Below are positions 1 to 64,000 of a stretch of 64,000 nt of DNA, in pieces (the first letter of the stretch is position 1; every line of letters starts with the position of its first letter). The notes under the pieces were generated by a model that made no database searches, had not been told where the DNA came from, and saw only the letters and a program-made list of their open reading frames with translations. The DNA comes from an uncultured Bacteroidota bacterium (lineage in GTDB: Bacteria; Bacteroidota; Bacteroidia; Flavobacteriales_F; PHOS-HE28). The DNA is taken from assembly GCA_902826215.1 (NCBI GenBank), contig CADEDY010000020.1, forward strand, positions 1 through 64,000. The letters are read 5' to 3'. The position numbers and the translations under genes were made by a program.

Positions 1-1143
1 ACGTTATCACCGGAGTTCGGCATGATCTCCACGATACCGCGCGGATTCGTCACGGGTGTCTTCCTGGCTTCCATGGCTGTGCTTCCGTTGTTCTCCCGGC
101 GGGGCATTTTCCTTTTCCTATCTCCCTTCTTCGCTATTCTGGCGCTCTTCGCGAACCCGAATGCTGCACTTGTTCTGGTGCCTGCGGCGATCCTGATCCT
201 GCTGAAGTATCCTTCCGAACGAAGGCTTTACCTGCTGGGCATTGCAGGTGCATTGCCTGCAGCGGCGCTGTCCTATTGGGGGCATCATTTCTATGATCTG
301 CATCCCGCTTACGTGGTGCATAGGATCGGGGATCTGAGCTTCGACCTTTCTACGATCCGTTCGGCGGACATCAAGTACTTGGACCACCTGAGCCCTGTGG
401 TTTGGGGCAAGGGCGTGGTCGTCCTCTTTTTCCTCTTGACGCTGGTTGTTGTTCTTGCGTGGCGCAAGCAATGGAAGCACGCGTTCGCTTTGGCAATGGG
501 AGTGGTTCTTCTCGTGGCCTCGTTCGGTGTGAGCAAGGTGCATGATGGTACCTCGAGTGTTTACTATCCGTGGGCCAGGATGTTCCTTGCCATCCCCTTC
601 CTGCTCGCTCTTTTCATGGCCCAGTTGAGGGTGCGGCCCCTGAGCTGGGTGATCCACCTTCTGCCTATCGTTGCCGCAGGTTTCTTCGGCTTCAAGTGCT
701 TCGCTCAAGCGGATGCGGTGGCGCGTCAGATCGACCATCCGGAGCAGAGTTACATCGAAGTGGCGCAGGTCGAAGACCTCGAGCGACATTGCTTGGTCTT
801 GGACCGACTTGCACGCGAGAATAAAGCCGATCTCCTGGTAGTGAGTTGGGGCGCTCTGAAGCACCTTACCAGCTACGGCTGTCCGTGCCTTTACCCTGCG
901 TTCCCAACGACCTTCGAGCCAGCGCTGGATAGGCGGACGTGGTTGTTGCGTTCCGTAGCTGGGGAAGTGGCACCCAATGTGCTTTTCACTGGTTACGCCG
1001 AGAGCGACTTCGCCGGACCGCACGATCCGGTCATTCACGCGACCAAGGTGTCGGAGGAGCCATTGATCTTTTTGGTGAAAGGGAATATGCAACGCACGGA
1101 TTCGCTCTTTTCGAATTTGGGTTTTTATCTGCGGCCGTATTGA
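1..1143 (+). CDS. Polytopic membrane protein, 5' end outside the window
   Basis: The reading frame is open from the first base, so the gene begins upstream; the ATG at 22 is only the first internal methionine. About 380 residues are visible. The first 220 or so contain roughly seven hydrophobic segments separated by short charged loops, and the remaining 150 or so residues form a soluble domain with several cysteines, ending at the TGA at 1141-1143. The layout (many membrane helices, then a C-terminal soluble domain) resembles dolichyl-phosphate-mannose-type (GT-C) glycosyltransferases of Bacteroidota, but the catalytic N-terminal loop would lie outside the window, so the function stays open. 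It converges on the YARHG gene. Confidence 0.7.
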   Translation, partial: TLSPEFGMISTIPRGFVTGVFLASMAVLPLFSRRGIFLFLSPFFAILALFANPNAALVLVPAAILILLKYPSERRLYLLGIAGALPAAALSYWGHHFYDLHPAYVVHRIGDLSFDLSTIRSADIKYLDHLSPVVWGKGVVVLFFLLTLVVVLAWRKQWKHAFALAMGVVLLVASFGVSKVHDGTSSVYYPWARMFLAIPFLLALFMAQLRVRPLSWVIHLLPIVAAGFFGFKCFAQADAVARQIDHPEQSYIEVAQVEDLERHCLVLDRLARENKADLLVVSWGALKHLTSYGCPCLYPAFPTTFEPALDRRTWLLRSVAGEVAPNVLFTGYAESDFAGPHDPVIHATKVSEEPLIFLVKGNMQRTDSLFSNLGFYLRPY

Positions 1144-1263
1144 GGGGGAAAACGCTCTTCCTTCATAGCCGCCCGCTGGGAGAACTCGATTTAGTCGATA
1201 GGGGCAAGAGGGCTGGGCGCGGGAGGACCTGGCGGGCGGTGGAATCAATACGGCCTTGTCCGG

Positions 1264-2352
1264 TCACTGCTTTTCGAGTGCCATGATCGCTTCCACGAAG
1301 AGCTTCTCATAACCATCCAATTGCAAGGTGGCTGCCGACATGTTCGGGTCGGGTATGTACCAATTGAACTGCTTGAAGAAGCGCGTGAGCTCGGGGTCTT
1401 TGAAGGGCACGCCGTGCTGGGCGTAGATCGTGTTCCGCATCAGGCGTAGCTCCAATGCGTTCAGCGGTGGGTCGATCAAGGACAAGGCATTGGGATCTGC
1501 ATGGCACAAGGCCAACCACCAATCTTCGCGCATGGCCCCTTGGTGCGAGTAGTAACCGGAGAAGCAAAGGCTGCTCTGGACGTAGAAAGAGATGTTGTCG
1601 TCGGGCACGAGATCCTCTACCGAGATCCGCAACTTTCCGGAGAGGATGCGCACTTGCCGGGATGGGCTGCTATTGCCTGGGTCATCTATTCGCCCCGTAC
1701 CGATCACGATCCAGTCCGCATCGGGTCCGAAGGAGTCATGCACCTCGAAGTTCCGATCCGGACCCATGTCGATATCAACGGTCAGTTCATGGATCTTGTG
1801 GTCTGCCCATTTTGATCCTGTACGCAGGATATAATCGTAACTCTCCTCTAGCATGGACCCACCGCTGGCTGGGAACGTGTAACTGTGTTGCACCGTGTTG
1901 ATACCCGGTTGGAAGGTGATGTCGAAGAGGTAGACATAGACGCCGCCGAGGTCTGGTTCGAAGTGCAACGAAGCGGTATCCTGCAACGGGCAATCTTCGC
2001 ACGTGGTAGCAAAGAGTCGATAGGGTAGCAGCGCGCCTTGATGCATGATGCGGAAATCACCGATCTGATCGGTTCGCGAAATCCAGTTCTCCGGGTTGTC
2101 GCCAGCTGGTGCCTGAAAGCCGACCAACAGCTTCTTCGGGACCGGGTCCGGATTGATGAACTCGAATCGGACATCGACCTGCGCTTCATGATCGCGGCAG
2201 GTGAAAGACAAGTGCTCCTTGGCCAGCACGATGGAAGTTTCCTGGACAGGGTAGATCACACCGCCGTTGGATCGGTAGACACCATCGTTGGCGGAGGTCA
2301 GGTGTGTTGCATGCAGCGATGCACACAGGAGCAGGGCGTGTAGTCGTTTCAT
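1264..2352 (-). CDS. Secreted YARHG-domain protein
   Basis: 362 residues with an N-terminal signal peptide (MKRLHALLLCASLHATHLTSA). The middle is beta-rich and resembles DUF4424-type extracellular domains, with FEFINPDP near residue 65 and a Cys-x2-Cys pair (CEDC) near 118. The last 70 or so residues carry a YARHG signature, with MRNTIYAQHG followed by FKDPELTRFFKQFNWY. YARHG domains are extracellular and of unknown function. The ATG at 2352 directly precedes the signal peptide. It is 9 bp downstream of the PhyH stop on the same strand, so the two may be co-transcribed. I cannot name a substrate. Confidence 0.8.
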   Translation of the reverse strand: MKRLHALLLCASLHATHLTSANDGVYRSNGGVIYPVQETSIVLAKEHLSFTCRDHEAQVDVRFEFINPDPVPKKLLVGFQAPAGDNPENWISRTDQIGDFRIMHQGALLPYRLFATTCEDCPLQDTASLHFEPDLGGVYVYLFDITFQPGINTVQHSYTFPASGGSMLEESYDYILRTGSKWADHKIHELTVDIDMGPDRNFEVHDSFGPDADWIVIGTGRIDDPGNSSPSRQVRILSGKLRISVEDLVPDDNISFYVQSSLCFSGYYSHQGAMREDWWLALCHADPNALSLIDPPLNALELRLMRNTIYAQHGVPFKDPELTRFFKQFNWYIPDPNMSAATLQLDGYEKLFVEAIMALEKQ

Positions 2353-2361
2353 TTGAAACGC

Positions 2362-3339
2362 TCAATGGTCCTCCTCCATCATCGCCGCCCGTTGCGTGAG
2401 CTCGTGGTAGCAGAGCACATCATCGGCGAAGCAGTGGATGACCATGCTCTTTCGACTGGCGTTGGGGGTGGTCATCTTCTTGCCGCCATGCAATAGGTTG
2501 GCGTGCCAGAAGAGGACGTCGCCGGGTTGGGCGAGGAGTTCTTTGTGTTCGAAGCGGCCATCGGCAATGGAGCGGTCGACGGCTTGTTCGTAGCGGAGGT
2601 AGGCATCTTCGCCGATGACGAATCGGTTGCCGCCGTGGTCGTATTGGCCGTTGAGGAGGTAGGGCAGTTTGTGGCTGCCGGGGTGGTAGACGAGGGGGCC
2701 GTTGTCTGGGGTGATGGCTTCGAGGGCGATCCACGCGGCGGTCATGTAGCCGAGGGGATGGGTGGTCATGTGGATGCTGTCGCTGTGCGCGGCCTGCTCG
2801 CTGCCGGTGAGGAAGTTGATGCTCTGGAACACCTGCATCTTCTTGCCGAGGAGGAAGTCCATGACATCGAGGATGCGGCGGTCGTGGACGTATTTGCGGA
2901 GGAGTTCGCTGTGGTGGAAGGCGAACATGATCTTGCGTCCGGTGAAGTTGAAGTCGACGACCTTGTCGCGGATGAGGCGGTCGATCTCGGCATTGATCTC
3001 GGCGACCTCGTTGGGCTGGAAGAGGCCGCGTAGGACCAGGTAGCCGTTGGCCGGCCAAGCGAGGATGGCTTCGCGGGTGGCGGGATCGAAGCGTTGCAGG
3101 CCCGGATGCGTAGGCAGTTTGGCGACACCTTCGGGGGTATCCAACCAAGGGAGTTCGGTGGCCGGTGAGGCGGGGAGATCGATGCTGCTGATGGGCAGGA
3201 GGACGCTGCGCTGGATGCCGTACTTCTTGTACATGCGTCGCGCGTGGGCCAGCTTCTTGAGGTTGAAGACGTTGAGCAGCACGTAGTTCGCCTTGATCTT
3301 CCGCAGGGTGCCGTAGTAGCGGTCGAGGAACTTGCGCAT
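2362..3339 (-). CDS. Phytanoyl-CoA dioxygenase (PhyH) family protein
   Basis: 325 residues starting at the ATG at 3339 (MRKFLDRYYG). A longer in-frame start at 3441 exists but would overlap the next gene and gives an unlikely N-terminus. The PhyH fold of Fe(II)/2-oxoglutarate oxygenases is shown by the metal-binding HSD triad (AAHSDSIHM, near residue 185), a distal His in LLHGG (near 286), and an Arg in NASRKSMVIH that would bind 2-oxoglutarate. The family hydroxylates small hydrophobic or amino-acid-like substrates; the substrate here is unknown. Codon choice in the middle of the gene is very GC-rich, leaving long open frames on the other strand that I take as shadows. Confidence 0.85.
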   Translation of the reverse strand: MRKFLDRYYGTLRKIKANYVLLNVFNLKKLAHARRMYKKYGIQRSVLLPISSIDLPASPATELPWLDTPEGVAKLPTHPGLQRFDPATREAILAWPANGYLVLRGLFQPNEVAEINAEIDRLIRDKVVDFNFTGRKIMFAFHHSELLRKYVHDRRILDVMDFLLGKKMQVFQSINFLTGSEQAAHSDSIHMTTHPLGYMTAAWIALEAITPDNGPLVYHPGSHKLPYLLNGQYDHGGNRFVIGEDAYLRYEQAVDRSIADGRFEHKELLAQPGDVLFWHANLLHGGKKMTTPNASRKSMVIHCFADDVLCYHELTQRAAMMEEDH

Positions 3340-3415
3340 GGTTCGTGAGTGTTCGGCTAAGGTAGGTGGCAGGGGCAGGTTGCGGTTGCCGTTGCCTCCT
3401 GCAATTGCCGCCTGC

Positions 3416-4099
3416 CTACTTGTGCTCCGCTTCCTCTTCAAGCAACTTCCCGATATCCCCGATCAGGCGATCCACGTCTTTGGCGTTGGTGCCGTCGTAG
3501 AAACCGCGGATGCGGCGTTGGGGATCGACGAGGACGAAGTTCTCGGTGTGGACGAAGTCGTCGGGGCCGCCGTCGCCTTCGTCCATGGCGGCGAAGTAGC
3601 TCTTGCGGGCGAGGGCGTAGATCTGCTTACGGTCGCCGGTGAGGAAGCGCCAGCGGTCGGGGTCGGCGTTGTGCAGTTCGGCATAGGCCGCGAGGACCGG
3701 TACGGAATCCATTTCGGGGGTGACGGAGTGGGAGAGGAGGAGGACGCGCGGGTCTGCTTTGTAGGCTTCTTGCACGCGTTCCATCTGGTCGGTCATTTTG
3801 GGGCAGATGGTGGCGCAGGTGGTGAAGAAGAAGTCGGCCACGACGATGCGGTCGCCGACATCGTTGAGGGTGAAGTTGCCGCCGAACTGATCGACGAGGC
3901 GGAAGTCGGCGATGTGGTGTTCGCCCTGCACGCCTTTCAATTCGGGGTCGACCAGGCGCGGGTCGAGTTGGGCGGGGTGGTAGATGGGCAGCGCATCCGA
4001 CGGTCGCATGATGAAGTAGCCCACGACGACGGCGATGCCGACGATGGCGAGGAAGAGGACGGTGCGGAGGAGGATCGAGCGTTCGCGGGTGGAGGACAT
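3416..4099 (-). CDS. SCO1/SenC-family copper chaperone
   Basis: 227 residues. One N-terminal membrane anchor (residues 11-31) is followed by a thioredoxin-like domain outside the membrane. The copper site is visible as CATICP (the CxxxCP motif, near residue 93), and the third ligand is the His in VHTENFVLVD (near 185). Sco proteins deliver copper to the CuA site of cytochrome c oxidase or act as thiol-disulfide reductants. The gene starts one base after the stop of neither neighbour but lies 1 bp from the DUF2490 gene, so the run 5194-3416 probably forms one transcript. No oxidase genes are in the window. Confidence 0.9.
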   Translation of the reverse strand: MSSTRERSILLRTVLFLAIVGIAVVVGYFIMRPSDALPIYHPAQLDPRLVDPELKGVQGEHHIADFRLVDQFGGNFTLNDVGDRIVVADFFFTTCATICPKMTDQMERVQEAYKADPRVLLLSHSVTPEMDSVPVLAAYAELHNADPDRWRFLTGDRKQIYALARKSYFAAMDEGDGGPDDFVHTENFVLVDPQRRIRGFYDGTNAKDVDRLIGDIGKLLEEEAEHK

Positions 4100-4100
4100 G

Positions 4101-4796
4101 CTAGGCTTTGCGCAGGTTCAAGGTGTAGTCCACCGCGAGCATGAAGCGGTAGGTGGGTGCATACACGGCGCGTTCGCGGTCGTGCATGATGCCCAGCCCG
4201 AAGGTATGGCCCTTGGAGGGTGACCACTCGGTGCCGAGCTTGTAGCGCGTGCCGAAGTAGAGGAGGCCTTGGTAGCCGGCCCATTGGAAGAACTCGACGC
4301 TGAACTGCGGATCGAGCTTGAACTTGCGGATGTTGTAGCCTGCGCTGAACTTGTTGCGGAGGATCTCGCGGGCTTCGCCGATGGGGCGGAAGTTGTGCTG
4401 GTAATCAAAACGGTAGCCGAAGTCGAAGCGCTCCCATTTCGTTTGGTACTGCAAGAGGGCACAGGCGCGCTGGCGATCGCCGTTGTCGCTGCGGTAGGCG
4501 TAGCGCACTTCGCTGCCGACGGTGAAGTGGTCGCTCAACTCGTACTTGGCGCCGAGGTCGAGGTAGACCTGCTTGCCGGCGAAGAAGCTATCGGCCGAGC
4601 GGTAGCCCAGCTCGCCGGCGGTCTTGATGCGCTTGACGGTGCTTTTGTCGAGCAGGTCCTTGAGGAAGGATGGCCTGCCGGTGACGCCGACGCTCATCCA
4701 GAATTCCTGACGTAGTTCCGGACGTGCGCGTTCCTGCGCGAGCAGACCCGCTGGCGCGAACAGGACGAACAGCAGAAGCGACCGGACGGCGAGCAT
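4101..4796 (-). CDS. DUF2490-like outer-membrane beta-barrel protein
   Basis: 231 residues. The start is set at the ATG at 4796 (MLAVRSLLLFVLF...LLAQ), because it gives a clean signal peptide and overlaps the upstream stop in a TGATG junction, which suggests translational coupling. The mature part consists of alternating hydrophobic/polar strands rich in Tyr, Phe and Arg (for example WERFDFGYRFDYQHNF), ends in a strand-like tail, and contains FWMSVGVTGRP near the N-terminus. This is typical of the DUF2490 barrel family. Its role is unknown; co-location with a Sco protein and a lipoprotein suggests an envelope unit. Confidence 0.75.
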   Translation of the reverse strand: MLAVRSLLLFVLFAPAGLLAQERARPELRQEFWMSVGVTGRPSFLKDLLDKSTVKRIKTAGELGYRSADSFFAGKQVYLDLGAKYELSDHFTVGSEVRYAYRSDNGDRQRACALLQYQTKWERFDFGYRFDYQHNFRPIGEAREILRNKFSAGYNIRKFKLDPQFSVEFFQWAGYQGLLYFGTRYKLGTEWSPSKGHTFGLGIMHDRERAVYAPTYRFMLAVDYTLNLRKA

Positions 4797-5194
4797 CAGA
4801 AGTTCTCCACCAAGAGGTCGCCGGTCTCCACCACTTCCTTGCGATCGCCGATCTCCACGCGGGCATAGGTGGGCCGGGCACCGCTGGCGCAGGTGTCGCA
4901 CTCCGACATGGTGTAGATGGTGTAGTTGCCCTTGCGCAACCACTTGAAGCGGAAGGTGCCATCGGGTCCGGTGTCCACATTGTCGTCGGGGAAGGTGCCT
5001 TCGGTGGCGTCGCCGTAGATGATGTAGACGTTCTGCTCGGCCAGGGGGTAGGGCACACCGACGGCAACGCCGTTGCTGTTGTACCGTTGCTCGATCACGC
5101 GCCCGCGGATCTCTGCTTTGCCACCTTCGCCAGCATCCTTGCTGCATGCACCGAACAGGGCAACCAAGGGCAGGGCCCAGATCAATCGTTTCAT
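4796..5194 (-). CDS. Small lipoprotein with a carboxypeptidase-regulatory-like fold
   Basis: 132 residues from the ATG at 5194 (a TTG one codon upstream is less likely). The signal peptide ends in the lipobox LFGAC. The rest resembles a beta-sandwich (IRGRVIEQRYNSNG, then GPDGTFRFKWLRKGNYTIYT), the pattern of prealbumin-like or carboxypeptidase-regulatory domains. A CDTCASG stretch near residue 103 holds a Cys-x2-Cys pair. First gene of a tight minus-strand run with the DUF2490 barrel and the Sco protein. The Cys pair next to a copper chaperone is suggestive, but metal binding is not shown. Confidence 0.75.
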   Translation of the reverse strand: MKRLIWALPLVALFGACSKDAGEGGKAEIRGRVIEQRYNSNGVAVGVPYPLAEQNVYIIYGDATEGTFPDDNVDTGPDGTFRFKWLRKGNYTIYTMSECDTCASGARPTYARVEIGDRKEVVETGDLLVENF

Positions 5195-5242
5195 CAACCT
5201 TGCGTTAAGGGATCGTAAAGGTAGCAGCCTGTGCTTAGGCGC

Positions 5243-6997
5243 TCAGGCGTAGATCCACTCGACCTGTTCGGCGTACTTGGCGAGGATCGGTTTGCGGCGC
5301 AGCTTCATGCTCGGGGTGAGCTCGCCGCCGTCGATGGTCCATTCGGCGGGCAGCAGGGCGATGCGCTTGACCTGTTCCCAATGTCCTTTGTCGGCGTTCA
5401 TCTTCTGCACTTCGGCGAAGATGCGGTCGTTGATGCGCTTGTCGTGGATGATCTGCGCGGGGCTCTCGTAGGGAATGCCTTTGAGTTCGCAATAGTCCTT
5501 GAGGAACTTGAAGCTGGGCACGATGAGCGCCGCGGGGAACTTGCGGTTCTCGCCGATCACCATCACCTGTTCGATGAAGCGCGAGGCCTTCAGTTGGTTC
5601 TCGAGCACTTGCGGGGCCACGTACTTGCCGCCGCTGGTCTTGAACATCTCCTTCTTGCGATCGGTGATGCGGAGGAAGCCCTCGTTGGTGATCTCGCCGA
5701 TGTCGCCGGTGTGGAACCAGCCGTCGGGTTCGAGTACCTCACGGGTCATCTCCAGCTCTTTGTAATAGCCCAACATCACGTTCGGCCCTTTCACGAGGAT
5801 CTCGCCATCGGCTGCAATGCGGACCTGCACATCCTGGATCGGCTTGCCCACGCTGCCGAAGCGCAGGCCATCGTTGCGGGCGTCGTTCACGCTGACGACG
5901 GGGCTTGTTTCGGTGAGGCCGTAGCCTTCCATTAGCGGAATACCGGCCGCGTTGAAGATGCGGGCCAAGCGCGGTTGCAGTGCAGCGCTTCCGCTGGCGA
6001 CACAGGTGACCTCACCGCCCAAAGCTTCGCGCCATTTGCTGAAGACGAGTTTCCGCGCCAGTGCCAGTTGCAGGTTGTACCACGCGCTGGTGCCGCTCAC
6101 CTCGTAGCGTTCGCCGAGGTCCAGGGCCCAGAAGAAGAGTTTGCGTTTGACGCCGGTGAGCGCTTCTCCTTTGGCGAGGATGGCATCGTAGATCTTCTCC
6201 AACAAGCGGGGCACGGCGGTGAACACATGCGGCTTGGCTTCCTTGATCCGCGCGCCGAGCTCTTCCAAGCTCTCGTTGAAGCGTACGGACATGCCTGCGC
6301 GTTGGTACAGGTACATGAGCATGCGTTCGTAGATGTGGCACAGGGGCAGGAAGCTGATGGCGCGGGAGCCGCGTTCGACGGGCAGTCGAGGTGCGCTGGC
6401 CTGCACGTTGCTGAGGATGTTGTGGTGGCTCAGCATCACGCCCTTGGGCCGCCCGGTGGTACCGCTGGTGTAGACGATGGTCGCGAGGTCGTCGGGCTTC
6501 ACGGCCTTTTTGTAGGCCTCCAGTTGTGAGCGCCGTTCCTCCCCGATGCCGAGGAGTTCCTTCCAATGCCGGGTGCCGGCGATACTATCGAAGGAGAAGA
6601 GGTGTTGCAGACCGGGCACCTTGGCCTTCGCCTCTTGGCCCTTGGCGAGCACATCGGAGTTGCTCACGAAGAAGACCTTGGTGGTGGAGTGCTCCAGGAT
6701 GTAGGCGTAATCGTCGGCGCTGGTGGTCGGGTAGATGGGGATGACGATGGCGCCGATTCGCAGCACCGCTTGATCCACGAGGGCCCATTCGCACCGGTTG
6801 CCACTCGCCAAGGCCACTTTGTCGCCGGGGCCGATGCCGAGGTCCATCAATCCCAAGGCCAACGCGTCGGCCGTGCGAACGAAATCGGCCGAGCTGTAGC
6901 TGCGCAGGGTCCCCTCTTCCAAGGAAGCCATGCACACATCCATGGGGAACTCGGCCAACTGGAGGTCGGCGATGTCGAAAAGGCGCGTCACCTGCAT
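5243..6997 (-). CDS. fadD: Long-chain fatty acid-CoA ligase (AMP-forming)
   Basis: 584 residues, the usual length of FadD15-like ligases. The ATP-binding P-loop of the ANL superfamily is present as YTSGTTGRPKGVMLSHH (near residue 172). A later motif, GYGLTETSPV (near 360), and the hinge region WFHTGDIGEI...ITDRKKEMFKTSGGKYV (near 435-460, with the conserved aspartate and the lysine-rich A8 loop) follow in order. The enzyme activates fatty acids to acyl-CoA for beta-oxidation or lipid synthesis in the cytoplasm. The gene stands alone; a hairpin at 7030-7054 separates it from the gene upstream. Confidence 0.93.
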   Translation of the reverse strand: MQVTRLFDIADLQLAEFPMDVCMASLEEGTLRSYSSADFVRTADALALGLMDLGIGPGDKVALASGNRCEWALVDQAVLRIGAIVIPIYPTTSADDYAYILEHSTTKVFFVSNSDVLAKGQEAKAKVPGLQHLFSFDSIAGTRHWKELLGIGEERRSQLEAYKKAVKPDDLATIVYTSGTTGRPKGVMLSHHNILSNVQASAPRLPVERGSRAISFLPLCHIYERMLMYLYQRAGMSVRFNESLEELGARIKEAKPHVFTAVPRLLEKIYDAILAKGEALTGVKRKLFFWALDLGERYEVSGTSAWYNLQLALARKLVFSKWREALGGEVTCVASGSAALQPRLARIFNAAGIPLMEGYGLTETSPVVSVNDARNDGLRFGSVGKPIQDVQVRIAADGEILVKGPNVMLGYYKELEMTREVLEPDGWFHTGDIGEITNEGFLRITDRKKEMFKTSGGKYVAPQVLENQLKASRFIEQVMVIGENRKFPAALIVPSFKFLKDYCELKGIPYESPAQIIHDKRINDRIFAEVQKMNADKGHWEQVKRIALLPAEWTIDGGELTPSMKLRRKPILAKYAEQVEWIYA

Positions 6998-7029
6998 GGG
7001 GACAAGATAAAGGGAGGTATTGGAAAATG

Positions 7030-7054
7030 GAACGGCCCCGAAAAGGAGCCGTTC
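7030..7054 (-). terminator. Intrinsic terminator-like hairpin after the 7075-7506 gene
   Basis: A perfect 7-bp stem (GAACGGC / GCCGTTC) with an 11-nt loop, followed on the minus strand by ATTTTCC. It lies between two minus-strand genes and would end the transcript of the upstream secreted protein before fadD. Confidence 0.6.
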
Positions 7055-7074
7055 GCAGGTTGGTCATCCGTGGT

Positions 7075-7506
7075 TCACTCCAGCGTACCGTCGAACTCGA
7101 CCGTGATCACGCGCACTTTGTTCCCTTCCTTGAAAACGAACTTCTCCTTGAAGTGCGACCTGCGTTCCTGGTCCATGTAGTAGATCTTCTCCACGCGCCG
7201 GTTGTCCTTCTTGCCGTCCACACGCAGGTCGATCTCGAAGATGGCGTTCACCGCGCTGCTCTTGACACTGCTTCGCTTCACATTCTGGGTGGACACCTTG
7301 ACGCGGCTTTCGAGGGTAACGTCCTGTCCGGCGAAGATCACTACGCGATCCGAACCTTCGGCCCCCTTGATCATGGCCGAAACGTCCATGCCCTTCTGGA
7401 CCTGGTCCTTTTCGGTGATGGTGGCGTTGGAGATCCGGTAGACGGTTTGCGCATGGATGGAGATGGAGATCGTGGCGATCGCCAAGAGGGTGGTGTAACG
7501 GAGCAT
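7075..7506 (-). CDS. Small secreted protein of unknown function
   Basis: 143 residues from the ATG at 7506 (MLRYTTLLAIATISISIHAQ), which gives a typical signal peptide cleaved after HAQ. The frame extends further upstream, but that part overlaps the divergent gene and looks non-coding. The mature part is Lys/Glu/Val-rich with alternating strands (QDVTLESRVKV, FEIDLRVDGKK, VRVITVEFDG), consistent with a small beta-sandwich or an adhesin-like periplasmic protein. No family recognised. It diverges from the gene at 7574 across a 67-bp spacer that should hold both promoters. Confidence 0.7.
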   Translation of the reverse strand: MLRYTTLLAIATISISIHAQTVYRISNATITEKDQVQKGMDVSAMIKGAEGSDRVVIFAGQDVTLESRVKVSTQNVKRSSVKSSAVNAIFEIDLRVDGKKDNRRVEKIYYMDQERRSHFKEKFVFKEGNKVRVITVEFDGTLE

Positions 7507-7573
7507 GGTTTGGCCTTTTATTTGTGTTACCGCCGACAAGATACGTGCCACACAACCCACAAATACCCACACT
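7507..7573. promoter_or_regulatory. Divergent promoter region
   Basis: A 67-bp spacer between two divergently oriented start codons. On the minus strand TTTG is followed about 16 bases later by TATCTTG, which resembles the Bacteroidota -33 TTTG / -7 TAnnTTTG consensus. The assignment is by eye only. Confidence 0.35.
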
Positions 7574-7966
7574 ATGACGACCAATTTCCGTTCTCTGCTC
7601 CTCGGAGCCGCACTGCCTTTAGCCCTTTTCCTCGGGTACAGCTTCCGCCCCACGCCGGTTGCCGAGTCCTACACCTACCGACAATTCAGCACCATCGAGA
7701 GCGTGGTGCCGGGTGGTCTGGGCCGTTCACGGGTGATCATCAGCGATCAATCGGACCAGGAAGTGGGCAAGGACCTGTTGAACTTCTACAGCATGGTGGG
7801 GATCAACTTCAAGAACGTGGCCAGCAACGACCGCTTGATCGTGGACCAGATCAACGAGTTCAACAACGACGGTTGGGAACTGCACACGGTGACCACTGGC
7901 GTACAGAGCGGTGAGAAAGGCGGCGGGATCTTCATCACCCGCTACCTCTTCCGCAAGCCGGTGTAA
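7574..7966 (+). CDS. Small membrane-anchored or secreted protein, DUF4177-like end
   Basis: 130 residues from the ATG at 7574 (MTTNFRSLLLGAALPLALFLGYSF). The hydrophobic segment at residues 6-22 could be a signal peptide or an anchor. The second half contains DQINEFNNDGWELHTVTTG followed by ITRYLFRK, which resembles the LNExGxxGWELVxV...LxR pattern of DUF4177. That domain has no known function. Longer upstream in-frame starts would cover the divergent promoter region and were not used. A strong hairpin follows at 8027. Confidence 0.7.
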   Translation: MTTNFRSLLLGAALPLALFLGYSFRPTPVAESYTYRQFSTIESVVPGGLGRSRVIISDQSDQEVGKDLLNFYSMVGINFKNVASNDRLIVDQINEFNNDGWELHTVTTGVQSGEKGGGIFITRYLFRKPV

Positions 7967-8026
7967 GCGGATCCTCGTTCCGAGGAGTTATCCGCAATGC
8001 GGTGTTGCCGCTTTGCGCACTGTCAG

Positions 8027-8058
8027 GGAACTGCATCCGGCCCGGGTGCAGTTCCTTT
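8027..8058 (+). terminator. Terminator-like hairpin just before the 8065 start codon
   Basis: GGAACTGCA...TGCAGTTCC plus a CCGG/CCGG extension forms a stem of about 12 bp, followed by TTTGT. It fits an intrinsic terminator for the gene ending at 7966. It also ends only 6 bases before the next start codon, so it could instead affect translation of the downstream gene. Confidence 0.6.
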
Positions 8059-8064
8059 GTAGGG

Positions 8065-8670
8065 ATGCGCCGCACGAAAGCCCCCGATGCCTTAGCGCTC
8101 TTCGACACGCTCGTGTACACCTGCCAGTACCGGTTGGTGGTGGACCCCGCGAGCCATGTGTCGGCGCGGGTGATGGAGTGGCGGCAGGCGTTACGCGAAC
8201 GCATCGGCACCTTCCGCGAGGCGTACCAGATGCCGGGCATTGCGCTCTTGGCCAGCGAGCTGCCGCCCGAATACGAAGGCCCCTTGGCCGATGCCATTGA
8301 ACGCGGCGTGGAAGGGTTCTCACCCTTCGGGATGAGCATCGGCAGCCTGGCCCATACGGACGATAAGAAGACGATCTACTTGGATGTCGGGGAGAAGGGC
8401 ATGGTGGCAGCCCTGCGCCAACGCATCGTGGACCACGTGCGTACGAACCGTCGGATCAAGAAACTGGGCGTGGAGGTGAACGACCGCGCCATGCTCACCA
8501 TCGCCAGCGGACTCAAGGCCGAGCAGTTCAATGCCGCCTGGGCGCTGTTGGCGGTCCAGAATTTCACGGCGCAACAACGGGTGAGCGATGTGGTGCTGAT
8601 CAAGCGCGAACTGGGCGACACCTCGTTGGACGAGCACGTGCGCACGTTCCCGCTGGTGCAAGCGGGTTGA
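8065..8670 (+). CDS. 2H phosphoesterase-like protein lacking both catalytic histidines
   Basis: 201 residues from the ATG at 8065. The fold matches 2'-5' RNA ligase/2H phosphoesterases of Bacteroidota in the order of its segments: a start strand LVYTCQYRLVV, then a position equivalent to PHITL, a central GKKTIYLDV-like strand (DDKKTIYLDVG), a position equivalent to PHMTIA, and a closing QRVSDVVLIKREL. The two HxT/S motifs that define catalysis are not intact: the first reads MPGIALLAS and the second RAMLTIASGL, so both histidines are replaced. The protein is therefore probably a non-catalytic RNA- or nucleotide-binding derivative. Family assignment is by pattern only. Confidence 0.7.
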   Translation: MRRTKAPDALALFDTLVYTCQYRLVVDPASHVSARVMEWRQALRERIGTFREAYQMPGIALLASELPPEYEGPLADAIERGVEGFSPFGMSIGSLAHTDDKKTIYLDVGEKGMVAALRQRIVDHVRTNRRIKKLGVEVNDRAMLTIASGLKAEQFNAAWALLAVQNFTAQQRVSDVVLIKRELGDTSLDEHVRTFPLVQAG

Positions 8671-8683
8671 ACGGCACGAAGGA

Positions 8684-9025
8684 TCAGGGAGCCAAAGCTT
8701 CCTTCACCTCCGCGTAGGTGATCCCGAAGTGTGAGGCAGTTGAGACGCAACGTCCATCGCGGATCACCAGCACTTGCGGCGACTCGTGTTCGATGGCGTA
8801 ACGTTCGGCGATGGCATTGGAGAGGGCGCGGTACCGGAGCAGGTCGAGGTGGTAGGTGGTGTGCGCGTCGTTATCGGCCACGCTCCAAGCACGCTCCAAG
8901 CGGTGCAAGGCGGTGCGGCTGATGCTGCAGGTGGTGCTGTGCTTGAAGATCAGGATCGGGGTGGATCGTGAGGCCTCGTCGATCGCATCGAGTTGGGCGA
9001 TGTCGGTGAGTGGGATCCAGTGCAT
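8684..9025 (-). CDS. ytxJ: Bacillithiol-system redox-active protein YtxJ
   Basis: 113 residues, the normal length. The thioredoxin-like YtxJ/DUF2847 family is recognised from ILIFKHSTTCSISRTAL (active cysteine near residue 33, single-Cys CxxS arrangement), then TYHLDLLRYRALSNAIAERYAIEHESPQ and VLVIRDG. YtxJ proteins accompany bacillithiol metabolism and are thought to act as monothiol bacilliredoxins, removing bacillithiol from protein thiols. This implies the organism makes bacillithiol, as many Flavobacteriales do. Convergent with the 2H-like gene, 13 bp apart. Confidence 0.88.
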   Translation of the reverse strand: MHWIPLTDIAQLDAIDEASRSTPILIFKHSTTCSISRTALHRLERAWSVADNDAHTTYHLDLLRYRALSNAIAERYAIEHESPQVLVIRDGRCVSTASHFGITYAEVKEALAP

Positions 9026-9200
9026 GGGGCAAAGTTCGGCTTATCTTCTGGCCGTGCCGGTTGACGATCTTCTCGTCAGTGACGACCGGAGCCGTTCTGT
9101 TCAACCTTAACCCATGTATCGTGAAGTAGTAGGCAACACCACCGTATCAACACGCTCTTCAACACCTCGGGTTCCCGCGGTAAGCGCGATCTTTCCGCCG

Positions 9201-11492
9201 ATGAACGGGGAGGTCTACGAGGAAACCGAAATGGCGACGATCGCCGCGCGCTTCGTCAACAGCACGAACCGCCACGTTTTCCTCACGGGCAAAGCCGGCA
9301 CCGGCAAGACCACCTTCCTGCACAAGCTGGCGGCCAGCACACACAAGCGTTTCGTCATACTCGCCCCCACGGGCATCGCGGCGCTCAATGCGAAGGGCGT
9401 CACGATCCACTCGCAATTCCTGTTGCCGTTCGGGTCCTTCGTGCCGGAGAAGCAATTGCCGGCGGACATCACCCACGGCAGCTTCCACGATCAGGACACG
9501 CTCACGAGGCGGCACCCGCTCAATGCGGCACGGCGTCAGGTGCTGCGCGAAGTGGATCTGCTCATCATCGATGAAGTGAGCATGCTGCGCGCGGACCTGC
9601 TGGATGCGATCGACTTCCGCATGCGGGCCGTGAGGCAGAACCGGTACCAGAGCTTCGGCGGCGCGCAGGTGCTGCTGATCGGTGATCTGTACCAATTGCC
9701 ACCGGTGGTGAAGGACGATGAATTGCGCGTGTTGCAGCGCTGGTATGCGAGCCCGCACTTCTTCGAGAGCAAGGTGATGCGCGAATTCGGTTACGCGCAC
9801 ATCGAACTCGACAAGATCTTCCGGCAGCAGGACGGCGGCTTCATCCACATCCTCAACAACCTTCGCAACAACACGGTGACGGCCGAGGATGTCGCTACGC
9901 TGAACAGCCACTATCAAGCCAATATCCCGGACTCCGAGAGCGATGGCGTGATCACGTTGACCACCCACAACTACAAAGCCGATGAACTGAACCAACGCGC
10001 GTTGGCGAAGTTGCCGGGCAAGGTATACACGTACGAAGCCGAGGTGGATGAGGACTATCCCACGAGCATGCAGCCCGTGTTGGACCGCATCGAACTGAAA
10101 GTGGGTGCGCAGATCATGTTCGTGAAGAACGACATGGAGAAGGCTTACTTCAATGGCAAGTTGGCCAAGGTGGTAGCGTTGGAGGAGGATGGCATCACCG
10201 TGCAGATGTTGGATGGGGTGGGTGAAGGAGGAGCGGAGTCGGGCGCCCCCTACAAACTGAAACGCGAGATCTGGGAGAACAAGCGGTACGTGGTGAATGC
10301 CAACACCAAGGAGCAGCAGGAAGAAGTGCTCGGCACTTTCGCGCAGTACCCGATCAAGCTCGCTTGGGCCATCACCGTGCACAAGAGCCAGGGCCTCACG
10401 TTCAACAAGGCCATCATCGATGTGGGCAACGCATTCGCCCCGGGTCAGGTGTACGTGGCGTTGTCGCGCTTGCGGTCCCTGGATGGATTGATCCTTCGCA
10501 CCCGGATCGACACCAGCGTGGTGAGCAGCGATCGCGATGTGGTCGCCTTCACCCAACGCGGCGTGGAACAAGAGCCGCTCACGAACCAGTTGAAAGCGCA
10601 CCAACGCGAGTACATGCGGTTGCTCTTAGCGGGCACCTTCGACTTCAGCGACCTGCTGCGGAAAGTGGAGTACACGCAGAAGGACCATCCGGAGACCGCC
10701 GAGTTCGAGGACGAGAGCATGAAGACCGCCTTGCAGATCCTTCGGGATCAGCTGCGGACAGAGGAGGAGAACACGCAGAAGTTCCGCAACCAGCTGATCC
10801 GGTTGATGCACGAGGAGAAGCGGGAGGAGCTGCTGGAGCGGATCGAGAAGGGCGGTGCCTATTACGACAAGCTGCTGCAAGCGAGCATGCGCGGCCTCTT
10901 CCAGCACATGGCCCAGGCCGAGTACTTGAGCCGCGTGAAGGAATACACCAACGCGTTGAAGGAGATCGATGGCATGTTGATGAAGAAGATCAGCGCCATT
11001 TCGAAGGTGGGCTACATCGCGACGTGCATCCTGAACGGAGAGGAGGTGAAGAAGCGGCCCGAGATCGAGAAAGGACTGACCGAGAAACGTGCGGCGATGG
11101 TGGGCGAAATGCGCGCCTGGGCCGAAGAGCACCGTCCGAAAGCCAGTGGAAAGACCGGTCGGAAACGCAAGACCGGCGAGAAGAAGGAGAAAGCGGAAAA
11201 GGGAAGCACGTATGCGATCACCTACGCGCTGCGGAAGGAAGGATTCACCGTTGAAGAGATCGCTGCGAAACGCTCCATGGCGAAGAGCACGATCGAAGGG
11301 CACTTCTCACGTGGCATCGCCGAAGGCACCATCGACATCGATGGTCTGATGCCGGAGGACGAACGCGACACCATCGCCAATTGGATGCGCGAGCACACCG
11401 ACCAGAACCTGAACGACGCACAGAAACACTTCGATGGCCGCTTCGGATACGGCCAACTGCGGATGGTGCAGTCCTGGTTGAAGAAGGGGTAA
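9201..11492 (+). CDS. Pif1/RecD-like SF1 helicase with C-terminal HTH domain
   Basis: 763 residues from the ATG at 9201; an upstream in-frame ATG at 9114 adds 29 residues of unlikely composition. Walker A is LTGKAGTGKTTFL (near residue 27), Walker B LLIIDEVSML (near 125), and the later helicase motif is WAITVHKSQGLTF (near 395), followed by GQVYVALSRLRSL (near 425), in the order of Pif1/RecD superfamily 1 helicases. Residues 480-650 are charged and partly coiled-coil; a basic linker near 665-685 leads to a winged-helix HTH_40-like domain (EGFTVEEIAAKRSMAKSTIEGH) ending in YGQLRMVQSWLKKG. It probably unwinds 5'-tailed DNA or R-loops in replication or repair. Confidence 0.9.
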   Translation: MNGEVYEETEMATIAARFVNSTNRHVFLTGKAGTGKTTFLHKLAASTHKRFVILAPTGIAALNAKGVTIHSQFLLPFGSFVPEKQLPADITHGSFHDQDTLTRRHPLNAARRQVLREVDLLIIDEVSMLRADLLDAIDFRMRAVRQNRYQSFGGAQVLLIGDLYQLPPVVKDDELRVLQRWYASPHFFESKVMREFGYAHIELDKIFRQQDGGFIHILNNLRNNTVTAEDVATLNSHYQANIPDSESDGVITLTTHNYKADELNQRALAKLPGKVYTYEAEVDEDYPTSMQPVLDRIELKVGAQIMFVKNDMEKAYFNGKLAKVVALEEDGITVQMLDGVGEGGAESGAPYKLKREIWENKRYVVNANTKEQQEEVLGTFAQYPIKLAWAITVHKSQGLTFNKAIIDVGNAFAPGQVYVALSRLRSLDGLILRTRIDTSVVSSDRDVVAFTQRGVEQEPLTNQLKAHQREYMRLLLAGTFDFSDLLRKVEYTQKDHPETAEFEDESMKTALQILRDQLRTEEENTQKFRNQLIRLMHEEKREELLERIEKGGAYYDKLLQASMRGLFQHMAQAEYLSRVKEYTNALKEIDGMLMKKISAISKVGYIATCILNGEEVKKRPEIEKGLTEKRAAMVGEMRAWAEEHRPKASGKTGRKRKTGEKKEKAEKGSTYAITYALRKEGFTVEEIAAKRSMAKSTIEGHFSRGIAEGTIDIDGLMPEDERDTIANWMREHTDQNLNDAQKHFDGRFGYGQLRMVQSWLKKG
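11454..11491 (+). repeat. Direct repeat copy 1 (38 bp) at the 3' end of the helicase gene
   Basis: This copy encodes the last residues of the helicase (LRMVQSWLKKG). It is matched at 37 of 38 positions by 12087-12124. The two copies flank the lipoprotein gene at 11497. Confidence 0.95.
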
Positions 11493-11496
11493 TCCC

Positions 11497-12081
11497 ATGA
11501 ACGGCGCACTAAGGGTCGGAGTTGCACTGCTGCATTGGCTCATCTTGCCTTCGTTGTTGGTGGGTTGTATTCGCACGCGCCCCTCGGATGCGCCGACCTC
11601 GGAGAGCGAATGGATCGGCCGTCGTCCTTTGGATACGGCGCAATTGCTCCAAGAACTGGACCTGCTCGAGATGGGACGCGCGGGCGATGTTGAAGGTGGA
11701 ACTATCACGTGGCGTGAAGAAGTCGATACCATCCTGGTCCGGTATGTTGCCTTTGCGTGCACCTGCCCGGACCACGAGGTTGTTGATACCGCTGGCCATG
11801 AGGGCATAGCTGCGTTCTACGTTCAGCCGATGGGAAACTGTCCAGAGATACCGTGGCGGTCACAGGTGTCGGGGAATACCTTCGAGTTGATCGGTCAACG
11901 TTCGCGGATCAAGATGTGGCCCGATGACAGCATAGGGCCTCCTGAACTTGGATACCATTTCAGGTACTTCTCCTTTCGGATCATGCATCCGTATCGCGTC
12001 TGGGGCCCACACGTGCCCACCGAGGACCAGGATGGAGATGGATACTCGGATACGGAACCAACCCTTCTCGAGGTCAGATAG
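11497..12081 (+). CDS. Putative lipoprotein of unknown function
   Basis: 194 residues. The signal peptide MNGALRVGVALLHWLILPSLLVGC ends in a lipobox (LVGC), so the protein is probably lipid-anchored. The body has an acidic N-terminal linker, a CTCPDHEV stretch near residue 87 (two cysteines, possibly metal-binding or disulfide-forming), WREEVDTILVRYVAF, and a C-terminal EDQDGDGYSDTE that resembles a calcium-binding DxDxDG loop. The start codon is 4 bases after the helicase stop. The gene sits between two 38-bp direct repeats, so it looks like an insertion or the product of a local duplication. No family recognised. Confidence 0.75.
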   Translation: MNGALRVGVALLHWLILPSLLVGCIRTRPSDAPTSESEWIGRRPLDTAQLLQELDLLEMGRAGDVEGGTITWREEVDTILVRYVAFACTCPDHEVVDTAGHEGIAAFYVQPMGNCPEIPWRSQVSGNTFELIGQRSRIKMWPDDSIGPPELGYHFRYFSFRIMHPYRVWGPHVPTEDQDGDGYSDTEPTLLEVR

Positions 12082-12086
12082 GCAAG

Positions 12087-12124
12087 CAACTGCGGATGGT
12101 GCAGTCGTGGTTGAAGAAGGGGTA
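12087..12124 (+). repeat. Direct repeat copy 2 (38 bp), orphan copy of the helicase 3' end
   Basis: It repeats the helicase 3' end with one mismatch and ends in TAG instead of TAA. No helicase frame precedes it; similarity fades just upstream. It is probably a footprint of duplication or insertion. Confidence 0.9.
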
Positions 12125-12153
12125 GTTGTGGAGAGCAGCGTCGCGCCTGCAGG

Positions 12154-12534
12154 CTATTCCAACGGGATGATCCGTCCTTCCATCCATTTCGAAATGCCGT
12201 GCACATCCATTGCACCGGTTGCGACCTGGATCACCATGTCGAACTCTTCATCATCCGTCGCACGCAGATCCAGGTCATGTGTCATCAAGCTCAACCTAGC
12301 GAGCACATAACCTGCACGCTTGTTTCCGTCGACGAAAGGGTGGTTCATTATCACACTTTCCAACAAAGCGGCCGCTTGGTCTTCTGGTCGGGGATAGAGC
12401 AGGGCGCCATCGAAGCTCGCCAGCGGCCTAGCCAACGCCGCCTCCAGACCACCTCGGTCACGTAGGCCGTGTGAACCACCCGTGGCGTCAATGAGCGCCG
12501 TATGAATGGACAATGCCTCTTCGAAAGAGATCAT
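12154..12534 (-). CDS. Fic/Doc-family toxin (death-on-curing type)
   Basis: 126 residues, the size of a Doc toxin. The Fic signature is NHPFVDGNKRAGYV (near residue 64), with the catalytic His, the Asp and the anion-binding GNKR. Upstream lies GLRDRGGLEAALARP, characteristic of the Doc branch. Doc proteins phosphorylate EF-Tu, while Fic proteins transfer AMP; the motif alone does not separate these here. The start overlaps the antitoxin stop by 4 bp (ATGA), the usual coupling of an antitoxin-toxin operon. It lies downstream of the rtcB gene on the same strand, about 240 bp away. Confidence 0.88.
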   Translation of the reverse strand: MISFEEALSIHTALIDATGGSHGLRDRGGLEAALARPLASFDGALLYPRPEDQAAALLESVIMNHPFVDGNKRAGYVLARLSLMTHDLDLRATDDEEFDMVIQVATGAMDVHGISKWMEGRIIPLE

Positions 12535-12719
12535 TTGGCCAGTCGCAGCAGCAGGTCGCGCTTTTCGTCCAGGATCCGCTTCAATCCGACCACGCGCTTC
12601 TGTTCTTCGGCGCTCCTGCCTTGAAATCCCTGCAGATAGGCCAAGACCTCCTCAAGAATGGGATCGGGCACTTCGTCCAGTTTCTGCTGGATGGCCGCTT
12701 TCAGTTCTTTCGTGCTCAT
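12531..12719 (-). CDS. Antitoxin of the Fic/Doc module
   Basis: 62 residues, first gene of the pair. It is highly helical and charged (MSTKELKAAIQQKLDEVPDPILEEVLAYLQGF), the pattern of small Bacteroidota antitoxins with a short N-terminal DNA-binding segment and a disordered tail that masks the toxin. It shares 4 bp with the toxin gene. I do not see a clear Phd/YefM fold, so the assignment comes from its size, position and coupling to the toxin. It may also repress the operon. Confidence 0.75.
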   Translation of the reverse strand: MSTKELKAAIQQKLDEVPDPILEEVLAYLQGFQGRSAEEQKRVVGLKRILDEKRDLLLRLAK

Positions 12720-12774
12720 GGTCCGTCAAAGATAAGTTGATGGGGTCGGTACGGGTTGGTGCTGAGACATCCCT

Positions 12775-14190
12775 TCAATCCTCCGCCGCGCTCCCATCGC
12801 CGCACATGCGCACCACTTTGGGCGTGAACGATCCGATCACCTCCACCAGGTCGCGTTGGCTGTCCATCACGGTACGGATGTCCTTGTAGGCCATGGGTGC
12901 TTCGTCCAAGCCACCGCCGACCAAGGTGATGCCGTGTTGATCGAGGTGGATCTTCACTTCGCTCGGTGAGATCGTTTCCTTGGCGCGGGTGCGGCTCATG
13001 GTACGACCTGCACCATGGCTGGCGCTGTTGATGCTCTCTGCCATTCCGGTGCCACGCACGATGTATCCGGGTGCCGTCATGCTACCGGGGATCACACCCA
13101 GCACGCCTTTGCCTGCGGGCGTTGCGCCTTTGCGATGTACGATCACTTCACGTCCATCATGCATTTCCTTCCACGCGAAGTTGTGGTGGTTCTCCACCAT
13201 CGCGGCGGGCTTTTCACCGATCGCTTTCGCAATGCGCGCATGGATCTGGTGGTGACATGCGGACGCGAAGTCACCGGCCAAGTTCATGGCCAACCAGTAC
13301 TCCATGCCTTCTGCGCTGTCCAGTGAAAGCCACGCGAGGTTCTGCGCATCGGCCGGCAACTTGCACAGCTCTTTCGCCACGCGTGTGTAGTGCGCAGCGA
13401 TGCCCGCGCCCATGCCGCGCGAGCCGCTGTGCGAGAGCAGTGCCAAATAGGCGCCGACGGGAAGTTCGAATTCATTCTGTGCATCGGCGATCTCCACCAC
13501 GCCGAATTCCACGAAGTGGTTGCCGGAGCCGCTGGAACCGATCTGCTGCCAAGCGCGGCTTTTCAAATGTTTCACGACAGGAATGGTATTGAACTCGGAA
13601 CGCTCCAGTACTTCATGGTCCATGCGCTTCTCATGTACCGCGCGACCGAAACGGGTGTGCTCGGTAAGTAGGCGCTTGTGGTCCTCACGGTTCTTCTCCA
13701 ATACGGATGGGTCGATGCGGAAGATGCTCAAGCACATGCGGCACCCGATGTCCATGCCCACGCCATACGGGATCACCGCGTTCTCCACGGCAAGCACGCC
13801 GCCGATGGGCAGGCCATAGCCTTGGTGCGCATCGGGCATGAGGGCACCGCCGACGGTCACGGGCAGTTTCATCGCCACCTCCATTTGGTGGATCGCACCT
13901 TGTTCGATGTGGTCCGCACCATACGTGCGGTAGTCCTTGCGGGCCACCAGTTCGTGTTGTGCTTCGTTCTTGCGGTCGCGACCGGTCAAGGCGTCCGCGA
14001 TGGGCGCATAGTGTTCGTGTTCGCTGTACGAAGCCGGATCGGCAAGGATGGAGCAGAGCAGTTCAAGTGCCTTTTCTTCGCTCCACTTGCGGTGGTGTTT
14101 CAGCATCACGTTGATGGCCAGGCCGATCGCGCGTCCTTCGGGGTATCCGATGGCGATGAGGTCCTTGCCGTGTAGTTTCAAGCCTTTCAT
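12775..14190 (-). CDS. rtcB: RtcB-family RNA ligase
   Basis: 471 residues from the ATG at 14190; the open frame runs on upstream through tRNA-like genes and was not used. RtcB landmarks appear in order: MPDAHQGYGLPIGG (near residue 118), MDIGCRMCLS with the metal-binding Asp and Cys (near 144), GSSGSGNHFVEFG (near 225), ALLSHSGSRGMG with a metal His (near 250), and HGAGRTMSR carrying the guanylated His (near 392). RtcB joins RNA 2',3'-cyclic-phosphate or 3'-phosphate ends to 5'-OH ends using GTP and Mn2+, repairing RNA cut by ribotoxins and ligating split tRNAs. The first 60 residues lie outside the core motifs. It is the last gene of the tRNA-like array, and the His-type tRNA-like gene begins 24 bp upstream. 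No archease gene is in the window. Confidence 0.95.
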   Translation of the reverse strand: MKGLKLHGKDLIAIGYPEGRAIGLAINVMLKHHRKWSEEKALELLCSILADPASYSEHEHYAPIADALTGRDRKNEAQHELVARKDYRTYGADHIEQGAIHQMEVAMKLPVTVGGALMPDAHQGYGLPIGGVLAVENAVIPYGVGMDIGCRMCLSIFRIDPSVLEKNREDHKRLLTEHTRFGRAVHEKRMDHEVLERSEFNTIPVVKHLKSRAWQQIGSSGSGNHFVEFGVVEIADAQNEFELPVGAYLALLSHSGSRGMGAGIAAHYTRVAKELCKLPADAQNLAWLSLDSAEGMEYWLAMNLAGDFASACHHQIHARIAKAIGEKPAAMVENHHNFAWKEMHDGREVIVHRKGATPAGKGVLGVIPGSMTAPGYIVRGTGMAESINSASHGAGRTMSRTRAKETISPSEVKIHLDQHGITLVGGGLDEAPMAYKDIRTVMDSQRDLVEVIGSFTPKVVRMCGDGSAAED

Positions 14191-14213
14191 GGTTGTTGCA
14201 AAGTTGGTTCTCG

Positions 14214-14285
14214 GTCGGATGATGGGGATCGAACCCATGCTAACTGCGCCACAACCAGCCGTGCTACCAGTACACCACATCCAAC
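14214..14285 (-). tRNA. tRNA-like gene, His-type (anticodon GTG)
   Basis: The 5' acceptor TTGGATG pairs over 7 bp with CATCCGA. A G precedes position 1 and the discriminator is C, the G-1:C73 identity pair of tRNA-His. The D-stem is GTGT/GCAC with a GG-containing loop, and the T-arm is ATGGG-TTCGATC-CCCAT. The anticodon stem GCTGG/GCAGT has a G-G mismatch next to the loop TTGTGGC, and the variable loop is 4 nt (TAGC). No CCA is encoded. It begins 24 bp upstream of rtcB and 6 bp after the Phe-type gene. The deviations suggest an accessory or decoy tRNA rather than the main tRNA-His. Confidence 0.75.
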
Positions 14286-14291
14286 GTGTTG

Positions 14292-14362
14292 TGGAAGAGG
14301 ATGGGATCGAACCACCACCTACCGGGCTTCAACCGGTCGCTCTACCCTAGAGCTGCTCTTCC
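14292..14362 (-). tRNA. tRNA-like gene, Phe-type (anticodon GAA)
   Basis: Acceptor GGAAGAG/CTCTTCC (7 bp, perfect), D-stem GCTC/GAGC with loop TAGGGTA, anticodon stem ACCGG/CCGGT with loop TTGAAGC (GAA, Phe), and T-arm GGTGG-TTCGATC-CCATC with one G-U pair. Position 8 is C instead of the nearly universal U, the variable loop is only 4 nt (AGGT), position 38 is C, and no CCA is encoded (A73 is followed by CAA). All stems form, so this is a foldable tRNA, but it departs from ordinary tRNA-Phe. Confidence 0.8.
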
Positions 14363-14379
14363 ATATTCCTATCAATTCG

Positions 14380-14450
14380 TTGCCAGGGCTGGATTCGAAC
14401 CAGCATAGGCGGACTCAAAACCCGCTGTCCTTCCGTTAGACGACCTGGCA
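14380..14450 (-). tRNA. tRNA-like gene, Gln-type (anticodon TTG)
   Basis: Acceptor TGCCAGG/CCTGGCA (perfect 7 bp, U1-A72 as in tRNA-Gln), D-stem GTCT/GGAC with loop AACGGAA, anticodon stem GCGGG/TCCGC (one G-U) with loop TTTTGAG (TTG, Gln), T-arm GCTGG-TTCGAAT-CCAGC, and a 4-nt variable loop CTAT. Discriminator A, no encoded CCA. Its 5' end lies 3 bases after the stop codon of the 175-aa protein, so RNA and protein genes almost certainly share one transcript that must be processed. Confidence 0.85.
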
Positions 14451-14453
14451 ATG

Positions 14454-14981
14454 TCAACCACGATAGTTCGGACCGCGGAGCTTTCGTTTTGGCTTGGTCT
14501 GCATGAGCACGCCACTCTTCGGATGCACGTAGAATTCAGGGATCCTGAACCAAGAGTTATCGGTGATATCCCTTGGCGCGTGTCCGTCATGTGTGATCAG
14601 GCGCTTGCCGTCCTTCACCACATTGGTATGGACCAAGTGCTTGAGGTGGTCCATCACGTGCTGACCGGTCACGGTGCTGGTATCCAGCGAGCGGCAGAGA
14701 TCCGAATGCACCCGGTCCCAATGCTTACCAATGTGCGAGCGGAGGTAGCGGATCAAGGGTTGAAGGTTATCATCGAGAGATCGCGTTCCCCAGCCATGGC
14801 GGAACTTGATCCCTTCACGGCAAGCGAGATCCGGGAAGCAGGCTTGGTTGCGCTTCTCGTAGCCTTTGGCCTGTTTTGTACGCCATCCTTTTCGGTAGCA
14901 CTCGATCACCTCCTCATCCATCCGCTTGTCGCGGCGTTTCTGTCGCTTTTGTAGCAATGGTTTCAATTCGTTCCTTTCCAT
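14454..14981 (-). CDS. Basic 175-aa protein embedded in the tRNA-like/RtcB locus
   Basis: 175 residues, strongly basic and without a signal peptide or membrane segment. Residues 1-45 are Lys/Arg-rich and helical (KPLLQKRQKRRDKRMDEEV), as in RNA-binding tails. The middle has a Trp/His-rich core (IGKHWDRVHSDLCRSLD, then TGQHVMDHLKHLV), and the C-terminal part has FRIPEFYVHPKSGVLM followed by a basic end. I do not recognise a named family. Placement between the Lys-type tRNA-like gene (17 bp upstream) and the Gln-type one (3 bp downstream) argues that it works with these RNAs, perhaps as a chaperone, RNA-binding factor or processing factor. That role is inferred from context only. Confidence 0.85.
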   Translation of the reverse strand: MERNELKPLLQKRQKRRDKRMDEEVIECYRKGWRTKQAKGYEKRNQACFPDLACREGIKFRHGWGTRSLDDNLQPLIRYLRSHIGKHWDRVHSDLCRSLDTSTVTGQHVMDHLKHLVHTNVVKDGKRLITHDGHAPRDITDNSWFRIPEFYVHPKSGVLMQTKPKRKLRGPNYRG

Positions 14982-14998
14982 TTCATTCTTCGTTCTAG

Positions 14999-15070
14999 TT
15001 GGCCCGGCTGGACTCGAACCAGCACCCCTCGGTTAAGAGCCGAGTAGTCTTCCATACGACCTCCAAGCCA
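14999..15070 (-). tRNA. tRNA-like gene, Lys-type (anticodon CTT)
   Basis: Acceptor TGGCTTG/CGGGCCA (7 pairs, two of them G-U), D-stem GGTC/GACT with loop GTATGGAA, anticodon stem CTCGG/CCGAG with loop CTCTTAA (CTT, Lys), T-arm GCTGG-TTCGAGT-CCAGC, variable loop GGGT (4 nt), discriminator A. Position 8 is G, not U, and no CCA is encoded. It lies in the leader of the 175-aa gene. Confidence 0.8.
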
Positions 15071-15101
15071 ATGTGTATTTCCTCGTTGTTCCATTTTATT
15101 G

Positions 15102-15176
15102 ACCATCAGGAAGGACTCGAACCTTCATCCTCCGCCTTCGCAAAGCGGTGCTGGCATCCATTTCAGCTTCTGATGG
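15102..15176 (-). tRNA. tRNA-like gene, Arg-type (anticodon GCG)
   Basis: Acceptor CCATCAG/CTGATGG (perfect), positions 8-9 AA, D-stem GCTG/CAGC with a 10-nt loop containing GG, anticodon stem CCGCT/GGCGG with loop TTGCGAA (GCG, Arg), 5-nt variable loop AGGAT, and T-arm GAAGG-TTCGAGT-CCTTC. Discriminator T, no CCA. Bacteria normally read CGN arginine codons with an A34-containing (inosine) tRNA, so a G34 arginine anticodon is atypical and supports an accessory role. It follows the slipin gene. Confidence 0.75.
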
Positions 15177-15182
15177 ATAGTT

Positions 15183-15257
15183 GAAGTGCAGCGCGCGTCC
15201 ACGCCGCACTTCGTTTCATTCGTACTTCCCGAAGTCCCCTCTCCACTCGGAGAGGGG
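15183..15257 (-). other. Three consecutive hairpins between slipin and the Arg-type tRNA-like gene
   Basis: On the minus strand: CCCCTCTCC-GAGT-GGAGAGGGG (9 bp, 15236-15257), then ACTTC-GG-GAAGT (15224-15235), then GAAGTGC...GCACTTC (15183-15212). The first hairpin carries TTTTT only on the plus-strand side, so it would terminate antisense, not sense, transcription. The other two could be processing sites between the mRNA and tRNA parts of the transcript. Confidence 0.6.
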
Positions 15258-15272
15258 TTTTTGGGGTGAGGC

Positions 15273-16379
15273 CTAAGGACCCTTGCCCGGAGAGAAGATC
15301 TCCTTCAGCTGGTCAAGGACCTTGGCGTTGCCACTGATGGAGAGCGTGTTCACCTTTTCGGCGATCTTCTCCACGTACTCCATTTCCTTCAACTTGAAGA
15401 GCATGGCGTTGTCCTCCATCAGCTTCGCGGTGTTCAGCAAGCTGCGTGTGCTTGCCGTTTCCTCGCGGCGCATGATGGTGTTCGCTTCGGCCTTCTTCTG
15501 CGCGATCAGCACTTGGTTCATGATCTCCTTCATGTCACCAGGAAGGATGATGTCCTTGATACCGTTGTACTTGATCGCCACACCGATGGCTTCGGCCTTC
15601 TCCTTCACCGTTGCGTCCACATAGGCCGTTACTTCTTCCTTATTGCCAAGGATCTCGTCCAACGTCCTCGTACCGATGAATTCACGCAGTGCCAGCTGCA
15701 CCGTCACATACAACTGCTTCTCGAAGTCCTTGGTCTCCAACAGGGCCTTGCGGATGTCGGTGACGCGGTACTGCGTGTTGAAGTTGATGCGCAATGCGGC
15801 CTTGTCCTTGGTGAGGATGTCCTGACCGTTCACTTCCAACTGGAGCAAACGCAGGTCGGCCTTCAGCAGGTGGATCACGGTGCTGTTCTTCGTGTAGAAG
15901 TACACACCTGGCTGCAGCAAGGCCTTGGCTTCACCGTCCACCATCAGGATGCCCTGCTCGTGTGGATCCACGCTGTACACGCGGACATAGGGCAGCAAAG
16001 CAGGCTTCATCAGGAGGTCGCGATCGATCGACTTCGTGATCTCGATCTCGCCCAGGTCCATGGTGATGAACTTGAGATCGATCAAGGTGTTGAAGAAGGC
16101 GTAGCGGCCAGGCTTCAGCACTTCCTTGAAGTTGCCGTTGCGGTACATCAGCACCAGCTGGTTGTCGCCCACCTCAACGATGGTGAGCATCGCTGCCAAC
16201 TCAGGATCGCGCAGGAGCAATTCCAATGCGATCGGTGCCGTGAAGGACTGTGCCGTGTCGTAGACCTTCACCTCATCGAACAAGCCGATGAAATGGAAGC
16301 CGGGCTTCAGTACGCGCAGGTAGTTACCGTTGCGGAAGACGAGCGCGACCTTGCCTTCCTGGATACGTATGGTCATCAT
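15273..16379 (-). CDS. Slipin / SPFH (band 7) domain protein in the RtcB locus
   Basis: 368 residues; ATG at 16379 chosen (a second ATG is the next codon). Three short N-terminal repeats of the form G-N/E-x-x-x-V/L-LKPG occur (GNYLRVLKPGFHF, GNFKEVLKPGRYAFF, GEAKALLQPGVYFY). The SPFH domain follows, with LRINFNTQYRVTD, then VTVQLALREFIGTRTLDEIL and IGVAIKYNGIKDIILPGDM, and a helical C-terminus (QKKAEANTIMRREETAS) that should form coiled-coil oligomers. No clear transmembrane anchor is visible. Slipins of this type recur with rtcB in bacterial RNA-repair operons, where their role is unclear; scaffolding of ribonucleoproteins or sensing of membrane stress has been suggested. tRNA-like genes lie on both sides. 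Confidence 0.92.
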   Translation of the reverse strand: MMTIRIQEGKVALVFRNGNYLRVLKPGFHFIGLFDEVKVYDTAQSFTAPIALELLLRDPELAAMLTIVEVGDNQLVLMYRNGNFKEVLKPGRYAFFNTLIDLKFITMDLGEIEITKSIDRDLLMKPALLPYVRVYSVDPHEQGILMVDGEAKALLQPGVYFYTKNSTVIHLLKADLRLLQLEVNGQDILTKDKAALRINFNTQYRVTDIRKALLETKDFEKQLYVTVQLALREFIGTRTLDEILGNKEEVTAYVDATVKEKAEAIGVAIKYNGIKDIILPGDMKEIMNQVLIAQKKAEANTIMRREETASTRSLLNTAKLMEDNAMLFKLKEMEYVEKIAEKVNTLSISGNAKVLDQLKEIFSPGKGP

Positions 16380-16477
16380 GGTACATCAGGTATTTGCCGC
16401 CGCATCGCAGTACCGCGCGAAACGTTGGTGGGTTATGGAGCCTTTGTTCCGGCAGGCACCTTGGCCGGTAATTTCGA

Positions 16478-16494
16478 GAGCGATACGATCGCTC
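16478..16494. promoter_or_regulatory. Perfect palindrome in the slipin leader
   Basis: GAGCGAT-ACG-ATCGCTC, a 7-bp perfect inverted repeat about 100 bp upstream of the slipin start. It could be a hairpin in the leader RNA or an operator. No further evidence. Confidence 0.4.
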
Positions 16495-16641
16495 GTGATC
16501 AGCAATAGAAAGCGACGTGGACCCACCACCCGAGCATGGCGGGGACAGCGGTACAGGGATTTGGCCGAACAGGAACGGAACACCGTAGTGCATCATCGTC
16601 GCAACAGATGGTGTTACGATCCCGATGCGTTCGGGTGAAGT

Positions 16642-16726
16642 GGTCCTGTTGGCTGCGACCGTGCAGAGCGTTGTCCGCAGGACAGGCGCAGGGTGTACTG
16701 CGCGCTCACTGGCAGCGCACAGGACC
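16642..16726 (-). ncRNA. 85-nt multi-branched structured RNA candidate
   Basis: Five nested helices fit without conflict on the minus strand: P1 GGTCCTGT/ACAGGACC (8 bp, closing), P2 GCTGC/GCAGC, P3 GAGCG/CGCTC, and inside P3 two hairpins, P4 CGCAG/CTGCG (6-nt loop plus an extra G-C) and P5 TGTCC-TGC-GGACA. The closing stem has the length of a tRNA acceptor stem, but there is no T-loop or D-arm signature, so this is not a tRNA. It lies between the permuted tRNA-like genes and slipin in the same orientation. Confidence 0.6.
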
Positions 16727-16788
16727 AGTGGGTCCAACATCTCTTTCAGGGAATGGGCATTTGATGGGAAGCGCCCGACTTCCTTCCT

Positions 16789-16859
16789 CTGGAACCGAAA
16801 TCCAGTGCTCTAACCAACTGAGCTACCCGCGTTTGAGTCGGGGTGGGGATCGAACCCAC
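16789..16859 (-). tRNA. Candidate permuted tRNA-like gene 2 (anticodon TCG, Arg-type)
   Basis: On the minus strand a T-arm and 3' acceptor (GTGGG-TTCGATC-CCCAC then CCCGACT, 16859-16836) come first. A 3-nt spacer CAA follows, then a 5' part (16832-16789): ACGCGGG, TA, D-stem GCTC/GAGC, anticodon stem CTGGA/TCCAG with loop TTTCGGT (TCG, Arg). No T-arm with a TTCGA loop follows this 5' part. Its acceptor pairs with the preceding 3' part at only 5 of 7 positions, so the case is weaker than for the neighbouring gene. The alternative is two broken conventional tRNA genes. Confidence 0.35.
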
Positions 16860-16861
16860 GC

Positions 16862-16937
16862 TTTCGGAATTGGTGCTCTTCCTACTGAGCTACATCGTCC
16901 TAAGACGAAGGCAGGATTCGAACCTGCGACTTCCAAT
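16862..16937 (-). tRNA. Candidate circularly permuted tRNA-like gene 1
   Basis: The 3' part comes first (16937-16904): anticodon 3' stem ATTGG, variable AAGTC, T-arm GCAGG-TTCGAAT-CCTGC, acceptor CTTCGTC. After a 4-nt spacer TTAG the 5' part follows (16899-16862): acceptor GACGATG, TA, D-stem GCTC/GAGC with a GG loop, A26, anticodon 5' stem CCAAT and loop TCCGAAA. The two parts complement each other: the acceptor pairs at 6 of 7 positions and the anticodon stem at 5 of 5. Joined, they give a normal 72-nt body. Read conventionally, the same sequence gives one tRNA without a 5' half and one with only 2 nt between anticodon loop and T-arm. Ligation at the anticodon loop would need an RtcB-like enzyme. 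Confidence 0.45.
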
Positions 16938-17046
16938 GTGGAGGAACAGAACGATCGTGCGGCGGCATACTGTAAGCTAGATGCCACAGTACCATGGGGC
17001 CTTTTTAAACCCGCATCTGGTCCGACACATTCGACCTTTCCTCGTG

Positions 17047-17085
17047 CTTGCTCTTTCGAGCAAGATGTTTTGTGCTGAAAGCACA
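17047..17085 (-). other. Two adjacent strong hairpins downstream of the Met-type tRNA-like gene
   Basis: CTTGCTC-TTTC-GAGCAAG (17047-17064, 7 bp) and TGTGCT-GAA-AGCACA (17071-17085, 6 bp), read on the plus strand; both also fold on the minus strand. They fall between the Met-type tRNA-like gene and the permuted genes and may direct processing. Confidence 0.55.
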
Positions 17086-17102
17086 GTATGTAAAGAACGT
17101 AT

Positions 17103-17179
17103 TGGTACCGGGTGAAGGACTTGAACCTTCATGCTCCTCGTTATGGGCGAGGCGCGATGAACCATTCCGCCAACCCGGT
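17103..17179 (-). tRNA. tRNA-like gene, Met/Ile2-type (anticodon CAT), CCA encoded
   Basis: Acceptor ACCGGGT/ACCCGGT (perfect), discriminator A followed by an encoded CCA, D-stem GCG/CGC with an 11-nt loop, anticodon stem CCTCG/CGAGG with loop CCCATAA (CAT), variable loop AGCAT, T-arm GAAGG-TTCAAGT-CCTTC. Position 33 is C where U is almost invariant, which should disturb the U-turn and ribosomal decoding. It is the first tRNA-like element of the array and the only one with CCA. Confidence 0.75.
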
Positions 17180-17192
17180 ATTGCCTTGTTCA

Positions 17193-17243
17193 GGGATCCC
17201 CGCCGCTCCGATGCATCGGAGTTCAGCGAATGGCGGAGATCCC
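17193..17243. other. Long nested palindrome in the leader of the array
   Basis: Outer stem GGGATC/GATCCC and CCGCC/GGCGG (11 bp around a bulge) encloses CTCCGATG-CATCGGAG, a perfect 16-bp palindrome. On the plus strand the element is followed by TTTT, so it could stop antisense transcription; on the minus strand it would be a stable leader structure. Confidence 0.6.
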
Positions 17244-17271
17244 TTTTCATATCGGGACCGCCATAACGCAG

Positions 17272-17339
17272 CGAACCCGGCCTTGCGGACCGGGTTCGTG
17301 AACGGAGTTGCGTGTGCAGCTCGTTACCTGATCCGGTCC
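17272..17339. promoter_or_regulatory. Mutually exclusive hairpins in the leader of the array
   Basis: CGAACCCGG (17272-17280) pairs with CCGGGTTCG (17290-17298) over 9 bp. Alternatively GGACCGG (17287-17293) pairs with CCGGTCC (17333-17339) over 7 bp. The two pairings share 17290-17293 and cannot coexist, so a conformational switch is possible. Confidence 0.4.
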
Positions 17340-17432
17340 TGTGTTGGGCAGGGCTTCTCATCGAAACCCTGGAAGCATAATTCCATGGTGCGATACTTCC
17401 GCTGGAGCGGTCGTATGGCGTTGTTGGCGCTA

Positions 17433-17448
17433 TGCTCGATGTGATCCT
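17433..17448 (-). promoter_or_regulatory. Weak sigma-54-like promoter match
   Basis: On the minus strand GG and GC dinucleotides are separated by 10 bases (GGATCACATCGAGC), the spacing of -24/-12 promoters. The rest of the consensus is poorly matched, so this is speculative. It lies just downstream of the paired palindromes. Confidence 0.2.
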
Positions 17449-17474
17449 TGTATGTCATTTTTCTTTCTCGTTGG

Positions 17475-17525
17475 GGTCGATGGTCATCGACCCTTACTTA
17501 CCTCCTAGGTCGATCATGACCGACC
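17475..17525. promoter_or_regulatory. Two 18-bp palindromes spaced 33 bp apart
   Basis: GGTCGATGGTCATCGACC (17475-17492, perfect 8-bp arms) and GGTCGATCATGACCGACC (17508-17525, imperfect) are each followed by CTTA. A centre-to-centre distance of 33 bp is about three helical turns, as expected for two dimers bound on one face of the DNA. Placed upstream of the array, they are candidate operators or activator sites. Confidence 0.5.
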
Positions 17526-17560
17526 CTTATTCGTTGTTCGTGTGTTCTAGAAATGCGAAA

Positions 17561-17578
17561 CCCCGGCTTTCGTCGGGG
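17561..17578. terminator. GC-rich terminator-like hairpin
   Basis: CCCCG-GCTTTCGT-CGGGG preceded by AAA and followed by CTTCCTT; the minus strand reads GGGG-TTTCG. It lies between the DUF1501 gene and the array and probably insulates the two minus-strand units. Confidence 0.55.
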
Positions 17579-17795
17579 CTTCCTTGTGCAATGATCGGTG
17601 TTGTTCACCGCTTTGTCCAAGGTCGCCCGTCCCTCTCGAAGAGGTCTTGTTGTCCGTTCACTGTTACGTGTAGCTTCCGCATTTCGAGGGTCAAGACGTG
17701 GGGCACTTCGTGATGGTTGCTTGCGTTGTGAAAATAATTTCTTCGAGCGGATCGGCGCATTCAGGTGTTCACGCGCGCACGAGACGGAAAGTGCC

Positions 17796-19379
17796 TTATC
17801 GCACCTTCATCATGCTCTTCACCTGCTGTTGCGACCCGTTCTGCACGCGGCAGAAGTAGGCACCTGCGGGCATGTCGCCGAGGTCGCAAGCAACCGTGTG
17901 TTGGCCCGGAGGGAGTTCGCTGTTCACCAGTTTGCGCACGACCTGACCAGCAGCATCGAAGACCTGCACCATCACGCGTCCGCCGTACGTTTCGAAGCGG
18001 ATCGTGGTGCTTTCGGTGAAGGGGTTCGGGAACACTTCCAACAACGAAGTGCCTGCTCCTTGGTTCAGCGCATGTACGCCGGTGTCGATGCAGCCGGTCG
18101 GATCAACGAGCGAGAGCGGCTGGTAGGTATCGAGCAGCACTTGGTCCACCTCGGTCTGCTCCAAGCAGAACCAATCGCGCAGCACGCTCGCATACACGCT
18201 GCGGAAATCGTATTGCATCGGAATGTTCGTGTTCGTGTCCACGTTCGCAGGTATCTCGGGGTTGGTGCCGAGCATGCCTGGGATCAAATTGGTGCCGAAG
18301 AGGAAGAGAGGGGCCGCAGCGCCGTGATCCGTGCCCACGGAACCGTTGCTCTTGACGCGTCGACCGAATTCAGAGAAGGTCATGCCGATCACACGGTCAT
18401 CCACCCCGAGCAGTTGCAGGTCATCCTGGAAGGCCCGCAGGCTGTCGGAAAGACCTTGGAGCAACGTAGCATGCGCGCCGGTGGCGGTGTCCCCAGCCAC
18501 CACTTGTTGCGCGTGCGTATCGAAACCGTCCATGCTCACCCAGTAGATCCGTGTCTTCAATCCACCGCAGATCAATTGCGCGACGATCTTCAGTTGACCG
18601 GCCAACTCCGCGCCGGGCTGGATACCGGTCGGATAGAGCGTGCTGAGGTTGCAGCTGGGTAACGCCGCAGCCTCGATCACGTTGCCATAGAGATCGGCTT
18701 GGCGTTGCACCTGCCGCGCAAAGTCGAGCTTCGATCCTTTGCAGTCGGCGGTGATCGGATCGTTGAACATGTTGCCTGTCAGATCCAGGCCATCTTGTGT
18801 GTTGTAGATGGAAGCGCCCATCGCCACACCCAGGTGCTGCAAGCCAACGGTTACTGGACCACCGATGCGGATCGCGAGCGGATCAGGCATGGTGTCGTTC
18901 GGGAATCCAATCGGGTAGTTGGGATATTCCTGATGCAAGTAGCGTCCGGCCCAGCCGCTATCCAAAAGCTCATCGCTGTTGGCGCCGGTCTCCCAGATGT
19001 CGGTGCTGCGGAAGTGCGAGAAGTCCGGATCCGGATAGCCGACACCTTGCACCACGGAGAGCTTGCCTTCGTTCCACAGTTCACGCATACCGCCCATGGC
19101 CGGGTGGAGGCCGGTTGCGCCTCCGAGACCTTGTAGGGAAAGCACTTCGTTCTCGGGGATCAGCACATTCGCACGCGCGGTGGACAGGTTGCTGTACTGG
19201 TCCAACGGGATCACGGTATTGAGGCCATCGTTGCCACCGTAGAGCTGAACGATGACCAGCACACGGTCCTGTGCGGAGCGATCCAGCAAGGGACCGAGCA
19301 TGGGGTTGCCGAAACCACGAACGGCGAATCCGCCGACGGAAGCGGCGGAGAGGGAGCGGAGGAACGAGCGACGACGCAT
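17796..19379 (-). CDS. DUF1501 protein with T9SS sorting domain (copy 1)
   Basis: 527 residues from the ATG at 19379; a start 20 codons upstream would overlap the neighbour. The N-terminus MRRRSFLRSLSAASVGGFAVRGF resembles a twin-arginine or lipoprotein-type export signal. The DUF1501 core is marked by VLVIVQLYGGNDGLNTVIP (near residue 40), YWVSMDGFDTHA (near 265) and MTFSEFGRRVKSNGSVGTDHG (near 320), the layout of an alkaline-phosphatase-like hydrolase fold. The last 80 or so residues (EVFPNPFTESTTIRFE to the C-terminus) are a type A T9SS sorting signal. It partners the DUF1800 gene immediately upstream. The substrate is unknown. Confidence 0.9.
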   Translation of the reverse strand: MRRRSFLRSLSAASVGGFAVRGFGNPMLGPLLDRSAQDRVLVIVQLYGGNDGLNTVIPLDQYSNLSTARANVLIPENEVLSLQGLGGATGLHPAMGGMRELWNEGKLSVVQGVGYPDPDFSHFRSTDIWETGANSDELLDSGWAGRYLHQEYPNYPIGFPNDTMPDPLAIRIGGPVTVGLQHLGVAMGASIYNTQDGLDLTGNMFNDPITADCKGSKLDFARQVQRQADLYGNVIEAAALPSCNLSTLYPTGIQPGAELAGQLKIVAQLICGGLKTRIYWVSMDGFDTHAQQVVAGDTATGAHATLLQGLSDSLRAFQDDLQLLGVDDRVIGMTFSEFGRRVKSNGSVGTDHGAAAPLFLFGTNLIPGMLGTNPEIPANVDTNTNIPMQYDFRSVYASVLRDWFCLEQTEVDQVLLDTYQPLSLVDPTGCIDTGVHALNQGAGTSLLEVFPNPFTESTTIRFETYGGRVMVQVFDAAGQVVRKLVNSELPPGQHTVACDLGDMPAGAYFCRVQNGSQQQVKSMMKVR

Positions 19380-19398
19380 GTGATCCTGTTTTCGAGGT

Positions 19399-21045
19399 TC
19401 AGAAAAGGTGACGTTCGGCGGCTTTCTGCATGTCTCCAACGAGCCAGCGCAAGATGTCGGGTACCAATTGAGCGGTCATGCTCGTCGTGTTGGGATCGGT
19501 GATGTAGAGCTCGTAGGCATCGCTCCAATAGATGTCGTTAGACTGACCGAAGAGGAGGTAACTCTGCTTCAATTGTTGCTTCACCGCTGCCGAGATCGGG
19601 TTCACATAGAGCAGTTCCACCAGTTGATCGATCAACTGGTTCGGATCCGACGGGTTCTGCAATTGCTGGGTGAAGGCAACGAGGTCCAAACGGAAGGTAA
19701 GGTCCGCGTTGGAAGGCAGCACCGTGTCCGAAGGCGTGTCGATGGTGCCGTACACCACGTTGACCAACACGTTGTTCCGCGCAGGATAGGTGGCCGTATC
19801 CAACCACAACTGATCATAGCTCGGATGGAGGTAATAGGCTGGCCAACCCGCCACGTTCGGTGGTTCGGCGAGGTTCTGTCCGGCGTAGTTCACCAAGAAG
19901 AAGATCTCGAGGTGCACCAAATGATCCGCTTCGGTGAGGCCTGGATCGGGTAACGGGAAGCCGAACATGCGGACGTCACCGATCAGCAGATCCGCAGGGC
20001 TCTTGATCATGCAGCCGCGCACATCGGCACTGAAGAAATGCTCGCTGGTGAGCAGGGCGCGCAATACAGTGAGCATCTGATCCGGCGCATCCACGTTCTG
20101 ACGAAAGAGATCGGCGAGCGACTGGATCACATCGGTCTCCACTTCAGGCGCGATCTCACCATGGACGAAGAAGTGATAGAGTTCGCGGCAGATGTGGATT
20201 GCACATTGATCATTCGCGAGGATCATGTCCAGCAACGCATTCAACTCGGTTTCACCAGCGTTGGGGCCGCTTTGACCCGTGATCAGCGTGTTGTTGAAGA
20301 AGGCCGAAAATTGCTTGTCCGTGGTGGTGTGGAACAAGGGCCTGAAGATCGTGGTCGGCAGCGTTGGGTTTCCGCCGACTTCCTCTTGAATGCCCCACCC
20401 GGTGAGCACGCGCGCAGCCGCTTGCACATCGGCTTCGGTGTAGCCGCTGCCTTGGCCAAGTGTGAACAGCTCGAGCAGTTCGCGACCGTAGTTCTCATCC
20501 GGTGCAAAGGAGACGTTGAACTGTCCATTGAGGTAGATCAGCATCGCTGGCTCCAAGGTCACATCGTGGATCAGCGAGCGGAAGTTGCCGCCGCAGTTCG
20601 TGCGCAGCAATTGGTTCATGCGATAGAGCGCTTCGGAATTGAACACCACACTGAGCTGCGTCGGCATGTGGTTATGCCAGAAGAGCGTGAGCTTTTCCCT
20701 CATGTTCCGATCCTGTCTGGTCAGTTGTTGTGCCCACCAGGTTGCCCAACTTGCAATGCGCTCTTGGATCACATCCGGGTCGTCCGGTGGGTTGCGCGGT
20801 GTGTCCACCCACGTACTGCCGAAAAGAACGGCCGGATCGATCGCATTGGGGTCACCATTCACCGCATAGCTCTTCACCGGAGGTGTGGTGTTGTTGGTGA
20901 AGGTCAGCAGCTCGTCGATCACCTGTTCCAAGGACATTCCCGCGAAGTGCTCAAGGTCGGCAGGGCTTGCTCCGAAAAGTGATCGGCGCAACAGGTGCTG
21001 GAGTTCTGGTCTTCCGAAAGGCCCGGTGTAGGGTGTCAGTGGCAT
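19399..21045 (-). CDS. DUF1800 protein (copy 1)
   Basis: 548 residues from the ATG at 21045. DUF1800 features: HLLRRSLFGASPADLEHFAG (near residue 17), FWHNHMPTQLSVVFN (near 121), ENYGRELLELFTLGQGSGYTE (near 183) and VAGWPAYY (near 395). The protein has no obvious classical signal peptide. DUF1800 and DUF1501 genes form a widespread couple of unknown function, thought to act in the cell envelope or on extracellular polymers. It ends 19 bp before the DUF1501 start, so the pair is an operon. Confidence 0.9.
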   Translation of the reverse strand: MPLTPYTGPFGRPELQHLLRRSLFGASPADLEHFAGMSLEQVIDELLTFTNNTTPPVKSYAVNGDPNAIDPAVLFGSTWVDTPRNPPDDPDVIQERIASWATWWAQQLTRQDRNMREKLTLFWHNHMPTQLSVVFNSEALYRMNQLLRTNCGGNFRSLIHDVTLEPAMLIYLNGQFNVSFAPDENYGRELLELFTLGQGSGYTEADVQAAARVLTGWGIQEEVGGNPTLPTTIFRPLFHTTTDKQFSAFFNNTLITGQSGPNAGETELNALLDMILANDQCAIHICRELYHFFVHGEIAPEVETDVIQSLADLFRQNVDAPDQMLTVLRALLTSEHFFSADVRGCMIKSPADLLIGDVRMFGFPLPDPGLTEADHLVHLEIFFLVNYAGQNLAEPPNVAGWPAYYLHPSYDQLWLDTATYPARNNVLVNVVYGTIDTPSDTVLPSNADLTFRLDLVAFTQQLQNPSDPNQLIDQLVELLYVNPISAAVKQQLKQSYLLFGQSNDIYWSDAYELYITDPNTTSMTAQLVPDILRWLVGDMQKAAERHLF

Positions 21046-21213
21046 CGTGATCGGATAACGATGATAAAGCTAGAACGAACCAGAAGAAAGGATCCACAGC
21101 TGACCGGTCACTATTCAACAGGTCCTTGATCAACAAGTGCTGGCTCGGCATGGGCCAAGGGCCAACATCATGCCAAGACGATCACCACGGGCCGCGGAAC
21201 ACCCAGCATTGAT

Positions 21214-21816
21214 TCAATTGAACAGGTACAAGGCAGCGCCGATCACCCAGGTGAGCAGGAAAGACATGTAGGCCAAGCGCAAAGGCAAATACTTTTTGCG
21301 GGAGATGTAGCGGCCATGGGCATGCAACTCCTCCATGATCGCATCATGGGTATGAGGCGGGGATCGAAGTACGAACTCCATATGCCGCTTGTATTCGGTG
21401 AGCGACAATGTGATGAAGTTGGTGAAGAAGAGGATGTTCTTCGGCACTTCCACCCGGCCATCATCCGGCCGTTCGCGGAATCGGAACGGTGCTTTCGGCA
21501 ACGTGGAGTACGCGCTGAACAGGATCGTGATCAAGGAACCGATCGCGATCACCCAGAACAAGGTCTTCGATCCAACGAACTCGTGGTCCGACACTTTCAC
21601 CAAAGCGAATTGCAACATCACGGCGCTCAGGGTGAGGATCAGGTTGGCCTTCAGATCGCTCATCTGGCTGATCGCCATCAGATTCATCCGGCTCTGCGTG
21701 AGCACGTAGTCGCGGTGATCCGCGGTGTACGGGTCCACGTCCTCGTACGTGCGCGTGGCCATCGCACGGTTCTGCACTTTCTTCTGGGCCAGCGAGGGCG
21801 GACGCTTGTCTTCCAT
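21214..21816 (-). CDS. Pycsar-type membrane effector (PycTM/DUF5706-like)
   Basis: 200 residues. A cytoplasmic N-terminus carries QMSDLKANLILTLSAVMLQF (near residue 50), the S/G-D-x-KA entry to the first membrane helix that marks the PycTM/DUF5706 family; a second helix follows (FWVIAIGSLITILFSAY), and a third hydrophobic segment sits at the C-terminus. PycTM proteins act in Pycsar-type anti-phage defence, where a cyclic nucleotide triggers membrane disruption. No cyclase gene adjoins it here; its neighbours are the two DUF1800/DUF1501 pairs. It may be an orphan effector or have a housekeeping role. Confidence 0.65.
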   Translation of the reverse strand: MEDKRPPSLAQKKVQNRAMATRTYEDVDPYTADHRDYVLTQSRMNLMAISQMSDLKANLILTLSAVMLQFALVKVSDHEFVGSKTLFWVIAIGSLITILFSAYSTLPKAPFRFRERPDDGRVEVPKNILFFTNFITLSLTEYKRHMEFVLRSPPHTHDAIMEELHAHGRYISRKKYLPLRLAYMSFLLTWVIGAALYLFN

Positions 21817-21866
21817 GGTGGAGCGCTAAGGCCACCAAGATAGCGGAAGCAATATGCGCGAAGCGA

Positions 21867-23447
21867 TCAGCGCACCTTCAACAGGTTGCGCACCTGCTGG
21901 TTGCTGCCGTTCTGCAAGCGTGCGTAGTACACGCCATGCGCATGCCCTCCGAGGTCCACATCCACCTTGTACGTGCCTGCTACCATCTCCTTGTTCAGCA
22001 CGGTCTGCAACAAGCGGCCTTGCTCATCGAACACCTGGATCAATGTTGGGCCGCCGAGCGTGGTATACTCCAAGGTCGTGCGTTCGGTGAACGGGTTCGG
22101 GTAGGCGCTCAAGAGTTCATCGCCTGCATGTTGGTTCGCTTCACGGATGCTGGTGCTGATACAACCCGACGAGTTGATGAGGTTGAGCGGCTGGAAGGTC
22201 TGCAGCAACACGGTGTCGATGTCGCTTTGTGAAAGGCAGAACCAATCCTTCAGGATGGACGCATACACGCTGCGGAAGTCGTACTGCATGGCCAGGTTCG
22301 TGGCCGAGGTGGTGTTCGCAGGGATCACCGGATTGGTGCCGAGCATGCCGGAGTAAACGTTCGTGCCGAAAAGGAACATCGGTTGCGAACTGCCGTGGTC
22401 CGTACCCAACGAAGCGTTGCTCTTGATACGGCGACCGAACTCGCTGTACGTCATGCCGAGCACGCGGTCCTCCAAGCCCATCAATTGCATGTCGTGCTGG
22501 AACGCACGGATGTTGTCACTGAGCGCCTGCAGCAAGGTGGCGTGGTTACCCAGGTTGTGGTTGCTGCCCTGCACTTGAGCAGCATGGTTGTCGAAACCGC
22601 CCATGCTCACCCAATAGATCTTGGTCTTGAGACCGCCACAGATCAACTGGGATACGATCTTCAGGGCTTGCGCCAATCGCAGTGCCGCCGTGCCCGATGT
22701 CGGGTAGAGGGTGCTGTGCGTGCAGTTCATTCCTGCAGCAGCTTCGATCACGTTGCCGTAAAGGTCCGTCTGGCGTTGCACGGTGCGCACCAGGGCCAAC
22801 TTGTCTCCTTTGCAATCGGCCGTCACCGGATCGATGTAGATGTTGCCTGTGAGGTTGAGTGGGTCGTTGGTGTTGTTGATGCTGATCCCCATGCTCACCC
22901 CCATGTTCTGGAGGCCGATGCCGACGCTGCCATCCACACGGATCGCCAAAGGGTCAGGCATGTCCACGTTGGGGAAGCCTGCGGGGTAATTGGGATATTC
23001 GAAGTTGAGGTAACGACCTGCCCAGCCGGAGGACAGTACTTGGTCCGAATCGGAGCCGGTCTCATAGATATCCGCAGCGCGGAAATGACTGTAGTTCGGG
23101 TCGGGATAACCTACACCTTGCACGATGGCAAGCTTGTCGTCGTTCCACAATTGCTGCATGCCACCCATGGACGGGTGCAGGCCCGTGCCGCTCAAACCGC
23201 TCAAAGGAAGCACGCTGCTCTGTTGGATCAGCACTTCTGGGCGCAACGAGGAAAGTTGACCGTATGCACTGATCGGGATCACGGTATTCAGACCGTCGTT
23301 GCCACCGACCAATTGAATGATCACCAGCACGCGGTCCTCGGCCACGGTGTTCAACAAGGGGGCCAACAACGGGCTGCTGAGGCCGCGCACGGCCATTCCA
23401 CCAACGGTGACCGCCGATGCCGAACGGATGAAGTTCCTTCTGTTCAT
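21867..23447 (-). CDS. DUF1501 protein with T9SS sorting domain (copy 2)
   Basis: 526 residues. Export signal MNRRNFIRSASAVTVGGMAVRGL, core motifs VLVIIQLVGGNDGLNTVIP, YWVSMGGFDNHAAQ and MTYSEFGRRIKSNASLGTDHG, and a C-terminal T9SS sorting domain (SAYPNPFTERTTLEY to NLLKVR). Collinear over its whole length with the copy at 17796, including GVGYPDP and GRYLNFEYPNYPAGFPN. In copy 2 the catalytic-like segment reads SMGGFDNHA where copy 1 has SMDGFDTHA, so one acidic residue differs. Operon with the DUF1800 gene at 25125. Confidence 0.9.
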   Translation of the reverse strand: MNRRNFIRSASAVTVGGMAVRGLSSPLLAPLLNTVAEDRVLVIIQLVGGNDGLNTVIPISAYGQLSSLRPEVLIQQSSVLPLSGLSGTGLHPSMGGMQQLWNDDKLAIVQGVGYPDPNYSHFRAADIYETGSDSDQVLSSGWAGRYLNFEYPNYPAGFPNVDMPDPLAIRVDGSVGIGLQNMGVSMGISINNTNDPLNLTGNIYIDPVTADCKGDKLALVRTVQRQTDLYGNVIEAAAGMNCTHSTLYPTSGTAALRLAQALKIVSQLICGGLKTKIYWVSMGGFDNHAAQVQGSNHNLGNHATLLQALSDNIRAFQHDMQLMGLEDRVLGMTYSEFGRRIKSNASLGTDHGSSQPMFLFGTNVYSGMLGTNPVIPANTTSATNLAMQYDFRSVYASILKDWFCLSQSDIDTVLLQTFQPLNLINSSGCISTSIREANQHAGDELLSAYPNPFTERTTLEYTTLGGPTLIQVFDEQGRLLQTVLNKEMVAGTYKVDVDLGGHAHGVYYARLQNGSNQQVRNLLKVR

Positions 23448-23466
23448 GGTTGTCTCGTGGAAGGGT

Positions 23467-25125
23467 TCAGAATACCTGTGTTTCGCCCGCCTTGGCCATA
23501 TCGAGCAGCATGAAGGTGAGCAGGTTCGGCACCATCTGCGCGGTCTGGTTTGTGGTGTTGGGATCCGCTACATAGATCTCGTACGCGTCACTCCAGTACG
23601 TGTCGTTGGACTGACCTAGTAACAGTCGATTCGTTTTGATCGTGTCGAGAATGCCTTGCGAAACGGGTATCGCGTAGAGCATATCGGCGCAACCGGCCAC
23701 CACCACGTTCGGGTCCGAAGCATCGCCCATTTCGGCAACAGCGGCCAACAGGTTCGGTTTGCGCAGGAGGTTCCTGCTCGCCGCTTGGTAGAACTCCGGT
23801 CCGGTGTTGAAGCCTTGGCCGATGATGCCTTGCACTGCAGAATTGCGTGCTGCATAGGCAGCGGAATCCAACCACAGTTCATCGAATTGCGGTGTCTGGA
23901 AATAAGCGGGCCAACCTGCGACGCTTGGCGGGTCGAAGAGGTTCTGGAAGCAGTTCACACAGATATAGAACAGGCTTTGGAACATCTTGTAGCGGCCTTC
24001 CACCTGGGTGGTCTCGCTCGGCCAATCGAATTTCATCTTCCGGGTGGTGCCGATGATGAGATCCGCAGGGCTCATCATCATACAGGTCCGTATGCCCGCG
24101 CTGAAGAAATGATCGCTCGTGAGCAGTGCCCTCATCACCGTCTCCATCTGGTCAGGTGCTCCAGCGTTCGCTCGGAACAGTTCGGCCAAAGGCACGATGA
24201 ACTGCGATTCGGCTTGTGCGCTGATCTCGCCGTGTACGAAGAAGCGATAGAGTTCGCGACACATGAAGAGTGATACTTCCTGTTTCAGGAAGATCATGTT
24301 CAGCAAGGCATTCACTTCGGTGGTGCCGGCATTCGCTCCGGTCTGACCTGGGATCACCGTGTTGTTGAAGAAGCCGCTGAAGGTCTTGTTACCGCTGTCG
24401 TGGTTCTCCGGGCGGAAGTACGCTTCGGGTAGGATGGGCACGCTGTTCAGGACCTCGCGGATGTCCCAACCCGTGAGCACACGCGCTGCTGCCTGCACAT
24501 CGGCTTCGGTGTAGCCGCTGCCTTCGCCCAAGGTGAAGAGTTCCATCAGCTCCCGCGCATAGTTCTCGTCGGGAGCGGAAGCCACGTTGGCACTGCCGTT
24601 CAAATAATCCAACATGCACGGGTTCACCGTCACGTCATACATCATCTCTCGGAAGTTCCCCAAGCAATGTTGGCGGAGCATCTGGTCGTATCCATAAAAG
24701 AGCAGCCCGTTGTACACCACACTCGTTTGAATGGGCATGTGGTTGGTCCAGAAAAGCACCATCTTCTCCAGGATCGTGCGTGGCTGCGTGACCATGAGCC
24801 CCACGCGCCACGAGAAGAAACTGGCCATGCGGTACACATTGGCATCCACGGTACCGATGATGTTGGGGGTGTTCACCCAGGTTGTGCCGAACGGGATCGC
24901 AGGATCCACCAAGCTGGGGTCAGGTGTGGTGCCATTGAGGCGCCAGTAGTTCTTCAGCGGTGGGGTCTGCACGATGTTCACGGCAAGTAGGGCATCCACC
25001 ACCTGGCTCAGCGATTGCCCGCTGAAAGCGAGGAGGTCCTCGTTGGTGGCACCGAACATGGTGCGGCGCAACAGGTGCTTCAGCTCTTCGCGGCCGAAGG
25101 TGCCGGTGTAGGGAGTTACGGGCAT
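23467..25125 (-). CDS. DUF1800 protein (copy 2)
   Basis: 552 residues from the ATG at 25125 (MPVTPYTGTFGREELKHLLRRTMFG); the frame extends 26 codons upstream but that stretch looks non-coding. Motifs match copy 1 in order: HLLRRTMFGATNEDLLAFSG, FWTNHMPIQTSVVYN, ENYARELMELFTLGEGSGYTE and VAGWPAYF. The two copies share the first ten residues almost exactly (MPxTPYTGxFGR), so they stem from duplication of the DUF1800-DUF1501 unit. The promoter should lie within 25126-25433. Confidence 0.9.
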   Translation of the reverse strand: MPVTPYTGTFGREELKHLLRRTMFGATNEDLLAFSGQSLSQVVDALLAVNIVQTPPLKNYWRLNGTTPDPSLVDPAIPFGTTWVNTPNIIGTVDANVYRMASFFSWRVGLMVTQPRTILEKMVLFWTNHMPIQTSVVYNGLLFYGYDQMLRQHCLGNFREMMYDVTVNPCMLDYLNGSANVASAPDENYARELMELFTLGEGSGYTEADVQAAARVLTGWDIREVLNSVPILPEAYFRPENHDSGNKTFSGFFNNTVIPGQTGANAGTTEVNALLNMIFLKQEVSLFMCRELYRFFVHGEISAQAESQFIVPLAELFRANAGAPDQMETVMRALLTSDHFFSAGIRTCMMMSPADLIIGTTRKMKFDWPSETTQVEGRYKMFQSLFYICVNCFQNLFDPPSVAGWPAYFQTPQFDELWLDSAAYAARNSAVQGIIGQGFNTGPEFYQAASRNLLRKPNLLAAVAEMGDASDPNVVVAGCADMLYAIPVSQGILDTIKTNRLLLGQSNDTYWSDAYEIYVADPNTTNQTAQMVPNLLTFMLLDMAKAGETQVF

Positions 25126-25433
25126 ACGGTGGGTCCGGGTTTGTGGAGAGTAGGACGCGGCTCGCGGCGAAAGTAGAGTCGTGACACCGGGGCCATGGGG
25201 CACTTTTTGCCCGATGTAGTACGTGCGCTGTTGAACAGGGGTTTCCGAACGATGAAAGCCGATTTATGATGATGCTCGGAAAGCCGCACTGGTCAAGGGT
25301 TATGAACAATTGGCTGTTCGCCGTAGGTGAAGCTGTTGGAATGCGTTCCGATGGTCCGTGACCCCATCTCCGCATAGGGATGCCCAGAAGAACGGTCCGC
25401 GCCGTACGTTCGCATTCCAGACCAATTGCACCC
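25126..25433. promoter_or_regulatory. 308-bp divergent intergenic region
   Basis: It separates the divergent DUF1800 and ExoIII genes and should hold both promoters. I see no repeat, RNA gene or convincing ORF in it. Confidence 0.4.
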
Positions 25434-26195
25434 ATGAAACTCGTTTCCTTCAACGTCAATGGCATTCGGGCCAGTGTCAATAAGGGCTTGCCGACCACCT
25501 TGAAACAGTTGGCGGCCGATGTCGTCTGTTTCCAAGAGACCAAGGCCACACCCGAGCAGGTGGCCGAGGCGCTGAAGGATGTGAAGGGCTATCACCTGCA
25601 TGCGCACTCCGCAGATAAGGCCGGATACAGTGGCACCGCCATCCTCAGCAAGCAGGAACCTGTAAAGGTGCAGTATGGCATCGGCGTTGCCGAACACGAT
25701 ACCGAAGGCCGCGTGATCACCGCAACGTTCAAGGATCATGTGGTGGTGAATAGCTACGTGCCCAACAGTGGACAGGACCTGCGACGATTGGATTATCGTG
25801 CTACATGGGATGCGGCTTTGCGCGCACACTTGGTGAAACTGGCCAAGGGCAAGCTACCCGTCATCTTCACCGGTGACCTCAATGTCGCGCACCAACCGAT
25901 CGACATTGCTCGGCCCAAGCCGAACTACAACAAGACAGCCGGCTACATGCAGAGTGAGATCGATGGGATCAGCGCGTTGCTCGGCGCCGGTTATGTGGAC
26001 ACCTTCCGCCACATGCATCCCGAGGTGGTGAAGTACAGCTGGTGGAGCCAGCGCTTCGGTGCTCGCGAGAAGAACGTGGGCTGGCGTATCGACTACGTGC
26101 TGGTGAGCAAAGGCTTCGAGAAGCAGGTGAAGGATGCCTTCATCCTGAACGATGTGATGGGCAGCGACCATTGCCCGGTGGGGATCATTTGGTGA
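25434..26195 (+). CDS. xth: Exodeoxyribonuclease III / AP endonuclease
   Basis: 253 residues from the ATG at 25434 (MKLVSFNVNGIRASV). ExoIII signatures run in order: SFNVNGIRA at the start, VVCFQETKA (metal-binding Glu, near residue 33), VNSYVPNSG (near 105), VIFTGDLNVAH (near 142), KYSWWSQRFGAREKNVGWRIDYVLVS (near 200-225) and GSDHCPVGI at the end (catalytic Asp-His). It cleaves DNA at abasic sites and removes 3' blocking groups in base-excision repair. Longer upstream starts lack homology to the conserved N-terminus. Confidence 0.95.
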   Translation: MKLVSFNVNGIRASVNKGLPTTLKQLAADVVCFQETKATPEQVAEALKDVKGYHLHAHSADKAGYSGTAILSKQEPVKVQYGIGVAEHDTEGRVITATFKDHVVVNSYVPNSGQDLRRLDYRATWDAALRAHLVKLAKGKLPVIFTGDLNVAHQPIDIARPKPNYNKTAGYMQSEIDGISALLGAGYVDTFRHMHPEVVKYSWWSQRFGAREKNVGWRIDYVLVSKGFEKQVKDAFILNDVMGSDHCPVGIIW

Positions 26196-26276
26196 ATGTG
26201 ATCACAAGCTATCCGTCCCGCCGGTAGGGATGTCCTTATCTCGTCTTCTTTCCTCGAACATCAACAGCGTGCACGC

Positions 26277-28592
26277 ATGAAGTCCATCACCCTCGTTCCA
26301 ACCTTCGTTCTGTTGGCATTGATAAGCTCAGCCCAACGGAAAGTCCTCATCATCGGTATCGATGGTTGCCGGGGCGATGCCCTCGTAGCCGCGAACGCGC
26401 CACGCTTGGACAGTTTGCGCAACAGTGGCTTCCAGTCATTGTTCGGCAACACGCATCCGCCGACTTGGAGCGGCACAGGTTGGAGTACCATGCTCTCCGG
26501 TGTTTGGGAACAGAAACACAAGGTGGTGGACAATACATTCGCCAACCAACAGTTCGCGACGTTCCCACACTTCTTCGCACACCTCCGCGCAAGCGCACCG
26601 AACTTGAACCTGGTAAGCGTCGCACACTGGTCACCGATCAACACCATCATCACCACGCAGGCGGATCTGGAGATCAACGTAGCGACGGATCAACTGGTGG
26701 CTGACAATGGCGTGGACCAATTGTTGAACAGCGACCCCGATGTGCTCTTCCTGGATTTCGACGATGTGGATCATGCCGGTCATTCGTACGGCTTCACACC
26801 GACCACAGCGTTGTACCTCGCCGCCATCGAGACGGTCGATGCGCAATTGGGTCCGGTCATGGCAGCTCTGGCAATGCGTCCGGCAAGCGAAGAGTGGTTG
26901 GTTTACGTGACCACGGACCATGGTGGAACGGCAAGTGGCCATGGCGGCATCACACCCATCGAGCAGCGCATCTTCACGTTCGTTAGCGCACCCGGTCTGC
27001 CCGCCTCTGTGCAGCCGGAGTCAACGAACAGTGTCACGATGCCCAGCACCGTGAGCTTCGCTGCCGACAACTACGTGCGCGTGAACGATGCGACGCCCTT
27101 TCGCTTCGGCGCATCGCAGGATTTCACCATCGAATGCCGTGTGAAGATGCCGACCACGTGGTCCGGTGATCCCGCTTTCGTTTCAGACAAGAACTGGAAC
27201 AGCGGTGTGAACAAAGGCTATGTGTTGAGCACGCCAACGTCCGGTGTGAACTGGAAGTTCAACATCGGTGATGGCGTGGACCGTGTGGACTTGACCGGAT
27301 TGCCGATCAACGACGATGCTTGGCACCACATCGCTGTCACGTGCGATCGCGATGGCGAGGCACGCATCTTCCAGGATGGTCTGCTCCTTCGCAGTGCCAG
27401 TATGGGCGTCATCGGCGATGTGGACACGGGCCTGCCTCTTTGTTTCGGACAGGATGGCACCACCATATATGGCTCCCCGCTCACGGGGTCTGTTGCCGAA
27501 GTGCGCATCTGGAATGAGGCCTTGCCGATCAATACCGTTTCCGAATGGTCGGGAAAGAGTTTGTCCGCCTCGCACCCTTTCACCGCATCGCTCATTGGGC
27601 ACTGGCGCATGGATGAAGGAAGCGGTGGCGTGATCGCGAACAGCGTTGTGGGTGCACCTGCCGCGCAGCACTACACCAGCGCAGCACCGAGCAATGCCAC
27701 GTGGACGACTGGTGGCGCATCACTCACGTGCAACGATCTTTCGAGCTGTTCCGCACAAGCGGATCTGGTGCCTACGGTGCTCGCTCACCTGTGCATCGCG
27801 AATGATCCGAACTGGCAGTTGGATGGTCGGTCCTTGATCCCGGTATGCGCACCCGTCACCGTGCAAGCGCGGACCTTCTTGGATGGACCATACGACGCCA
27901 CGACCGGATCCATGTCGGACAGCCTGAGGTATTACGGTCTCCTTCCAGTGAATGAACCGTACACGGCACTTGGCTTCGACCGCGCAGGTGGAGGTGGTGA
28001 AACGATGACCGCTGATGCGTTGGATGCCGATGGCCCCGATGCCATTGTCGATTGGGTGCTCTTGGAGGCGCGTGCTACGGATGATCCTTCCCGCATCGAA
28101 AGCACACGGGCCTGTTTGCTGCAGCGGGATGGAGACATCGTGGATGTCGATGGCGTTTCCGATCCGCGATGGGCGCTTGTCCTGGGCGACCATCACCTCG
28201 CTGTGCGCCACCGCAACCACTTGGGGGTGATGACCTCCGCTCCATTGTCATTCGTGAGCAGCACGAGCACCATGATCGATCTTACAGGCATAGGGACCGA
28301 TCTGTTCGGCACCGAGGCCATGCACACGGCGGGGGCTGCGCGCAGACAATGGAAAGGCAATGCTGTTAACGATGGCGCCGTGCTCTACACCGGAGATGGC
28401 AGTGATCGCGACCTCATCCTACAGGCTATTGGAGGTGTAGTGCCGACCTATACCATTTCTGGGTATCGTCAGGAGGACACGAACATGGACGGCACTGTCA
28501 AGTACACCGGTGCGAGGAACGATCGGGATGAGGTGCTTCAGACGATCGGTGGTGTGGTGCCCACGAATACCCGTGTTGAACAGTTGCCTTGA
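26277..28592 (+). CDS. Secreted phosphodiesterase-type protein with LamG domain and shared C-terminal module
   Basis: 771 residues. Signal peptide MKSITLVPTFVLLALISSAQ. Residues 20-250 are an alkaline-phosphatase-superfamily domain (VLIIGIDGCRGD, TPPTWSGTGWSTMLSG-like loop with a Thr nucleophile position, LDFDDVDHAGH, VTTDHGG), as in nucleotide pyrophosphatase/phosphodiesterases. A LamG/concanavalin-like domain follows (near 270-450, DAWHHIAVTCDRDGEARIFQDG, SVAEVRIWNEAL), then a second short phosphatase-like part (LVPTVLAHL). The last 245 or so residues match the C-terminus of the sugar dehydrogenase at 32683 and end in two repeats with DGTVKYTGARNDRDEVLQTIGG. The substrate is unknown. Confidence 0.85.
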   Translation: MKSITLVPTFVLLALISSAQRKVLIIGIDGCRGDALVAANAPRLDSLRNSGFQSLFGNTHPPTWSGTGWSTMLSGVWEQKHKVVDNTFANQQFATFPHFFAHLRASAPNLNLVSVAHWSPINTIITTQADLEINVATDQLVADNGVDQLLNSDPDVLFLDFDDVDHAGHSYGFTPTTALYLAAIETVDAQLGPVMAALAMRPASEEWLVYVTTDHGGTASGHGGITPIEQRIFTFVSAPGLPASVQPESTNSVTMPSTVSFAADNYVRVNDATPFRFGASQDFTIECRVKMPTTWSGDPAFVSDKNWNSGVNKGYVLSTPTSGVNWKFNIGDGVDRVDLTGLPINDDAWHHIAVTCDRDGEARIFQDGLLLRSASMGVIGDVDTGLPLCFGQDGTTIYGSPLTGSVAEVRIWNEALPINTVSEWSGKSLSASHPFTASLIGHWRMDEGSGGVIANSVVGAPAAQHYTSAAPSNATWTTGGASLTCNDLSSCSAQADLVPTVLAHLCIANDPNWQLDGRSLIPVCAPVTVQARTFLDGPYDATTGSMSDSLRYYGLLPVNEPYTALGFDRAGGGGETMTADALDADGPDAIVDWVLLEARATDDPSRIESTRACLLQRDGDIVDVDGVSDPRWALVLGDHHLAVRHRNHLGVMTSAPLSFVSSTSTMIDLTGIGTDLFGTEAMHTAGAARRQWKGNAVNDGAVLYTGDGSDRDLILQAIGGVVPTYTISGYRQEDTNMDGTVKYTGARNDRDEVLQTIGGVVPTNTRVEQLP

Positions 28593-28604
28593 CCATCAAG
28601 CACC

Positions 28605-29051
28605 ATGAAGAACCTCCTCCGCCTCGAAGAGCTTGCGCAGTTCCTCTTGTGCCTTTTTCTCCTGATCAACAATGACGTTGTCTGGTGGGTCTATTTCCTA
28701 TTGGTTATCGGTCCAGACATCAGCATGCTCGGTTATCTGATAAACACCCTTGTTGGGTCTGTTACCTACAATCTGTTCCATCATAAGGCTTTGGCCGTCG
28801 TTCTGATATGCTTTGGGTCCATCGCGATGATAGGCGGCCCTGCGATCGCGAGCCTGCTGAACGGAATTGAGCCAGTGGTTGATCCTATCTACGTTTTAGG
28901 GTTGATCCTCTATGGTCACGCAAGCCTCGACCGCATCTTCGGCTACGGCCTCAAATTCGGCGACAGCTTCCAGCACACGCACTTGGGTTGGATCGGGAAG
29001 GGACTTCATGAGCAGGAGGCAGGAGCAGGAGCAGGAGGCAGATCCCGCTAA
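28605..29051 (+). CDS. DUF4260 membrane protein
   Basis: 148 residues with four hydrophobic segments. DUF4260 is recognised from LLRLEELAQFLL at the start, GPDISMLGYLI (near residue 40), YNLFHHK, GHASLDRIFGYGLK (near 103) and DSFQHTHLGWIGK (near 120). The function is unknown. Members usually end near GWIGK; here a Gly/Ala/Glu-rich tail of about 16 residues is added, in a stretch of repeated GGAGCAG triplets, probably from read-through into intergenic sequence after loss of the normal stop. Confidence 0.88.
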   Translation: MKNLLRLEELAQFLLCLFLLINNDVVWWVYFLLVIGPDISMLGYLINTLVGSVTYNLFHHKALAVVLICFGSIAMIGGPAIASLLNGIEPVVDPIYVLGLILYGHASLDRIFGYGLKFGDSFQHTHLGWIGKGLHEQEAGAGAGGRSR

Positions 29052-29134
29052 CCGACACCTGTCCTGCCCGAACACGATCCGAGAAACAGCGCATATCCTG
29101 AAGATCCGCGTCATCTGCGTTCCAATTGCTTTCA

Positions 29135-29701
29135 ATGCGCATCCTCCTCTTCGATAACTACGACAGCTTCACGTGGAACCTGCACCACTTGTTGGAGTCG
29201 CACGCGGAGGTGGACGTGGTCCTCAACGACGCCATCACCGTGGCAGATGCAGTGCGTTACGATCGCATCGTGCTATCGCCAGGGCCGGGTCTGCCGATCG
29301 AAGCCGGGATCATGATGGAACTGCTCGCGAAGCTGATGCCGACGCACCCGATCCTGGGGGTCTGCCTCGGCATGCAAGGCCTGGTAGAAGCGTGCGGAGG
29401 CACCTTGTACAATCAAGCTCAGGTGAAGCATGGGGTTGCGGTGAACTGTGTGCCCGAGGAACCGCGCGATCCACTCTTTCAAGGACTGGAACTGCCTTTT
29501 GAGGTAGGTCTCTACCACAGCTGGGCGGCCGATGCATCGACGCTGCCCAGTACATTGCGCGTTACCGCCAAGAGCACCGAGGGCGTGATAATGGCGGTGC
29601 GCCATACCGCTTTGAATGTCTGCGGCGTGCAATTCCACCCAGAGAGCGTATTGACGCCGATGGGTGAACGGATCATTGCGAATTGGGTGGGAGGTAGTTG
29701 A
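29135..29701 (+). CDS. Glutamine amidotransferase TrpG/PabA type
   Basis: 188 residues from the ATG at 29135. Class I amidotransferase triad: nucleophile Cys in GVCLGMQ (near residue 78), and the His-Glu of QFHPESVL (near 168). The oxyanion segment LSPGPGLP (near 50) is present. It supplies ammonia from glutamine to anthranilate synthase or aminodeoxychorismate synthase. No large subunit (TrpE/PabB) or other trp/pab gene lies nearby, so I cannot tell the two apart. Confidence 0.9.
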   Translation: MRILLFDNYDSFTWNLHHLLESHAEVDVVLNDAITVADAVRYDRIVLSPGPGLPIEAGIMMELLAKLMPTHPILGVCLGMQGLVEACGGTLYNQAQVKHGVAVNCVPEEPRDPLFQGLELPFEVGLYHSWAADASTLPSTLRVTAKSTEGVIMAVRHTALNVCGVQFHPESVLTPMGERIIANWVGGS

Positions 29702-29831
29702 TGGTTGTTCAGGATGTGTCTAGTCCTGAACAGGTCGACCTGAACCCTCAACCCCAACTACACCGATCTTTGGACCCGATCCCTGTCCTTACTCACCGCG
29801 TGAAGCAACGAATGGATCACCACCGAACCAC

Positions 29832-31871
29832 ATGACGAATCCACTTTCCGCTCCCAGCACGTTGGTTTTCGAAGCACCGCCGTTCGACAAGCTTACCGAT
29901 GCCGACTACAGTCCCGCGATCCTTGCGGGCATGGTCAAGCAGCTGATCGATGTGGAGACCATTGCGAACAGCACCGAGCCAGCGACCTTCGCGAACACGA
30001 TTGTGGCACTGGAGGCGAGTGGTCAGGATCTGCAACGGGCCACCAGGGTCTTCTTCAACCTCACCAGCAGTGCGACCAACGATGCCTTGCAAGCGGTGAA
30101 GGCCGACCTCGCACCGAAGCTCACGGCGCATGACGACGCGATCACCCTGAACGAGAAGCTCTTCACTAGAGTGAAGGCCGTGCATGACGGTCGTGCGAAT
30201 GCCACGCTCGATCCTATCCAGATGCGATTGGTGGAGCGTTACTACACCCGCTTCGTGCGTGCCGGAGCCTTGCTGCAAGGCGCTGCCAAGGACGAACTGA
30301 AGCGCTTGAACGAAGAGGAGAGCAACCTCAGCACCACCTTCGCGGACAACATCCTGAAAGCGCGCTCGGCTGCTGCGGTGTTCGTGGATCGCAAGGAGCA
30401 ATTAGCGGGCTTGAGCGATGAGGACATGGCCGCGGCAGCTGAAGTGGCCAAAGCGAAAGGCCACGAGGGCAAGTGGCTCATCGACATCATGAACACCACG
30501 CAACAGCCTGTGTTGGCATCGTTGAAGGATCGTGGTTTGCGCGAACGTATCTACACCGCAAGCGTGACCCGCAACACCAGCGGTAGCGAGGACAATCGGC
30601 CCATCGTGGTCCGCCTTGCACAACTGCGTGCGCAGAAGGCCAGGCTCCTCGGTTTCCCGAACTGGGCATCGTACGTGACGGACGATCAAATGGCGAAGAC
30701 ACCCGAGGCCGCATTGAAGTTATTGGCCGGTCTGGCTCCTGCCGCTGCGCGGAATGCGCAAGCAGAAGCTGCGAAGTTGCAAGCCTTGATCGACAAGCAA
30801 GGCGGCGGTTTTCAGCTGGCTGCCTACGATTGGGACATCTACAGTGAGCAGGTACGCAAGGCCGAGTTCGATCTGGACGAAGCGGCGCTGAAGCCCTACC
30901 TCGAATTCGAGCGGGTACTGCGCGATGGCGTCTTCTTCGCTGCCGAGCGCATGTACGGACTCACCTTCAAGGAGCGCAACGACCTACCGGTGTACCACCC
31001 CGATGTGCGCGTGTTCGACATCATCGATACCGGCGGCGAGGTGATCGGTCTGTTCTACGGCGACTACTTCGCACGCGACAACAAGAGCGGTGGCGCTTGG
31101 ATGAGCAGCTTCGTGGACCAGAGCGGCTTGCTGAAGCACCGACCGGTGATCACGCAGAACTGCAACTATGTGAAGCCGGCTGCTGGTCAGCCTTTGCTGT
31201 TGAGCTTCGATGATGTCATCACGCTCTTCCACGAGTTCGGACATGGTCTGCACGGCATGCTCAGTCGCCAGGAGTATCCGCTCTTCTCTGGCACCGCCAC
31301 GGCCACCGACTTCGTGGAGTTCCCGAGCCAGATCAACGAAGCCTTGGCCGCCGACCCCGTGGTATTGGCCAACTACGCCAAGCACTACAGCACCGACGAG
31401 CCGATACCCGCCAGCCTGATCGCCAAGATGAAGAAGGCGCACACCTTCAACCAAGGCTACGCCACCAGCGAATACCTCGCAGGAGCGTTGCTCGATATCG
31501 AGTGGCACACGCTCAGCGCCGATGCACCCTTGGTGACCGATGTGGAGGCCTTTGAGAACGTCGCGCTTGCGAAGTACGGTCTGCTCGATGCCCGTGTACC
31601 GCCGCGTTACAAGACCTGTTACTTCAGTCACATCTGGGGCGGTGGATACAGCGCCAACTACTACGCCTACATGTGGAGCGAAGTGCTCGTCGCCGACGGC
31701 TGTGCATGGTTCGCGGAGAACGGAGGTTTCGACCGCACGACTGGCATGCATCTGCGCACTACCGTACTCTCAGAAGGCGGCAGCAAAGAGGGTACTCAAC
31801 TCTACCGGGACTTCGCAGGCCGCGATGCACGCTTGGAGCCGTTGTTGAAGCGGAGAGGGTTGGAAGAGTAA
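29832..31871 (+). CDS. dcp: M3-family zinc oligopeptidase (Dcp/OpdA-like)
   Basis: 679 residues, typical of the M3A family. The zinc site HEFGHGLHGML (HExxH, near residue 466) is followed by the third ligand Glu in DFVEFPSQINE about 26 residues on. Upstream lie GDYFARDNKSGGAWMSSF and near the end HIWGGGYSANYYAYMWSEVLVADG, both typical of peptidyl-dipeptidase Dcp and oligopeptidase A. There is no signal peptide, so it probably degrades peptides in the cytoplasm. The gene symbol follows the closest family; OpdA is the alternative. Confidence 0.93.
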   Translation: MTNPLSAPSTLVFEAPPFDKLTDADYSPAILAGMVKQLIDVETIANSTEPATFANTIVALEASGQDLQRATRVFFNLTSSATNDALQAVKADLAPKLTAHDDAITLNEKLFTRVKAVHDGRANATLDPIQMRLVERYYTRFVRAGALLQGAAKDELKRLNEEESNLSTTFADNILKARSAAAVFVDRKEQLAGLSDEDMAAAAEVAKAKGHEGKWLIDIMNTTQQPVLASLKDRGLRERIYTASVTRNTSGSEDNRPIVVRLAQLRAQKARLLGFPNWASYVTDDQMAKTPEAALKLLAGLAPAAARNAQAEAAKLQALIDKQGGGFQLAAYDWDIYSEQVRKAEFDLDEAALKPYLEFERVLRDGVFFAAERMYGLTFKERNDLPVYHPDVRVFDIIDTGGEVIGLFYGDYFARDNKSGGAWMSSFVDQSGLLKHRPVITQNCNYVKPAAGQPLLLSFDDVITLFHEFGHGLHGMLSRQEYPLFSGTATATDFVEFPSQINEALAADPVVLANYAKHYSTDEPIPASLIAKMKKAHTFNQGYATSEYLAGALLDIEWHTLSADAPLVTDVEAFENVALAKYGLLDARVPPRYKTCYFSHIWGGGYSANYYAYMWSEVLVADGCAWFAENGGFDRTTGMHLRTTVLSEGGSKEGTQLYRDFAGRDARLEPLLKRRGLEE

Positions 31872-32009
31872 GGGGCTGCATGCCTCACGACTGGTTGTAG
31901 GCAGCGCACCAACGGGGGTGGGGAGGAACGTTTTGGGATCGGCCTTGTCGAGCAGCCTTTGCCCCAGGTACATGCCATTTCCTTGGCCGAACGGTTCAGC
32001 AATCGTTCA

Positions 32010-32555
32010 TCACCCCGCCAACTCCAACTGCAACGTATCCGGTGCATGTTGCCCGCGCCGCAGTTGGTCCCAGTAGCGATGGTGAATGCGCCTTGCCAAT
32101 AAGAAGAGTTGCCGTGTGCTGATTCGTTCGGTATGCAACTGGATGGGCGCTCGTTCTTCGCGCACACGGCCTTGCTCATCAATGGTGTAGATGCCTGCAT
32201 AAGTTGGCAATGCCAAGGGGCACGGCGCGCGGTAGATCGCGCACGGCATCGCGAAAGAGAAGAAGTTCGGGCGCCGGATCAGCTTGTTGGGCCGGGACTT
32301 CGTGTTCCCTTCATCATCGAGGTCGGTGCCCTTCACCAACAAGCCTTGCCCGTGCTTCGGCTTCTTCATGTCGTTCTTCAGATCGGCACGCGAAGTCTTG
32401 ATCTCGATCTCGTGCACATGGCCCTGAGCCGAAACGGTGAGCAGGTCGCTCTCCCACGCATACAAGTACGCGTTCGGTGTGATCCATTCGTGGTGCAATT
32501 CCTGCGCACGGCAGCGCATGGTCCAAGCGATATCGGCAGCGGTAAGGGCAGGCAT
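32010..32555 (-). CDS. Possible PD-(D/E)XK nuclease-like protein
   Basis: 181 residues. A likely nuclease-like core is visible at TVSAQGHVHEIEIKTSRADLKNDMKK (near residue 45): the E-I-K pattern with an upstream acidic residue fits PD-(D/E)XK folds, and the SRADLKND...KH segment resembles small phage and mobile-element nuclease-like proteins. The rest is basic and soluble (RPNKLIRRPNFFSFAMP, a Cys pair CAIYRAPC near 106). Single gene, not linked to a methylase or other defence genes. Catalysis is unproven. Confidence 0.65.
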   Translation of the reverse strand: MPALTAADIAWTMRCRAQELHHEWITPNAYLYAWESDLLTVSAQGHVHEIEIKTSRADLKNDMKKPKHGQGLLVKGTDLDDEGNTKSRPNKLIRRPNFFSFAMPCAIYRAPCPLALPTYAGIYTIDEQGRVREERAPIQLHTERISTRQLFLLARRIHHRYWDQLRRGQHAPDTLQLELAG

Positions 32556-32682
32556 GGCAGGCGGGTGTGGGACCAGCTAAGGTAGGGGCCCAACATGCCT
32601 TTCTTACTTTTTCCAACATGAGCGATCGCCTGCGATCGGAACTTGATCCGAGTACCACCCACCAGCCAGATCCGGTGTTGTT

Positions 32683-34551
32683 CTAAGGCAACTGCTGCGT
32701 CACCGTATTCGTCGGGATCACGCCACCGATGGTGCTCAGGATCCGATCGCGGTCGTTCTCGGCACCGGTGTAGATCACCACACCATCCAAGTTGATGTCC
32801 GACAGGCTGTAGCCGGCCACCGTGTTGGTGGGTATCACGCCACCGATCGCGCCGAGCACCGCATCGCGGTCGTTGGCCTCACCGGTGTAGCGCACCGTGC
32901 CATCCATGATGGCGTTGCCGGGCCAGAGTGCACGAAGCGAACCGATGGGGCTACGCGCGTTGGTGCCCCATACGGGTGTGGCTGCGGCTGTGAGATCAAC
33001 GGTCGTTGTGGTGGCGGTGAGGGCGATGGCATTCGCCGTCATGCAGCCCAAATGGTTGCGGTGGCGCACCACCACGTAGTATGGACCAGCACCTACAGCG
33101 AAGGACAATCCCGCGGTCCCGTTGGCGGCTACCACCTCGCCATCGCGTTGCAATAACCCATGGCGCACGGCCACCACCATATCCGGTCGCGCGGCGGAAC
33201 GCAGTTCAACACGCACCCAATCGACGATGGCATTAGGGCCAGTGGTGTTGAGCACCGTACCACCAAGGGTCTCGTTGCCACCGGTGGCCACGCGTGGAAG
33301 TCCCATGGCGGTGTACGGCTCCACACTCGGGATCAGACCATCCGTGCGGAGGTCATCGCGCATGGTTCCTGCGAATTCATCGTATGGTCCGCCAAGGTAT
33401 ACGCGCGGCGAAACGCGCACTTGCACCGAGGTGTCGATCAGCCGCTGCACTGTGCCGTTGCTGGTGTTACAGAAATAGAGTTCGCCGTTCACATCCTCAC
33501 CGATGGAAGCCATCCCCACCGATCCCGTTCCGATCAGGTTGGAATTGGTCCATCCTCCAACGCCGTTGGAGGTAAGTGCTTGCACGCGGCCGTGACAGAA
33601 ATCGGTGTAGATGTACTTACCTTGGAAAGCGGGATATAGCGACCCGCGGTACACGCGCCCACCGATCACGGAACAGCCACCATCGCTCTGTGGCAAGGCT
33701 TGCACCGGAGCAACATAGGTGCCTTGCGCTGTACAGCCCGTGGTGTTGTAGGCTGCAGAACCTTCGTAACAACGCCATCCGAAATTGGGGCCGCTGTTGC
33801 TCCCTGCTGGCCAGAAGTTCACCTCCTCTTGCACATCCTGCCCAACGTCACCGATCCACAGATCGCCAGTGAGCTGGTCGAAACCGAAACGCCACGGGTT
33901 GCGCAAGCCTCTTGCCCAGATCTCGGGTAAGGCACCGGGCACTCCAACGAAGGGGTTATTGGCAGGCACGGTGTAGCCTGCACCATCCACGTTCAACCGC
34001 AGGATCTTGCCCAAGGGCTTGCTAAGGTCCTGTGCGCTGTTGGCAGGGTCGCCCACACCGCCACCGTCGCCGGGCGCGAGGTAGAGGAAACCGTCGGGAC
34101 CGAAGTCGAGATCGCCGCCGTTGTGGTTCTGGAAGGGCTTCGCCGTGCTCCACAACACGGTCTCTTGGTTGGCATACGCGACATCCGGATCGGGGCTCAC
34201 ACCGAAACGTGACAAGCGCACCGAACCGTTGCCGGTGCCCACCGTGTAGTACACATAGAAGCGGCCGTTGCTGGCGTACTGTGGATGAAAGGCCAAGCCG
34301 AGCAACCCTTGCTCACCAGCATCGGAGAGCACGCGGTCCGTGATGTCCAAGAAGGGTACGGGGTCCAATGTGCCATCGGGATGAAGGAGGCGGATGCGCC
34401 CCACGCGCTCCACGATGAACAAACGCGCATCACCCGCATGCACCACATCGGTCGGCGACGTGAGGCCGGTGACAACGGTCTCTAATTGAGGTTGCGCGTT
34501 GGTGCAGATCGATGCCGAGAGTAGAGCGGCCGAGAGGAATGCTGTACGCAT
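32683..34551 (-). CDS. PQQ-type sugar dehydrogenase with shared C-terminal module
   Basis: 622 residues with signal peptide MRTAFLSAALLSASICTNAQ. Residues 20-370 are a six-bladed GSDH/sorbosone-dehydrogenase propeller: VVTGLTSPTDVVHAGD, FIVERVGRIRLL, EQGLLGLAFHPQY, HNGGDLDFGPDGFLYL (HNGG, PQQ site) and WARGLRNPWRFGFD. Such soluble quinoproteins oxidise sugars in the periplasm or outside the cell. The last 250 residues repeat the module of the 26277 protein and end in two copies of (M)DGTVxYTGxxNDRDxxLxxIGGVIPTNT. That module probably serves export or surface attachment. Confidence 0.9.
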   Translation of the reverse strand: MRTAFLSAALLSASICTNAQPQLETVVTGLTSPTDVVHAGDARLFIVERVGRIRLLHPDGTLDPVPFLDITDRVLSDAGEQGLLGLAFHPQYASNGRFYVYYTVGTGNGSVRLSRFGVSPDPDVAYANQETVLWSTAKPFQNHNGGDLDFGPDGFLYLAPGDGGGVGDPANSAQDLSKPLGKILRLNVDGAGYTVPANNPFVGVPGALPEIWARGLRNPWRFGFDQLTGDLWIGDVGQDVQEEVNFWPAGSNSGPNFGWRCYEGSAAYNTTGCTAQGTYVAPVQALPQSDGGCSVIGGRVYRGSLYPAFQGKYIYTDFCHGRVQALTSNGVGGWTNSNLIGTGSVGMASIGEDVNGELYFCNTSNGTVQRLIDTSVQVRVSPRVYLGGPYDEFAGTMRDDLRTDGLIPSVEPYTAMGLPRVATGGNETLGGTVLNTTGPNAIVDWVRVELRSAARPDMVVAVRHGLLQRDGEVVAANGTAGLSFAVGAGPYYVVVRHRNHLGCMTANAIALTATTTTVDLTAAATPVWGTNARSPIGSLRALWPGNAIMDGTVRYTGEANDRDAVLGAIGGVIPTNTVAGYSLSDINLDGVVIYTGAENDRDRILSTIGGVIPTNTVTQQLP

Positions 34552-34749
34552 GGGGTGGGGTGTTGGTAGGAACGCAAAAGCAGATCACAAGCCGTGACAT
34601 CACCAATTTCCATGAAGGAGATGCGGGCCGCGTCGAAGCCCGAGTTTGGCCGGTCGGATCCTTTCGAAGGGTGCGCGAATGCCCATCGAAAGTGATGGAC
34701 TTCACCCCAGCTTGGGCAACATCCTACCCACTTAAGAACCTCTCGATCG

Positions 34750-34778
34750 ACCCCGTCGACTTCACGGTCGAAGGGTCG
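34750..34778. other. Stable hairpin with GTCGA/GGGTC arms
   Basis: GACCC and TCGAC on the left pair with GTCGA and GGGTC on the right around a short loop. It sits upstream of the DoxX-like gene. The element resembles the palindromes at 17475, 29732 and 47670. Confidence 0.4.
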
Positions 34779-34819
34779 TGACCAATGCGATCTTTTGGAA
34801 CGAAATACGAACTTGCGAC

Positions 34820-35386
34820 ATGTGGCAACAACGCCTTGGGAATGCCTTGAGCCTTGGCCTTGGTTTCCTCTTCATGGGTGGGGGCATTAGCAAGCTGTTC
34901 GCCGAGCACGCCTTTCCCGGCATCATGGGCCCGGTTTGGCTGGAGGATGAACTCACCCAGTATGGTCTGGGGATCTTTGCTGCTTTCGTCGGATACAGCG
35001 AGGCGGTCATCGGTTACCTGCTCTTCACCTTGTTGTTGCGCACGTTGGGCGCGGTGATGTTGGTACCCATGTTGGTCAACATCCTCATGGTCACCATCAG
35101 CTTGCATTGGCGGGGAACCCCGTATGTCGTTTCCGCTTTCTTGCTGATGAACGGCGCACTGTTGGTGCTCGACCGTGAGCGTTTCCTTCCGTTGTTCGGA
35201 AGAGCCGTGGGCGTCACGCGACCGGTGCATGTGCGGCACCTGCTTATCTGGGGTCTTGGCTTGTTGATGTTCCTTGTCAGCGCGCGAGCATCGTTCGTCT
35301 CTCCAGCGTTAGGTTACGCGCTGGCCGCGGTCGGGGTCAGCCTAGGCCTCATGGCCTATTACTTCCATCGGCGGGATCATCACTAG
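34820..35386 (+). CDS. Small integral membrane protein (DoxX-like)
   Basis: 188 residues from the ATG at 34820 (MWQQRLGNALSLGLGFLFMGGGISKLF); a GTG 14 codons upstream is possible. About six hydrophobic segments. The first helix with GxGxxKLF and the phenylalanine-rich loop FPGIMGPVW resemble DoxX/MauE-type proteins, which often work with thioredoxin-like or terminal oxidase partners. No such partner lies next to it. The call is based on overall layout, not on a decisive motif. Confidence 0.7.
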   Translation: MWQQRLGNALSLGLGFLFMGGGISKLFAEHAFPGIMGPVWLEDELTQYGLGIFAAFVGYSEAVIGYLLFTLLLRTLGAVMLVPMLVNILMVTISLHWRGTPYVVSAFLLMNGALLVLDRERFLPLFGRAVGVTRPVHVRHLLIWGLGLLMFLVSARASFVSPALGYALAAVGVSLGLMAYYFHRRDHH

Positions 35387-35553
35387 CGTGAGAGCATGGG
35401 TCGAACGCTGAGGTTCGTACCGCACTCCAAAGGCCATGCAGATATGGCCTTGGATCAGATCCCCGACCAAGATCCGTGCGCACCTTGCTGAGCGCTGTTC
35501 AATTGCCAATGCAGCGGATCAATTCGAGTGATCAGTCGGGCACATCGCACTTC

Positions 35554-37827
35554 TTACTGTCCGCAGTCCTCGTCCACCTGCCCGTCGCAATCGTTGTCCA
35601 AACCGTCGCAGATGTCTTCGGCACCTGGCAAGGACGTGGGGTCGTTGTCGTTGCAATCAGCGGAAGCCGGCACGCCATCGCCATCTTGGTCCACCACGCC
35701 CGTGCACGCGGCGAAGGCGGCGTGCGCACCGCTGCTGATGGCGCAAAGGTTGCAATCCATGCTGCCAGCGACAACGCCGTTGCTCAGCAGCCAAGGGATG
35801 CATTCGGCCGAGCAGCTGTTGAGCACCGTGTACGCACGCTCAACGGCGCATTGCAGGCAAGTGGGTGCGATGGGTGCGAAGGGTTGCATGTTCGCACGCA
35901 GGCAATCCCACGCGGCTTGGCCGGTAAGCCCTTGGCAATCGCTCACCGCGGTGCCCGTGGTGTTCCACAGCAGGTGGTAGTTATCGTCCAACCATTGGCG
36001 GTCCGAAGGTGAGCACGAAGAGCAACCAACGCCCGGCCCTGCGAGCGGGAATACAGCGGGGTCCTGATCGTCGCAATCGGTTCCGAGGAACACGAAGCCG
36101 ACCGGCTGTTCGCAGGCTTGCACGCTCACGGCCGGGTTCCCGAAACCATCGGCGTCCAGATCCTCGAACCAGGTGGTCGCGTTGTCCACGGTACCGTCGC
36201 AATCGTTGTCCGAGCCGTCGCCACAGATCTCCGCAGCGCCGGGGAAGACATCGCTGTTGGCATCGTCGCAATCGCCGTCGCACGTTGTGAAACCATCCAG
36301 ATCGTTGTCCGTGCAAGGGGCGCAAACGCCATCCTCGTCCACTTGTCCATCGCAGTCGTTGTCGAGCGCGTCGCAGGCCGTTTCCGTTGGCTCATAGACC
36401 GGGGAGCCGATGAAGTAGTCACTGGTGGCGCAGGTGAGCCAAGTGCCACCCACGCATAGGTCGGCAGTCTTCATCGCACCATTGCACACCCCGTTCTGGT
36501 TCTCACAGAATACCAGCACCAGACTAGGGTCGGCCGCATCGGTGAGGCCATCGCCATCGTTGTCAATACCGTCGCAGATCTCCGCAGCGCAACCCTCGTC
36601 CACAAAGCCGTTGCAATTGTTGTCGATGCCGTCCGCGCAGATCTCGGCCGCGTTCAGATGGACCCCGGGATCGTTGGGTCCACAATCGGAACCATCAGCC
36701 CAACCGTCGCCGTCGCTATCGGCGACCCCCATGCATTGCAGGAATGTCGCATCGCAGCCGGCCGCGTCGATGCAGGCTTGGCAGGCGGCACTTCCGCTGA
36801 TGCATTGCGCCAAGCAGTTCGCGGTGATGCAGTTGTAGCGGTCGGCGAGGCATTGCAGGCAATTGGCCCCCAAGGGCACAAGGCCGCTAACGGCCAATTG
36901 ATCCGCTAAGCAAGCACCGGCATCGGGTGTGTTGAAGCAGTTGAACCAAAGTCCGTCCGCCTGCTGGTAGAGGAAAGCTTGGTTCTGGTCCACCCAAGCC
37001 GCTTCCGCCGGCGAACAGAATTGGCTGCACCCTTGGCCGGGGAAGACGTTCACGTCAGCATCGTCGCAATCCGTTCCATCCGCCACGTGGCCGGGGGGCG
37101 CCGAACAGGCACTGATCGTAATTGCACTATCTCCATAACCGTCCGCATCGGTGTCCGGGTGCCATTCCACAAAGGCCCCAAGGTCGGTGTTGTTGTCCGG
37201 CACGCCGTCGCAATCATCGTCCACTCCGTTGCCGCAGAGTTCCACGGCACCGGGGTTGGTGCTCGCCACCGCATCATCGCAATCGACTTCGCCGCAACCG
37301 GGGCGATCGTAGAAACCATCGCTGTCCAGATCCAAGCACCCGCCGTTAGCCGCACTCATTCCGGGTTGGATCAGGTAGCACCCATTGCCGTAGTGTACTG
37401 TATCTCCCAACAGCGATACCGTTGGGCAGGCCATGCTACCCGCGTGCAGCGCGTAGGGCACGCTCAGCATCTGGCTGGTCCCGATGTCCGTGTAGCTGGT
37501 GCCGCCCGTGGCGTCCAGTTCCACTTGCAGAAAGTGTGCGGCGCTGCCCCAAGGCACACCGGCGAAGCTGCCTTGCACGGCGCTCCCTTGCCCCACCGAC
37601 AAGGTGAAAAGGCCAAGGGCATTGGTGCTTGTGGTGTGCACCTCCTGATAGGCCACAGGCCCATTGGCCGTGCCACTGTGCAGGGTAAACCGCACACCGA
37701 TGGCCTGGCCGGCCAAGGCATCGCCGCTGGCATTGCGCGCCACCGCTTGGTAGTTGAAAGCCTGTGGCACCTGGGCGGCGAGGGCGCCACAGAACAGGAC
37801 CACGGAGAACAAGAAAGGAATGCGCAT
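35554..37827 (-). CDS. Secreted MopE-like cysteine-repeat protein
   Basis: 757 residues from the ATG at 37827, where signal peptide MRIPFLFSVVLFCGALAAQ begins; the frame is open further upstream but non-coding in character. Residues 25-145 form an N-terminal domain common in Bacteroidota secreted proteins (QAFNYQAVARNASGDAL). The rest contains about ten CDGxDNDCDGxxDE/N repeats of the MopE/putative-metal-binding family (near residues 180-757), with additional Cys-rich segments. The last repeat ends the protein (CDGLDNDCDGQVDEDC). The repeats are thought to bind metal or calcium, and the protein is probably surface-exposed. Confidence 0.88.
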   Translation of the reverse strand: MRIPFLFSVVLFCGALAAQVPQAFNYQAVARNASGDALAGQAIGVRFTLHSGTANGPVAYQEVHTTSTNALGLFTLSVGQGSAVQGSFAGVPWGSAAHFLQVELDATGGTSYTDIGTSQMLSVPYALHAGSMACPTVSLLGDTVHYGNGCYLIQPGMSAANGGCLDLDSDGFYDRPGCGEVDCDDAVASTNPGAVELCGNGVDDDCDGVPDNNTDLGAFVEWHPDTDADGYGDSAITISACSAPPGHVADGTDCDDADVNVFPGQGCSQFCSPAEAAWVDQNQAFLYQQADGLWFNCFNTPDAGACLADQLAVSGLVPLGANCLQCLADRYNCITANCLAQCISGSAACQACIDAAGCDATFLQCMGVADSDGDGWADGSDCGPNDPGVHLNAAEICADGIDNNCNGFVDEGCAAEICDGIDNDGDGLTDAADPSLVLVFCENQNGVCNGAMKTADLCVGGTWLTCATSDYFIGSPVYEPTETACDALDNDCDGQVDEDGVCAPCTDNDLDGFTTCDGDCDDANSDVFPGAAEICGDGSDNDCDGTVDNATTWFEDLDADGFGNPAVSVQACEQPVGFVFLGTDCDDQDPAVFPLAGPGVGCSSCSPSDRQWLDDNYHLLWNTTGTAVSDCQGLTGQAAWDCLRANMQPFAPIAPTCLQCAVERAYTVLNSCSAECIPWLLSNGVVAGSMDCNLCAISSGAHAAFAACTGVVDQDGDGVPASADCNDNDPTSLPGAEDICDGLDNDCDGQVDEDCGQ

Positions 37828-38000
37828 GGCGGAAGGGGGGTAAATTACCGACCGCAAATTGGCGGGGCGCCGCTGGTAATGCAATAGAACCTTTGTTACA
37901 CTACGCGGATCGCGGGCAGCTGAACGAAGACCACGATCGGGCCGGTATTGATCACATCGAATCGGTGAAGTTGAAGGAGGCCATTGCCCTTTCAGTGTAG
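37828..38000. other. Upstream region of the MopE-like gene
   Basis: No start codon-linked gene seen. On the plus strand a short open stretch ending at the TAG at 37998-38000 encodes DHIESVKLKEAIALSV, possibly the remnant of another gene. The MopE-like promoter should be here. Confidence 0.4.
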
Positions 38001-38157
38001 CGTTTCTACAGCGTGTTGAGCTGATCGGTATCACCACCAAGCGCAGCTTCAACGTGGACAACTTGGACTCTGGCAAGAATTACTGGTTCGCTGTTACGGC
38101 CGTTGGCGCCGCCGGCACCACCAGCAAGTGCGAGCCCCTGTTGGCCCGCGCTGCCTG
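38001..38157 (+). pseudogene. Remnant of a fibronectin type III-like coding region
   Basis: The plus-strand frame ending at the TGA at 38155 reads GITTKRSFNVDNLDSGKNYW then FAVTAVGAAGTTSKCEP, the C-terminal strands of an FN3 domain (NLDSGKNYWFAVTAV). It has no start codon, and the frame breaks off near 38000. A larger secreted protein gene has apparently lost its 5' part. Confidence 0.6.
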
Positions 38158-38268
38158 AGCACGCCTTCGTCCGTATTTCTGATCACCGCCTTCTGTGCCG
38201 CCGCACGGGGGGCGGTGTCGTTTTGGGGAATGCCTGTCCGAATATCTTCGCTTGCTCAACCACCCCTC

Positions 38269-39474
38269 ATGTCGCACCGCTTGCTCGCTTACTTGGCCAC
38301 GTTCTATTTTCTTGCTTGCAGTAGCGCCCCGGCACCGGTGGATAGCGATGGCGACGGCGTGATCAGCGCCGAGGAGCAGGCCGCGGTGGCGGCGCAGCAA
38401 CCCACCAAGAAGTTCGTGGAGGGCAAGGACTACTTGGTGCTGCAGCGCTTGCGCGTGATGGACCCTACGGGTTTCGAGCGGCCGATGGAGGCGTATTCGA
38501 TCCTGATCCCCAAGAGTTGGAAGAGCCAAGGCGGTATCACGTGGCAAGTGGGCCATCCGTGCATGGTCGAAGCGATCCGTAACCGGGTAACGGCCAGCAG
38601 TGCCGACGGGCGTTACGCATTGGAGATCTACCCCGTGCAACAATGGGAGTGGTGGGACGATCAACTGATGTTGCAGACGATGGTGCAGCAGCAGCAGAAC
38701 CCGGTGTTCCGCCGTTGCCCCATTCAACAACCGATGGATGCCGCGCAATTCCTGCAAGGGCCCATGGCGCAGGAGATGGGTGCGCAAGTGGTGAAGGTGG
38801 AACCCAACGAAGAGGTGGGCGCAGTGCTACGCCAACAAGCGCAAGCGGCGAACCAACAGTTCCAACAAGCAGGCGTGAATTTGGAGCAACGCCCGAGCGC
38901 CGCGCTCGCCACCTTGCGCTTTCCCGATGGCAGCGGCGGCATCGCCTTGTGCAGCGTAAGCATGCAAGTGGCGTGGATGCCGAACTATGTGAGCGGTGGG
39001 CAATTCGCCAGCTATACCTGCCAAGCCGTGCAGAAGGTCGCGGTGAGATGTCCGGCGGGCGAAGAGGCCGAAGCACGCAAGTTGTTGAGTTCGGTGTTGG
39101 CCAGTCTTCGCATCAACCCAGAATGGGCGACGGGCATACAACGCATGATGAACAATGTGGCCGCCGTGGAGCGCACCGAGACCGCCAAGCGATCGGCGAT
39201 CCAGCGCGATGCACAGAACTACACTGCCGAACTGCAGAAACGCACGTGGGAAGAAGGCCAGGCGAGCCGCGATCGCATCTCCGAAGGATGGAGCCAGACC
39301 CTGCGCGGCGTGGAGACCTGGAGCGATCCCGGCGGCGGAAGCATTGAATTGAGCAGCGGCTACAACGAAGCGTGGGCGCGCCCCGATGGTTCGTACATCC
39401 TCAGCAACGATCCGCTCTTCGACCCGAACGTGGTGTTGCAGGAGAGCTGGAACAAGTTGGAGAAGGGGAGGTAA
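38269..39474 (+). CDS. Putative lipoprotein with EF-hand-like loop
   Basis: 401 residues from the ATG at 38269. The signal peptide ends in the lipobox YFLAC. Just after it, DSDGDGVISAEEQ is a perfect EF-hand-type calcium loop. The body is Gln/Ala-rich and helical (QAQAANQQFQQAGVNLEQ) with CSVSMQVAWMP and YTCQAVQKVAVRC. The remainder (RTWEEGQASRDRISEGWSQT) is soluble. I do not recognise a named family. The pattern fits an outer-membrane lipoprotein facing the periplasm. Confidence 0.78.
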   Translation: MSHRLLAYLATFYFLACSSAPAPVDSDGDGVISAEEQAAVAAQQPTKKFVEGKDYLVLQRLRVMDPTGFERPMEAYSILIPKSWKSQGGITWQVGHPCMVEAIRNRVTASSADGRYALEIYPVQQWEWWDDQLMLQTMVQQQQNPVFRRCPIQQPMDAAQFLQGPMAQEMGAQVVKVEPNEEVGAVLRQQAQAANQQFQQAGVNLEQRPSAALATLRFPDGSGGIALCSVSMQVAWMPNYVSGGQFASYTCQAVQKVAVRCPAGEEAEARKLLSSVLASLRINPEWATGIQRMMNNVAAVERTETAKRSAIQRDAQNYTAELQKRTWEEGQASRDRISEGWSQTLRGVETWSDPGGGSIELSSGYNEAWARPDGSYILSNDPLFDPNVVLQESWNKLEKGR

Positions 39475-39555
39475 AGGGTGTGAGGGTGGAAGAGTGAAAG
39501 GGTTTAGGAGTGAGAGAGTGAAAGGGTGAGAGAGTTAGAGGGTGGAGGAGTGAGG
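39475..39555 (+). repeat. Purine-rich low-complexity tract
   Basis: About 80 bases of irregular GAGTGAAAGGGT/GTGAGAGAG units on the plus strand, with almost no pyrimidines except T. It lies directly behind the lipoprotein stop. No function seen. Confidence 0.7.
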
Positions 39556-39693
39556 ACCGGCGCGCCTATTCTCACTCGTTCGTCGTTACGAGGTTCTTTC
39601 TGCAGACGACATGCGCGTGGATCTTCTTTATCGGCTCAGCACATCTAGCCTCATCACCACTTTGGCGATGCACGAGCTGGAGCGGCACGGCCA

Positions 39694-41277
39694 CTAGTGC
39701 ACCACGAATGCGAGTGCCGCATGCCCCGCCCACGACACTACGTACATGCCGGGTTCCAAATCCAGTGCAGTGCGGGTGCGTTGGAGCAGGATGCGCGCGT
39801 GCACCTGACCGTTGATACCGTGGATGGTCACGAGTGCATTCTTGGAAGCATCGGCATCGGGGACCACCAGCTCGCCGTGCTCCATGTCGAAACGCCAACC
39901 AGGCGGTGCGGCGATCGCGGTGCCGATGGCAACGGTCTGGTCCGATTCGTAGCAGCCGATGTCCACCACGCCGCCTTGCAGCCGAGGGGCACCTGCGAGG
40001 TCCAGATCGGCGCCGACAGGCACATCACCGTTGCTGCCCGCATTGATGCCCGGTGAGGAGGCATCGAGGCGATAGTCGTACACAGTACAATCGAAGTTGG
40101 CCGGCACTCCGGTGTACGGGTCGAGGAACACGGGGTCGGTGTCGAGGATGGAAGTGCCGCTGGGGTACCCCCCTTCGATGATCGAATTGGAAACCGCTGC
40201 CACGCTGTTCACTTGGCTGCCATCGTGAATGGTATTGCCATAGATGATGCAATTGGCCATTTGATGGTCGTTGTCCTCGAAGCGGACGATATCGTCCTGG
40301 ATGGTGTTGGCGTAGAGGTTGAAGTTGTGCGCAATAGTGCAATTGATCAAGCTGAAGAACTCGCCGGTGGTGGTCGAATTCACGTACAGCACATTGCCAC
40401 TGAAGTCGTTGACGGTGTTGCCGACGATGAGCGAATTGGACAGCACCGCCGAAACGAGATCACCCACGTGGATGATGCTGTTCGGAGAGCTGTTGTTGGT
40501 GAAGATGCACCGGTCGATGTCCAAGAGTTGGTACTGCAAGGAGTTGTAGAGGCAGGCTCCTTGGCGGGCCACATTGCTCTTGAAGATGCAGTCGCGCAGG
40601 ATCAAGGTGGCAGCGCCGCCATTGTTGTTGCCGTTGTAGATCGCACCGCCATTGCCACCGGACCCTGTGGAATTGCCGAAGAAGGTGCAGTTCTCGATCC
40701 GCAAGCGCACCGCCGCTAGGTAGATGGCTCCACCATAATTCGATGCGTAATTGTTGAAGAGCGAACAGTTCCGGAGCACGATCTCGCCGCTGAGGGAATT
40801 GGTGAGATTGAGGGCACCGCCATTGAAGCTACCGGTGCTTCGCCCGTTGATGATGCTGAAACCATCGACGACGATCGTGGTGGCGATGTTGTTGGCTGTG
40901 ATGATGTTATGCGTGTTGTCGCTGCCATCGCCCAACTGCCCGATGTCGCCGTTGAGCGTGGTGGGGTTCAGTGCGATGTCCCGTTGGCTCAGGTCGGTCT
41001 CCGTGCCGGCGAAACCACCGTAGAGGTTCACGCTGTTGCGCAACATGAATGAGACAGTACGGTCAGTGGATGTTGTGGTCTTGTATTGACCGGCGGCGAC
41101 CCAGATCTCATCGCCGGGGATCACGATGCTCAGGGCGGCTTGCACGTCGGTGAAGGCGTTCGCCCAGGTCAGGCCCGTGGCACTCCCGGTCGCCGATGCA
41201 TTCACGTGATAGCGGGTGGCCAGCATCGGGTTGCTCACCATCAGGCAAAGGACCACGAGGAAGTGTTGTGTGCGCAT
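39694..41277 (-). CDS. Secreted right-handed beta-helix protein
   Basis: 527 residues, signal peptide MRTQHFLVVLCLMVSNPMLA. The bulk (residues 60-380) is a parallel beta-helix with repeated short rungs of the polymorphic outer-membrane type, for example GGALNLTNSLSGEIVLRNC and NYGGAIYLAAVRLRIENCTF, with GGA-[IV]-Y repeats. It is followed by DYRLDASSPGINAGSNG, the choice-of-anchor Q-type end, and a short C-terminal domain that resembles a T9SS sorting domain. Such proteins adhere to or hydrolyse extracellular polymers. No catalytic residues can be picked out. Confidence 0.85.
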   Translation of the reverse strand: MRTQHFLVVLCLMVSNPMLATRYHVNASATGSATGLTWANAFTDVQAALSIVIPGDEIWVAAGQYKTTTSTDRTVSFMLRNSVNLYGGFAGTETDLSQRDIALNPTTLNGDIGQLGDGSDNTHNIITANNIATTIVVDGFSIINGRSTGSFNGGALNLTNSLSGEIVLRNCSLFNNYASNYGGAIYLAAVRLRIENCTFFGNSTGSGGNGGAIYNGNNNGGAATLILRDCIFKSNVARQGACLYNSLQYQLLDIDRCIFTNNSSPNSIIHVGDLVSAVLSNSLIVGNTVNDFSGNVLYVNSTTTGEFFSLINCTIAHNFNLYANTIQDDIVRFEDNDHQMANCIIYGNTIHDGSQVNSVAAVSNSIIEGGYPSGTSILDTDPVFLDPYTGVPANFDCTVYDYRLDASSPGINAGSNGDVPVGADLDLAGAPRLQGGVVDIGCYESDQTVAIGTAIAAPPGWRFDMEHGELVVPDADASKNALVTIHGINGQVHARILLQRTRTALDLEPGMYVVSWAGHAALAFVVH

Positions 41278-41323
41278 GGGTACGAATGTACAGGGGGGAG
41301 TGGATCAGGCTCACCTGCACGCA

Positions 41324-41392
41324 CGTCATTCCGGGCTTGACCCGGAATCTTGTAAGTGGGTGACGGGATTCCGGGTCGAGCCCAGAATGACG
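41324..41392. repeat. 26-bp inverted repeat with a 17-bp loop
   Basis: Arms 41324-41349 and 41367-41392 match at 24 of 26 positions (arm begins CGTCATTCCGGGCTTG). It lies between two minus-strand genes and could form a long hairpin, as mobile palindromic elements or terminators do. Confidence 0.8.
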
Positions 41393-41456
41393 TTGATGGC
41401 CGGAATGACGTTGACGCCCGGAATGACGTCGATGGCCGGAATGACGTTGAGCTTGG
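41385..41456. repeat. Four 18-bp tandem repeats
   Basis: Unit GAATGACGTTGATGGCCG repeated four times (41385, 41403, 41421, 41439); the last unit is diverged. The unit begins with the end of the neighbouring inverted repeat, so the array probably arose by slippage from it. Unit length 18 is a multiple of 3, but no gene is coded here. Confidence 0.85.
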
Positions 41457-41470
41457 AACGATGCCTGTCT

Positions 41471-44041
41471 TCAGAACAACAAGTTATTCGTATTGCCATA
41501 CGGCCTGCGCTGCTCGAACTTCAGATCGCGCAGGATACTGGCCTTCACGTTGATGCGCACGCTGAAACTCTTGCGGATCCCGAGGGGGATCACATTCAGG
41601 TTGAACTCCCAGCAATGGAGGTCCCAGTAAAGGTTGAGGCTCGTTGGTGTCCACTCTTCCGCTTTCAGGTCGTAGCCACTGCTGAAGCCGAGCTTCCAGT
41701 ATTTGAACACATTGAGGTCGCCGTTGAAGAGCACGCTCTGGCGTTGCGTTTCGGTGAAGTCGTTGCCCGCGTAGCTGCGGCTGATGTCGTAGCTGTAGCT
41801 CACGCCCAAGCGCCACGGTAGGCTGAAGTTGATGCGCGCGCCCTTGCTCGGGTCGCTCTCTTCCACCACTTGCTGATCGTTCGAAGGTGTGGAGGTACTG
41901 AGCGCTTGGCCATACTTGCGGCTCTTCAGATCGAAGCCGGCAGCGACGTTGGTGTAGGTCATGCGGGCAAGCTTCCCGCTCACGGAACGCTCGCTGCGGT
42001 CGATGCGCTGGCCCAGTTCGTTCACCGCATACGGGTCCCAAAGGCTGTTGAAGTTCACATTCAACTTGTTGAAGAACGCTGTACGTGCGGAGATGCTCAC
42101 CGGTGACCAACGCACGCTGTCTTTGAGGAAATCGTAGTTGGTAGTGACCCCGACGAAGTCGAAGAGCTTGATCTTCTTCAGTTGCAGCGCGTCGGACACG
42201 CCAGCACTGTCGGCCATGGCCTTGCCATCGCGCACCTTGGCCTCGAGGTTCTGGATCAGGCCGAGGTTGAGGGTGCCACTTTCGCTGGTGGTGGGCTGGC
42301 CGTAAATGCCGAGATCGAATGGCGAGTACCCACTTGTTGCCCCGTTTATGCCGAAGGGACCTTCGATCCGGGTGCTGCGATCGGGTTGGTAGTTGATGCC
42401 CGCGCTCGGCGTGATCACGTGGCGGATGGCCCGGATGCGCTTGCCCCGGAAGGTGTACATGCCGTAGATCTTGGTGGTGAGTGTGGCACCCATGCTCCAA
42501 TCGAAGGGCGCGGCGAATTTGGCGATGGTGTCGGTGACGGTGTAGGTGGTATCGGCATCGCTGATCACTGTCTTTCGCAGTTGATCGAAGTACATGCGAT
42601 CGGTGATGCGCACTTCGGGGTTGAGCGAGAAGAACCGGTTCTTGATGGTGGTGGTGACGGCGGCGGTGTGGCGCAGGCCGTTGCGCATGTTGCCAGCGAG
42701 GGTGCCGAGGTTGCTGAAGGAAAGTTGATCCTCGGTGGTGCTCAACCGGTTGTCAAAATTGGTGGTCCAATTCACCCCGATCTGGTCGTAGAAACGCGGG
42801 GTTGCGCCCACAGGCCGCAGCTCTTGGAAAGGGAAGATCCGCTGCACGTTGAAAGTGACGGAAGGCAGGGTGATGTCGAAGGTGCGGTTGATGGTATTCT
42901 GGCTGTGGCGCATGTTCACCGCGAGGGTGTACGGCTTGCCCGGCCACAGGTGCGTCCACGCGATATTGCTCTGGAAGGTGTTGCTGAGGTAGTCGACGGT
43001 GGTGCTGTTGAAGTTGTTGGTGAAGTTCTGGCTGGTGCCCACGTTCACACTGGCGCTGAAGCGATCGGTGAGGCTGGCCTTGGGGTCAACGAGGTGGTTC
43101 CAACGGATGAAGAAGTTGCGCTGTCGGCTGAAGTCGGGGAACTCCGGATCGCTGTTGAGCAGGGTGCTGTAGCTCAGGTCCAGGTTGCCGCCGAAGCGGT
43201 AACGGCTCTTGTAGCGGGTGCCCGCCCGCAAGGCCCAGCTGCCCCGGCTGTAGATGTCGCCGGTGAGCTGCAGATCCATGTGATCGCTGATGGGCATGTA
43301 CCAACCGCCGTTCAGCAGGTAGTACCCCCGGCTTTGGTCATTGCCCCAGGTGGGGATGAGCACACCGCTGCTGCCGCCCTTGGCGTTGGGGAAGAGGCCG
43401 AAGGGCAGGGCGAGCGGGGTGGGCACCTTGCCGATCTTCATGTAGGCGGGCCCGGCCACGATCTTCTTGTCGGGGATCACGATCATGCGGCTCACCTTGA
43501 AATGGTAGTGCGGCTTAGGCCGGTCGCAGGTGGTGAGCATGCCGCCCATGCTGTGCACTTCGCCGTTGGAATGCCGTTTGCTCAGGTTGGCGCTCACCCA
43601 GCTCTCCTGTTCCTGGGTGCGCACCTGGCGGATCAGCCCCTGCTTGGTCTTGAAGTTGTACCGGATGCTGTCGGCCTCGATGGTGGTGCCGTCCTGTACG
43701 AATTGCGGTTTGCCGGCCACCACCCCGGCGCTGTCCAACGCACCAAAGGCCTGTGCTTCTTCGTTCTTGAAGCTGAAGACGATGCGGTCGGCGGTGAGTT
43801 GCACGGAGCCATAGTCCACTGTTGCACCACCAAAGAGGTACACGGTTTGCTCGGCGACATCGTACCGCATGCTGTCGCGGGCACCATAGGTCACTTCACC
43901 CTGTAAGGTCTGCGCAATACCCCCTGACCACAGGCACATCAACAGGAACGTGATGAAAACTGCACCGATCGTGGGTTTCCTGCACCTGCACCACCCCCTA
44001 GTTTCGCACCGTATGGGCGTGGAGCAGTGCATTTCCGTCAT
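41471..44041 (-). CDS. lptD: LPS-assembly outer-membrane protein LptD-like
   Basis: 856 residues from the ATG at 44041; the exact start is uncertain (44032 or a non-ATG codon near 43970 also fit). The signal peptide candidate is AVFITFLLMCLWSGGIAQ. An N-terminal OstA-like beta-jellyroll (residues 60-180: YLFGGATVDYGSVQLTADRI, MLTTCDRPKPHYHFKVSRM) precedes a large barrel of about 26 amphipathic strands (many Tyr/Arg-flanked strands, LQLTGDIYSRGSWALRAGTRY) ending in PYGNTNNLLF. This matches the Bacteroidota LptD family, which inserts lipopolysaccharide in the outer leaflet. An OstA-like partner is at 53539. Confidence 0.88.
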   Translation of the reverse strand: MTEMHCSTPIRCETRGWCRCRKPTIGAVFITFLLMCLWSGGIAQTLQGEVTYGARDSMRYDVAEQTVYLFGGATVDYGSVQLTADRIVFSFKNEEAQAFGALDSAGVVAGKPQFVQDGTTIEADSIRYNFKTKQGLIRQVRTQEQESWVSANLSKRHSNGEVHSMGGMLTTCDRPKPHYHFKVSRMIVIPDKKIVAGPAYMKIGKVPTPLALPFGLFPNAKGGSSGVLIPTWGNDQSRGYYLLNGGWYMPISDHMDLQLTGDIYSRGSWALRAGTRYKSRYRFGGNLDLSYSTLLNSDPEFPDFSRQRNFFIRWNHLVDPKASLTDRFSASVNVGTSQNFTNNFNSTTVDYLSNTFQSNIAWTHLWPGKPYTLAVNMRHSQNTINRTFDITLPSVTFNVQRIFPFQELRPVGATPRFYDQIGVNWTTNFDNRLSTTEDQLSFSNLGTLAGNMRNGLRHTAAVTTTIKNRFFSLNPEVRITDRMYFDQLRKTVISDADTTYTVTDTIAKFAAPFDWSMGATLTTKIYGMYTFRGKRIRAIRHVITPSAGINYQPDRSTRIEGPFGINGATSGYSPFDLGIYGQPTTSESGTLNLGLIQNLEAKVRDGKAMADSAGVSDALQLKKIKLFDFVGVTTNYDFLKDSVRWSPVSISARTAFFNKLNVNFNSLWDPYAVNELGQRIDRSERSVSGKLARMTYTNVAAGFDLKSRKYGQALSTSTPSNDQQVVEESDPSKGARINFSLPWRLGVSYSYDISRSYAGNDFTETQRQSVLFNGDLNVFKYWKLGFSSGYDLKAEEWTPTSLNLYWDLHCWEFNLNVIPLGIRKSFSVRINVKASILRDLKFEQRRPYGNTNNLLF

Positions 44042-44099
44042 GGACAAGGAGGATCGCCGGTCGGCGGGGCCGAAAAGTAACCAACGGCCGTGGGGTGCC

Positions 44100-45290
44100 A
44101 TGGTCCGCAGGGCAATGGGTTGGAAACTCGTGGTCGTTGCCAGCCTGTTATGGGTTGGAATGGGCCTCGCGCAAGCGCAAACACCGGGCCGCGATCCCAA
44201 CCGCATCCGCACAGTGGTGCTCGACGCCGGGCACGGTGGTAAGGACCCCGGCAACTTGGGCACCGGCCGGTACAAGACCACCGAGAAGCACATCTCGCTG
44301 AACGTGGCCAAGCTGGTGGGCAAATACATCACCGAGACCTACCCGGACGTGAAGGTGATCTACACCCGCGACGACGACACCTTCATCGAGCTGAAGGAAC
44401 GATGCAACATCGCCAACAAGGCCAAGGCCGATGTCTTCATCAGCATCCACTGCAACGCCAACGACAACAAGGACCCGCACGGCTGCGAGACGTACGTGAT
44501 GGGGCTGCACAAGACCGAGGCGAACATGAAGGTGGCACAGAAGGAGAACGCATCCATCCTCTTGGAAGATGGTCACGAGCTGAGGTACGATGGCTACGAC
44601 CCGAAGGACCCGGAGAGCATCATCGCCTTGAGCTTGCGCCAGAACACGCACCTGGACCTGAGCCTGCTCCTGAGTTCCCTCATCCAGAAACAGTTCAAAG
44701 AGCGCGTCGGTCGCCCGGATCGTGGGGTGAAGCAGGCGGGCTTCCTCGTGATCAGCTACAACACCATGCCCAGCGTGCTCGTGGAGCTCGGTTTCCTCAC
44801 CAACGCGAACGAAGAGGACTACCTGCAGAAGGCCGAAGGGCAGGACTTTATGGCCAGCGCCATCTACCGGGCATTCAAGGAGTACAAGGCCACTGTGGAA
44901 GGGGCAGGTTCCAAAGAGCCGGTGTACCAAGCACCGGATCCGGTGAAAGAGCCGGTGGTGGTGAAGGAGGATCCCAAGCCCGTGAAAGAAGACCCGAAGC
45001 CGGTGAAGGAGAACAATGCGTCGTCGGTCGTGTTCAAAGTACAGATCGCCACCAGCAGCAAACGCATCGCCACGACACCGAAGAACTTCAATGGCATGGA
45101 AGGCGTGGAGGAGCACCAAGGGGCGGGCTTGTACAAGTACACGGTGGGTGCCGAACGCACCTTGGCCGGTGCACGTGGCTTGCAAGAGACCTGTAGGGCC
45201 AAGGGCTACGACGGTTGTTTCATTGTCGCCTTCAAGGATGGAACCCGGATCGGCTTGCAGGAAGCCCTTACTTTAGCCGAAGCCCCATAG
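44100..45290 (+). CDS. N-acetylmuramoyl-L-alanine amidase (Amidase_3)
   Basis: 396 residues from the ATG at 44100, where signal peptide MVRRAMGWKLVVVASLLWVGMGLAQAQ begins. Zinc ligands and catalytic residues of AmiC/CwlM type are present: VVLDAGHGGKDPG (His), ELKERCNIANK (Glu, near residue 95), ISIHCNAN (His, near 115), and VLVELGFLTNANE (catalytic Glu, near 225). After residue 265 a Pro/Lys/Glu linker (VKEDPKPVKED) leads to a SPOR-like domain (VFKVQIATSSKRIATTPKNF). It cleaves the bond between N-acetylmuramic acid and the stem peptide at division or turnover. The start is divergent from lptD. Confidence 0.92.
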   Translation: MVRRAMGWKLVVVASLLWVGMGLAQAQTPGRDPNRIRTVVLDAGHGGKDPGNLGTGRYKTTEKHISLNVAKLVGKYITETYPDVKVIYTRDDDTFIELKERCNIANKAKADVFISIHCNANDNKDPHGCETYVMGLHKTEANMKVAQKENASILLEDGHELRYDGYDPKDPESIIALSLRQNTHLDLSLLLSSLIQKQFKERVGRPDRGVKQAGFLVISYNTMPSVLVELGFLTNANEEDYLQKAEGQDFMASAIYRAFKEYKATVEGAGSKEPVYQAPDPVKEPVVVKEDPKPVKEDPKPVKENNASSVVFKVQIATSSKRIATTPKNFNGMEGVEEHQGAGLYKYTVGAERTLAGARGLQETCRAKGYDGCFIVAFKDGTRIGLQEALTLAEAP

Positions 45291-45299
45291 GTTGCTTTT

Positions 45300-46316
45300 A
45301 TGAAGATCAAGAAGGAGTACACCATTGTCGCACTGGTCCTAGGGGGCCTTGGACTCCTCATCTTCGGGGTCAACTTCCTCAAAGGGTTGGACCTCTTCCA
45401 GAAGCGCAACGTCTACCACGTCGTCTACAACGATGTATCGGGTGTAACGGGTGCCAGCCCGGTCTACTACAACGGTTATAAGGTCGGTCAGGTCATCGGT
45501 ACCAAGTTGGCGCTCGATGGTAGGGGCCGCATCGTGGTCAGCTTCCAGGTCAACGAAGACCGCTTGAAGATCCCGAAGGATACCAAGGTGCAGATCTACA
45601 GCGCCGACCTCTTCACCCGGGCGATCCAGTTGCAGATGGGTACAAGTACAGAACTCGCGCAGGCTGGAGATACCCTGATCGGTGATGCACAGCTCAGCCT
45701 CACCGATGCCGTGGGCCAGCAGATCGATCCGCTCAAGGCGAAGGCCGAGAACATGATCGCCTCCATCGATTCGGTCCTCAATTCATTCCAGGATCTGCTG
45801 AATCCTCAGGCAGTAAGCGACATCGACAGCAGCTTCACCAGCGTGCGCGATGCCCTCGCTAGCCTGAGCCGCACGGCCGAGCGCTTGGATCGCTTGGTCG
45901 CCGTGGAAAGTGTCACGCTCACCGCCACGCTCAACAACATGGAGACCGTGAGCGCCACCCTCGCCCGCAACAGCGACGAGATGGACCACATCTTCAACAA
46001 CCTGGATACGCTCACCAAGGAACTCGCTCAAGGCCGCTTGCGTCAGGTGATGGACGAACTCGCGCTCACCAGTGCCGAGTTGAAGAAAGCAGCGGTGAGC
46101 CTCAACAGCGGTGAAGGCACCATGGGCAAGATGCTGCACGACGACAGCCTCTACACCAATTTGAACCAAGCGAGCCGGGATCTGGACCTCCTGTTGGAAG
46201 ACCTGCGCTTGAATCCGAACCGCTACCTCTCCATATTCGGCAAGAAGGACCGTCTGCCCAAGTTGAGCAATGCGGACATCGAACGTATCGGCAAGGTGAT
46301 CGACGAGAAGAAGTGA
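45300..46316 (+). CDS. MlaD-family (MCE domain) protein
   Basis: 338 residues. One N-terminal anchor (IVALVLGGLGLLIFGVNFLKG), then an MCE domain (NVYHVVYNDVSGVTGASPVYYNGYKVGQV, residues 35-110) and a long helical part (near 130-320) with repeated Leu/Ala/Thr heptads (LNNMETVSATLARNSDEMD). It ends IGKVIDEKK. MCE proteins transport phospholipids between membranes. It lies 10 bp after the amidase and overlaps the next gene at GTGA, so all three may be co-transcribed. No MlaE/F genes are nearby, although they may lie elsewhere. Confidence 0.9.
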   Translation: MKIKKEYTIVALVLGGLGLLIFGVNFLKGLDLFQKRNVYHVVYNDVSGVTGASPVYYNGYKVGQVIGTKLALDGRGRIVVSFQVNEDRLKIPKDTKVQIYSADLFTRAIQLQMGTSTELAQAGDTLIGDAQLSLTDAVGQQIDPLKAKAENMIASIDSVLNSFQDLLNPQAVSDIDSSFTSVRDALASLSRTAERLDRLVAVESVTLTATLNNMETVSATLARNSDEMDHIFNNLDTLTKELAQGRLRQVMDELALTSAELKKAAVSLNSGEGTMGKMLHDDSLYTNLNQASRDLDLLLEDLRLNPNRYLSIFGKKDRLPKLSNADIERIGKVIDEKK

Positions 46317-46318
46317 CC

Positions 46319-47644
46319 ATGGGCATCGCCAACATCGTCTTCCTTGTGGTGCTCGCGGCTGCGGTGCTGGTCTTCGCGAGCAACATCCGGAAGCTGGTGC
46401 GCAACATCAACCTGGGCAAGGACGAACAGCGCAACGACCGGAAGGGCGAACGTTGGGCCACCATGGCTCGGGTAGCCTTGGGGCAGAGCAAGATGGTGGT
46501 GCGCCCGGTGCCCGGCATTCTGCACGTATTGGTCTATGCGGGCTTCGTCATCATCAACATCGAAGTGCTGGAGATCGTCATCGATGGTGTCTTCGGCACG
46601 CACCGCGTCTTCGCCTTCCTCGGTGGCTTCTACGACCTCCTCATCGCCAGCTTCGAAGTGCTCGCGTTGTTGGTGCTCGTGGCCTGCGTCATCTTCCTCA
46701 TCCGTCGCGAAGGGCTCCGCCTCCAACGGTTCTGGGGAAAGGAAATGGCGGGCTGGCCGCGGAGCGACGCGAGCATCATCCTTGTCATGGAGATCCTCTT
46801 GATGGGGGCCTTCCTCAAGCTGAACGCCACCGATCAAGTGTTGGCAGCGCGTGGCGTGGGGCACTACATCGTCGCGGGTAGTTACCCGGTGAGCACATGG
46901 TTGCGCCCCTTCTTCGAAGGCATGAGCGACGGGACCCTGATCGCCTTCGAGCGGACCTATTGGTGGTTCCACATCGTCGGCATCCTCGCCTTCCTCAACT
47001 ACCTACCGTACAGCAAGCACCTGCATATTCTGCTCGCCTTCCCGAATACGTGGTACAGCAAGCTGAAGCCCAAGACCGAGATCGCGAACATGGAACGCGT
47101 CACCGGTGAAGTGCGCAGCATGATGGATCTGAGCATCGCGCCACCCGAGCCTTCACCTGCCCGTATCGTTGCCGGGGTCGAGGTACCCGAACGCTTCGGT
47201 GCCAAGGACATCTTCGACCTCAGTTGGAAGAGCTTGATGGACGCATTCAGCTGTACCGAATGTGGCCGTTGCACGAGCGAATGTCCGGCGAACCTCACCG
47301 GCAAATTGCTGAGCCCGCGCAAGATCATGATGGACACCCGCGATCGCGCTGCGGAGATCGGCAAGGCCATCGACAAGAACGGCAAGTGGGAGGACGATGG
47401 CAACAGCCTCCACAGCCGCATCACCGAAGAAGAATTGTGGGCCTGCACCACCTGCAACGCCTGCACCCAGGCTTGCCCGGTCAACATCGACCCGGTCAAC
47501 ATCATCATGGAAATGCGCCGCTACCTGGTGATGGAGGAAAGCAAGACCCGCCCCGCACTGACCGGCATGTTCAACAACGTGGAGAACAACGGCGCGCCAT
47601 GGGCGTTCGGTTCGGACAAACGGATGGAATGGACGGAGTCATGA
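46319..47644 (+). CDS. Membrane-anchored (4Fe-4S)x2 electron-transfer protein
   Basis: 441 residues from the ATG at 46319 (MGIANIVFLVVLAAAVLVFA). About six membrane helices carry histidines (GRKMHILVYAG-like stretch ILHVLVYAGF, WWFHIVGILAF), as in cytochrome b-type or HdrE-like subunits. The C-terminal part holds two 4Fe-4S clusters: CTECGRCTSECPANLTGK (near residue 313) and CTTCNACTQACPVNID (near 385). With the following CCG-domain gene it forms a DE-type heterodisulfide-reductase-like or GlpC-like pair that moves electrons between the quinone pool and a soluble donor. Confidence 0.88.
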   Translation: MGIANIVFLVVLAAAVLVFASNIRKLVRNINLGKDEQRNDRKGERWATMARVALGQSKMVVRPVPGILHVLVYAGFVIINIEVLEIVIDGVFGTHRVFAFLGGFYDLLIASFEVLALLVLVACVIFLIRREGLRLQRFWGKEMAGWPRSDASIILVMEILLMGAFLKLNATDQVLAARGVGHYIVAGSYPVSTWLRPFFEGMSDGTLIAFERTYWWFHIVGILAFLNYLPYSKHLHILLAFPNTWYSKLKPKTEIANMERVTGEVRSMMDLSIAPPEPSPARIVAGVEVPERFGAKDIFDLSWKSLMDAFSCTECGRCTSECPANLTGKLLSPRKIMMDTRDRAAEIGKAIDKNGKWEDDGNSLHSRITEEELWACTTCNACTQACPVNIDPVNIIMEMRRYLVMEESKTRPALTGMFNNVENNGAPWAFGSDKRMEWTES

Positions 47645-47702
47645 TGGTCGCAACCAGGAACGACGTAGCGTCGACCCACCGGGTCGACATGATCTGATCA
47701 CC
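47645..47702 (+). promoter_or_regulatory. 58-bp spacer with 8-bp palindrome
   Basis: GTCGACCC-ACC-GGGTCGAC (47670-47688) is a perfect hairpin between two co-oriented Fe-S genes. It could attenuate the downstream gene or be a protein-binding site. Confidence 0.4.
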
Positions 47703-48491
47703 ATGGAACCATTGAACATCCGCACCATGGCCGAATTCGCCGCCGCAGGCGAAGTACCGGAAGTCCTGTTCTGGGTGGGCTGCGCAGGATCGTTCGATGA
47801 TCGTGCGAAGAAGATCACGAAAGCGTTCGTGCGCATCCTTAACGCGGCCAACGTCAAGTTCGCGATCCTCGGTCAAGAGGAAAGCTGCACAGGTGATCCG
47901 GCCCGTCGCGCAGGCAACGAGTTCCTGTTCCAGATGCAGGCCTTGCAGAATGTCACCGTGCTGAACGGCTATGGCGTGAAGCGCATCGTGACGGCTTGTC
48001 CACATTGCTTCAACACCTTGAAGAACGAATACCCGGCGCTCGGTGGTAGCTACGAAGTGCTGCACCACACGCAGTTCATCAACGCACTCTTGAAGGAAGG
48101 GCGCATCAAGATCGAAGGCGGCAGTTTCGCCGGCAAACGCATCACCTTCCACGACCCGTGCTACCTCGGTCGTGGCAACGGCGAGTACGAAGCCCCGCGT
48201 GAAGTCCTGCTGAAATTGGATGCTGCACTCGTGGAACTGAAACGCAGCAAGCAGAACGGCCTCTGCTGCGGAGCCGGTGGTGCGCAGATGTTCAAGGAAG
48301 CCGAGCCCGGCAACAAGGAAGTGAACATTGAACGCAGCGAAGAAGCCCTCGCCGCCGAGCCGCAGGTCATCGCTGCCGGCTGTCCCTTCTGCAACACCAT
48401 GCTCACCGACGGCGTCAAGCACTTCAACAAGGAAGGCCAAGTCGTGGTGAAGGATATCGCGGAGCTGGTGGCGGAGGCGGGGGAGTTGTGA
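47703..48491 (+). CDS. CCG-domain Fe-S oxidoreductase subunit
   Basis: 262 residues, no membrane helix. The cysteine-rich CCG domain appears twice: VGCAGSFDDRAKKITK/TACPHCFNTLKNEY (near residues 20 and 95) and ITFHDPCYLGRGN/CCGAGGAQMF plus GCPFCNTMLTDGVK (near 145-235). Such repeats bind an unusual noncubane 4Fe-4S cluster in HdrB, GlpC and LutA-type subunits. It partners the membrane subunit encoded at 46319. The metabolic substrate (thiol, glycerol phosphate or lactate) cannot be determined. Confidence 0.9.
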   Translation: MEPLNIRTMAEFAAAGEVPEVLFWVGCAGSFDDRAKKITKAFVRILNAANVKFAILGQEESCTGDPARRAGNEFLFQMQALQNVTVLNGYGVKRIVTACPHCFNTLKNEYPALGGSYEVLHHTQFINALLKEGRIKIEGGSFAGKRITFHDPCYLGRGNGEYEAPREVLLKLDAALVELKRSKQNGLCCGAGGAQMFKEAEPGNKEVNIERSEEALAAEPQVIAAGCPFCNTMLTDGVKHFNKEGQVVVKDIAELVAEAGEL

Positions 48492-48702
48492 TACCTACGC
48501 CTTGGTCAAGAAGCGACCAATTCGTACCGTTCTGGTTGTGGTCAAGCCTGCATTTCTGCTTCAGAGCGCATCACGCTGTCAACTTGAACCAACTTCCGAT
48601 GTTCAACACCATCCTTGCACACCCACCATTTAACGGACGGAATGGCATGATCCAACGATCGGCCCTTTCTTTGCGTTATACAGGTGAACGAATCGGAACG
48701 CC

Positions 48703-49206
48703 ATGACTGCCACAGCCCCTTCCCCCATCAAGCGTCTCGCGGATCTACCAGCACATGCCCGTGTGTGGTTGTACAAGACCGCGCGCGACCTTAGCAACGC
48801 GGAACAGAACCTGGTACGCGATCGCGGTTTCCACTTCACCAGCAACTGGGCAGCACACGGTGCCGCGCTTGATGCTTCGGTGGATGTGTTGCATGATCGC
48901 TTCGTTGTCGTTGCCGTGGACGAGGAACAAGCCAAAGCTTCGGGCTGCAGCATCGACAAGAGCGTAGGCTTCATCAAGCAACTGGAGCACGACCTCAACC
49001 TGATGCTCACCGACCGCATGATCGTGATCTACGAACACGACGACAAGGTCACCAGCTGTCGCTTGCAGGATCTGCCGGAGCTGTTGGCACAAGGTCACCT
49101 CACGGCCGACACCATCGTCTTCGATGATCAAGTGAGCACCGTGGGTGATCTGCGTACACGTTTCCGGGTTCCGCTGCGGAGCACCTGGTTGGAGCGGTAC
49201 CTGTAG
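48703..49206 (+). CDS. Conserved soluble protein of unknown function
   Basis: 167 residues without signal peptide. It starts MTATAPSPIKRLADLPAHARVWLYKT and continues with DLSNAEQNLVRDRG, FTSNWAAHG (near residue 46), RFVVVAVDEEQAKASGCSIDKSVGFI (near 66) and FRVPLRSTWLERYL at the end. I recognise a pattern typical of short Bacteroidota proteins that are sometimes mislabelled ABC transporter ATPases; there is no Walker motif. The role is unknown. Promoter likely within 48492-48702. Confidence 0.75.
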   Translation: MTATAPSPIKRLADLPAHARVWLYKTARDLSNAEQNLVRDRGFHFTSNWAAHGAALDASVDVLHDRFVVVAVDEEQAKASGCSIDKSVGFIKQLEHDLNLMLTDRMIVIYEHDDKVTSCRLQDLPELLAQGHLTADTIVFDDQVSTVGDLRTRFRVPLRSTWLERYL

Positions 49207-49338
49207 GGTTGTTTTGCCGGCCGTCCAACCAGCCACCCCACTGCACTGGATGGACTCATGCCCATTCCCCTCTTGAAAACTCCTGACAGCTCTGGGGCGG
49301 GACCGCACCATTAGCCCCCACCTTCGGCATTCGAAGCC

Positions 49339-49746
49339 ATGCGCAGCGAAGCCGAACGTTGGACAGGTGCTCTTTTGCACGGGTGGGTGGAGATGCTCAC
49401 CCTCTTCGGCATGTTGCTGGTGGCGATGGTGCTCATCGGTTGGTGCTGGAACCGCGGACTGCGCTCTGCGGATCGAGGAGGTCTGGTGCCTTGGCAATTG
49501 CTCGTCACCGCCTATGCACTGGTCTTGATATTGCGGCACTTTCACGGAGACCTCTGGTCATCGATCATCATCGCGGTCGGTGTAGCGTTGGCCGGACTGC
49601 TGGGGCGAACCGGCTCGCACGGAAGCTTGTGGGTGCCGGTGATCCTGCTCGCGGCCTTGCTCGGCTTGGGCCTCAACCTCAGTTTCCTGGTGCTCACGTT
49701 ACTGATCATGCTGGTCCTGCTGTTCAGCGCAGGACGTGGACGATGA
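49339..49746 (+). CDS. Small membrane protein, first gene of the CotH cluster
   Basis: 135 residues with four hydrophobic segments (MLTLFGMLLVAMVLIGWCWN, WQLLVTAYALVLILRHF, SIIIAVGVALAGLL, VILLAALLGLGLNLSFLVLTLLIMLVLLF). No family recognised. Its stop overlaps the CotH start (ATGA), so translation is coupled, and it probably helps place the CotH protein or acts in the same surface process. Confidence 0.75.
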   Translation: MRSEAERWTGALLHGWVEMLTLFGMLLVAMVLIGWCWNRGLRSADRGGLVPWQLLVTAYALVLILRHFHGDLWSSIIIAVGVALAGLLGRTGSHGSLWVPVILLAALLGLGLNLSFLVLTLLIMLVLLFSAGRGR

Positions 49747-51347
49747 GGCGCAAGGAGCGCGGCATCGGCTTGGGTTGGTGGGTGCTCTTGGGCGGTGTGT
49801 GCGTATCTCTCCTCGTCTTCGTAATTCTCTTAGGACCCGGCCGTGCGGTGCGCATCGCAGCAGCATCGTTCCTCAGCACCACCGTCGATGGTCTCGCAGA
49901 GGATCCAGGCCCACATCGGTTACGTGTGCTCGATGTGCATGTCGATCCATCGTTGTTGGACACGCTGGAAAGTGACCTGCCTTGGAGCGGCGGACAGAAC
50001 GTGCCAGCAACAGTCGTTGAGGATGGCGTGGAGTTTCCGGCGAAGTTCCGCTACCGGGGCATGTATTCGGCGTCGCACTACTTGGGTGGAAAGAAGTCCT
50101 TCCGGCTTTCGCTGAAGAAGAAGAACCCTTTCGCGCCGTATCGCAAGTTGAATGTGATCAACCCCAAGTCGTTCAACATGGCGAACAACCATCTGGGCAA
50201 CTGGATCGCAGCGCGGATGGGGGTGCCTGTGCCTTGGAACGAACTCGTGTATGTGCGCTTGAACGGACAGGACAACGGGGTGATGGAATTATACGAGCAG
50301 CCTAGCGGCGACTTCGAGCGCATTCGCGATCTGGCCAAGAGCGACGTTCCTGTGTACAAGGGCGAGTTCCCGCCGATAGTCGGTCGTGAGCTTCCGGCGA
50401 AACGAACGCTCTGGCGCTGCGCCGAATTCTGGGAGTACGAGAGCGATGCCGACAGTGTGCTTTCCAATGCCCGGTTGCGAGCACTGGTGAACGTGATCTA
50501 CGACAGCACGCTCACCATTCCGCAGCGACGCGATACCATGGCCCAGCTCATTGAGGTGGATGCCTACGCCCGCTACCTCGCGGCGATGTTGGTGGTGAAC
50601 ACCAAGCACATGGACCAGTACCACAACCAGTGGCTGGTGATGAGTGCGCGCACCAGCAGGTTCTACCCGATCTTCTGGGATGCCTTGCTCATGTTCCCGC
50701 CGGAAGGGGAGCCACTGTACTTCATCAACGATGCACTCGCGCACTGGTTCTTGCGCATTCCGGAATGGCGCCTACTGCGCGATCGATATGCATACGAGGC
50801 CATGCGCGACCTGCACGCGTCCGGTGCCTTTCTGCGCGAGTACGACCGCACCATCGAGGAACTGCAGCCTTCCATACTCGCAGATCAGAACAAGTTCGGT
50901 CATGTCTCGCTCGTGCCTTCCGATGTGCATCGCTCCTCGGTCGTGCATACCATCAGTTCCTTCGCCGGTATGCGCGCCACGGTGAATTCGTATTGGGATC
51001 GACTTACGACGCGGTTGGCAGCGAATGCCGTGACGCTGGAACGTGGCGCGAACATCCATGTGACCTCAACATCCGAGGCACCGCTTCGGATGAGATGGCA
51101 AGCGATCGACGGAACCGCACCGCTCGTCATCGCGGGATCCGACACCCTGGTCCCGCAACGCTCGGACAACGAATGGTCTGTATTGCTTCATCGCAATGTG
51201 GCAATAGGGCCAGGTAGCTGGGACAGACCCTTCGCGAATTGGCAGCACTACGAGATCCTTCCGATGGACCTCTCGATCCACTTCCCCGGCGGTGTGCCAG
51301 CAGGGGTCACGTTCACCAATGCCATCACCGATGAGGCGATCCGCTAA
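49743..51347 (+). CDS. CotH-family protein kinase-like protein
   Basis: 534 residues from the ATG at 49743. One N-terminal membrane anchor (WWVLLGGVCVSLLVFVILLG). CotH features: ATVVEDGVEFPAKFRYRG (near residue 82), KKSFRLSLKKKNPF (near 115), NVINPKSFNMANNHLGNWIAARMG (near 138-160), GVMELYEQPSGD (near 180) and WQLVMSARTSRFYPIFWDALLMF (near 295). CotH proteins phosphorylate surface proteins in spores or fungi; in bacteria they are found near polysaccharide genes. It is one of two linked CotH-like genes. Confidence 0.85.
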   Translation: MRRKERGIGLGWWVLLGGVCVSLLVFVILLGPGRAVRIAAASFLSTTVDGLAEDPGPHRLRVLDVHVDPSLLDTLESDLPWSGGQNVPATVVEDGVEFPAKFRYRGMYSASHYLGGKKSFRLSLKKKNPFAPYRKLNVINPKSFNMANNHLGNWIAARMGVPVPWNELVYVRLNGQDNGVMELYEQPSGDFERIRDLAKSDVPVYKGEFPPIVGRELPAKRTLWRCAEFWEYESDADSVLSNARLRALVNVIYDSTLTIPQRRDTMAQLIEVDAYARYLAAMLVVNTKHMDQYHNQWLVMSARTSRFYPIFWDALLMFPPEGEPLYFINDALAHWFLRIPEWRLLRDRYAYEAMRDLHASGAFLREYDRTIEELQPSILADQNKFGHVSLVPSDVHRSSVVHTISSFAGMRATVNSYWDRLTTRLAANAVTLERGANIHVTSTSEAPLRMRWQAIDGTAPLVIAGSDTLVPQRSDNEWSVLLHRNVAIGPGSWDRPFANWQHYEILPMDLSIHFPGGVPAGVTFTNAITDEAIR

Positions 51348-53550
51348 GCCGCGCCCGGTAGGCTTTTGGGCCTGGGTCTTCGGTCTGGTCATCGTTGGTG
51401 GAGGACTGGTGGCCTTGTTCTCGTTGACCGCTACCGATCGTATTGCACGCGATCTGCCGCTCGGCATCGATCCGAAGGAAGTGCGCACCTACGCAGCCTT
51501 GTTCAACCGACGTCCGGTGGAGGTGGGGAACACCCTACCCGACATCCTCCGCTTTGGTGGATCGAGGGGAAAGGACGATTGCATCGATCAGCAACAGGGT
51601 GGGAGATGGTACACACGGTGGTTCGAGGCCGAGGGCTACGGTGATTCCGTGGAAGTGCGTCAACTGCGCGACCGTGCCGGATATGTGCTGCGGTTCAAGA
51701 AGGATGCTCCGTTGAACGGTCAGCGCCGCATGTTGCTGGTTCCCGCTACCGTTCAGGATATCCGATCCGAGTACCTGGAACTCATAGCGAGTGAATTAGG
51801 GCTCCTTACACCGAGCATCGGTTATGTGCGTGTGATCGGTTGCGGGAAGGAACTGGGGCTTTTCCGTCGCGAGGAACGTGTCGATCAGGATTTCATCGAA
51901 CGACGTGGCTTGCGCAATGCAAGTCTGTTGAAGGTGGGTATGGATCCGGAACGACCGGAGGAGCAGTTCGCCGTCGTCGCCGGGGATAGCGCCGAGTGTG
52001 TCTTCCTGCGCGGTTCCTTGGAGCGCGCTTACGCGGAAGCTCAACGGGGGAACACGGATGCACTCGCAGAGTTGGTCGACGAAGAGGCAGCCACCGCCTG
52101 GTTGCTGATGGCTTGGATCGATGGTCGTGATAGACGAAGCGAACCGGTCGTTCTCGCACATCAATGGACAACAGGGCGCATGATCCCGCTTTACCGATCG
52201 CCTCGAGGCGCCATGGTGGACAGCTCTGATGCACCGCTGGCCTTCAACCCGATCACACCGCTCCTTGCTCGTCCGGACTTCCGAGCGCGCTTGGTTGAAC
52301 GTGCCAAGAACCTAGCGAATGACCTGCCCGTACTGAAGGATCGTTTAGAAGGGGCACGCAGATCGTGGTTGCCTGTTCTTTCGGATGACGCATCCATGCC
52401 CTTCGCGCTCACGGTAGCGGAGCGCGAAGAAAAGCGGATCGTGGATCGCATCAGCATTTCTCCGGATGTGGATCATTGGCCGCGCGAACATGTGTTCGGT
52501 CCGGGTCATGCCACGTTCCTGAGTGGAATGCCGGTGCCTCCAAAGACCATCGCAAGCCGATCCCATCCGGACCAATTGGCCATACTGGTCCAACGTTACA
52601 AGGTGCAGGTCTTCGGCGATACGGTGTTCTTCGCCCGTGGCAAGTATTCCATTGATGAGGACCTGATCTTCCCTTCGGGTACATCGGTGGTACTGAACGA
52701 AGGGGCACGGCTCTTTCTCGCACCGAAGGTGAATGTTCGCTGCTCCGGTGATCTACACGTCCGAGGAACGCTAAGGAATCCCGTGTTCATCCGTCCGCAG
52801 ATCGAAGCATCTCCGTTCGGAACGATCGCCGTTCTGGGAAGTGGGTCACGAAAGTGTAGCATCAGTGGTCTATTCATCTCCGGTGGGTCGGGGGCGCTGA
52901 TCGATGGTGTTCGGCACGATGGCATGATCTCGGTACAAGGCATGGCACACACCGAATTGCGCAATTCGGTGATCGAGGAGCACGCCGCCGAATCGGGTAT
53001 TGCAGTGTTCGGTGGCCAGGTCGGGATCGAAGGAGTGCGAAGCAGTGATGCCCGAAAAGCAGCCATACAGTTGTCCTTTGCCCAAGGGACGATCCGTTCA
53101 TGCCAGTTCAAGCCCGGTCCATCCCAGCGCGGGTCAGGCGTTCACCTCGAGGCTTCGCGTGTCGCCATCGCCAGCTGTTCGTTCGATCTGCCGAATGGAA
53201 CCGGTGTGAAAGCCGATGCGGCAAGCCAAGTGTTGGTCCGCGGTTGCACGTTCACCGAATGCGCCAAGGCGATCGAAAGCACCGAAGGCGCGCTGATCCA
53301 TTTGGCTGACAATACGTTCGCGAACAACCGCGTTGCACTTTCGGGAAGCGGTTCCACCTCCGGTGCTGGCGCACATTTCATTCTTTACACCAATACCTTC
53401 ACGGACAACACGACGGATCGGGCATTGGATGCGAACTCGAGGGTGGAACTGAAGGTCGTTCTGGAAGGAACGACACTTCGAGCTTTCGGACTTCCTGAGA
53501 CCGAGGAGCCGGTCGTCAACACCGCGCGACGCAGGCGTTCACGGAACTGA
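51331..53550 (+). CDS. CotH-like protein fused to a right-handed beta-helix
   Basis: 739 residues from the ATG at 51331, which overlaps the preceding CotH gene by 17 bp. An N-terminal anchor (FWAWVFGLVIVGGGLVALFSL) precedes a region like CotH (residues 110-390: VQDIRSEYLELIASELGLLTP, LFRREERVDQDFIERRGLRNASL, EEAATAWLLMAWIDG). After about residue 430 come beta-helix repeats typical of right-handed parallel helices (GTSVVLNEGARLFLAPKVNVRC, LRNSVIEEHAAESGIAVFGG, VLVRGCTFTECAKAIES). The fusion couples a putative kinase to a polysaccharide-binding or structural helix. Confidence 0.8.
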   Translation: MRRSAKPRPVGFWAWVFGLVIVGGGLVALFSLTATDRIARDLPLGIDPKEVRTYAALFNRRPVEVGNTLPDILRFGGSRGKDDCIDQQQGGRWYTRWFEAEGYGDSVEVRQLRDRAGYVLRFKKDAPLNGQRRMLLVPATVQDIRSEYLELIASELGLLTPSIGYVRVIGCGKELGLFRREERVDQDFIERRGLRNASLLKVGMDPERPEEQFAVVAGDSAECVFLRGSLERAYAEAQRGNTDALAELVDEEAATAWLLMAWIDGRDRRSEPVVLAHQWTTGRMIPLYRSPRGAMVDSSDAPLAFNPITPLLARPDFRARLVERAKNLANDLPVLKDRLEGARRSWLPVLSDDASMPFALTVAEREEKRIVDRISISPDVDHWPREHVFGPGHATFLSGMPVPPKTIASRSHPDQLAILVQRYKVQVFGDTVFFARGKYSIDEDLIFPSGTSVVLNEGARLFLAPKVNVRCSGDLHVRGTLRNPVFIRPQIEASPFGTIAVLGSGSRKCSISGLFISGGSGALIDGVRHDGMISVQGMAHTELRNSVIEEHAAESGIAVFGGQVGIEGVRSSDARKAAIQLSFAQGTIRSCQFKPGPSQRGSGVHLEASRVAIASCSFDLPNGTGVKADAASQVLVRGCTFTECAKAIESTEGALIHLADNTFANNRVALSGSGSTSGAGAHFILYTNTFTDNTTDRALDANSRVELKVVLEGTTLRAFGLPETEEPVVNTARRRRSRN

Positions 53551-55110
53551 TCGAACGACGTCGAAGATCTCGTTGCGGTCCATCGGTCGCTCGGTGCCGC
53601 GCCAATCCGAGCCTTTCATGCGCAACTCTTCAGGTGGCACTTTCTCCAAGGGGTAGAGTACGGCATCGGGTCGATCGAGAAAGGTCACGGTGCTCACCTT
53701 TCCCTCGACCAGTCGAACATTGATGCGGCTACAGTCCGCGCGGTTCACGCCCATGATGGACTCCACGCCGTTCTTCATTTCGGTGGCGAAGTAGACGGTA
53801 CGGCTGTTGCCTTCCACGAGCAGGTTACGCAATCCATCCTCGCCGAATCGACCGGTCATTGTGGTGCCTGTTACCTGGTCGTAGTGGATGCTGTCCACTT
53901 CGGAGATGAGGAAGGCATCCTCTTCCACGTACAAGGTGTCGGCCTTGCTCTCCCGTAGCTTGATCCGGATGCGAGCGCCAGTGATCTGATCGGTACCGCT
54001 CCAGAGCACCGGTTCGTGGAAGAGCGAGATCAGGCTATCGACCTCGCTGTAGACCAGTGTGTCACAGGCCCCTTGAAGATCGCTGCGGTAGAACCGCACG
54101 TTCCGATGGGCTTGGATCCGTTTTCCGCTGCTATCCGGTGTGGTGAAAAGCGTGTCGCCGTGCAGGAAGAGGGTGTCCCTGCCCATGAGCAGTTCCAATT
54201 CCGCATGACCCGTGATCACGGCCTTGTCGCTTTGTTCGTTGTACCGTCCGAGGTCTCCCCGAACGATCATGTCACTTGCGGTATCGGTCACCTGCACGCG
54301 CCCCCACGCGAGTCCTTCACCACTCTTGCGATCGTAATGCAGGCTGTCCCCTTCCAACGTGCGCCCTTTGCTGAGGATGCTGGATCGCTTGGTGAACCGG
54401 GCCTTCTCGTTGCGGGTATCGTACTGACCGCGCGTGGTGGTGATCACGGTCCCGGCCTGCGTGATCGTGGTTGGTCCGAAGAATTCCGCGATGCCGGTGG
54501 AGGTAACGTAGTGCATGGTGTCCGCCACGATCCTCCGCTCGGGATGGACCAATTCCACATGGCGACTGAAGATGAAACGTCGTGCATCGGTGAGGTAGGT
54601 GCCGACATCGCTGGTGAGCGTGTTGTTGCCGCTCTTGCTCACGATCCGTCCGCCAGCGGTGTACACGGCGCGACGATTCTTCAGGTCGTAGTCCAACGAA
54701 GGGGTGCTGAGCTCCATGTCGCTGTTGCGCAGGATGACATTGCCTTCCAGCCGCGCCGTGCGATCAGCGCCGTTGTACGTGGAACGATCGGCTTGAACGT
54801 GGAGCGTGTCTCCTTGGTCGATGGAGACATGCCCGAAGGCCTGCACCCGCTGATCCTGATAGAGATAGGCACTGTCACAACGCATGACGGCATCCTTGTG
54901 CTTGAAACGCACATTGCCCTTCAAGCGCTGGGCACCGGGAGCGATCTTGTTGTCGAACTCGCCCCGGTCCGCATTGAGGATCTCGATCCGTCCTTCCGGT
55001 GAACCAACCTGGGATTGGGCGAAGCCCGCAAGAGGCAGGAACAAGAAAATGGTGACCAAGCAGCGCATCCGTAGCGCGAGTGGCAAATGGCGTACCACCC
55101 GTTGGACCAT
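53539..55110 (-). CDS. OstA-like / LptA-type periplasmic protein
   Basis: 523 residues. The start at 55110 overlaps the DUF4924 stop (TGATG). N-terminus MVQRVVRHLPLALRMRCLVTIFLFLPLAGFAQ. The body consists of repeated OstA/LptA strand repeats with the pattern R-L-x-G-N-V-x-x-x-H-x-D-A (AQRLKGNVRFKHKDAVMRCDSAYLY, TARLEGNVILRNSDMEL), continuing to about residue 470. OstA-like proteins bridge the periplasm to carry lipopolysaccharide to LptD. An LptD-like gene lies at 41471 in the window. It is convergent with the CotH beta-helix gene, with 12 bp of overlap. Confidence 0.88.
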   Translation of the reverse strand: MVQRVVRHLPLALRMRCLVTIFLFLPLAGFAQSQVGSPEGRIEILNADRGEFDNKIAPGAQRLKGNVRFKHKDAVMRCDSAYLYQDQRVQAFGHVSIDQGDTLHVQADRSTYNGADRTARLEGNVILRNSDMELSTPSLDYDLKNRRAVYTAGGRIVSKSGNNTLTSDVGTYLTDARRFIFSRHVELVHPERRIVADTMHYVTSTGIAEFFGPTTITQAGTVITTTRGQYDTRNEKARFTKRSSILSKGRTLEGDSLHYDRKSGEGLAWGRVQVTDTASDMIVRGDLGRYNEQSDKAVITGHAELELLMGRDTLFLHGDTLFTTPDSSGKRIQAHRNVRFYRSDLQGACDTLVYSEVDSLISLFHEPVLWSGTDQITGARIRIKLRESKADTLYVEEDAFLISEVDSIHYDQVTGTTMTGRFGEDGLRNLLVEGNSRTVYFATEMKNGVESIMGVNRADCSRINVRLVEGKVSTVTFLDRPDAVLYPLEKVPPEELRMKGSDWRGTERPMDRNEIFDVVRSVP

Positions 55111-55658
55111 CAGTTCATGGATACGCCGGGCAGCTTGCGCATCTGCTTGTAATGGATGCTGAGGTACTCCAACAATTTGCGCATGAGGCCTTCAGCTTCC
55201 AAGGTGCTCGCGCTGATCTCCTTGCCTTGCGCACGCAGCACCATCACGCCATAGATCGCGGTGAAGCAGGTGGTGATCGGTCCATCGGCGCTTTCATCGG
55301 CTTGCGCTTGAAGCGCTACGATGCCCGGGCCCGCCGCAGCGTACAGCGCATCGTACGTTTCGTCGTTGAGCACTTCGCTCAGGGTCGTGTGCAGGAATTC
55401 CAGCTCATTGAGTACCTCTTCCACTTCACTCAGGTGGCCGCGTTTCTCAAGGCCCTCTTCCTTCATACGGTCGATGACATCCATGTACCACGCCCGCACT
55501 TCGGCTTTGGCCTCGTCGTCGGCATCCATGCCTTCGATCAACTGCTCATCGAGCACACGCAGGTCGAATCGATTGGCGCGCATGAGGTCTTCGATGTGCC
55601 ACATGCTGATCACATAGCTCGCGATGTTCTCCTGCTTCTTGTGGTCCAACAAGCCCAT
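55110..55658 (-). CDS. DUF4924 protein
   Basis: 182 residues from the ATG at 55658 (a GTG two codons upstream is possible). DUF4924 is recognised from MGLLDHKKQENIASYVISMWHIEDLMR at the start, WYMDVIDRMKEEGL (near residue 65) and KLLEYLSIHYKQMRKLP at the end. It is a small all-helical protein of unknown function restricted to Bacteroidota. It lies between ompH and OstA-like genes in a close run with 1-3 bp spacings, so the three genes are likely co-transcribed and perhaps share a role in envelope biogenesis. Confidence 0.9.
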   Translation of the reverse strand: MGLLDHKKQENIASYVISMWHIEDLMRANRFDLRVLDEQLIEGMDADDEAKAEVRAWYMDVIDRMKEEGLEKRGHLSEVEEVLNELEFLHTTLSEVLNDETYDALYAAAGPGIVALQAQADESADGPITTCFTAIYGVMVLRAQGKEISASTLEAEGLMRKLLEYLSIHYKQMRKLPGVSMN

Positions 55659-55660
55659 GG

Positions 55661-56320
55661 TCACTTCTTCTTTCCTTTTGCTGCGAGATAGCGTTCGTTG
55701 AGGCCGTTGATGATATCATCACTGATATCGAGTCCCTTGTTGCCCACCCACACCTGCCCACCATTCTGCACACTGAAGATGTAGTCGAACCCTGCTTTGG
55801 TATTGTAGGATTCCAGGTAGTCCTTGAGCTCTTTGGTGATCTCCGTGAGGATCTCCGCTTCCAACCGGGCGAGTTGTTGTTCGCTATTCGCCTGCTGGCC
55901 TTGGATGCGGGCCATTAGTCCTTGTAGCTCCTGTTCGTCCTTGGCCACCTCGGCCTGTGTGCTGTACGTGTGGTCCTTCTGCATCAACTCCTCGTACCGA
56001 GCTTGGGCCTTCGCCATCTCATTCTTCAAGTTGTTCTCCAACTGCTGGCCTTTGCTTCGGAAACTCTTATCCCTATCACTGATCATTTTGTACTTCTTCT
56101 GCACGCTATCCATGTAGAAGAAGGCGATCTTGGCATCGGTGAGTGCCCCCGGATCCCGCGGCACAACGGAAGTGGGAAGAACCTGTTCGATCTCGGATGG
56201 GATGTCGTCTACAGCAACAGCAGTAGTTGTTGTCGAGGGCGTCCGGAGAAGCCCCCACGCTATCAAAGCGCTCAGCAGTACATTCCAGATGATCAGGAGC
56301 AACACGGTGTTCTTGGGCAT
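55661..56320 (-). CDS. OmpH/Skp-family periplasmic chaperone
   Basis: 219 residues from the ATG at 56320. A hydrophobic N-terminal segment (NTVLLLIIWNVLLSALIAWGLL) serves as signal or anchor. The OmpH core begins at IAFFYMDSVQKKYKMI and continues with a long coiled-coil of about 100 residues (KSKGQQLENN-type, NEMAKAQARYEELMQKDH, QEELQGLMARIQGQQANSEQQ) and ends FDYIFSVQNGG-WVGNKGLDISDDIINGLN. Skp binds unfolded outer-membrane proteins. It is the first of three coupled genes with DUF4924 and OstA-like. Confidence 0.9.
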   Translation of the reverse strand: MPKNTVLLLIIWNVLLSALIAWGLLRTPSTTTTAVAVDDIPSEIEQVLPTSVVPRDPGALTDAKIAFFYMDSVQKKYKMISDRDKSFRSKGQQLENNLKNEMAKAQARYEELMQKDHTYSTQAEVAKDEQELQGLMARIQGQQANSEQQLARLEAEILTEITKELKDYLESYNTKAGFDYIFSVQNGGQVWVGNKGLDISDDIINGLNERYLAAKGKKK

Positions 56321-56334
56321 GGTCGGGTAATAGA

Positions 56335-56359
56335 GCGCCCCTTCACATGGAAGGGGCGC
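56335..56359 (-). terminator. Terminator-like hairpin for the T9SS gene
   Basis: Perfect 10-bp stem GCGCCCCTTC-ATGTG-GAAGGGGCGC between the T9SS gene at 56389 and ompH. On the minus strand it is followed by TCTATTACC rather than a T-run, so termination is probable but not ideal. Confidence 0.6.
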
Positions 56360-56388
56360 ACAAAGGTAGCGGCTTCGTTGACGTGGCC

Positions 56389-58494
56389 TCAATGCTGCAC
56401 GAGTACGCGGGCACTGTAGGTCGTTCCGCCCTGTCGGATGCGCAATTGATAGAGGCCTACGTTCAGGTCGCCGACTGGAACGGCAAGTCGTTCCGTGCTG
56501 GAGGTGATGGCCCTTTGGCGCACAAGCCGACCGTGCAGATCCAGCACTTCCACCGAAACAGGACCTGCTCCGGGTAGCTCAACGAAAACGTTCTGATCAG
56601 CAGGATTGGGCCAAGTGCGGACAGCGATGGTCTCCAGTTCTTTCACACCCACGAAGACATTCACGCTCACGCAATTCGTGTCGTTGGTCAGTTCAATATC
56701 CAGGTCCCAATTGCTCCACGCGCAGAGGTCACCCGTGCCGGTGATGTTCGGGTCGAATGGCTGCGTGAAACTGAAGAGCGTTTGCTGCAAAGGCGCAATG
56801 GGTGCTCCGGTGTAGTTCTGCGTAACAGGCGCATCATTGCCGAAGCGGTAGCTCACGCTGAAACCGGACGCTGGTTGGTTACCGTAGTTCGTGACCCACG
56901 TTCGCACGGTGATCGGCTCCACGATGTCCTGACCGGGCGCTGTTCCGAAGAAACCGCTCACACCAACGTCATTGATCGGCGCTTGCGTCAAACGCAATCC
57001 GATGTGGAAGTCCACGTTCTCGCGGTCGCGGTATTCCGCCCAGGTATCACCCAAGACCTCATAGGTCTGCAAGGAGAACGGAGCAACGATATCCTGTGCG
57101 ATGTTGACGTTCGGTCCGTTCATGTACCACAGCACATACACACCACCGCTGGGTATGGTGAGCAGTGCGCTCAACGGGATCACCTGATCCCCGGTCGTTG
57201 CATCAAGCGGTGCCACATCCACCTGATCCAAGAGTGTACCCGCTGTTCCGTTCGGACCATCATCATCGTACACCTTCATGCTGAAGCCCGAACCACCGGT
57301 ATTGCTCGCGATCCGCACTGTGGTCGCAGCTGCATAAGCAGGATAGTAGGGCGGTTCCAGGTACATGGCCACACCGCCGTTGCCACCATCCCAGCCTAAT
57401 CCGACACCATCGTCGGTGGTTCCGGTGAATTTCAGATCACGGATCGCGAGGGTGGTATCCACGACCACCAGCTCTTGGGTCAAAGTGTTGTTGATGCTCA
57501 CCAATTCACCGGGGATCCCGCTCAAGGTCGTGGTATACCGGTAGGTTCCAGCTGTTGTCGGATCGAAGCTTGTTCCGAAGCTCACATCCGCATCCTGTGA
57601 AGCCAGAACGAATGGGACCGTACTGCTCCCGCTCACCTGCACTTGGTTGGCTGCGTTACGCACCTCACCACTCACTTGTATGTCGCTCAGGTCCACGTTG
57701 CCTGTATTCTCCACATTGGACACGAGTGCCAACGGCGTTCCATTGCGCACGAGGAAGCGTCCACCATTTCCGGGCTGAGTGTTCCAGCTCATCGCCGCGT
57801 CCGCTATCACCAGGTTCGTTTGCACCGGTGGATAGAAGCGCACCGCGAAGCCCGCAGTAGGATACACATCCGCCGAGTGTTGCAGACCGATGCTTCCCGC
57901 CACGCTTTCGATCCCAACGAGCACGTCGTTGTTCTGCGTCAAGCCGAACTGTTGCTGGTATTGAATGGTGATCGTACTGTCCACCTTGTTGAGGATCACT
58001 TGGAATGTGTTGCTGCCGGTGGAGCCAGGTGCAGCACTGGTCCAGAAAGGGACGTTCTCGTAAGAGATGATCGTAATGTCACTGTTGTCGTAGAAGTAGC
58101 AGCGGGCCACGTTCCCGTCCCCTGCGAAGGTGAGGTCCGAGGCCATCAGAGCGATGTAGTCATTCACGCCTCCCGCTTGAGGTATGATGGGGAATGGCGA
58201 AGCGATGTTGCCGTTGTTGAAGGCGATGTAGCCATTGCTGCCGATCCACACGTTCTTACGTCCGTACCAATAGAACGGGTGATCGGTATCCATCGTGAAC
58301 GGCCCGACCACATTGTCATCGCCCAAGCCCGTCACCTCGATGCCCGTCGTTGTTATATCGACCCAATCATACACGGGTCCGTCGGGCTCGTTGATGTCCT
58401 TCCAAGTGTAGCCATAAGAGTCCGGGCCACCGTTGGCCGCGAAGAGCGAGGCGCCGAGCATCATGAAGGACATTAGGGTAAGGTTGCGGTTCAT
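56389..58494 (-). CDS. Secreted protein with type A T9SS sorting domain
   Basis: 701 residues. Signal peptide MNRNLTLMSFMMLGASLFAANG. Residues 30-230 resemble the propeller-like or jellyroll extracellular domain with YWYGRKNVWIGSNGYIAFNNG and ISYENVPFW. Central part: CARDB/immunoglobulin-like modules (VENTGNVDLSDIQVSGEV, YGNQPASGFSVSYRFG). The C-terminal 85 residues begin RTWPNPADQNVFVELPGAGP and end YSARVLVQH, a type A T9SS sorting signal. Probably a cell-surface adhesin or accessory of an extracellular enzyme; no catalytic motif was seen. Confidence 0.85.
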   Translation of the reverse strand: MNRNLTLMSFMMLGASLFAANGGPDSYGYTWKDINEPDGPVYDWVDITTTGIEVTGLGDDNVVGPFTMDTDHPFYWYGRKNVWIGSNGYIAFNNGNIASPFPIIPQAGGVNDYIALMASDLTFAGDGNVARCYFYDNSDITIISYENVPFWTSAAPGSTGSNTFQVILNKVDSTITIQYQQQFGLTQNNDVLVGIESVAGSIGLQHSADVYPTAGFAVRFYPPVQTNLVIADAAMSWNTQPGNGGRFLVRNGTPLALVSNVENTGNVDLSDIQVSGEVRNAANQVQVSGSSTVPFVLASQDADVSFGTSFDPTTAGTYRYTTTLSGIPGELVSINNTLTQELVVVDTTLAIRDLKFTGTTDDGVGLGWDGGNGGVAMYLEPPYYPAYAAATTVRIASNTGGSGFSMKVYDDDGPNGTAGTLLDQVDVAPLDATTGDQVIPLSALLTIPSGGVYVLWYMNGPNVNIAQDIVAPFSLQTYEVLGDTWAEYRDRENVDFHIGLRLTQAPINDVGVSGFFGTAPGQDIVEPITVRTWVTNYGNQPASGFSVSYRFGNDAPVTQNYTGAPIAPLQQTLFSFTQPFDPNITGTGDLCAWSNWDLDIELTNDTNCVSVNVFVGVKELETIAVRTWPNPADQNVFVELPGAGPVSVEVLDLHGRLVRQRAITSSTERLAVPVGDLNVGLYQLRIRQGGTTYSARVLVQH

Positions 58495-58682
58495 GGGCGT
58501 AGGGTTGTACGACCAAGGTACGGGACGGATGGTTCGGTTGTATACGGACGGTGCGCCGCAGTGACCGCAGCCGAGCGCGTTTGTAACCCCGTGGACTTAT
58601 GCGCAAGAGGAGTTCCTTGGAAGAGCTGGTCTGCGCCTCTTCACCGAATGCATGGAGGCAAGAACGAGAGGATACGGTCGAA

Positions 58683-59228
58683 CTACGAAGCCCGCCGCAG
58701 ATCCTGCGCGCGCTCGTCGGGCTCCACCACTTCGAGCAGGTAGCTGCCGTGATCGGCCATGGAAAGGCCGAAGATGTCCTGCTCCAACCATGTGAAGAGG
58801 AGGGTGTCGGTGCTGATCATCACGCTGCGGCCGCGCACCACGCCGAGGGATAGCTCCACTTGTCCATCAACGGTGGCTCCGGGGACTTCCACGGTGAGTT
58901 CCACCAGCAGGTCCACACCGCCGAGTCGTTGCGTAAGCCAGTTGGTCGCCAACTCAGGCAATTGATCCGGGCCTTCGCGCAAGGTCTGCAGATCCTGTCG
59001 CACGTCGGAGAGCCAATCGAACAACTCGTGCAAGGTCGCCTGCCCCAATTCATCCACGCTCCAGATACCGAGCAACAGGGCGGTGCCTTCAGGTCCCGAG
59101 ATGCGGTACCGTCGCAATTCCAGACCGTCCATGGTATTCTCCACCAAGGATTCCACAGCGCCATGGAAATAGCGCGCTGCGGCATGGGATTGCTTGCGAC
59201 CCGGCTTGAAGGTGATGTGCAGTGGCAT
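58683..59228 (-). CDS. Soluble protein of unknown function
   Basis: 181 residues from the ATG at 59228. It lacks a signal peptide. The sequence starts MPLHITFKPGRKQSHAAARYFHGAVESLVENT and is mixed alpha/beta, acidic in the second half (VDLLVELTVEVPGATVDGQVELSLGVV, DHGSYLLEVVEPDERAQDL). The residues HAAARYFHGA near the N-terminus and LWSVDELGQATLHELFDWL stand out, but no family is recognised. It is a single gene with its own promoter. Confidence 0.65.
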   Translation of the reverse strand: MPLHITFKPGRKQSHAAARYFHGAVESLVENTMDGLELRRYRISGPEGTALLLGIWSVDELGQATLHELFDWLSDVRQDLQTLREGPDQLPELATNWLTQRLGGVDLLVELTVEVPGATVDGQVELSLGVVRGRSVMISTDTLLFTWLEQDIFGLSMADHGSYLLEVVEPDERAQDLRRAS

Positions 59229-59338
59229 GGTACCGATATTGATCGTTCGCGTGGTTCATTCCTGTGTACGAGCACGATCCCAAAAAGTGACACTCCGGAT
59301 GCGGCACGGATGCAGGTTCGGGAAGGGCCGGATGCAGA

Positions 59339-59368
59339 ACGACCTCGCACCGAAAGGCACGAGGTCGT
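59339..59368 (-). terminator. Terminator-like hairpin downstream of the 59424 gene
   Basis: Perfect 9-bp stem ACGACCTCG/CGAGGTCGT with a 12-nt loop; on the minus strand it is followed by TCTGC. It separates two minus-strand genes. Confidence 0.6.
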
Positions 59369-59423
59369 AGAACATGAAGACGGTTGAACGGACCGATGCC
59401 TTCACAACTGGTTCAAGGAATGT

Positions 59424-59780
59424 TCACGGGCGATACACCAGTCGGCGCGCACTCACCGATTTCCCGGCGAATACCCGTACGGTGTAGATCCCCGGGCGCA
59501 TGGTGCGCATGTCGATATCGAGGATGGGGCTGGGTTGGAATTGGCGCATCATGTGGCCTTGGGCATCGAGCAGGTGTACCATCGTGGCTTCTGCGGGAAG
59601 TTCCAAGCGCACGCGTTCGGTTGTTGGGTTGGGCGACATGTTCCAGGTTTCATCCAATGCTACCGGAGCGGCCTGTTCATCGATGTGGTCGCGCTGTGGG
59701 TCAGGCGAAGTATTCATCTGCTGGGCCGAAATGCCGCAGATGCAAAGAAGAACGAATGTTGAAGTAAGTGTGTAACGCAT
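59424..59780 (-). CDS. Short secreted protein consisting mainly of a T9SS sorting domain
   Basis: 118 residues from the ATG at 59780 (an ATG two codons upstream is equally possible). Signal peptide MRYTLTSTFVLLCICGISAQ. After an acidic linker the remaining 80 residues are a T9SS-type sorting domain: WNMSPNPTTERVRLELPAEA, HLLDAQGHMMRQFQPSP, then MRPGIYTVRVFAGKSVSARRLVYRP. There is almost no cargo in front of the sorting domain, so this is either a truncated derivative of a larger gene or a small surface-attached peptide. Confidence 0.75.
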   Translation of the reverse strand: MRYTLTSTFVLLCICGISAQQMNTSPDPQRDHIDEQAAPVALDETWNMSPNPTTERVRLELPAEATMVHLLDAQGHMMRQFQPSPILDIDMRTMRPGIYTVRVFAGKSVSARRLVYRP

Positions 59781-59932
59781 GTGCATTTGGTTCGGCCCCT
59801 TGGGAGCAAGGGGGCATGGATCGGTTCATACGCAAGTTGGTCTGGTGTGGTTTCAGTTCATTCCTACAAGTCATGCCCTTTCCTGCATGGCCCAGGGTGA
59901 AGGCCTTGCACGCGCGTGATATCTTGCGCGCC

Positions 59933-60220
59933 ATGACCCCTGAACAGCTTGTGCGGCAACTGCGCCGGTTGAAACGAATTTTGGAACAACTGGAGTCGGA
60001 GTTCGCCCAGCACCACATCGATGCGGAACTGCTTGCGGACATCGATCGTATGGTGGAGAACGGTTTGGCGCACGAACCCCTGATCGCCGAGCTCTGTGCG
60101 CAACTCGAACGCTTGCGCGAGACCACCTTGACACCGCGCCCTGAGCTCTACACCGATGGGATCCGCTATTGCCGTCTTTCAAAAGCGAGCATTGAGGAAT
60201 TGATGGCCGAGGTGGGGTAG
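59933..60220 (+). CDS. Small helical protein of unknown function
   Basis: 95 residues from the ATG at 59933 (MTPEQLVRQLRRLKRILEQLESEFAQHH). It is predicted to be largely alpha-helical with a coiled-coil-like N-terminus and ends KASIEELMAEVG. An in-frame start at 59816 would add 39 residues, including a basic/hydrophobic stretch, and cannot be excluded. No family recognised. It diverges from the sorting-domain gene. Confidence 0.5.
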   Translation: MTPEQLVRQLRRLKRILEQLESEFAQHHIDAELLADIDRMVENGLAHEPLIAELCAQLERLRETTLTPRPELYTDGIRYCRLSKASIEELMAEVG

Positions 60221-60373
60221 CATTGGGTGGGTGAGGAAGTGGAATGGCTGTCCGGTTCTGGGGCGAACTTTCCCCGGTACAGTCGTTTCTTGCCAGCATA
60301 GGGCCTTGGTCAATAGGTCGTTACACTTTCGGCCTTGCTCTTGCCTTCAGGCATCCAACCCTATGTCCGTCCC

Positions 60374-60973
60374 ATGCGATCACCCATCCTTGCTGCACTT
60401 GTTCTATCGTTCCTGACGTCAAGTGTCTCTGCCCAGAGTTGGGGCTTGGGACTTCGCTTGGGCGATCCCAGTGGTATCACCGTGAAGAAGTACGGTCAAG
60501 GCCATGCGTGGGAGTTCAGTCTCGGACGCACGCACTTGTTCAATGGCGATCGGTATTACTACGACCGCTACGCGTACTGGTACGATCACCAGAACTTCGG
60601 TCATAAGGATCATCAATTGATCGGGTATCGCAGCTCTGTGCCACTGGGTCTGCAAGTGCACTACCTCATACAAAAGCCGGTGAAGGATGCTGGTGGCTTG
60701 AACTGGTACTACGGCTTCGGTGGTCAATTGCGCACACAGCGGTATTCCTATGATTATCGCTATAAAGTGCAAGGCGGTCCCGACTGGATCGTGGTCAACA
60801 ACACGGTGGTTCGTGAAACGGATCTGGGCATCGACGGGGTCATCGGGTTTGAGTATCGTTTCCAAGATGCTCCGGTCGCCGTTTTCCTCGATGCCACGCT
60901 CTTCATGGAAGTGATCAATGAACCTTTCGTCTTCGATGGGCAAGGGGGACTTGGTATCCGCTATACGTTCTAG
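60374..60973 (+). CDS. Outer-membrane beta-barrel protein
   Basis: 199 residues from the ATG at 60374 with signal peptide MRSPILAALVLSFLTSSVSAQ. The mature part consists of about eight amphipathic strands (WGLGLRLGDPSGITVKKY, YWYDHQNFGHKDHQLIGYR, LNWYYGFGGQLRTQRYSYDYRYK), a GIDGVIGFEYRF strand and a C-terminal GGLGIRYTF ending in Phe, as required for BAM insertion. Size and layout fit the OmpW/porin-like small barrels. The substrate is unknown. Confidence 0.8.
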   Translation: MRSPILAALVLSFLTSSVSAQSWGLGLRLGDPSGITVKKYGQGHAWEFSLGRTHLFNGDRYYYDRYAYWYDHQNFGHKDHQLIGYRSSVPLGLQVHYLIQKPVKDAGGLNWYYGFGGQLRTQRYSYDYRYKVQGGPDWIVVNNTVVRETDLGIDGVIGFEYRFQDAPVAVFLDATLFMEVINEPFVFDGQGGLGIRYTF

Positions 60974-61250
60974 ACGGTGCATGTCGGGACGCCTGTGAGC
61001 TGACATTCTCGGTCGCCTGAATTCATTCGCTCCTCGGCTTTCCATGTCAACGTGGGTAAGCCCATGTCTTGCTATCGTGCTGGAACAGGTGAAGTACGTG
61101 GGGTATCGATTGCCCAACCAAGAGGTGTGCACTCCTCGTAGCCAACGGATCCGCATGCACCAGATGCCTTGAAACCCCTGTAATTGCAGGTGTTCAATGG
61201 AGCGGCACGCGATCAGGGTAAGTAGTTGAACAACCACAAAACACAGGAAC

Positions 61251-61925
61251 ATGCATTTTCCCAAGTCCATCCATTTCACAAGTATCGCATTGGCACTTAT
61301 CCTTTTCGGTTGCAATGCGTCGCGCACATTGAAGGGCGGTGCGATCGGCGCTGGAGCCGGCGCAGGTGCTGGAGCCGTTATCGGCAACCAGATCGACAAT
61401 AAGAACGGTACCGTGATCGGGGCCTTGATAGGAGCGGCTGTGGGCGGTGCCACCGGTGCTGCGATCGGCAACCACATGGACAAGCAGGCTGCCGAATTGC
61501 GCGATGACCTGAAAGGAGCCACCGTGACCCGCGTCGGCGAAGGCATCCAGATCACCTTCGATAGCGGGCTCCTCTTCGCTGTCGATCAGAGCGACTTGAA
61601 CACCGCCGCGGAGAACAACCTCGTACAGTTGGCCGCCACGTTGAACAAGTACGATGATACCGACGTGCTCATCGAAGGGCATACGGATTCCGACGGTGCC
61701 GATGCGTACAACGAGAGCCTCTCCGATCGTCGTGCCCGCGCTGTGGCCAATGCGTTGCAGGGGCAGGGGGTGCAGGCCTCCCGCATCACCAAGAAGGGCT
61801 ATGGCGAAACGCAACCCGTAGCGGACAATGCCACCGCCGAAGGCAAGGCACAGAACCGCCGGGTGGAAGTGGCCATCTACGCCAACAAGCGTATGAAGAA
61901 GGCAGCCGAGCGCGGCGAGTTGTAG
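61251..61925 (+). CDS. OmpA-family lipoprotein with glycine zipper
   Basis: 224 residues. Signal peptide ends in the lipobox ILFGC. Residues 28-75 hold two glycine-zipper segments (GGAIGAGAGAGAGAVIGNQI, GALIGAAVGGATGAAIGN). The OmpA domain follows: VTRVGEGIQITFDSGLLFAVDQSDLN (near 92), VLIEGHTDSDGADAYNESLSDRRARAV (near 140, with the peptidoglycan-binding Asp and Arg), and GYGETQPVADNATAEGKAQNRRVEVAI (near 185). It anchors the outer membrane to peptidoglycan. A hairpin at 61939 probably ends the transcript. Confidence 0.92.
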   Translation: MHFPKSIHFTSIALALILFGCNASRTLKGGAIGAGAGAGAGAVIGNQIDNKNGTVIGALIGAAVGGATGAAIGNHMDKQAAELRDDLKGATVTRVGEGIQITFDSGLLFAVDQSDLNTAAENNLVQLAATLNKYDDTDVLIEGHTDSDGADAYNESLSDRRARAVANALQGQGVQASRITKKGYGETQPVADNATAEGKAQNRRVEVAIYANKRMKKAAERGEL

Positions 61926-61938
61926 TATGATCGTGATG

Positions 61939-61970
61939 AACAAGAGGTTCGCTACAACGGACCTCTTGTT
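61939..61970 (+). terminator. Hairpin after the OmpA gene
   Basis: Perfect 10-bp stem AACAAGAGGT/ACCTCTTGTT with a 12-nt loop, 14 bp after the OmpA stop. The T-run is short (TTGTT). Confidence 0.6.
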
Positions 61971-62232
61971 CATTGCTGAAAGGACGCGGAAGATGTCGGA
62001 GGGCTCCTCGAAGAGGCAAGTCCTTTTGACGCTCTGTCCTCGCAATGGACCGATCGCGTTCCGTCCGATCCGGTCAGTGGTCCAGCATCGTGTTCGATCG
62101 TTCGTGTCCCAGCATGCATTCGATGGGGTGCAAGAGATAGCGTCGAAGATGAACGGTCCGGCGCTAGGTGACGATCATCACCCGCTGGGCCGATGGCTCG
62201 GCAGAACTTTGTTCAACGAAAACTTCACAGCG
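61971..62232 (+). promoter_or_regulatory. Leader region of the MBL-rhodanese gene
   Basis: The frame of the downstream gene is open here but the translation looks non-coding. CGATC-rich short palindromes occur near 62047-62103. Presumed promoter region; no further elements identified. Confidence 0.35.
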
Positions 62233-63645
62233 ATGACCATCAAACAGATCTACACCGGCTGCATCGCGCATGCGGCCTATTACTTGGAGAGCAACGGTGA
62301 AGCCGCCATCTTCGATCCCCTGCGCGAAGTGCAACCCTACATCGACCGCGCCACGGCCGACGGGGCCACCATCAAGTACGTCTTCGAGACCCACTTCCAC
62401 GCCGACTTCGTGAGCGGCCACTTGGACCTCGCCGCCAAGACCGGTGCCACCATCGTTTATGGCCCGACCGCGAAACCGGGTTTCGAAGCACACGTCGCCA
62501 CCGACGGCGAAGTGTTCAACGTGGGCAAGGCGAAAGTGAAGGTGATCCACACCCCCGGCCACACCATGGAGAGCTCCACCTACCTGCTGATCGATGAGCA
62601 AGGCGAAGAGCACGGCATCATCACCGGCGACACCCTCTTCATCGGCGATGTGGGCCGCCCCGATCTGGCCCAGCACGTGATCGCGGACCTCACCGAGGAC
62701 AAGCTCGCAGGCCATCTTTTCGATTCGCTCCGCAACAAGATCATGCCCTTGAGCGATGACCTGATCGTATACCCCAACCACGGTGCTGGCAGCGCTTGTG
62801 GCAAGAACATGAGCAAGGAGACCACCGACACGCTGGGCCACCAGAAGCAGGTGAATTATGCGCTCGACCCGAAGCTCACCAAAGAGGAATTCAAGAAGGT
62901 GCTGCTGGCCGGGCTCGTTCCGCCGCCCGGCTACTTCCCGAAGAACGTGCTCATGAACATCCAGGGCTACGAGTCCTTGGACAAGGTGCTGGAGCGCGGC
63001 AAGCGGGCACTGAACGCGAACGAATTCGAAGTGGTGGCCAACGAGGAGCGACCGCTCGTGTTGGACACGCGCCCCGCTGGGGAATTCGCGCAGGGCTTCA
63101 TTCCCAACAGCGTGAGCATCGGGCTCGATAGCAACTTCGCCATGTGGGTGGGCGAGCTCATCCCGGACATCAAGCAGACCATCCTCCTCGTCACCGAACC
63201 GGGCAAGGAAGAGGAGAGCATCGTGCGGCTCAGCCGCGTGGGCTACGACAATGCCATCGGTTACCTCGATGGAGGATTCGCTGCTTGGAAAGCCGCAGGC
63301 AAGGAAGTGGATACCGTGCAGCGCATCAACGCGGCGGAGTTCGCCCAGCGCTATGCGAGCAAACCGCTCATCTTCGATGTGCGCAAACAAAGCGAGTTCG
63401 ACAGCGAGCATGTGGTGGATGCCATCAACGTGCCGCTGAACCGGATCAACGAACACCTGGCCCAATTCCCCAAGGACAAGCCTTTCATCCTGCACTGTGC
63501 CGGTGGGTACCGCAGCATGATCGCGGCCAGCATCCTCAAGCAACGGGGTTGGGACAACTTCGTGGATGTGGAAGGCGGGTTCAATGCCATCAAGGAAACG
63601 CCCGCGGCCCGCACCGAATACGTTTGCCCGAGCACCATGCTGTAG
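62233..63645 (+). CDS. MBL-fold hydrolase with two rhodanese domains
   Basis: 470 residues from the ATG at 62233 (MTIKQIYTGCIAHAAYYLES). Metallo-beta-lactamase domain: FETHFHADFVSGH (HxHxD, near residue 53), HTPGHTMESS (near 110), ITGDTLFIGDVGRPDL (near 133) and YPNHGAGS (near 180), the ETHE1-like persulfide dioxygenase pattern with a mononuclear iron site. Two rhodanese domains follow (near 260-355 and 365-465). The first has LDTRPAGEFAQGF but no cysteine loop; the second ends PFILHCAGGYRSMIA with the active Cys. It oxidises or transfers sulfane sulfur in sulfide detoxification. Confidence 0.93.
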   Translation: MTIKQIYTGCIAHAAYYLESNGEAAIFDPLREVQPYIDRATADGATIKYVFETHFHADFVSGHLDLAAKTGATIVYGPTAKPGFEAHVATDGEVFNVGKAKVKVIHTPGHTMESSTYLLIDEQGEEHGIITGDTLFIGDVGRPDLAQHVIADLTEDKLAGHLFDSLRNKIMPLSDDLIVYPNHGAGSACGKNMSKETTDTLGHQKQVNYALDPKLTKEEFKKVLLAGLVPPPGYFPKNVLMNIQGYESLDKVLERGKRALNANEFEVVANEERPLVLDTRPAGEFAQGFIPNSVSIGLDSNFAMWVGELIPDIKQTILLVTEPGKEEESIVRLSRVGYDNAIGYLDGGFAAWKAAGKEVDTVQRINAAEFAQRYASKPLIFDVRKQSEFDSEHVVDAINVPLNRINEHLAQFPKDKPFILHCAGGYRSMIAASILKQRGWDNFVDVEGGFNAIKETPAARTEYVCPSTML

Positions 63646-63664
63646 ATGTCCTGGTGTGGTGGTT

Positions 63665-63698
63665 GCAGCGCCCTGGCCGTAAGGCTGGGGCGCTGTGC
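63665..63698. terminator. Long hairpin after the MBL-rhodanese gene
   Basis: GCAGCGCCC pairs with GGGCGCTGTGC around an inner GCC/GGC stem and a GTAA loop. Likely part of a bidirectional terminator. Confidence 0.6.
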
Positions 63699-63717
63699 GT
63701 TATGCCCAACGAATGAA

Positions 63718-63746
63718 GCCGGGCCGAGAATGCATCTCGGCCCGGC
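63718..63746. terminator. Perfect 12-bp hairpin between convergent genes
   Basis: GCCGGGCCGAGA-ATGCA-TCTCGGCCCGGC. It is followed by TCCATTTC on the plus strand, and it serves the convergent pair 62233-63645 and 63768-64000. Confidence 0.75.
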
Positions 63747-63767
63747 TCCATTTCAAAGGGTATGGTA

Positions 63768-64000
63768 TCACTCGATCTCCAATGCACCCGCCAGGTTGTC
63801 CATCAACTGTGCGTTCACGGCTTCGTTGCCGTGGCCCATCGGCGTGGTGAGCATATCCACACCAGTAACGAGCTGGTTCACGCGCACATGGATGTGCTGG
63901 ATGTAGCTGCCGCCAGCGGCGATGGAACCGAGCATGGGAATGGATGCCGTGCGCATGCACGCGTCGGTGGCACAGTGGTATTCGAACGCAGGATCGGTAT
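63768..64000 (-). CDS. Partial gene running off the right edge
   Basis: The visible 77 residues are the C-terminus; the frame is open to the window edge. It includes FEYHCATDACMRTASIPMLG and then SIAAGGSYIQHIHVRVNQLV and ends NLAGALEIE. There is a Cys-x5-Cys pair. It is too short for a family call, and I do not recognise it. Confidence 0.6.
   Translation of the reverse strand, partial: TDPAFEYHCATDACMRTASIPMLGSIAAGGSYIQHIHVRVNQLVTGVDMLTTPMGHGNEAVNAQLMDNLAGALEIE

Follow-up and report, generated by a model that had tools for sequence, protein, structure and literature searches.

Introduction

Tyrosine-integrase islands are characterized by a direct repeat, a restored gene end and an original gene end that is displaced outward. 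Target-site duplications are usually shorter than 38 bp. In homology-facilitated illegitimate recombination, one homologous anchor is combined with one illegitimate join, by which foreign DNA enters without a recombinase. This last process has reportedly been described in natural transformation, by de Vries and Wackernagel in 2002 and by Meier and Wackernagel in 2003.

Small sequence differences bounded by repeats have also been described in genome comparisons. Passages of PMC2884548 deal with short variable segments, 10–18% of which carry direct repeats at the base, and predict that these segments arise mainly by illegitimate recombination. Repeat-bounded indels of Haloquadratum walsbyi are interpreted, in a section of PMC3119063, as deletions across repeats, most of which are shorter than 20 bp, and an excerpt of PMC3784515 shows tandem duplication by transformation.

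Here we describe a locus within a 64,000-nucleotide stretch of DNA (hereafter referred to as the window; contig CADEDY010000020.1 of assembly GCA_902826215.1) from an uncultured Bacteroidota bacterium, in which an insert of about 595 bp with one likely gene inside is bounded by two copies of the 3′ end of a helicase gene. It fits a repeat-flanked small variable segment in that it is gene-sized, belongs to one lineage, has the repeat at both edges and contains no mobility gene. With the microdiversity loci, as far as those passages of PMC2884548 describe them, it shares a short strain-specific segment and direct repeats at the base; those loci were compared within species and measure 20–500 bp, whereas here a whole gene was gained and the comparison is between species only. 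As in the Haloquadratum walsbyi indels covered by that section of PMC3119063, a strain-specific sequence has a repeat at both ends, with one copy of the repeat where the sequence is missing; the indels there are read as deletions, whereas the neighbourhood and the nearest relatives of the present locus favour gain. Integrase-borne islands at gene 3′ ends likewise have a gene-end direct repeat on both sides, a restored gene end and an empty site in relatives, but the insert described here is tiny and lacks an integrase, and a second species has the gene without the repeat. Unlike a transposon with a target-site duplication, the insert has no terminal inverted repeats at its edges, and its gene is present in one copy in the genome. 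Anchoring by homology on one side, with an illegitimate join on the other, is what we propose below for this locus. The repeat has the look of a genuine but ordinary scar, left by the recent gain of a gene, and not of a new type of mobile element.

Results

The helicase 3′ end is repeated beyond a putative lipoprotein gene

The left flank of the insert is a plus-strand gene (9114..11492) encoding a 792-aa PIF1-like helicase with a C-terminal HTH_40 domain (Pfam PIF1, E 8e-26; HTH_40, E 1.1e-21), the 3′ end of which constitutes the first copy of the repeat. It is followed on the same strand by an ORF of 194 aa (11497..12081), a small accessory gene for a putative lipoprotein with a CTCPDHEV motif and an LLVGC lipobox, the latter read by eye. 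On the right, the insert is flanked by a minus-strand gene for a Fic/Doc-family protein (12154..12534; Pfam Fic, E 2.7e-17). An overlapping 62-aa ORF (12531..12719, minus strand), which yielded no Pfam match at its cut-off, may from its position encode an antitoxin partner of Fic. The gene beyond, rtcB (12775..14280, minus strand; Pfam RtcB, E 2.1e-81), provides the right-hand syntenic anchor.

Repeat detection in the window revealed a direct repeat pair on the plus strand, with copy 1 at 11454..11491 and copy 2 at 12087..12124, identical at 37 of 38 nucleotides and 633 nucleotides apart from start to start. Copy 1 corresponds to the first 38 of the final 39 nucleotides of the helicase gene, the TAA stop codon of which occupies 11490–11492. 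Copy 2 terminates in a TAG (12123–12125), and its reading in the helicase frame is QLRMVQSWLKKG followed by this stop. The original prediction, made from the sequence of the window, had placed the start of the lipoprotein gene four bases past the helicase stop, and the spacer read there is TCCC; five bases (GCAAG) lie between the TAG stop of the lipoprotein gene and copy 2. It had also stated that the helicase 3′ end recurs with one mismatch past the lipoprotein gene, and this proved correct when measured against simulated sequences and the rest of the window: the best match to the 38-mer was 25/38 across 200 simulated 3-kb sequences, and the runner-up within the 64-kb window reached 23/38. 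The 37/38 repeat is well above the chance level. A whole-genome search for a 20-base core of the repeat, with up to three mismatches allowed, returned the two copy sites only. As for transposon-type termini, three inverted-repeat pairs were reported in the interval 10500–13500, none of them at the edges of the insert.

Two other repetitive features were seen in the window. Six imperfect copies of a 38-nt unit, unevenly spaced, are present at 35572–37232; we would guess that they are TSP3-like repeats in a coding sequence. A short tandem array with an 18-bp period occupies 41380–41450.

Relatives have empty sites and single helicase ends

The window genome (G000; 4.16 Mb in 51 contigs) belongs to a genus set of 45 genomes, itself included, 30 of which have a completeness of 90% or more and a contamination of 5% or less. 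Relatives of the helicase were found in 51 of the 58 genomes of the first set examined, and helicase ends in 15 of the 17 genus genomes searched. An empty site in the helicase 3′ flank, which the idea of an insertion had called for, was found in three relatives, G060, G003 and G061, all without the lipoprotein gene, rather than the gene and both repeat copies in every relative. In G060 and G003 the helicase, Fic and rtcB genes are arranged in the order and on the strands seen in the window; the genes beyond also agree, and there is a single helicase end. In G061 the helicase is followed by rtcB, with no gene seen between them. The Fic neighbour is 84% identical to the window copy in G060 and 57% identical in G003, and the neighbour corresponding to the 62-aa ORF is 85% identical in G060.

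We read the 3′ flanks of 44 helicase loci, that of the window included, over at most 1.5 kb downstream of each. A duplicated helicase end was found at none of the 43 relative loci, where the last 39 bases of each gene matched the downstream sequence at 18–24 of 39 positions at best; this count includes short flanks (86 bp in G065, less than 700 bp in G025 and G058) and three genomes (G013, G014 and G042) in which the reading frame did not end at the usual tail motif. Helicase stop and fic stop are separated by 36 bp in G003 and by 37 bp in G060, and the TAG of copy 2 and the window fic stop by 28 bp. Because copy 2 is spaced from fic much as the true helicase end is in these two relatives, we read it as the original helicase end, now displaced.

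Accessory genes come and go in the helicase–rtcB interval, with Fic and the small overlapping ORF present in G060, Fic at least in G003, and both absent from G061. Further along the window, on the minus strand, 17796–19439 and 19399–21045 form an adjacent gene pair, relatives of which occur as two tandem pairs in the matching regions of G060, G061 and G007.

The lipoprotein gene is present in two genomes of the genus

The lipoprotein gene was found in two of the 45 genus genomes, G000 and G007, and a profile search agreed with this result. The G007 homologue is 47% identical to the window lipoprotein, of which the window genome has one gene copy. In both occupied genomes the lipoprotein gene lies directly behind the helicase gene; in G007 the gap between them is 12 bp and no repeat is present. 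Weak matches in G064 and G034 were set aside, as they are interrupted by stops, face long open frames on the opposite strand and are absent from the profile search of the same 45 genomes.

Outside the genus, relatives of the lipoprotein were found in three of the 395 genomes of the class examined (L097, 1438–2103; L098, 1252–1908; L096, about 1486–2088), with 24–27% identity by local alignment. The two remote relatives that were aligned share a CxCP motif, in the fuller form Y-x-x-Y/F-A-C-x-C-P, as well as a G-P near the C-terminus. The lipoprotein and its remote relatives form a small family without a Pfam name, scattered across the class. The helicase gene was not found beside the three remote relatives within the roughly 1.0 to 1.8 kb examined on each side. 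A D12-class DNA methyltransferase neighbours one of them, and an AbiEii-like gene, just under the Pfam cut-off, another; such neighbours fit the character of an accessory gene.

Neither Pfam nor PADLOC assigned the lipoprotein to a family. A structure prediction from two sequences had a mean pLDDT of 32.6, too low to be of use, and the one match to a solved structure by sequence, with an E value of 0.85, was set aside. From the lipobox and the conserved cysteines, our guess would be an envelope lipoprotein with a bound metal or a disulphide bond.

The original prediction had suggested an insertion with target duplication, as made by integrating elements that target gene ends. A site-specific element or cassette would target and restore the helicase 3′ end, with the two 38-bp copies as attL and attR and the recombinase supplied in trans. 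A direct repeat, a restored gene end and an original end displaced outward are what tyrosine-integrase islands produce, and the same gene is found at the same gene end in two species. However, the insert contains no recombinase; the five Phage_integrase-family matches in the genome all lie off the contig of the window; the genome has no further copy of the 38 bp; G007 lacks the repeat and the other loci lack a duplicated helicase end; and no match to the lipoprotein gene was found in the viral, plasmid and phage collections. The insertion part of the prediction is supported by the empty sites in relatives. A site-specific element finds little support beyond the repeat, and we regard it as improbable. 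More improbable still is a minimal cassette of one gene, free of any recombinase and mobilised in trans, that has repeatedly entered this PIF1-type helicase 3′ end, with its last 38 bases as the attachment site, G000 being a fresh and G007 an old insertion with a decayed repeat.

With both ends kept, the window looks like the left half of the helicase–lipoprotein arrangement joined to the right half of the helicase–Fic arrangement. An assembly chimera, in which two strain alleles (helicase–lipoprotein and helicase–Fic) were joined at the repeat, would account for this resemblance of the two halves to two alternative neighbourhoods, and the assembly is in 51 contigs and possibly metagenomic. 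Nevertheless, the join from TAG through GCAAG to copy 2 occurs in neither of the neighbourhoods seen, so that it would have needed separate reads; compared with usual read lengths, 38 bp is short; and the stated completeness and contamination of the genome are 100% and 0.15%. We consider such an artefact highly unlikely.

Both repeat copies carry changes private to the window genome

The single mismatch between the copies is a TCG in copy 2 and a TCC in copy 1. The matching codon is GCG in each of the six close relatives compared (G003, G021, G060, G061, G064 and G065), and GCG is found at this codon in only 23 of the 42 tails with the motif. Copy 2 thus keeps the third base of the codon of these relatives, which we counted in favour of copy 2 as the original end. 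The helicase stop is TGA in G060, G064 and G065 and TAA in G061, and TAG as the older helicase stop is backed by G003 and G021 only. This polarity, in which copy 2 would be the older end, is argued from a single mismatch and a single base of a stop codon.

Changes private to the window genome are found in both copies, with SWLKKG in place of the AWVKKE-like ends of the relatives. Since these changes are common to the two copies, the duplication is recent, younger than the split from G060 and G003. In an rpoB tree of the 30 of the 45 genus genomes for which an rpoB locus was recovered, G061 and G064 not being among them, G060 is placed beside G000 (81/96), and G003 and G065 fall in the same clade (99/97). 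G007 lies far outside this clade, with many species lacking the lipoprotein gene in between. The helicase 3′ end of G000 is closest to that of G060 (82–83% DNA identity over the last two segments), against 66–75% for G007. Segment comparison gave no sign of a mosaic helicase gene, in which the end would have resembled that of G007. With no trace of a foreign segment in the helicase 3′ end, any donor would have been a near relative.

The position of G007 bears on a reading in which the helicase–lipoprotein order is ancestral and most species have lost the lipoprotein gene. The second helicase end would then have arisen in the lineage of the window in one of two ways: either the end was duplicated in tandem together with the lipoprotein gene, and the extra lipoprotein copy was later deleted, or there was an exchange with an allele of the same species that lacks the gene. 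That the helicase directly precedes the lipoprotein gene in both genomes having it argues for this reading, as does the wider neighbourhood shared by G007, which has the genes at 17796 and 19399 beyond. Given the distance of G007 in the rpoB tree, it would require many losses, including those in G060 and G003, and its tandem version would require two events; the low GC3 of the lipoprotein gene also speaks against it. We regard an ancestral order as possible but rather unlikely. The remnant of a tandem copy, which the original prediction had offered as its second option, would be conceivable at the cost of this extra deletion step.

Gain of the gene in the lineage of the window is the simplest reading of the distance between G007 and G000 and of the intervening species without it. 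The third-position GC contents of the lipoprotein gene (0.636) and fic (0.622) are the lowest among the 13 genes compared (0.698–0.844 for the others), and we counted these low values for gain.

Discussion

We favour, with a probability of about 0.55, the explanation that the lipoprotein gene was recently gained in the lineage of the window by homology-assisted illegitimate recombination, a mechanism that we infer from the arrangement of the locus. The source of the incoming fragment would have been a near relative with the helicase–lipoprotein gene order, and the fragment would have brought in a helicase 3′ end and, behind it, the lipoprotein gene. One side of the fragment would have recombined by homology inside the helicase gene, and the other side would have been joined illegitimately, just past the lipoprotein stop, onto the recipient's own helicase end. 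From left to right, the product would consist of copy 1 at the end of the helicase gene, the lipoprotein gene, copy 2 as the original end now displaced, Fic and rtcB. The adjacency of helicase and lipoprotein genes by itself in G007 makes a donor with that order plausible. Among the 45 genus genomes there is neither such a donor nor a strain closer than G060 and G003, and the joins are not visible in the making.

ComEC and DprA are needed for DNA uptake in many bacteria, and ComEC-family and DprA-family genes are present in the window genome. They are compatible with DNA uptake, without proving competence, and transformation may be the route by which the fragment arrived.

Were the cassette reading correct, the known integrating units would gain a very small class; the evidence does not point in that direction. 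For a bacterial genus about which little is known, the locus offers one clean gene gain next to a core gene, and the scar of that gain can still be read. The three states of the helicase–rtcB interval (empty, with Fic, and with the lipoprotein gene plus Fic) make it a small hot spot for accessory genes.
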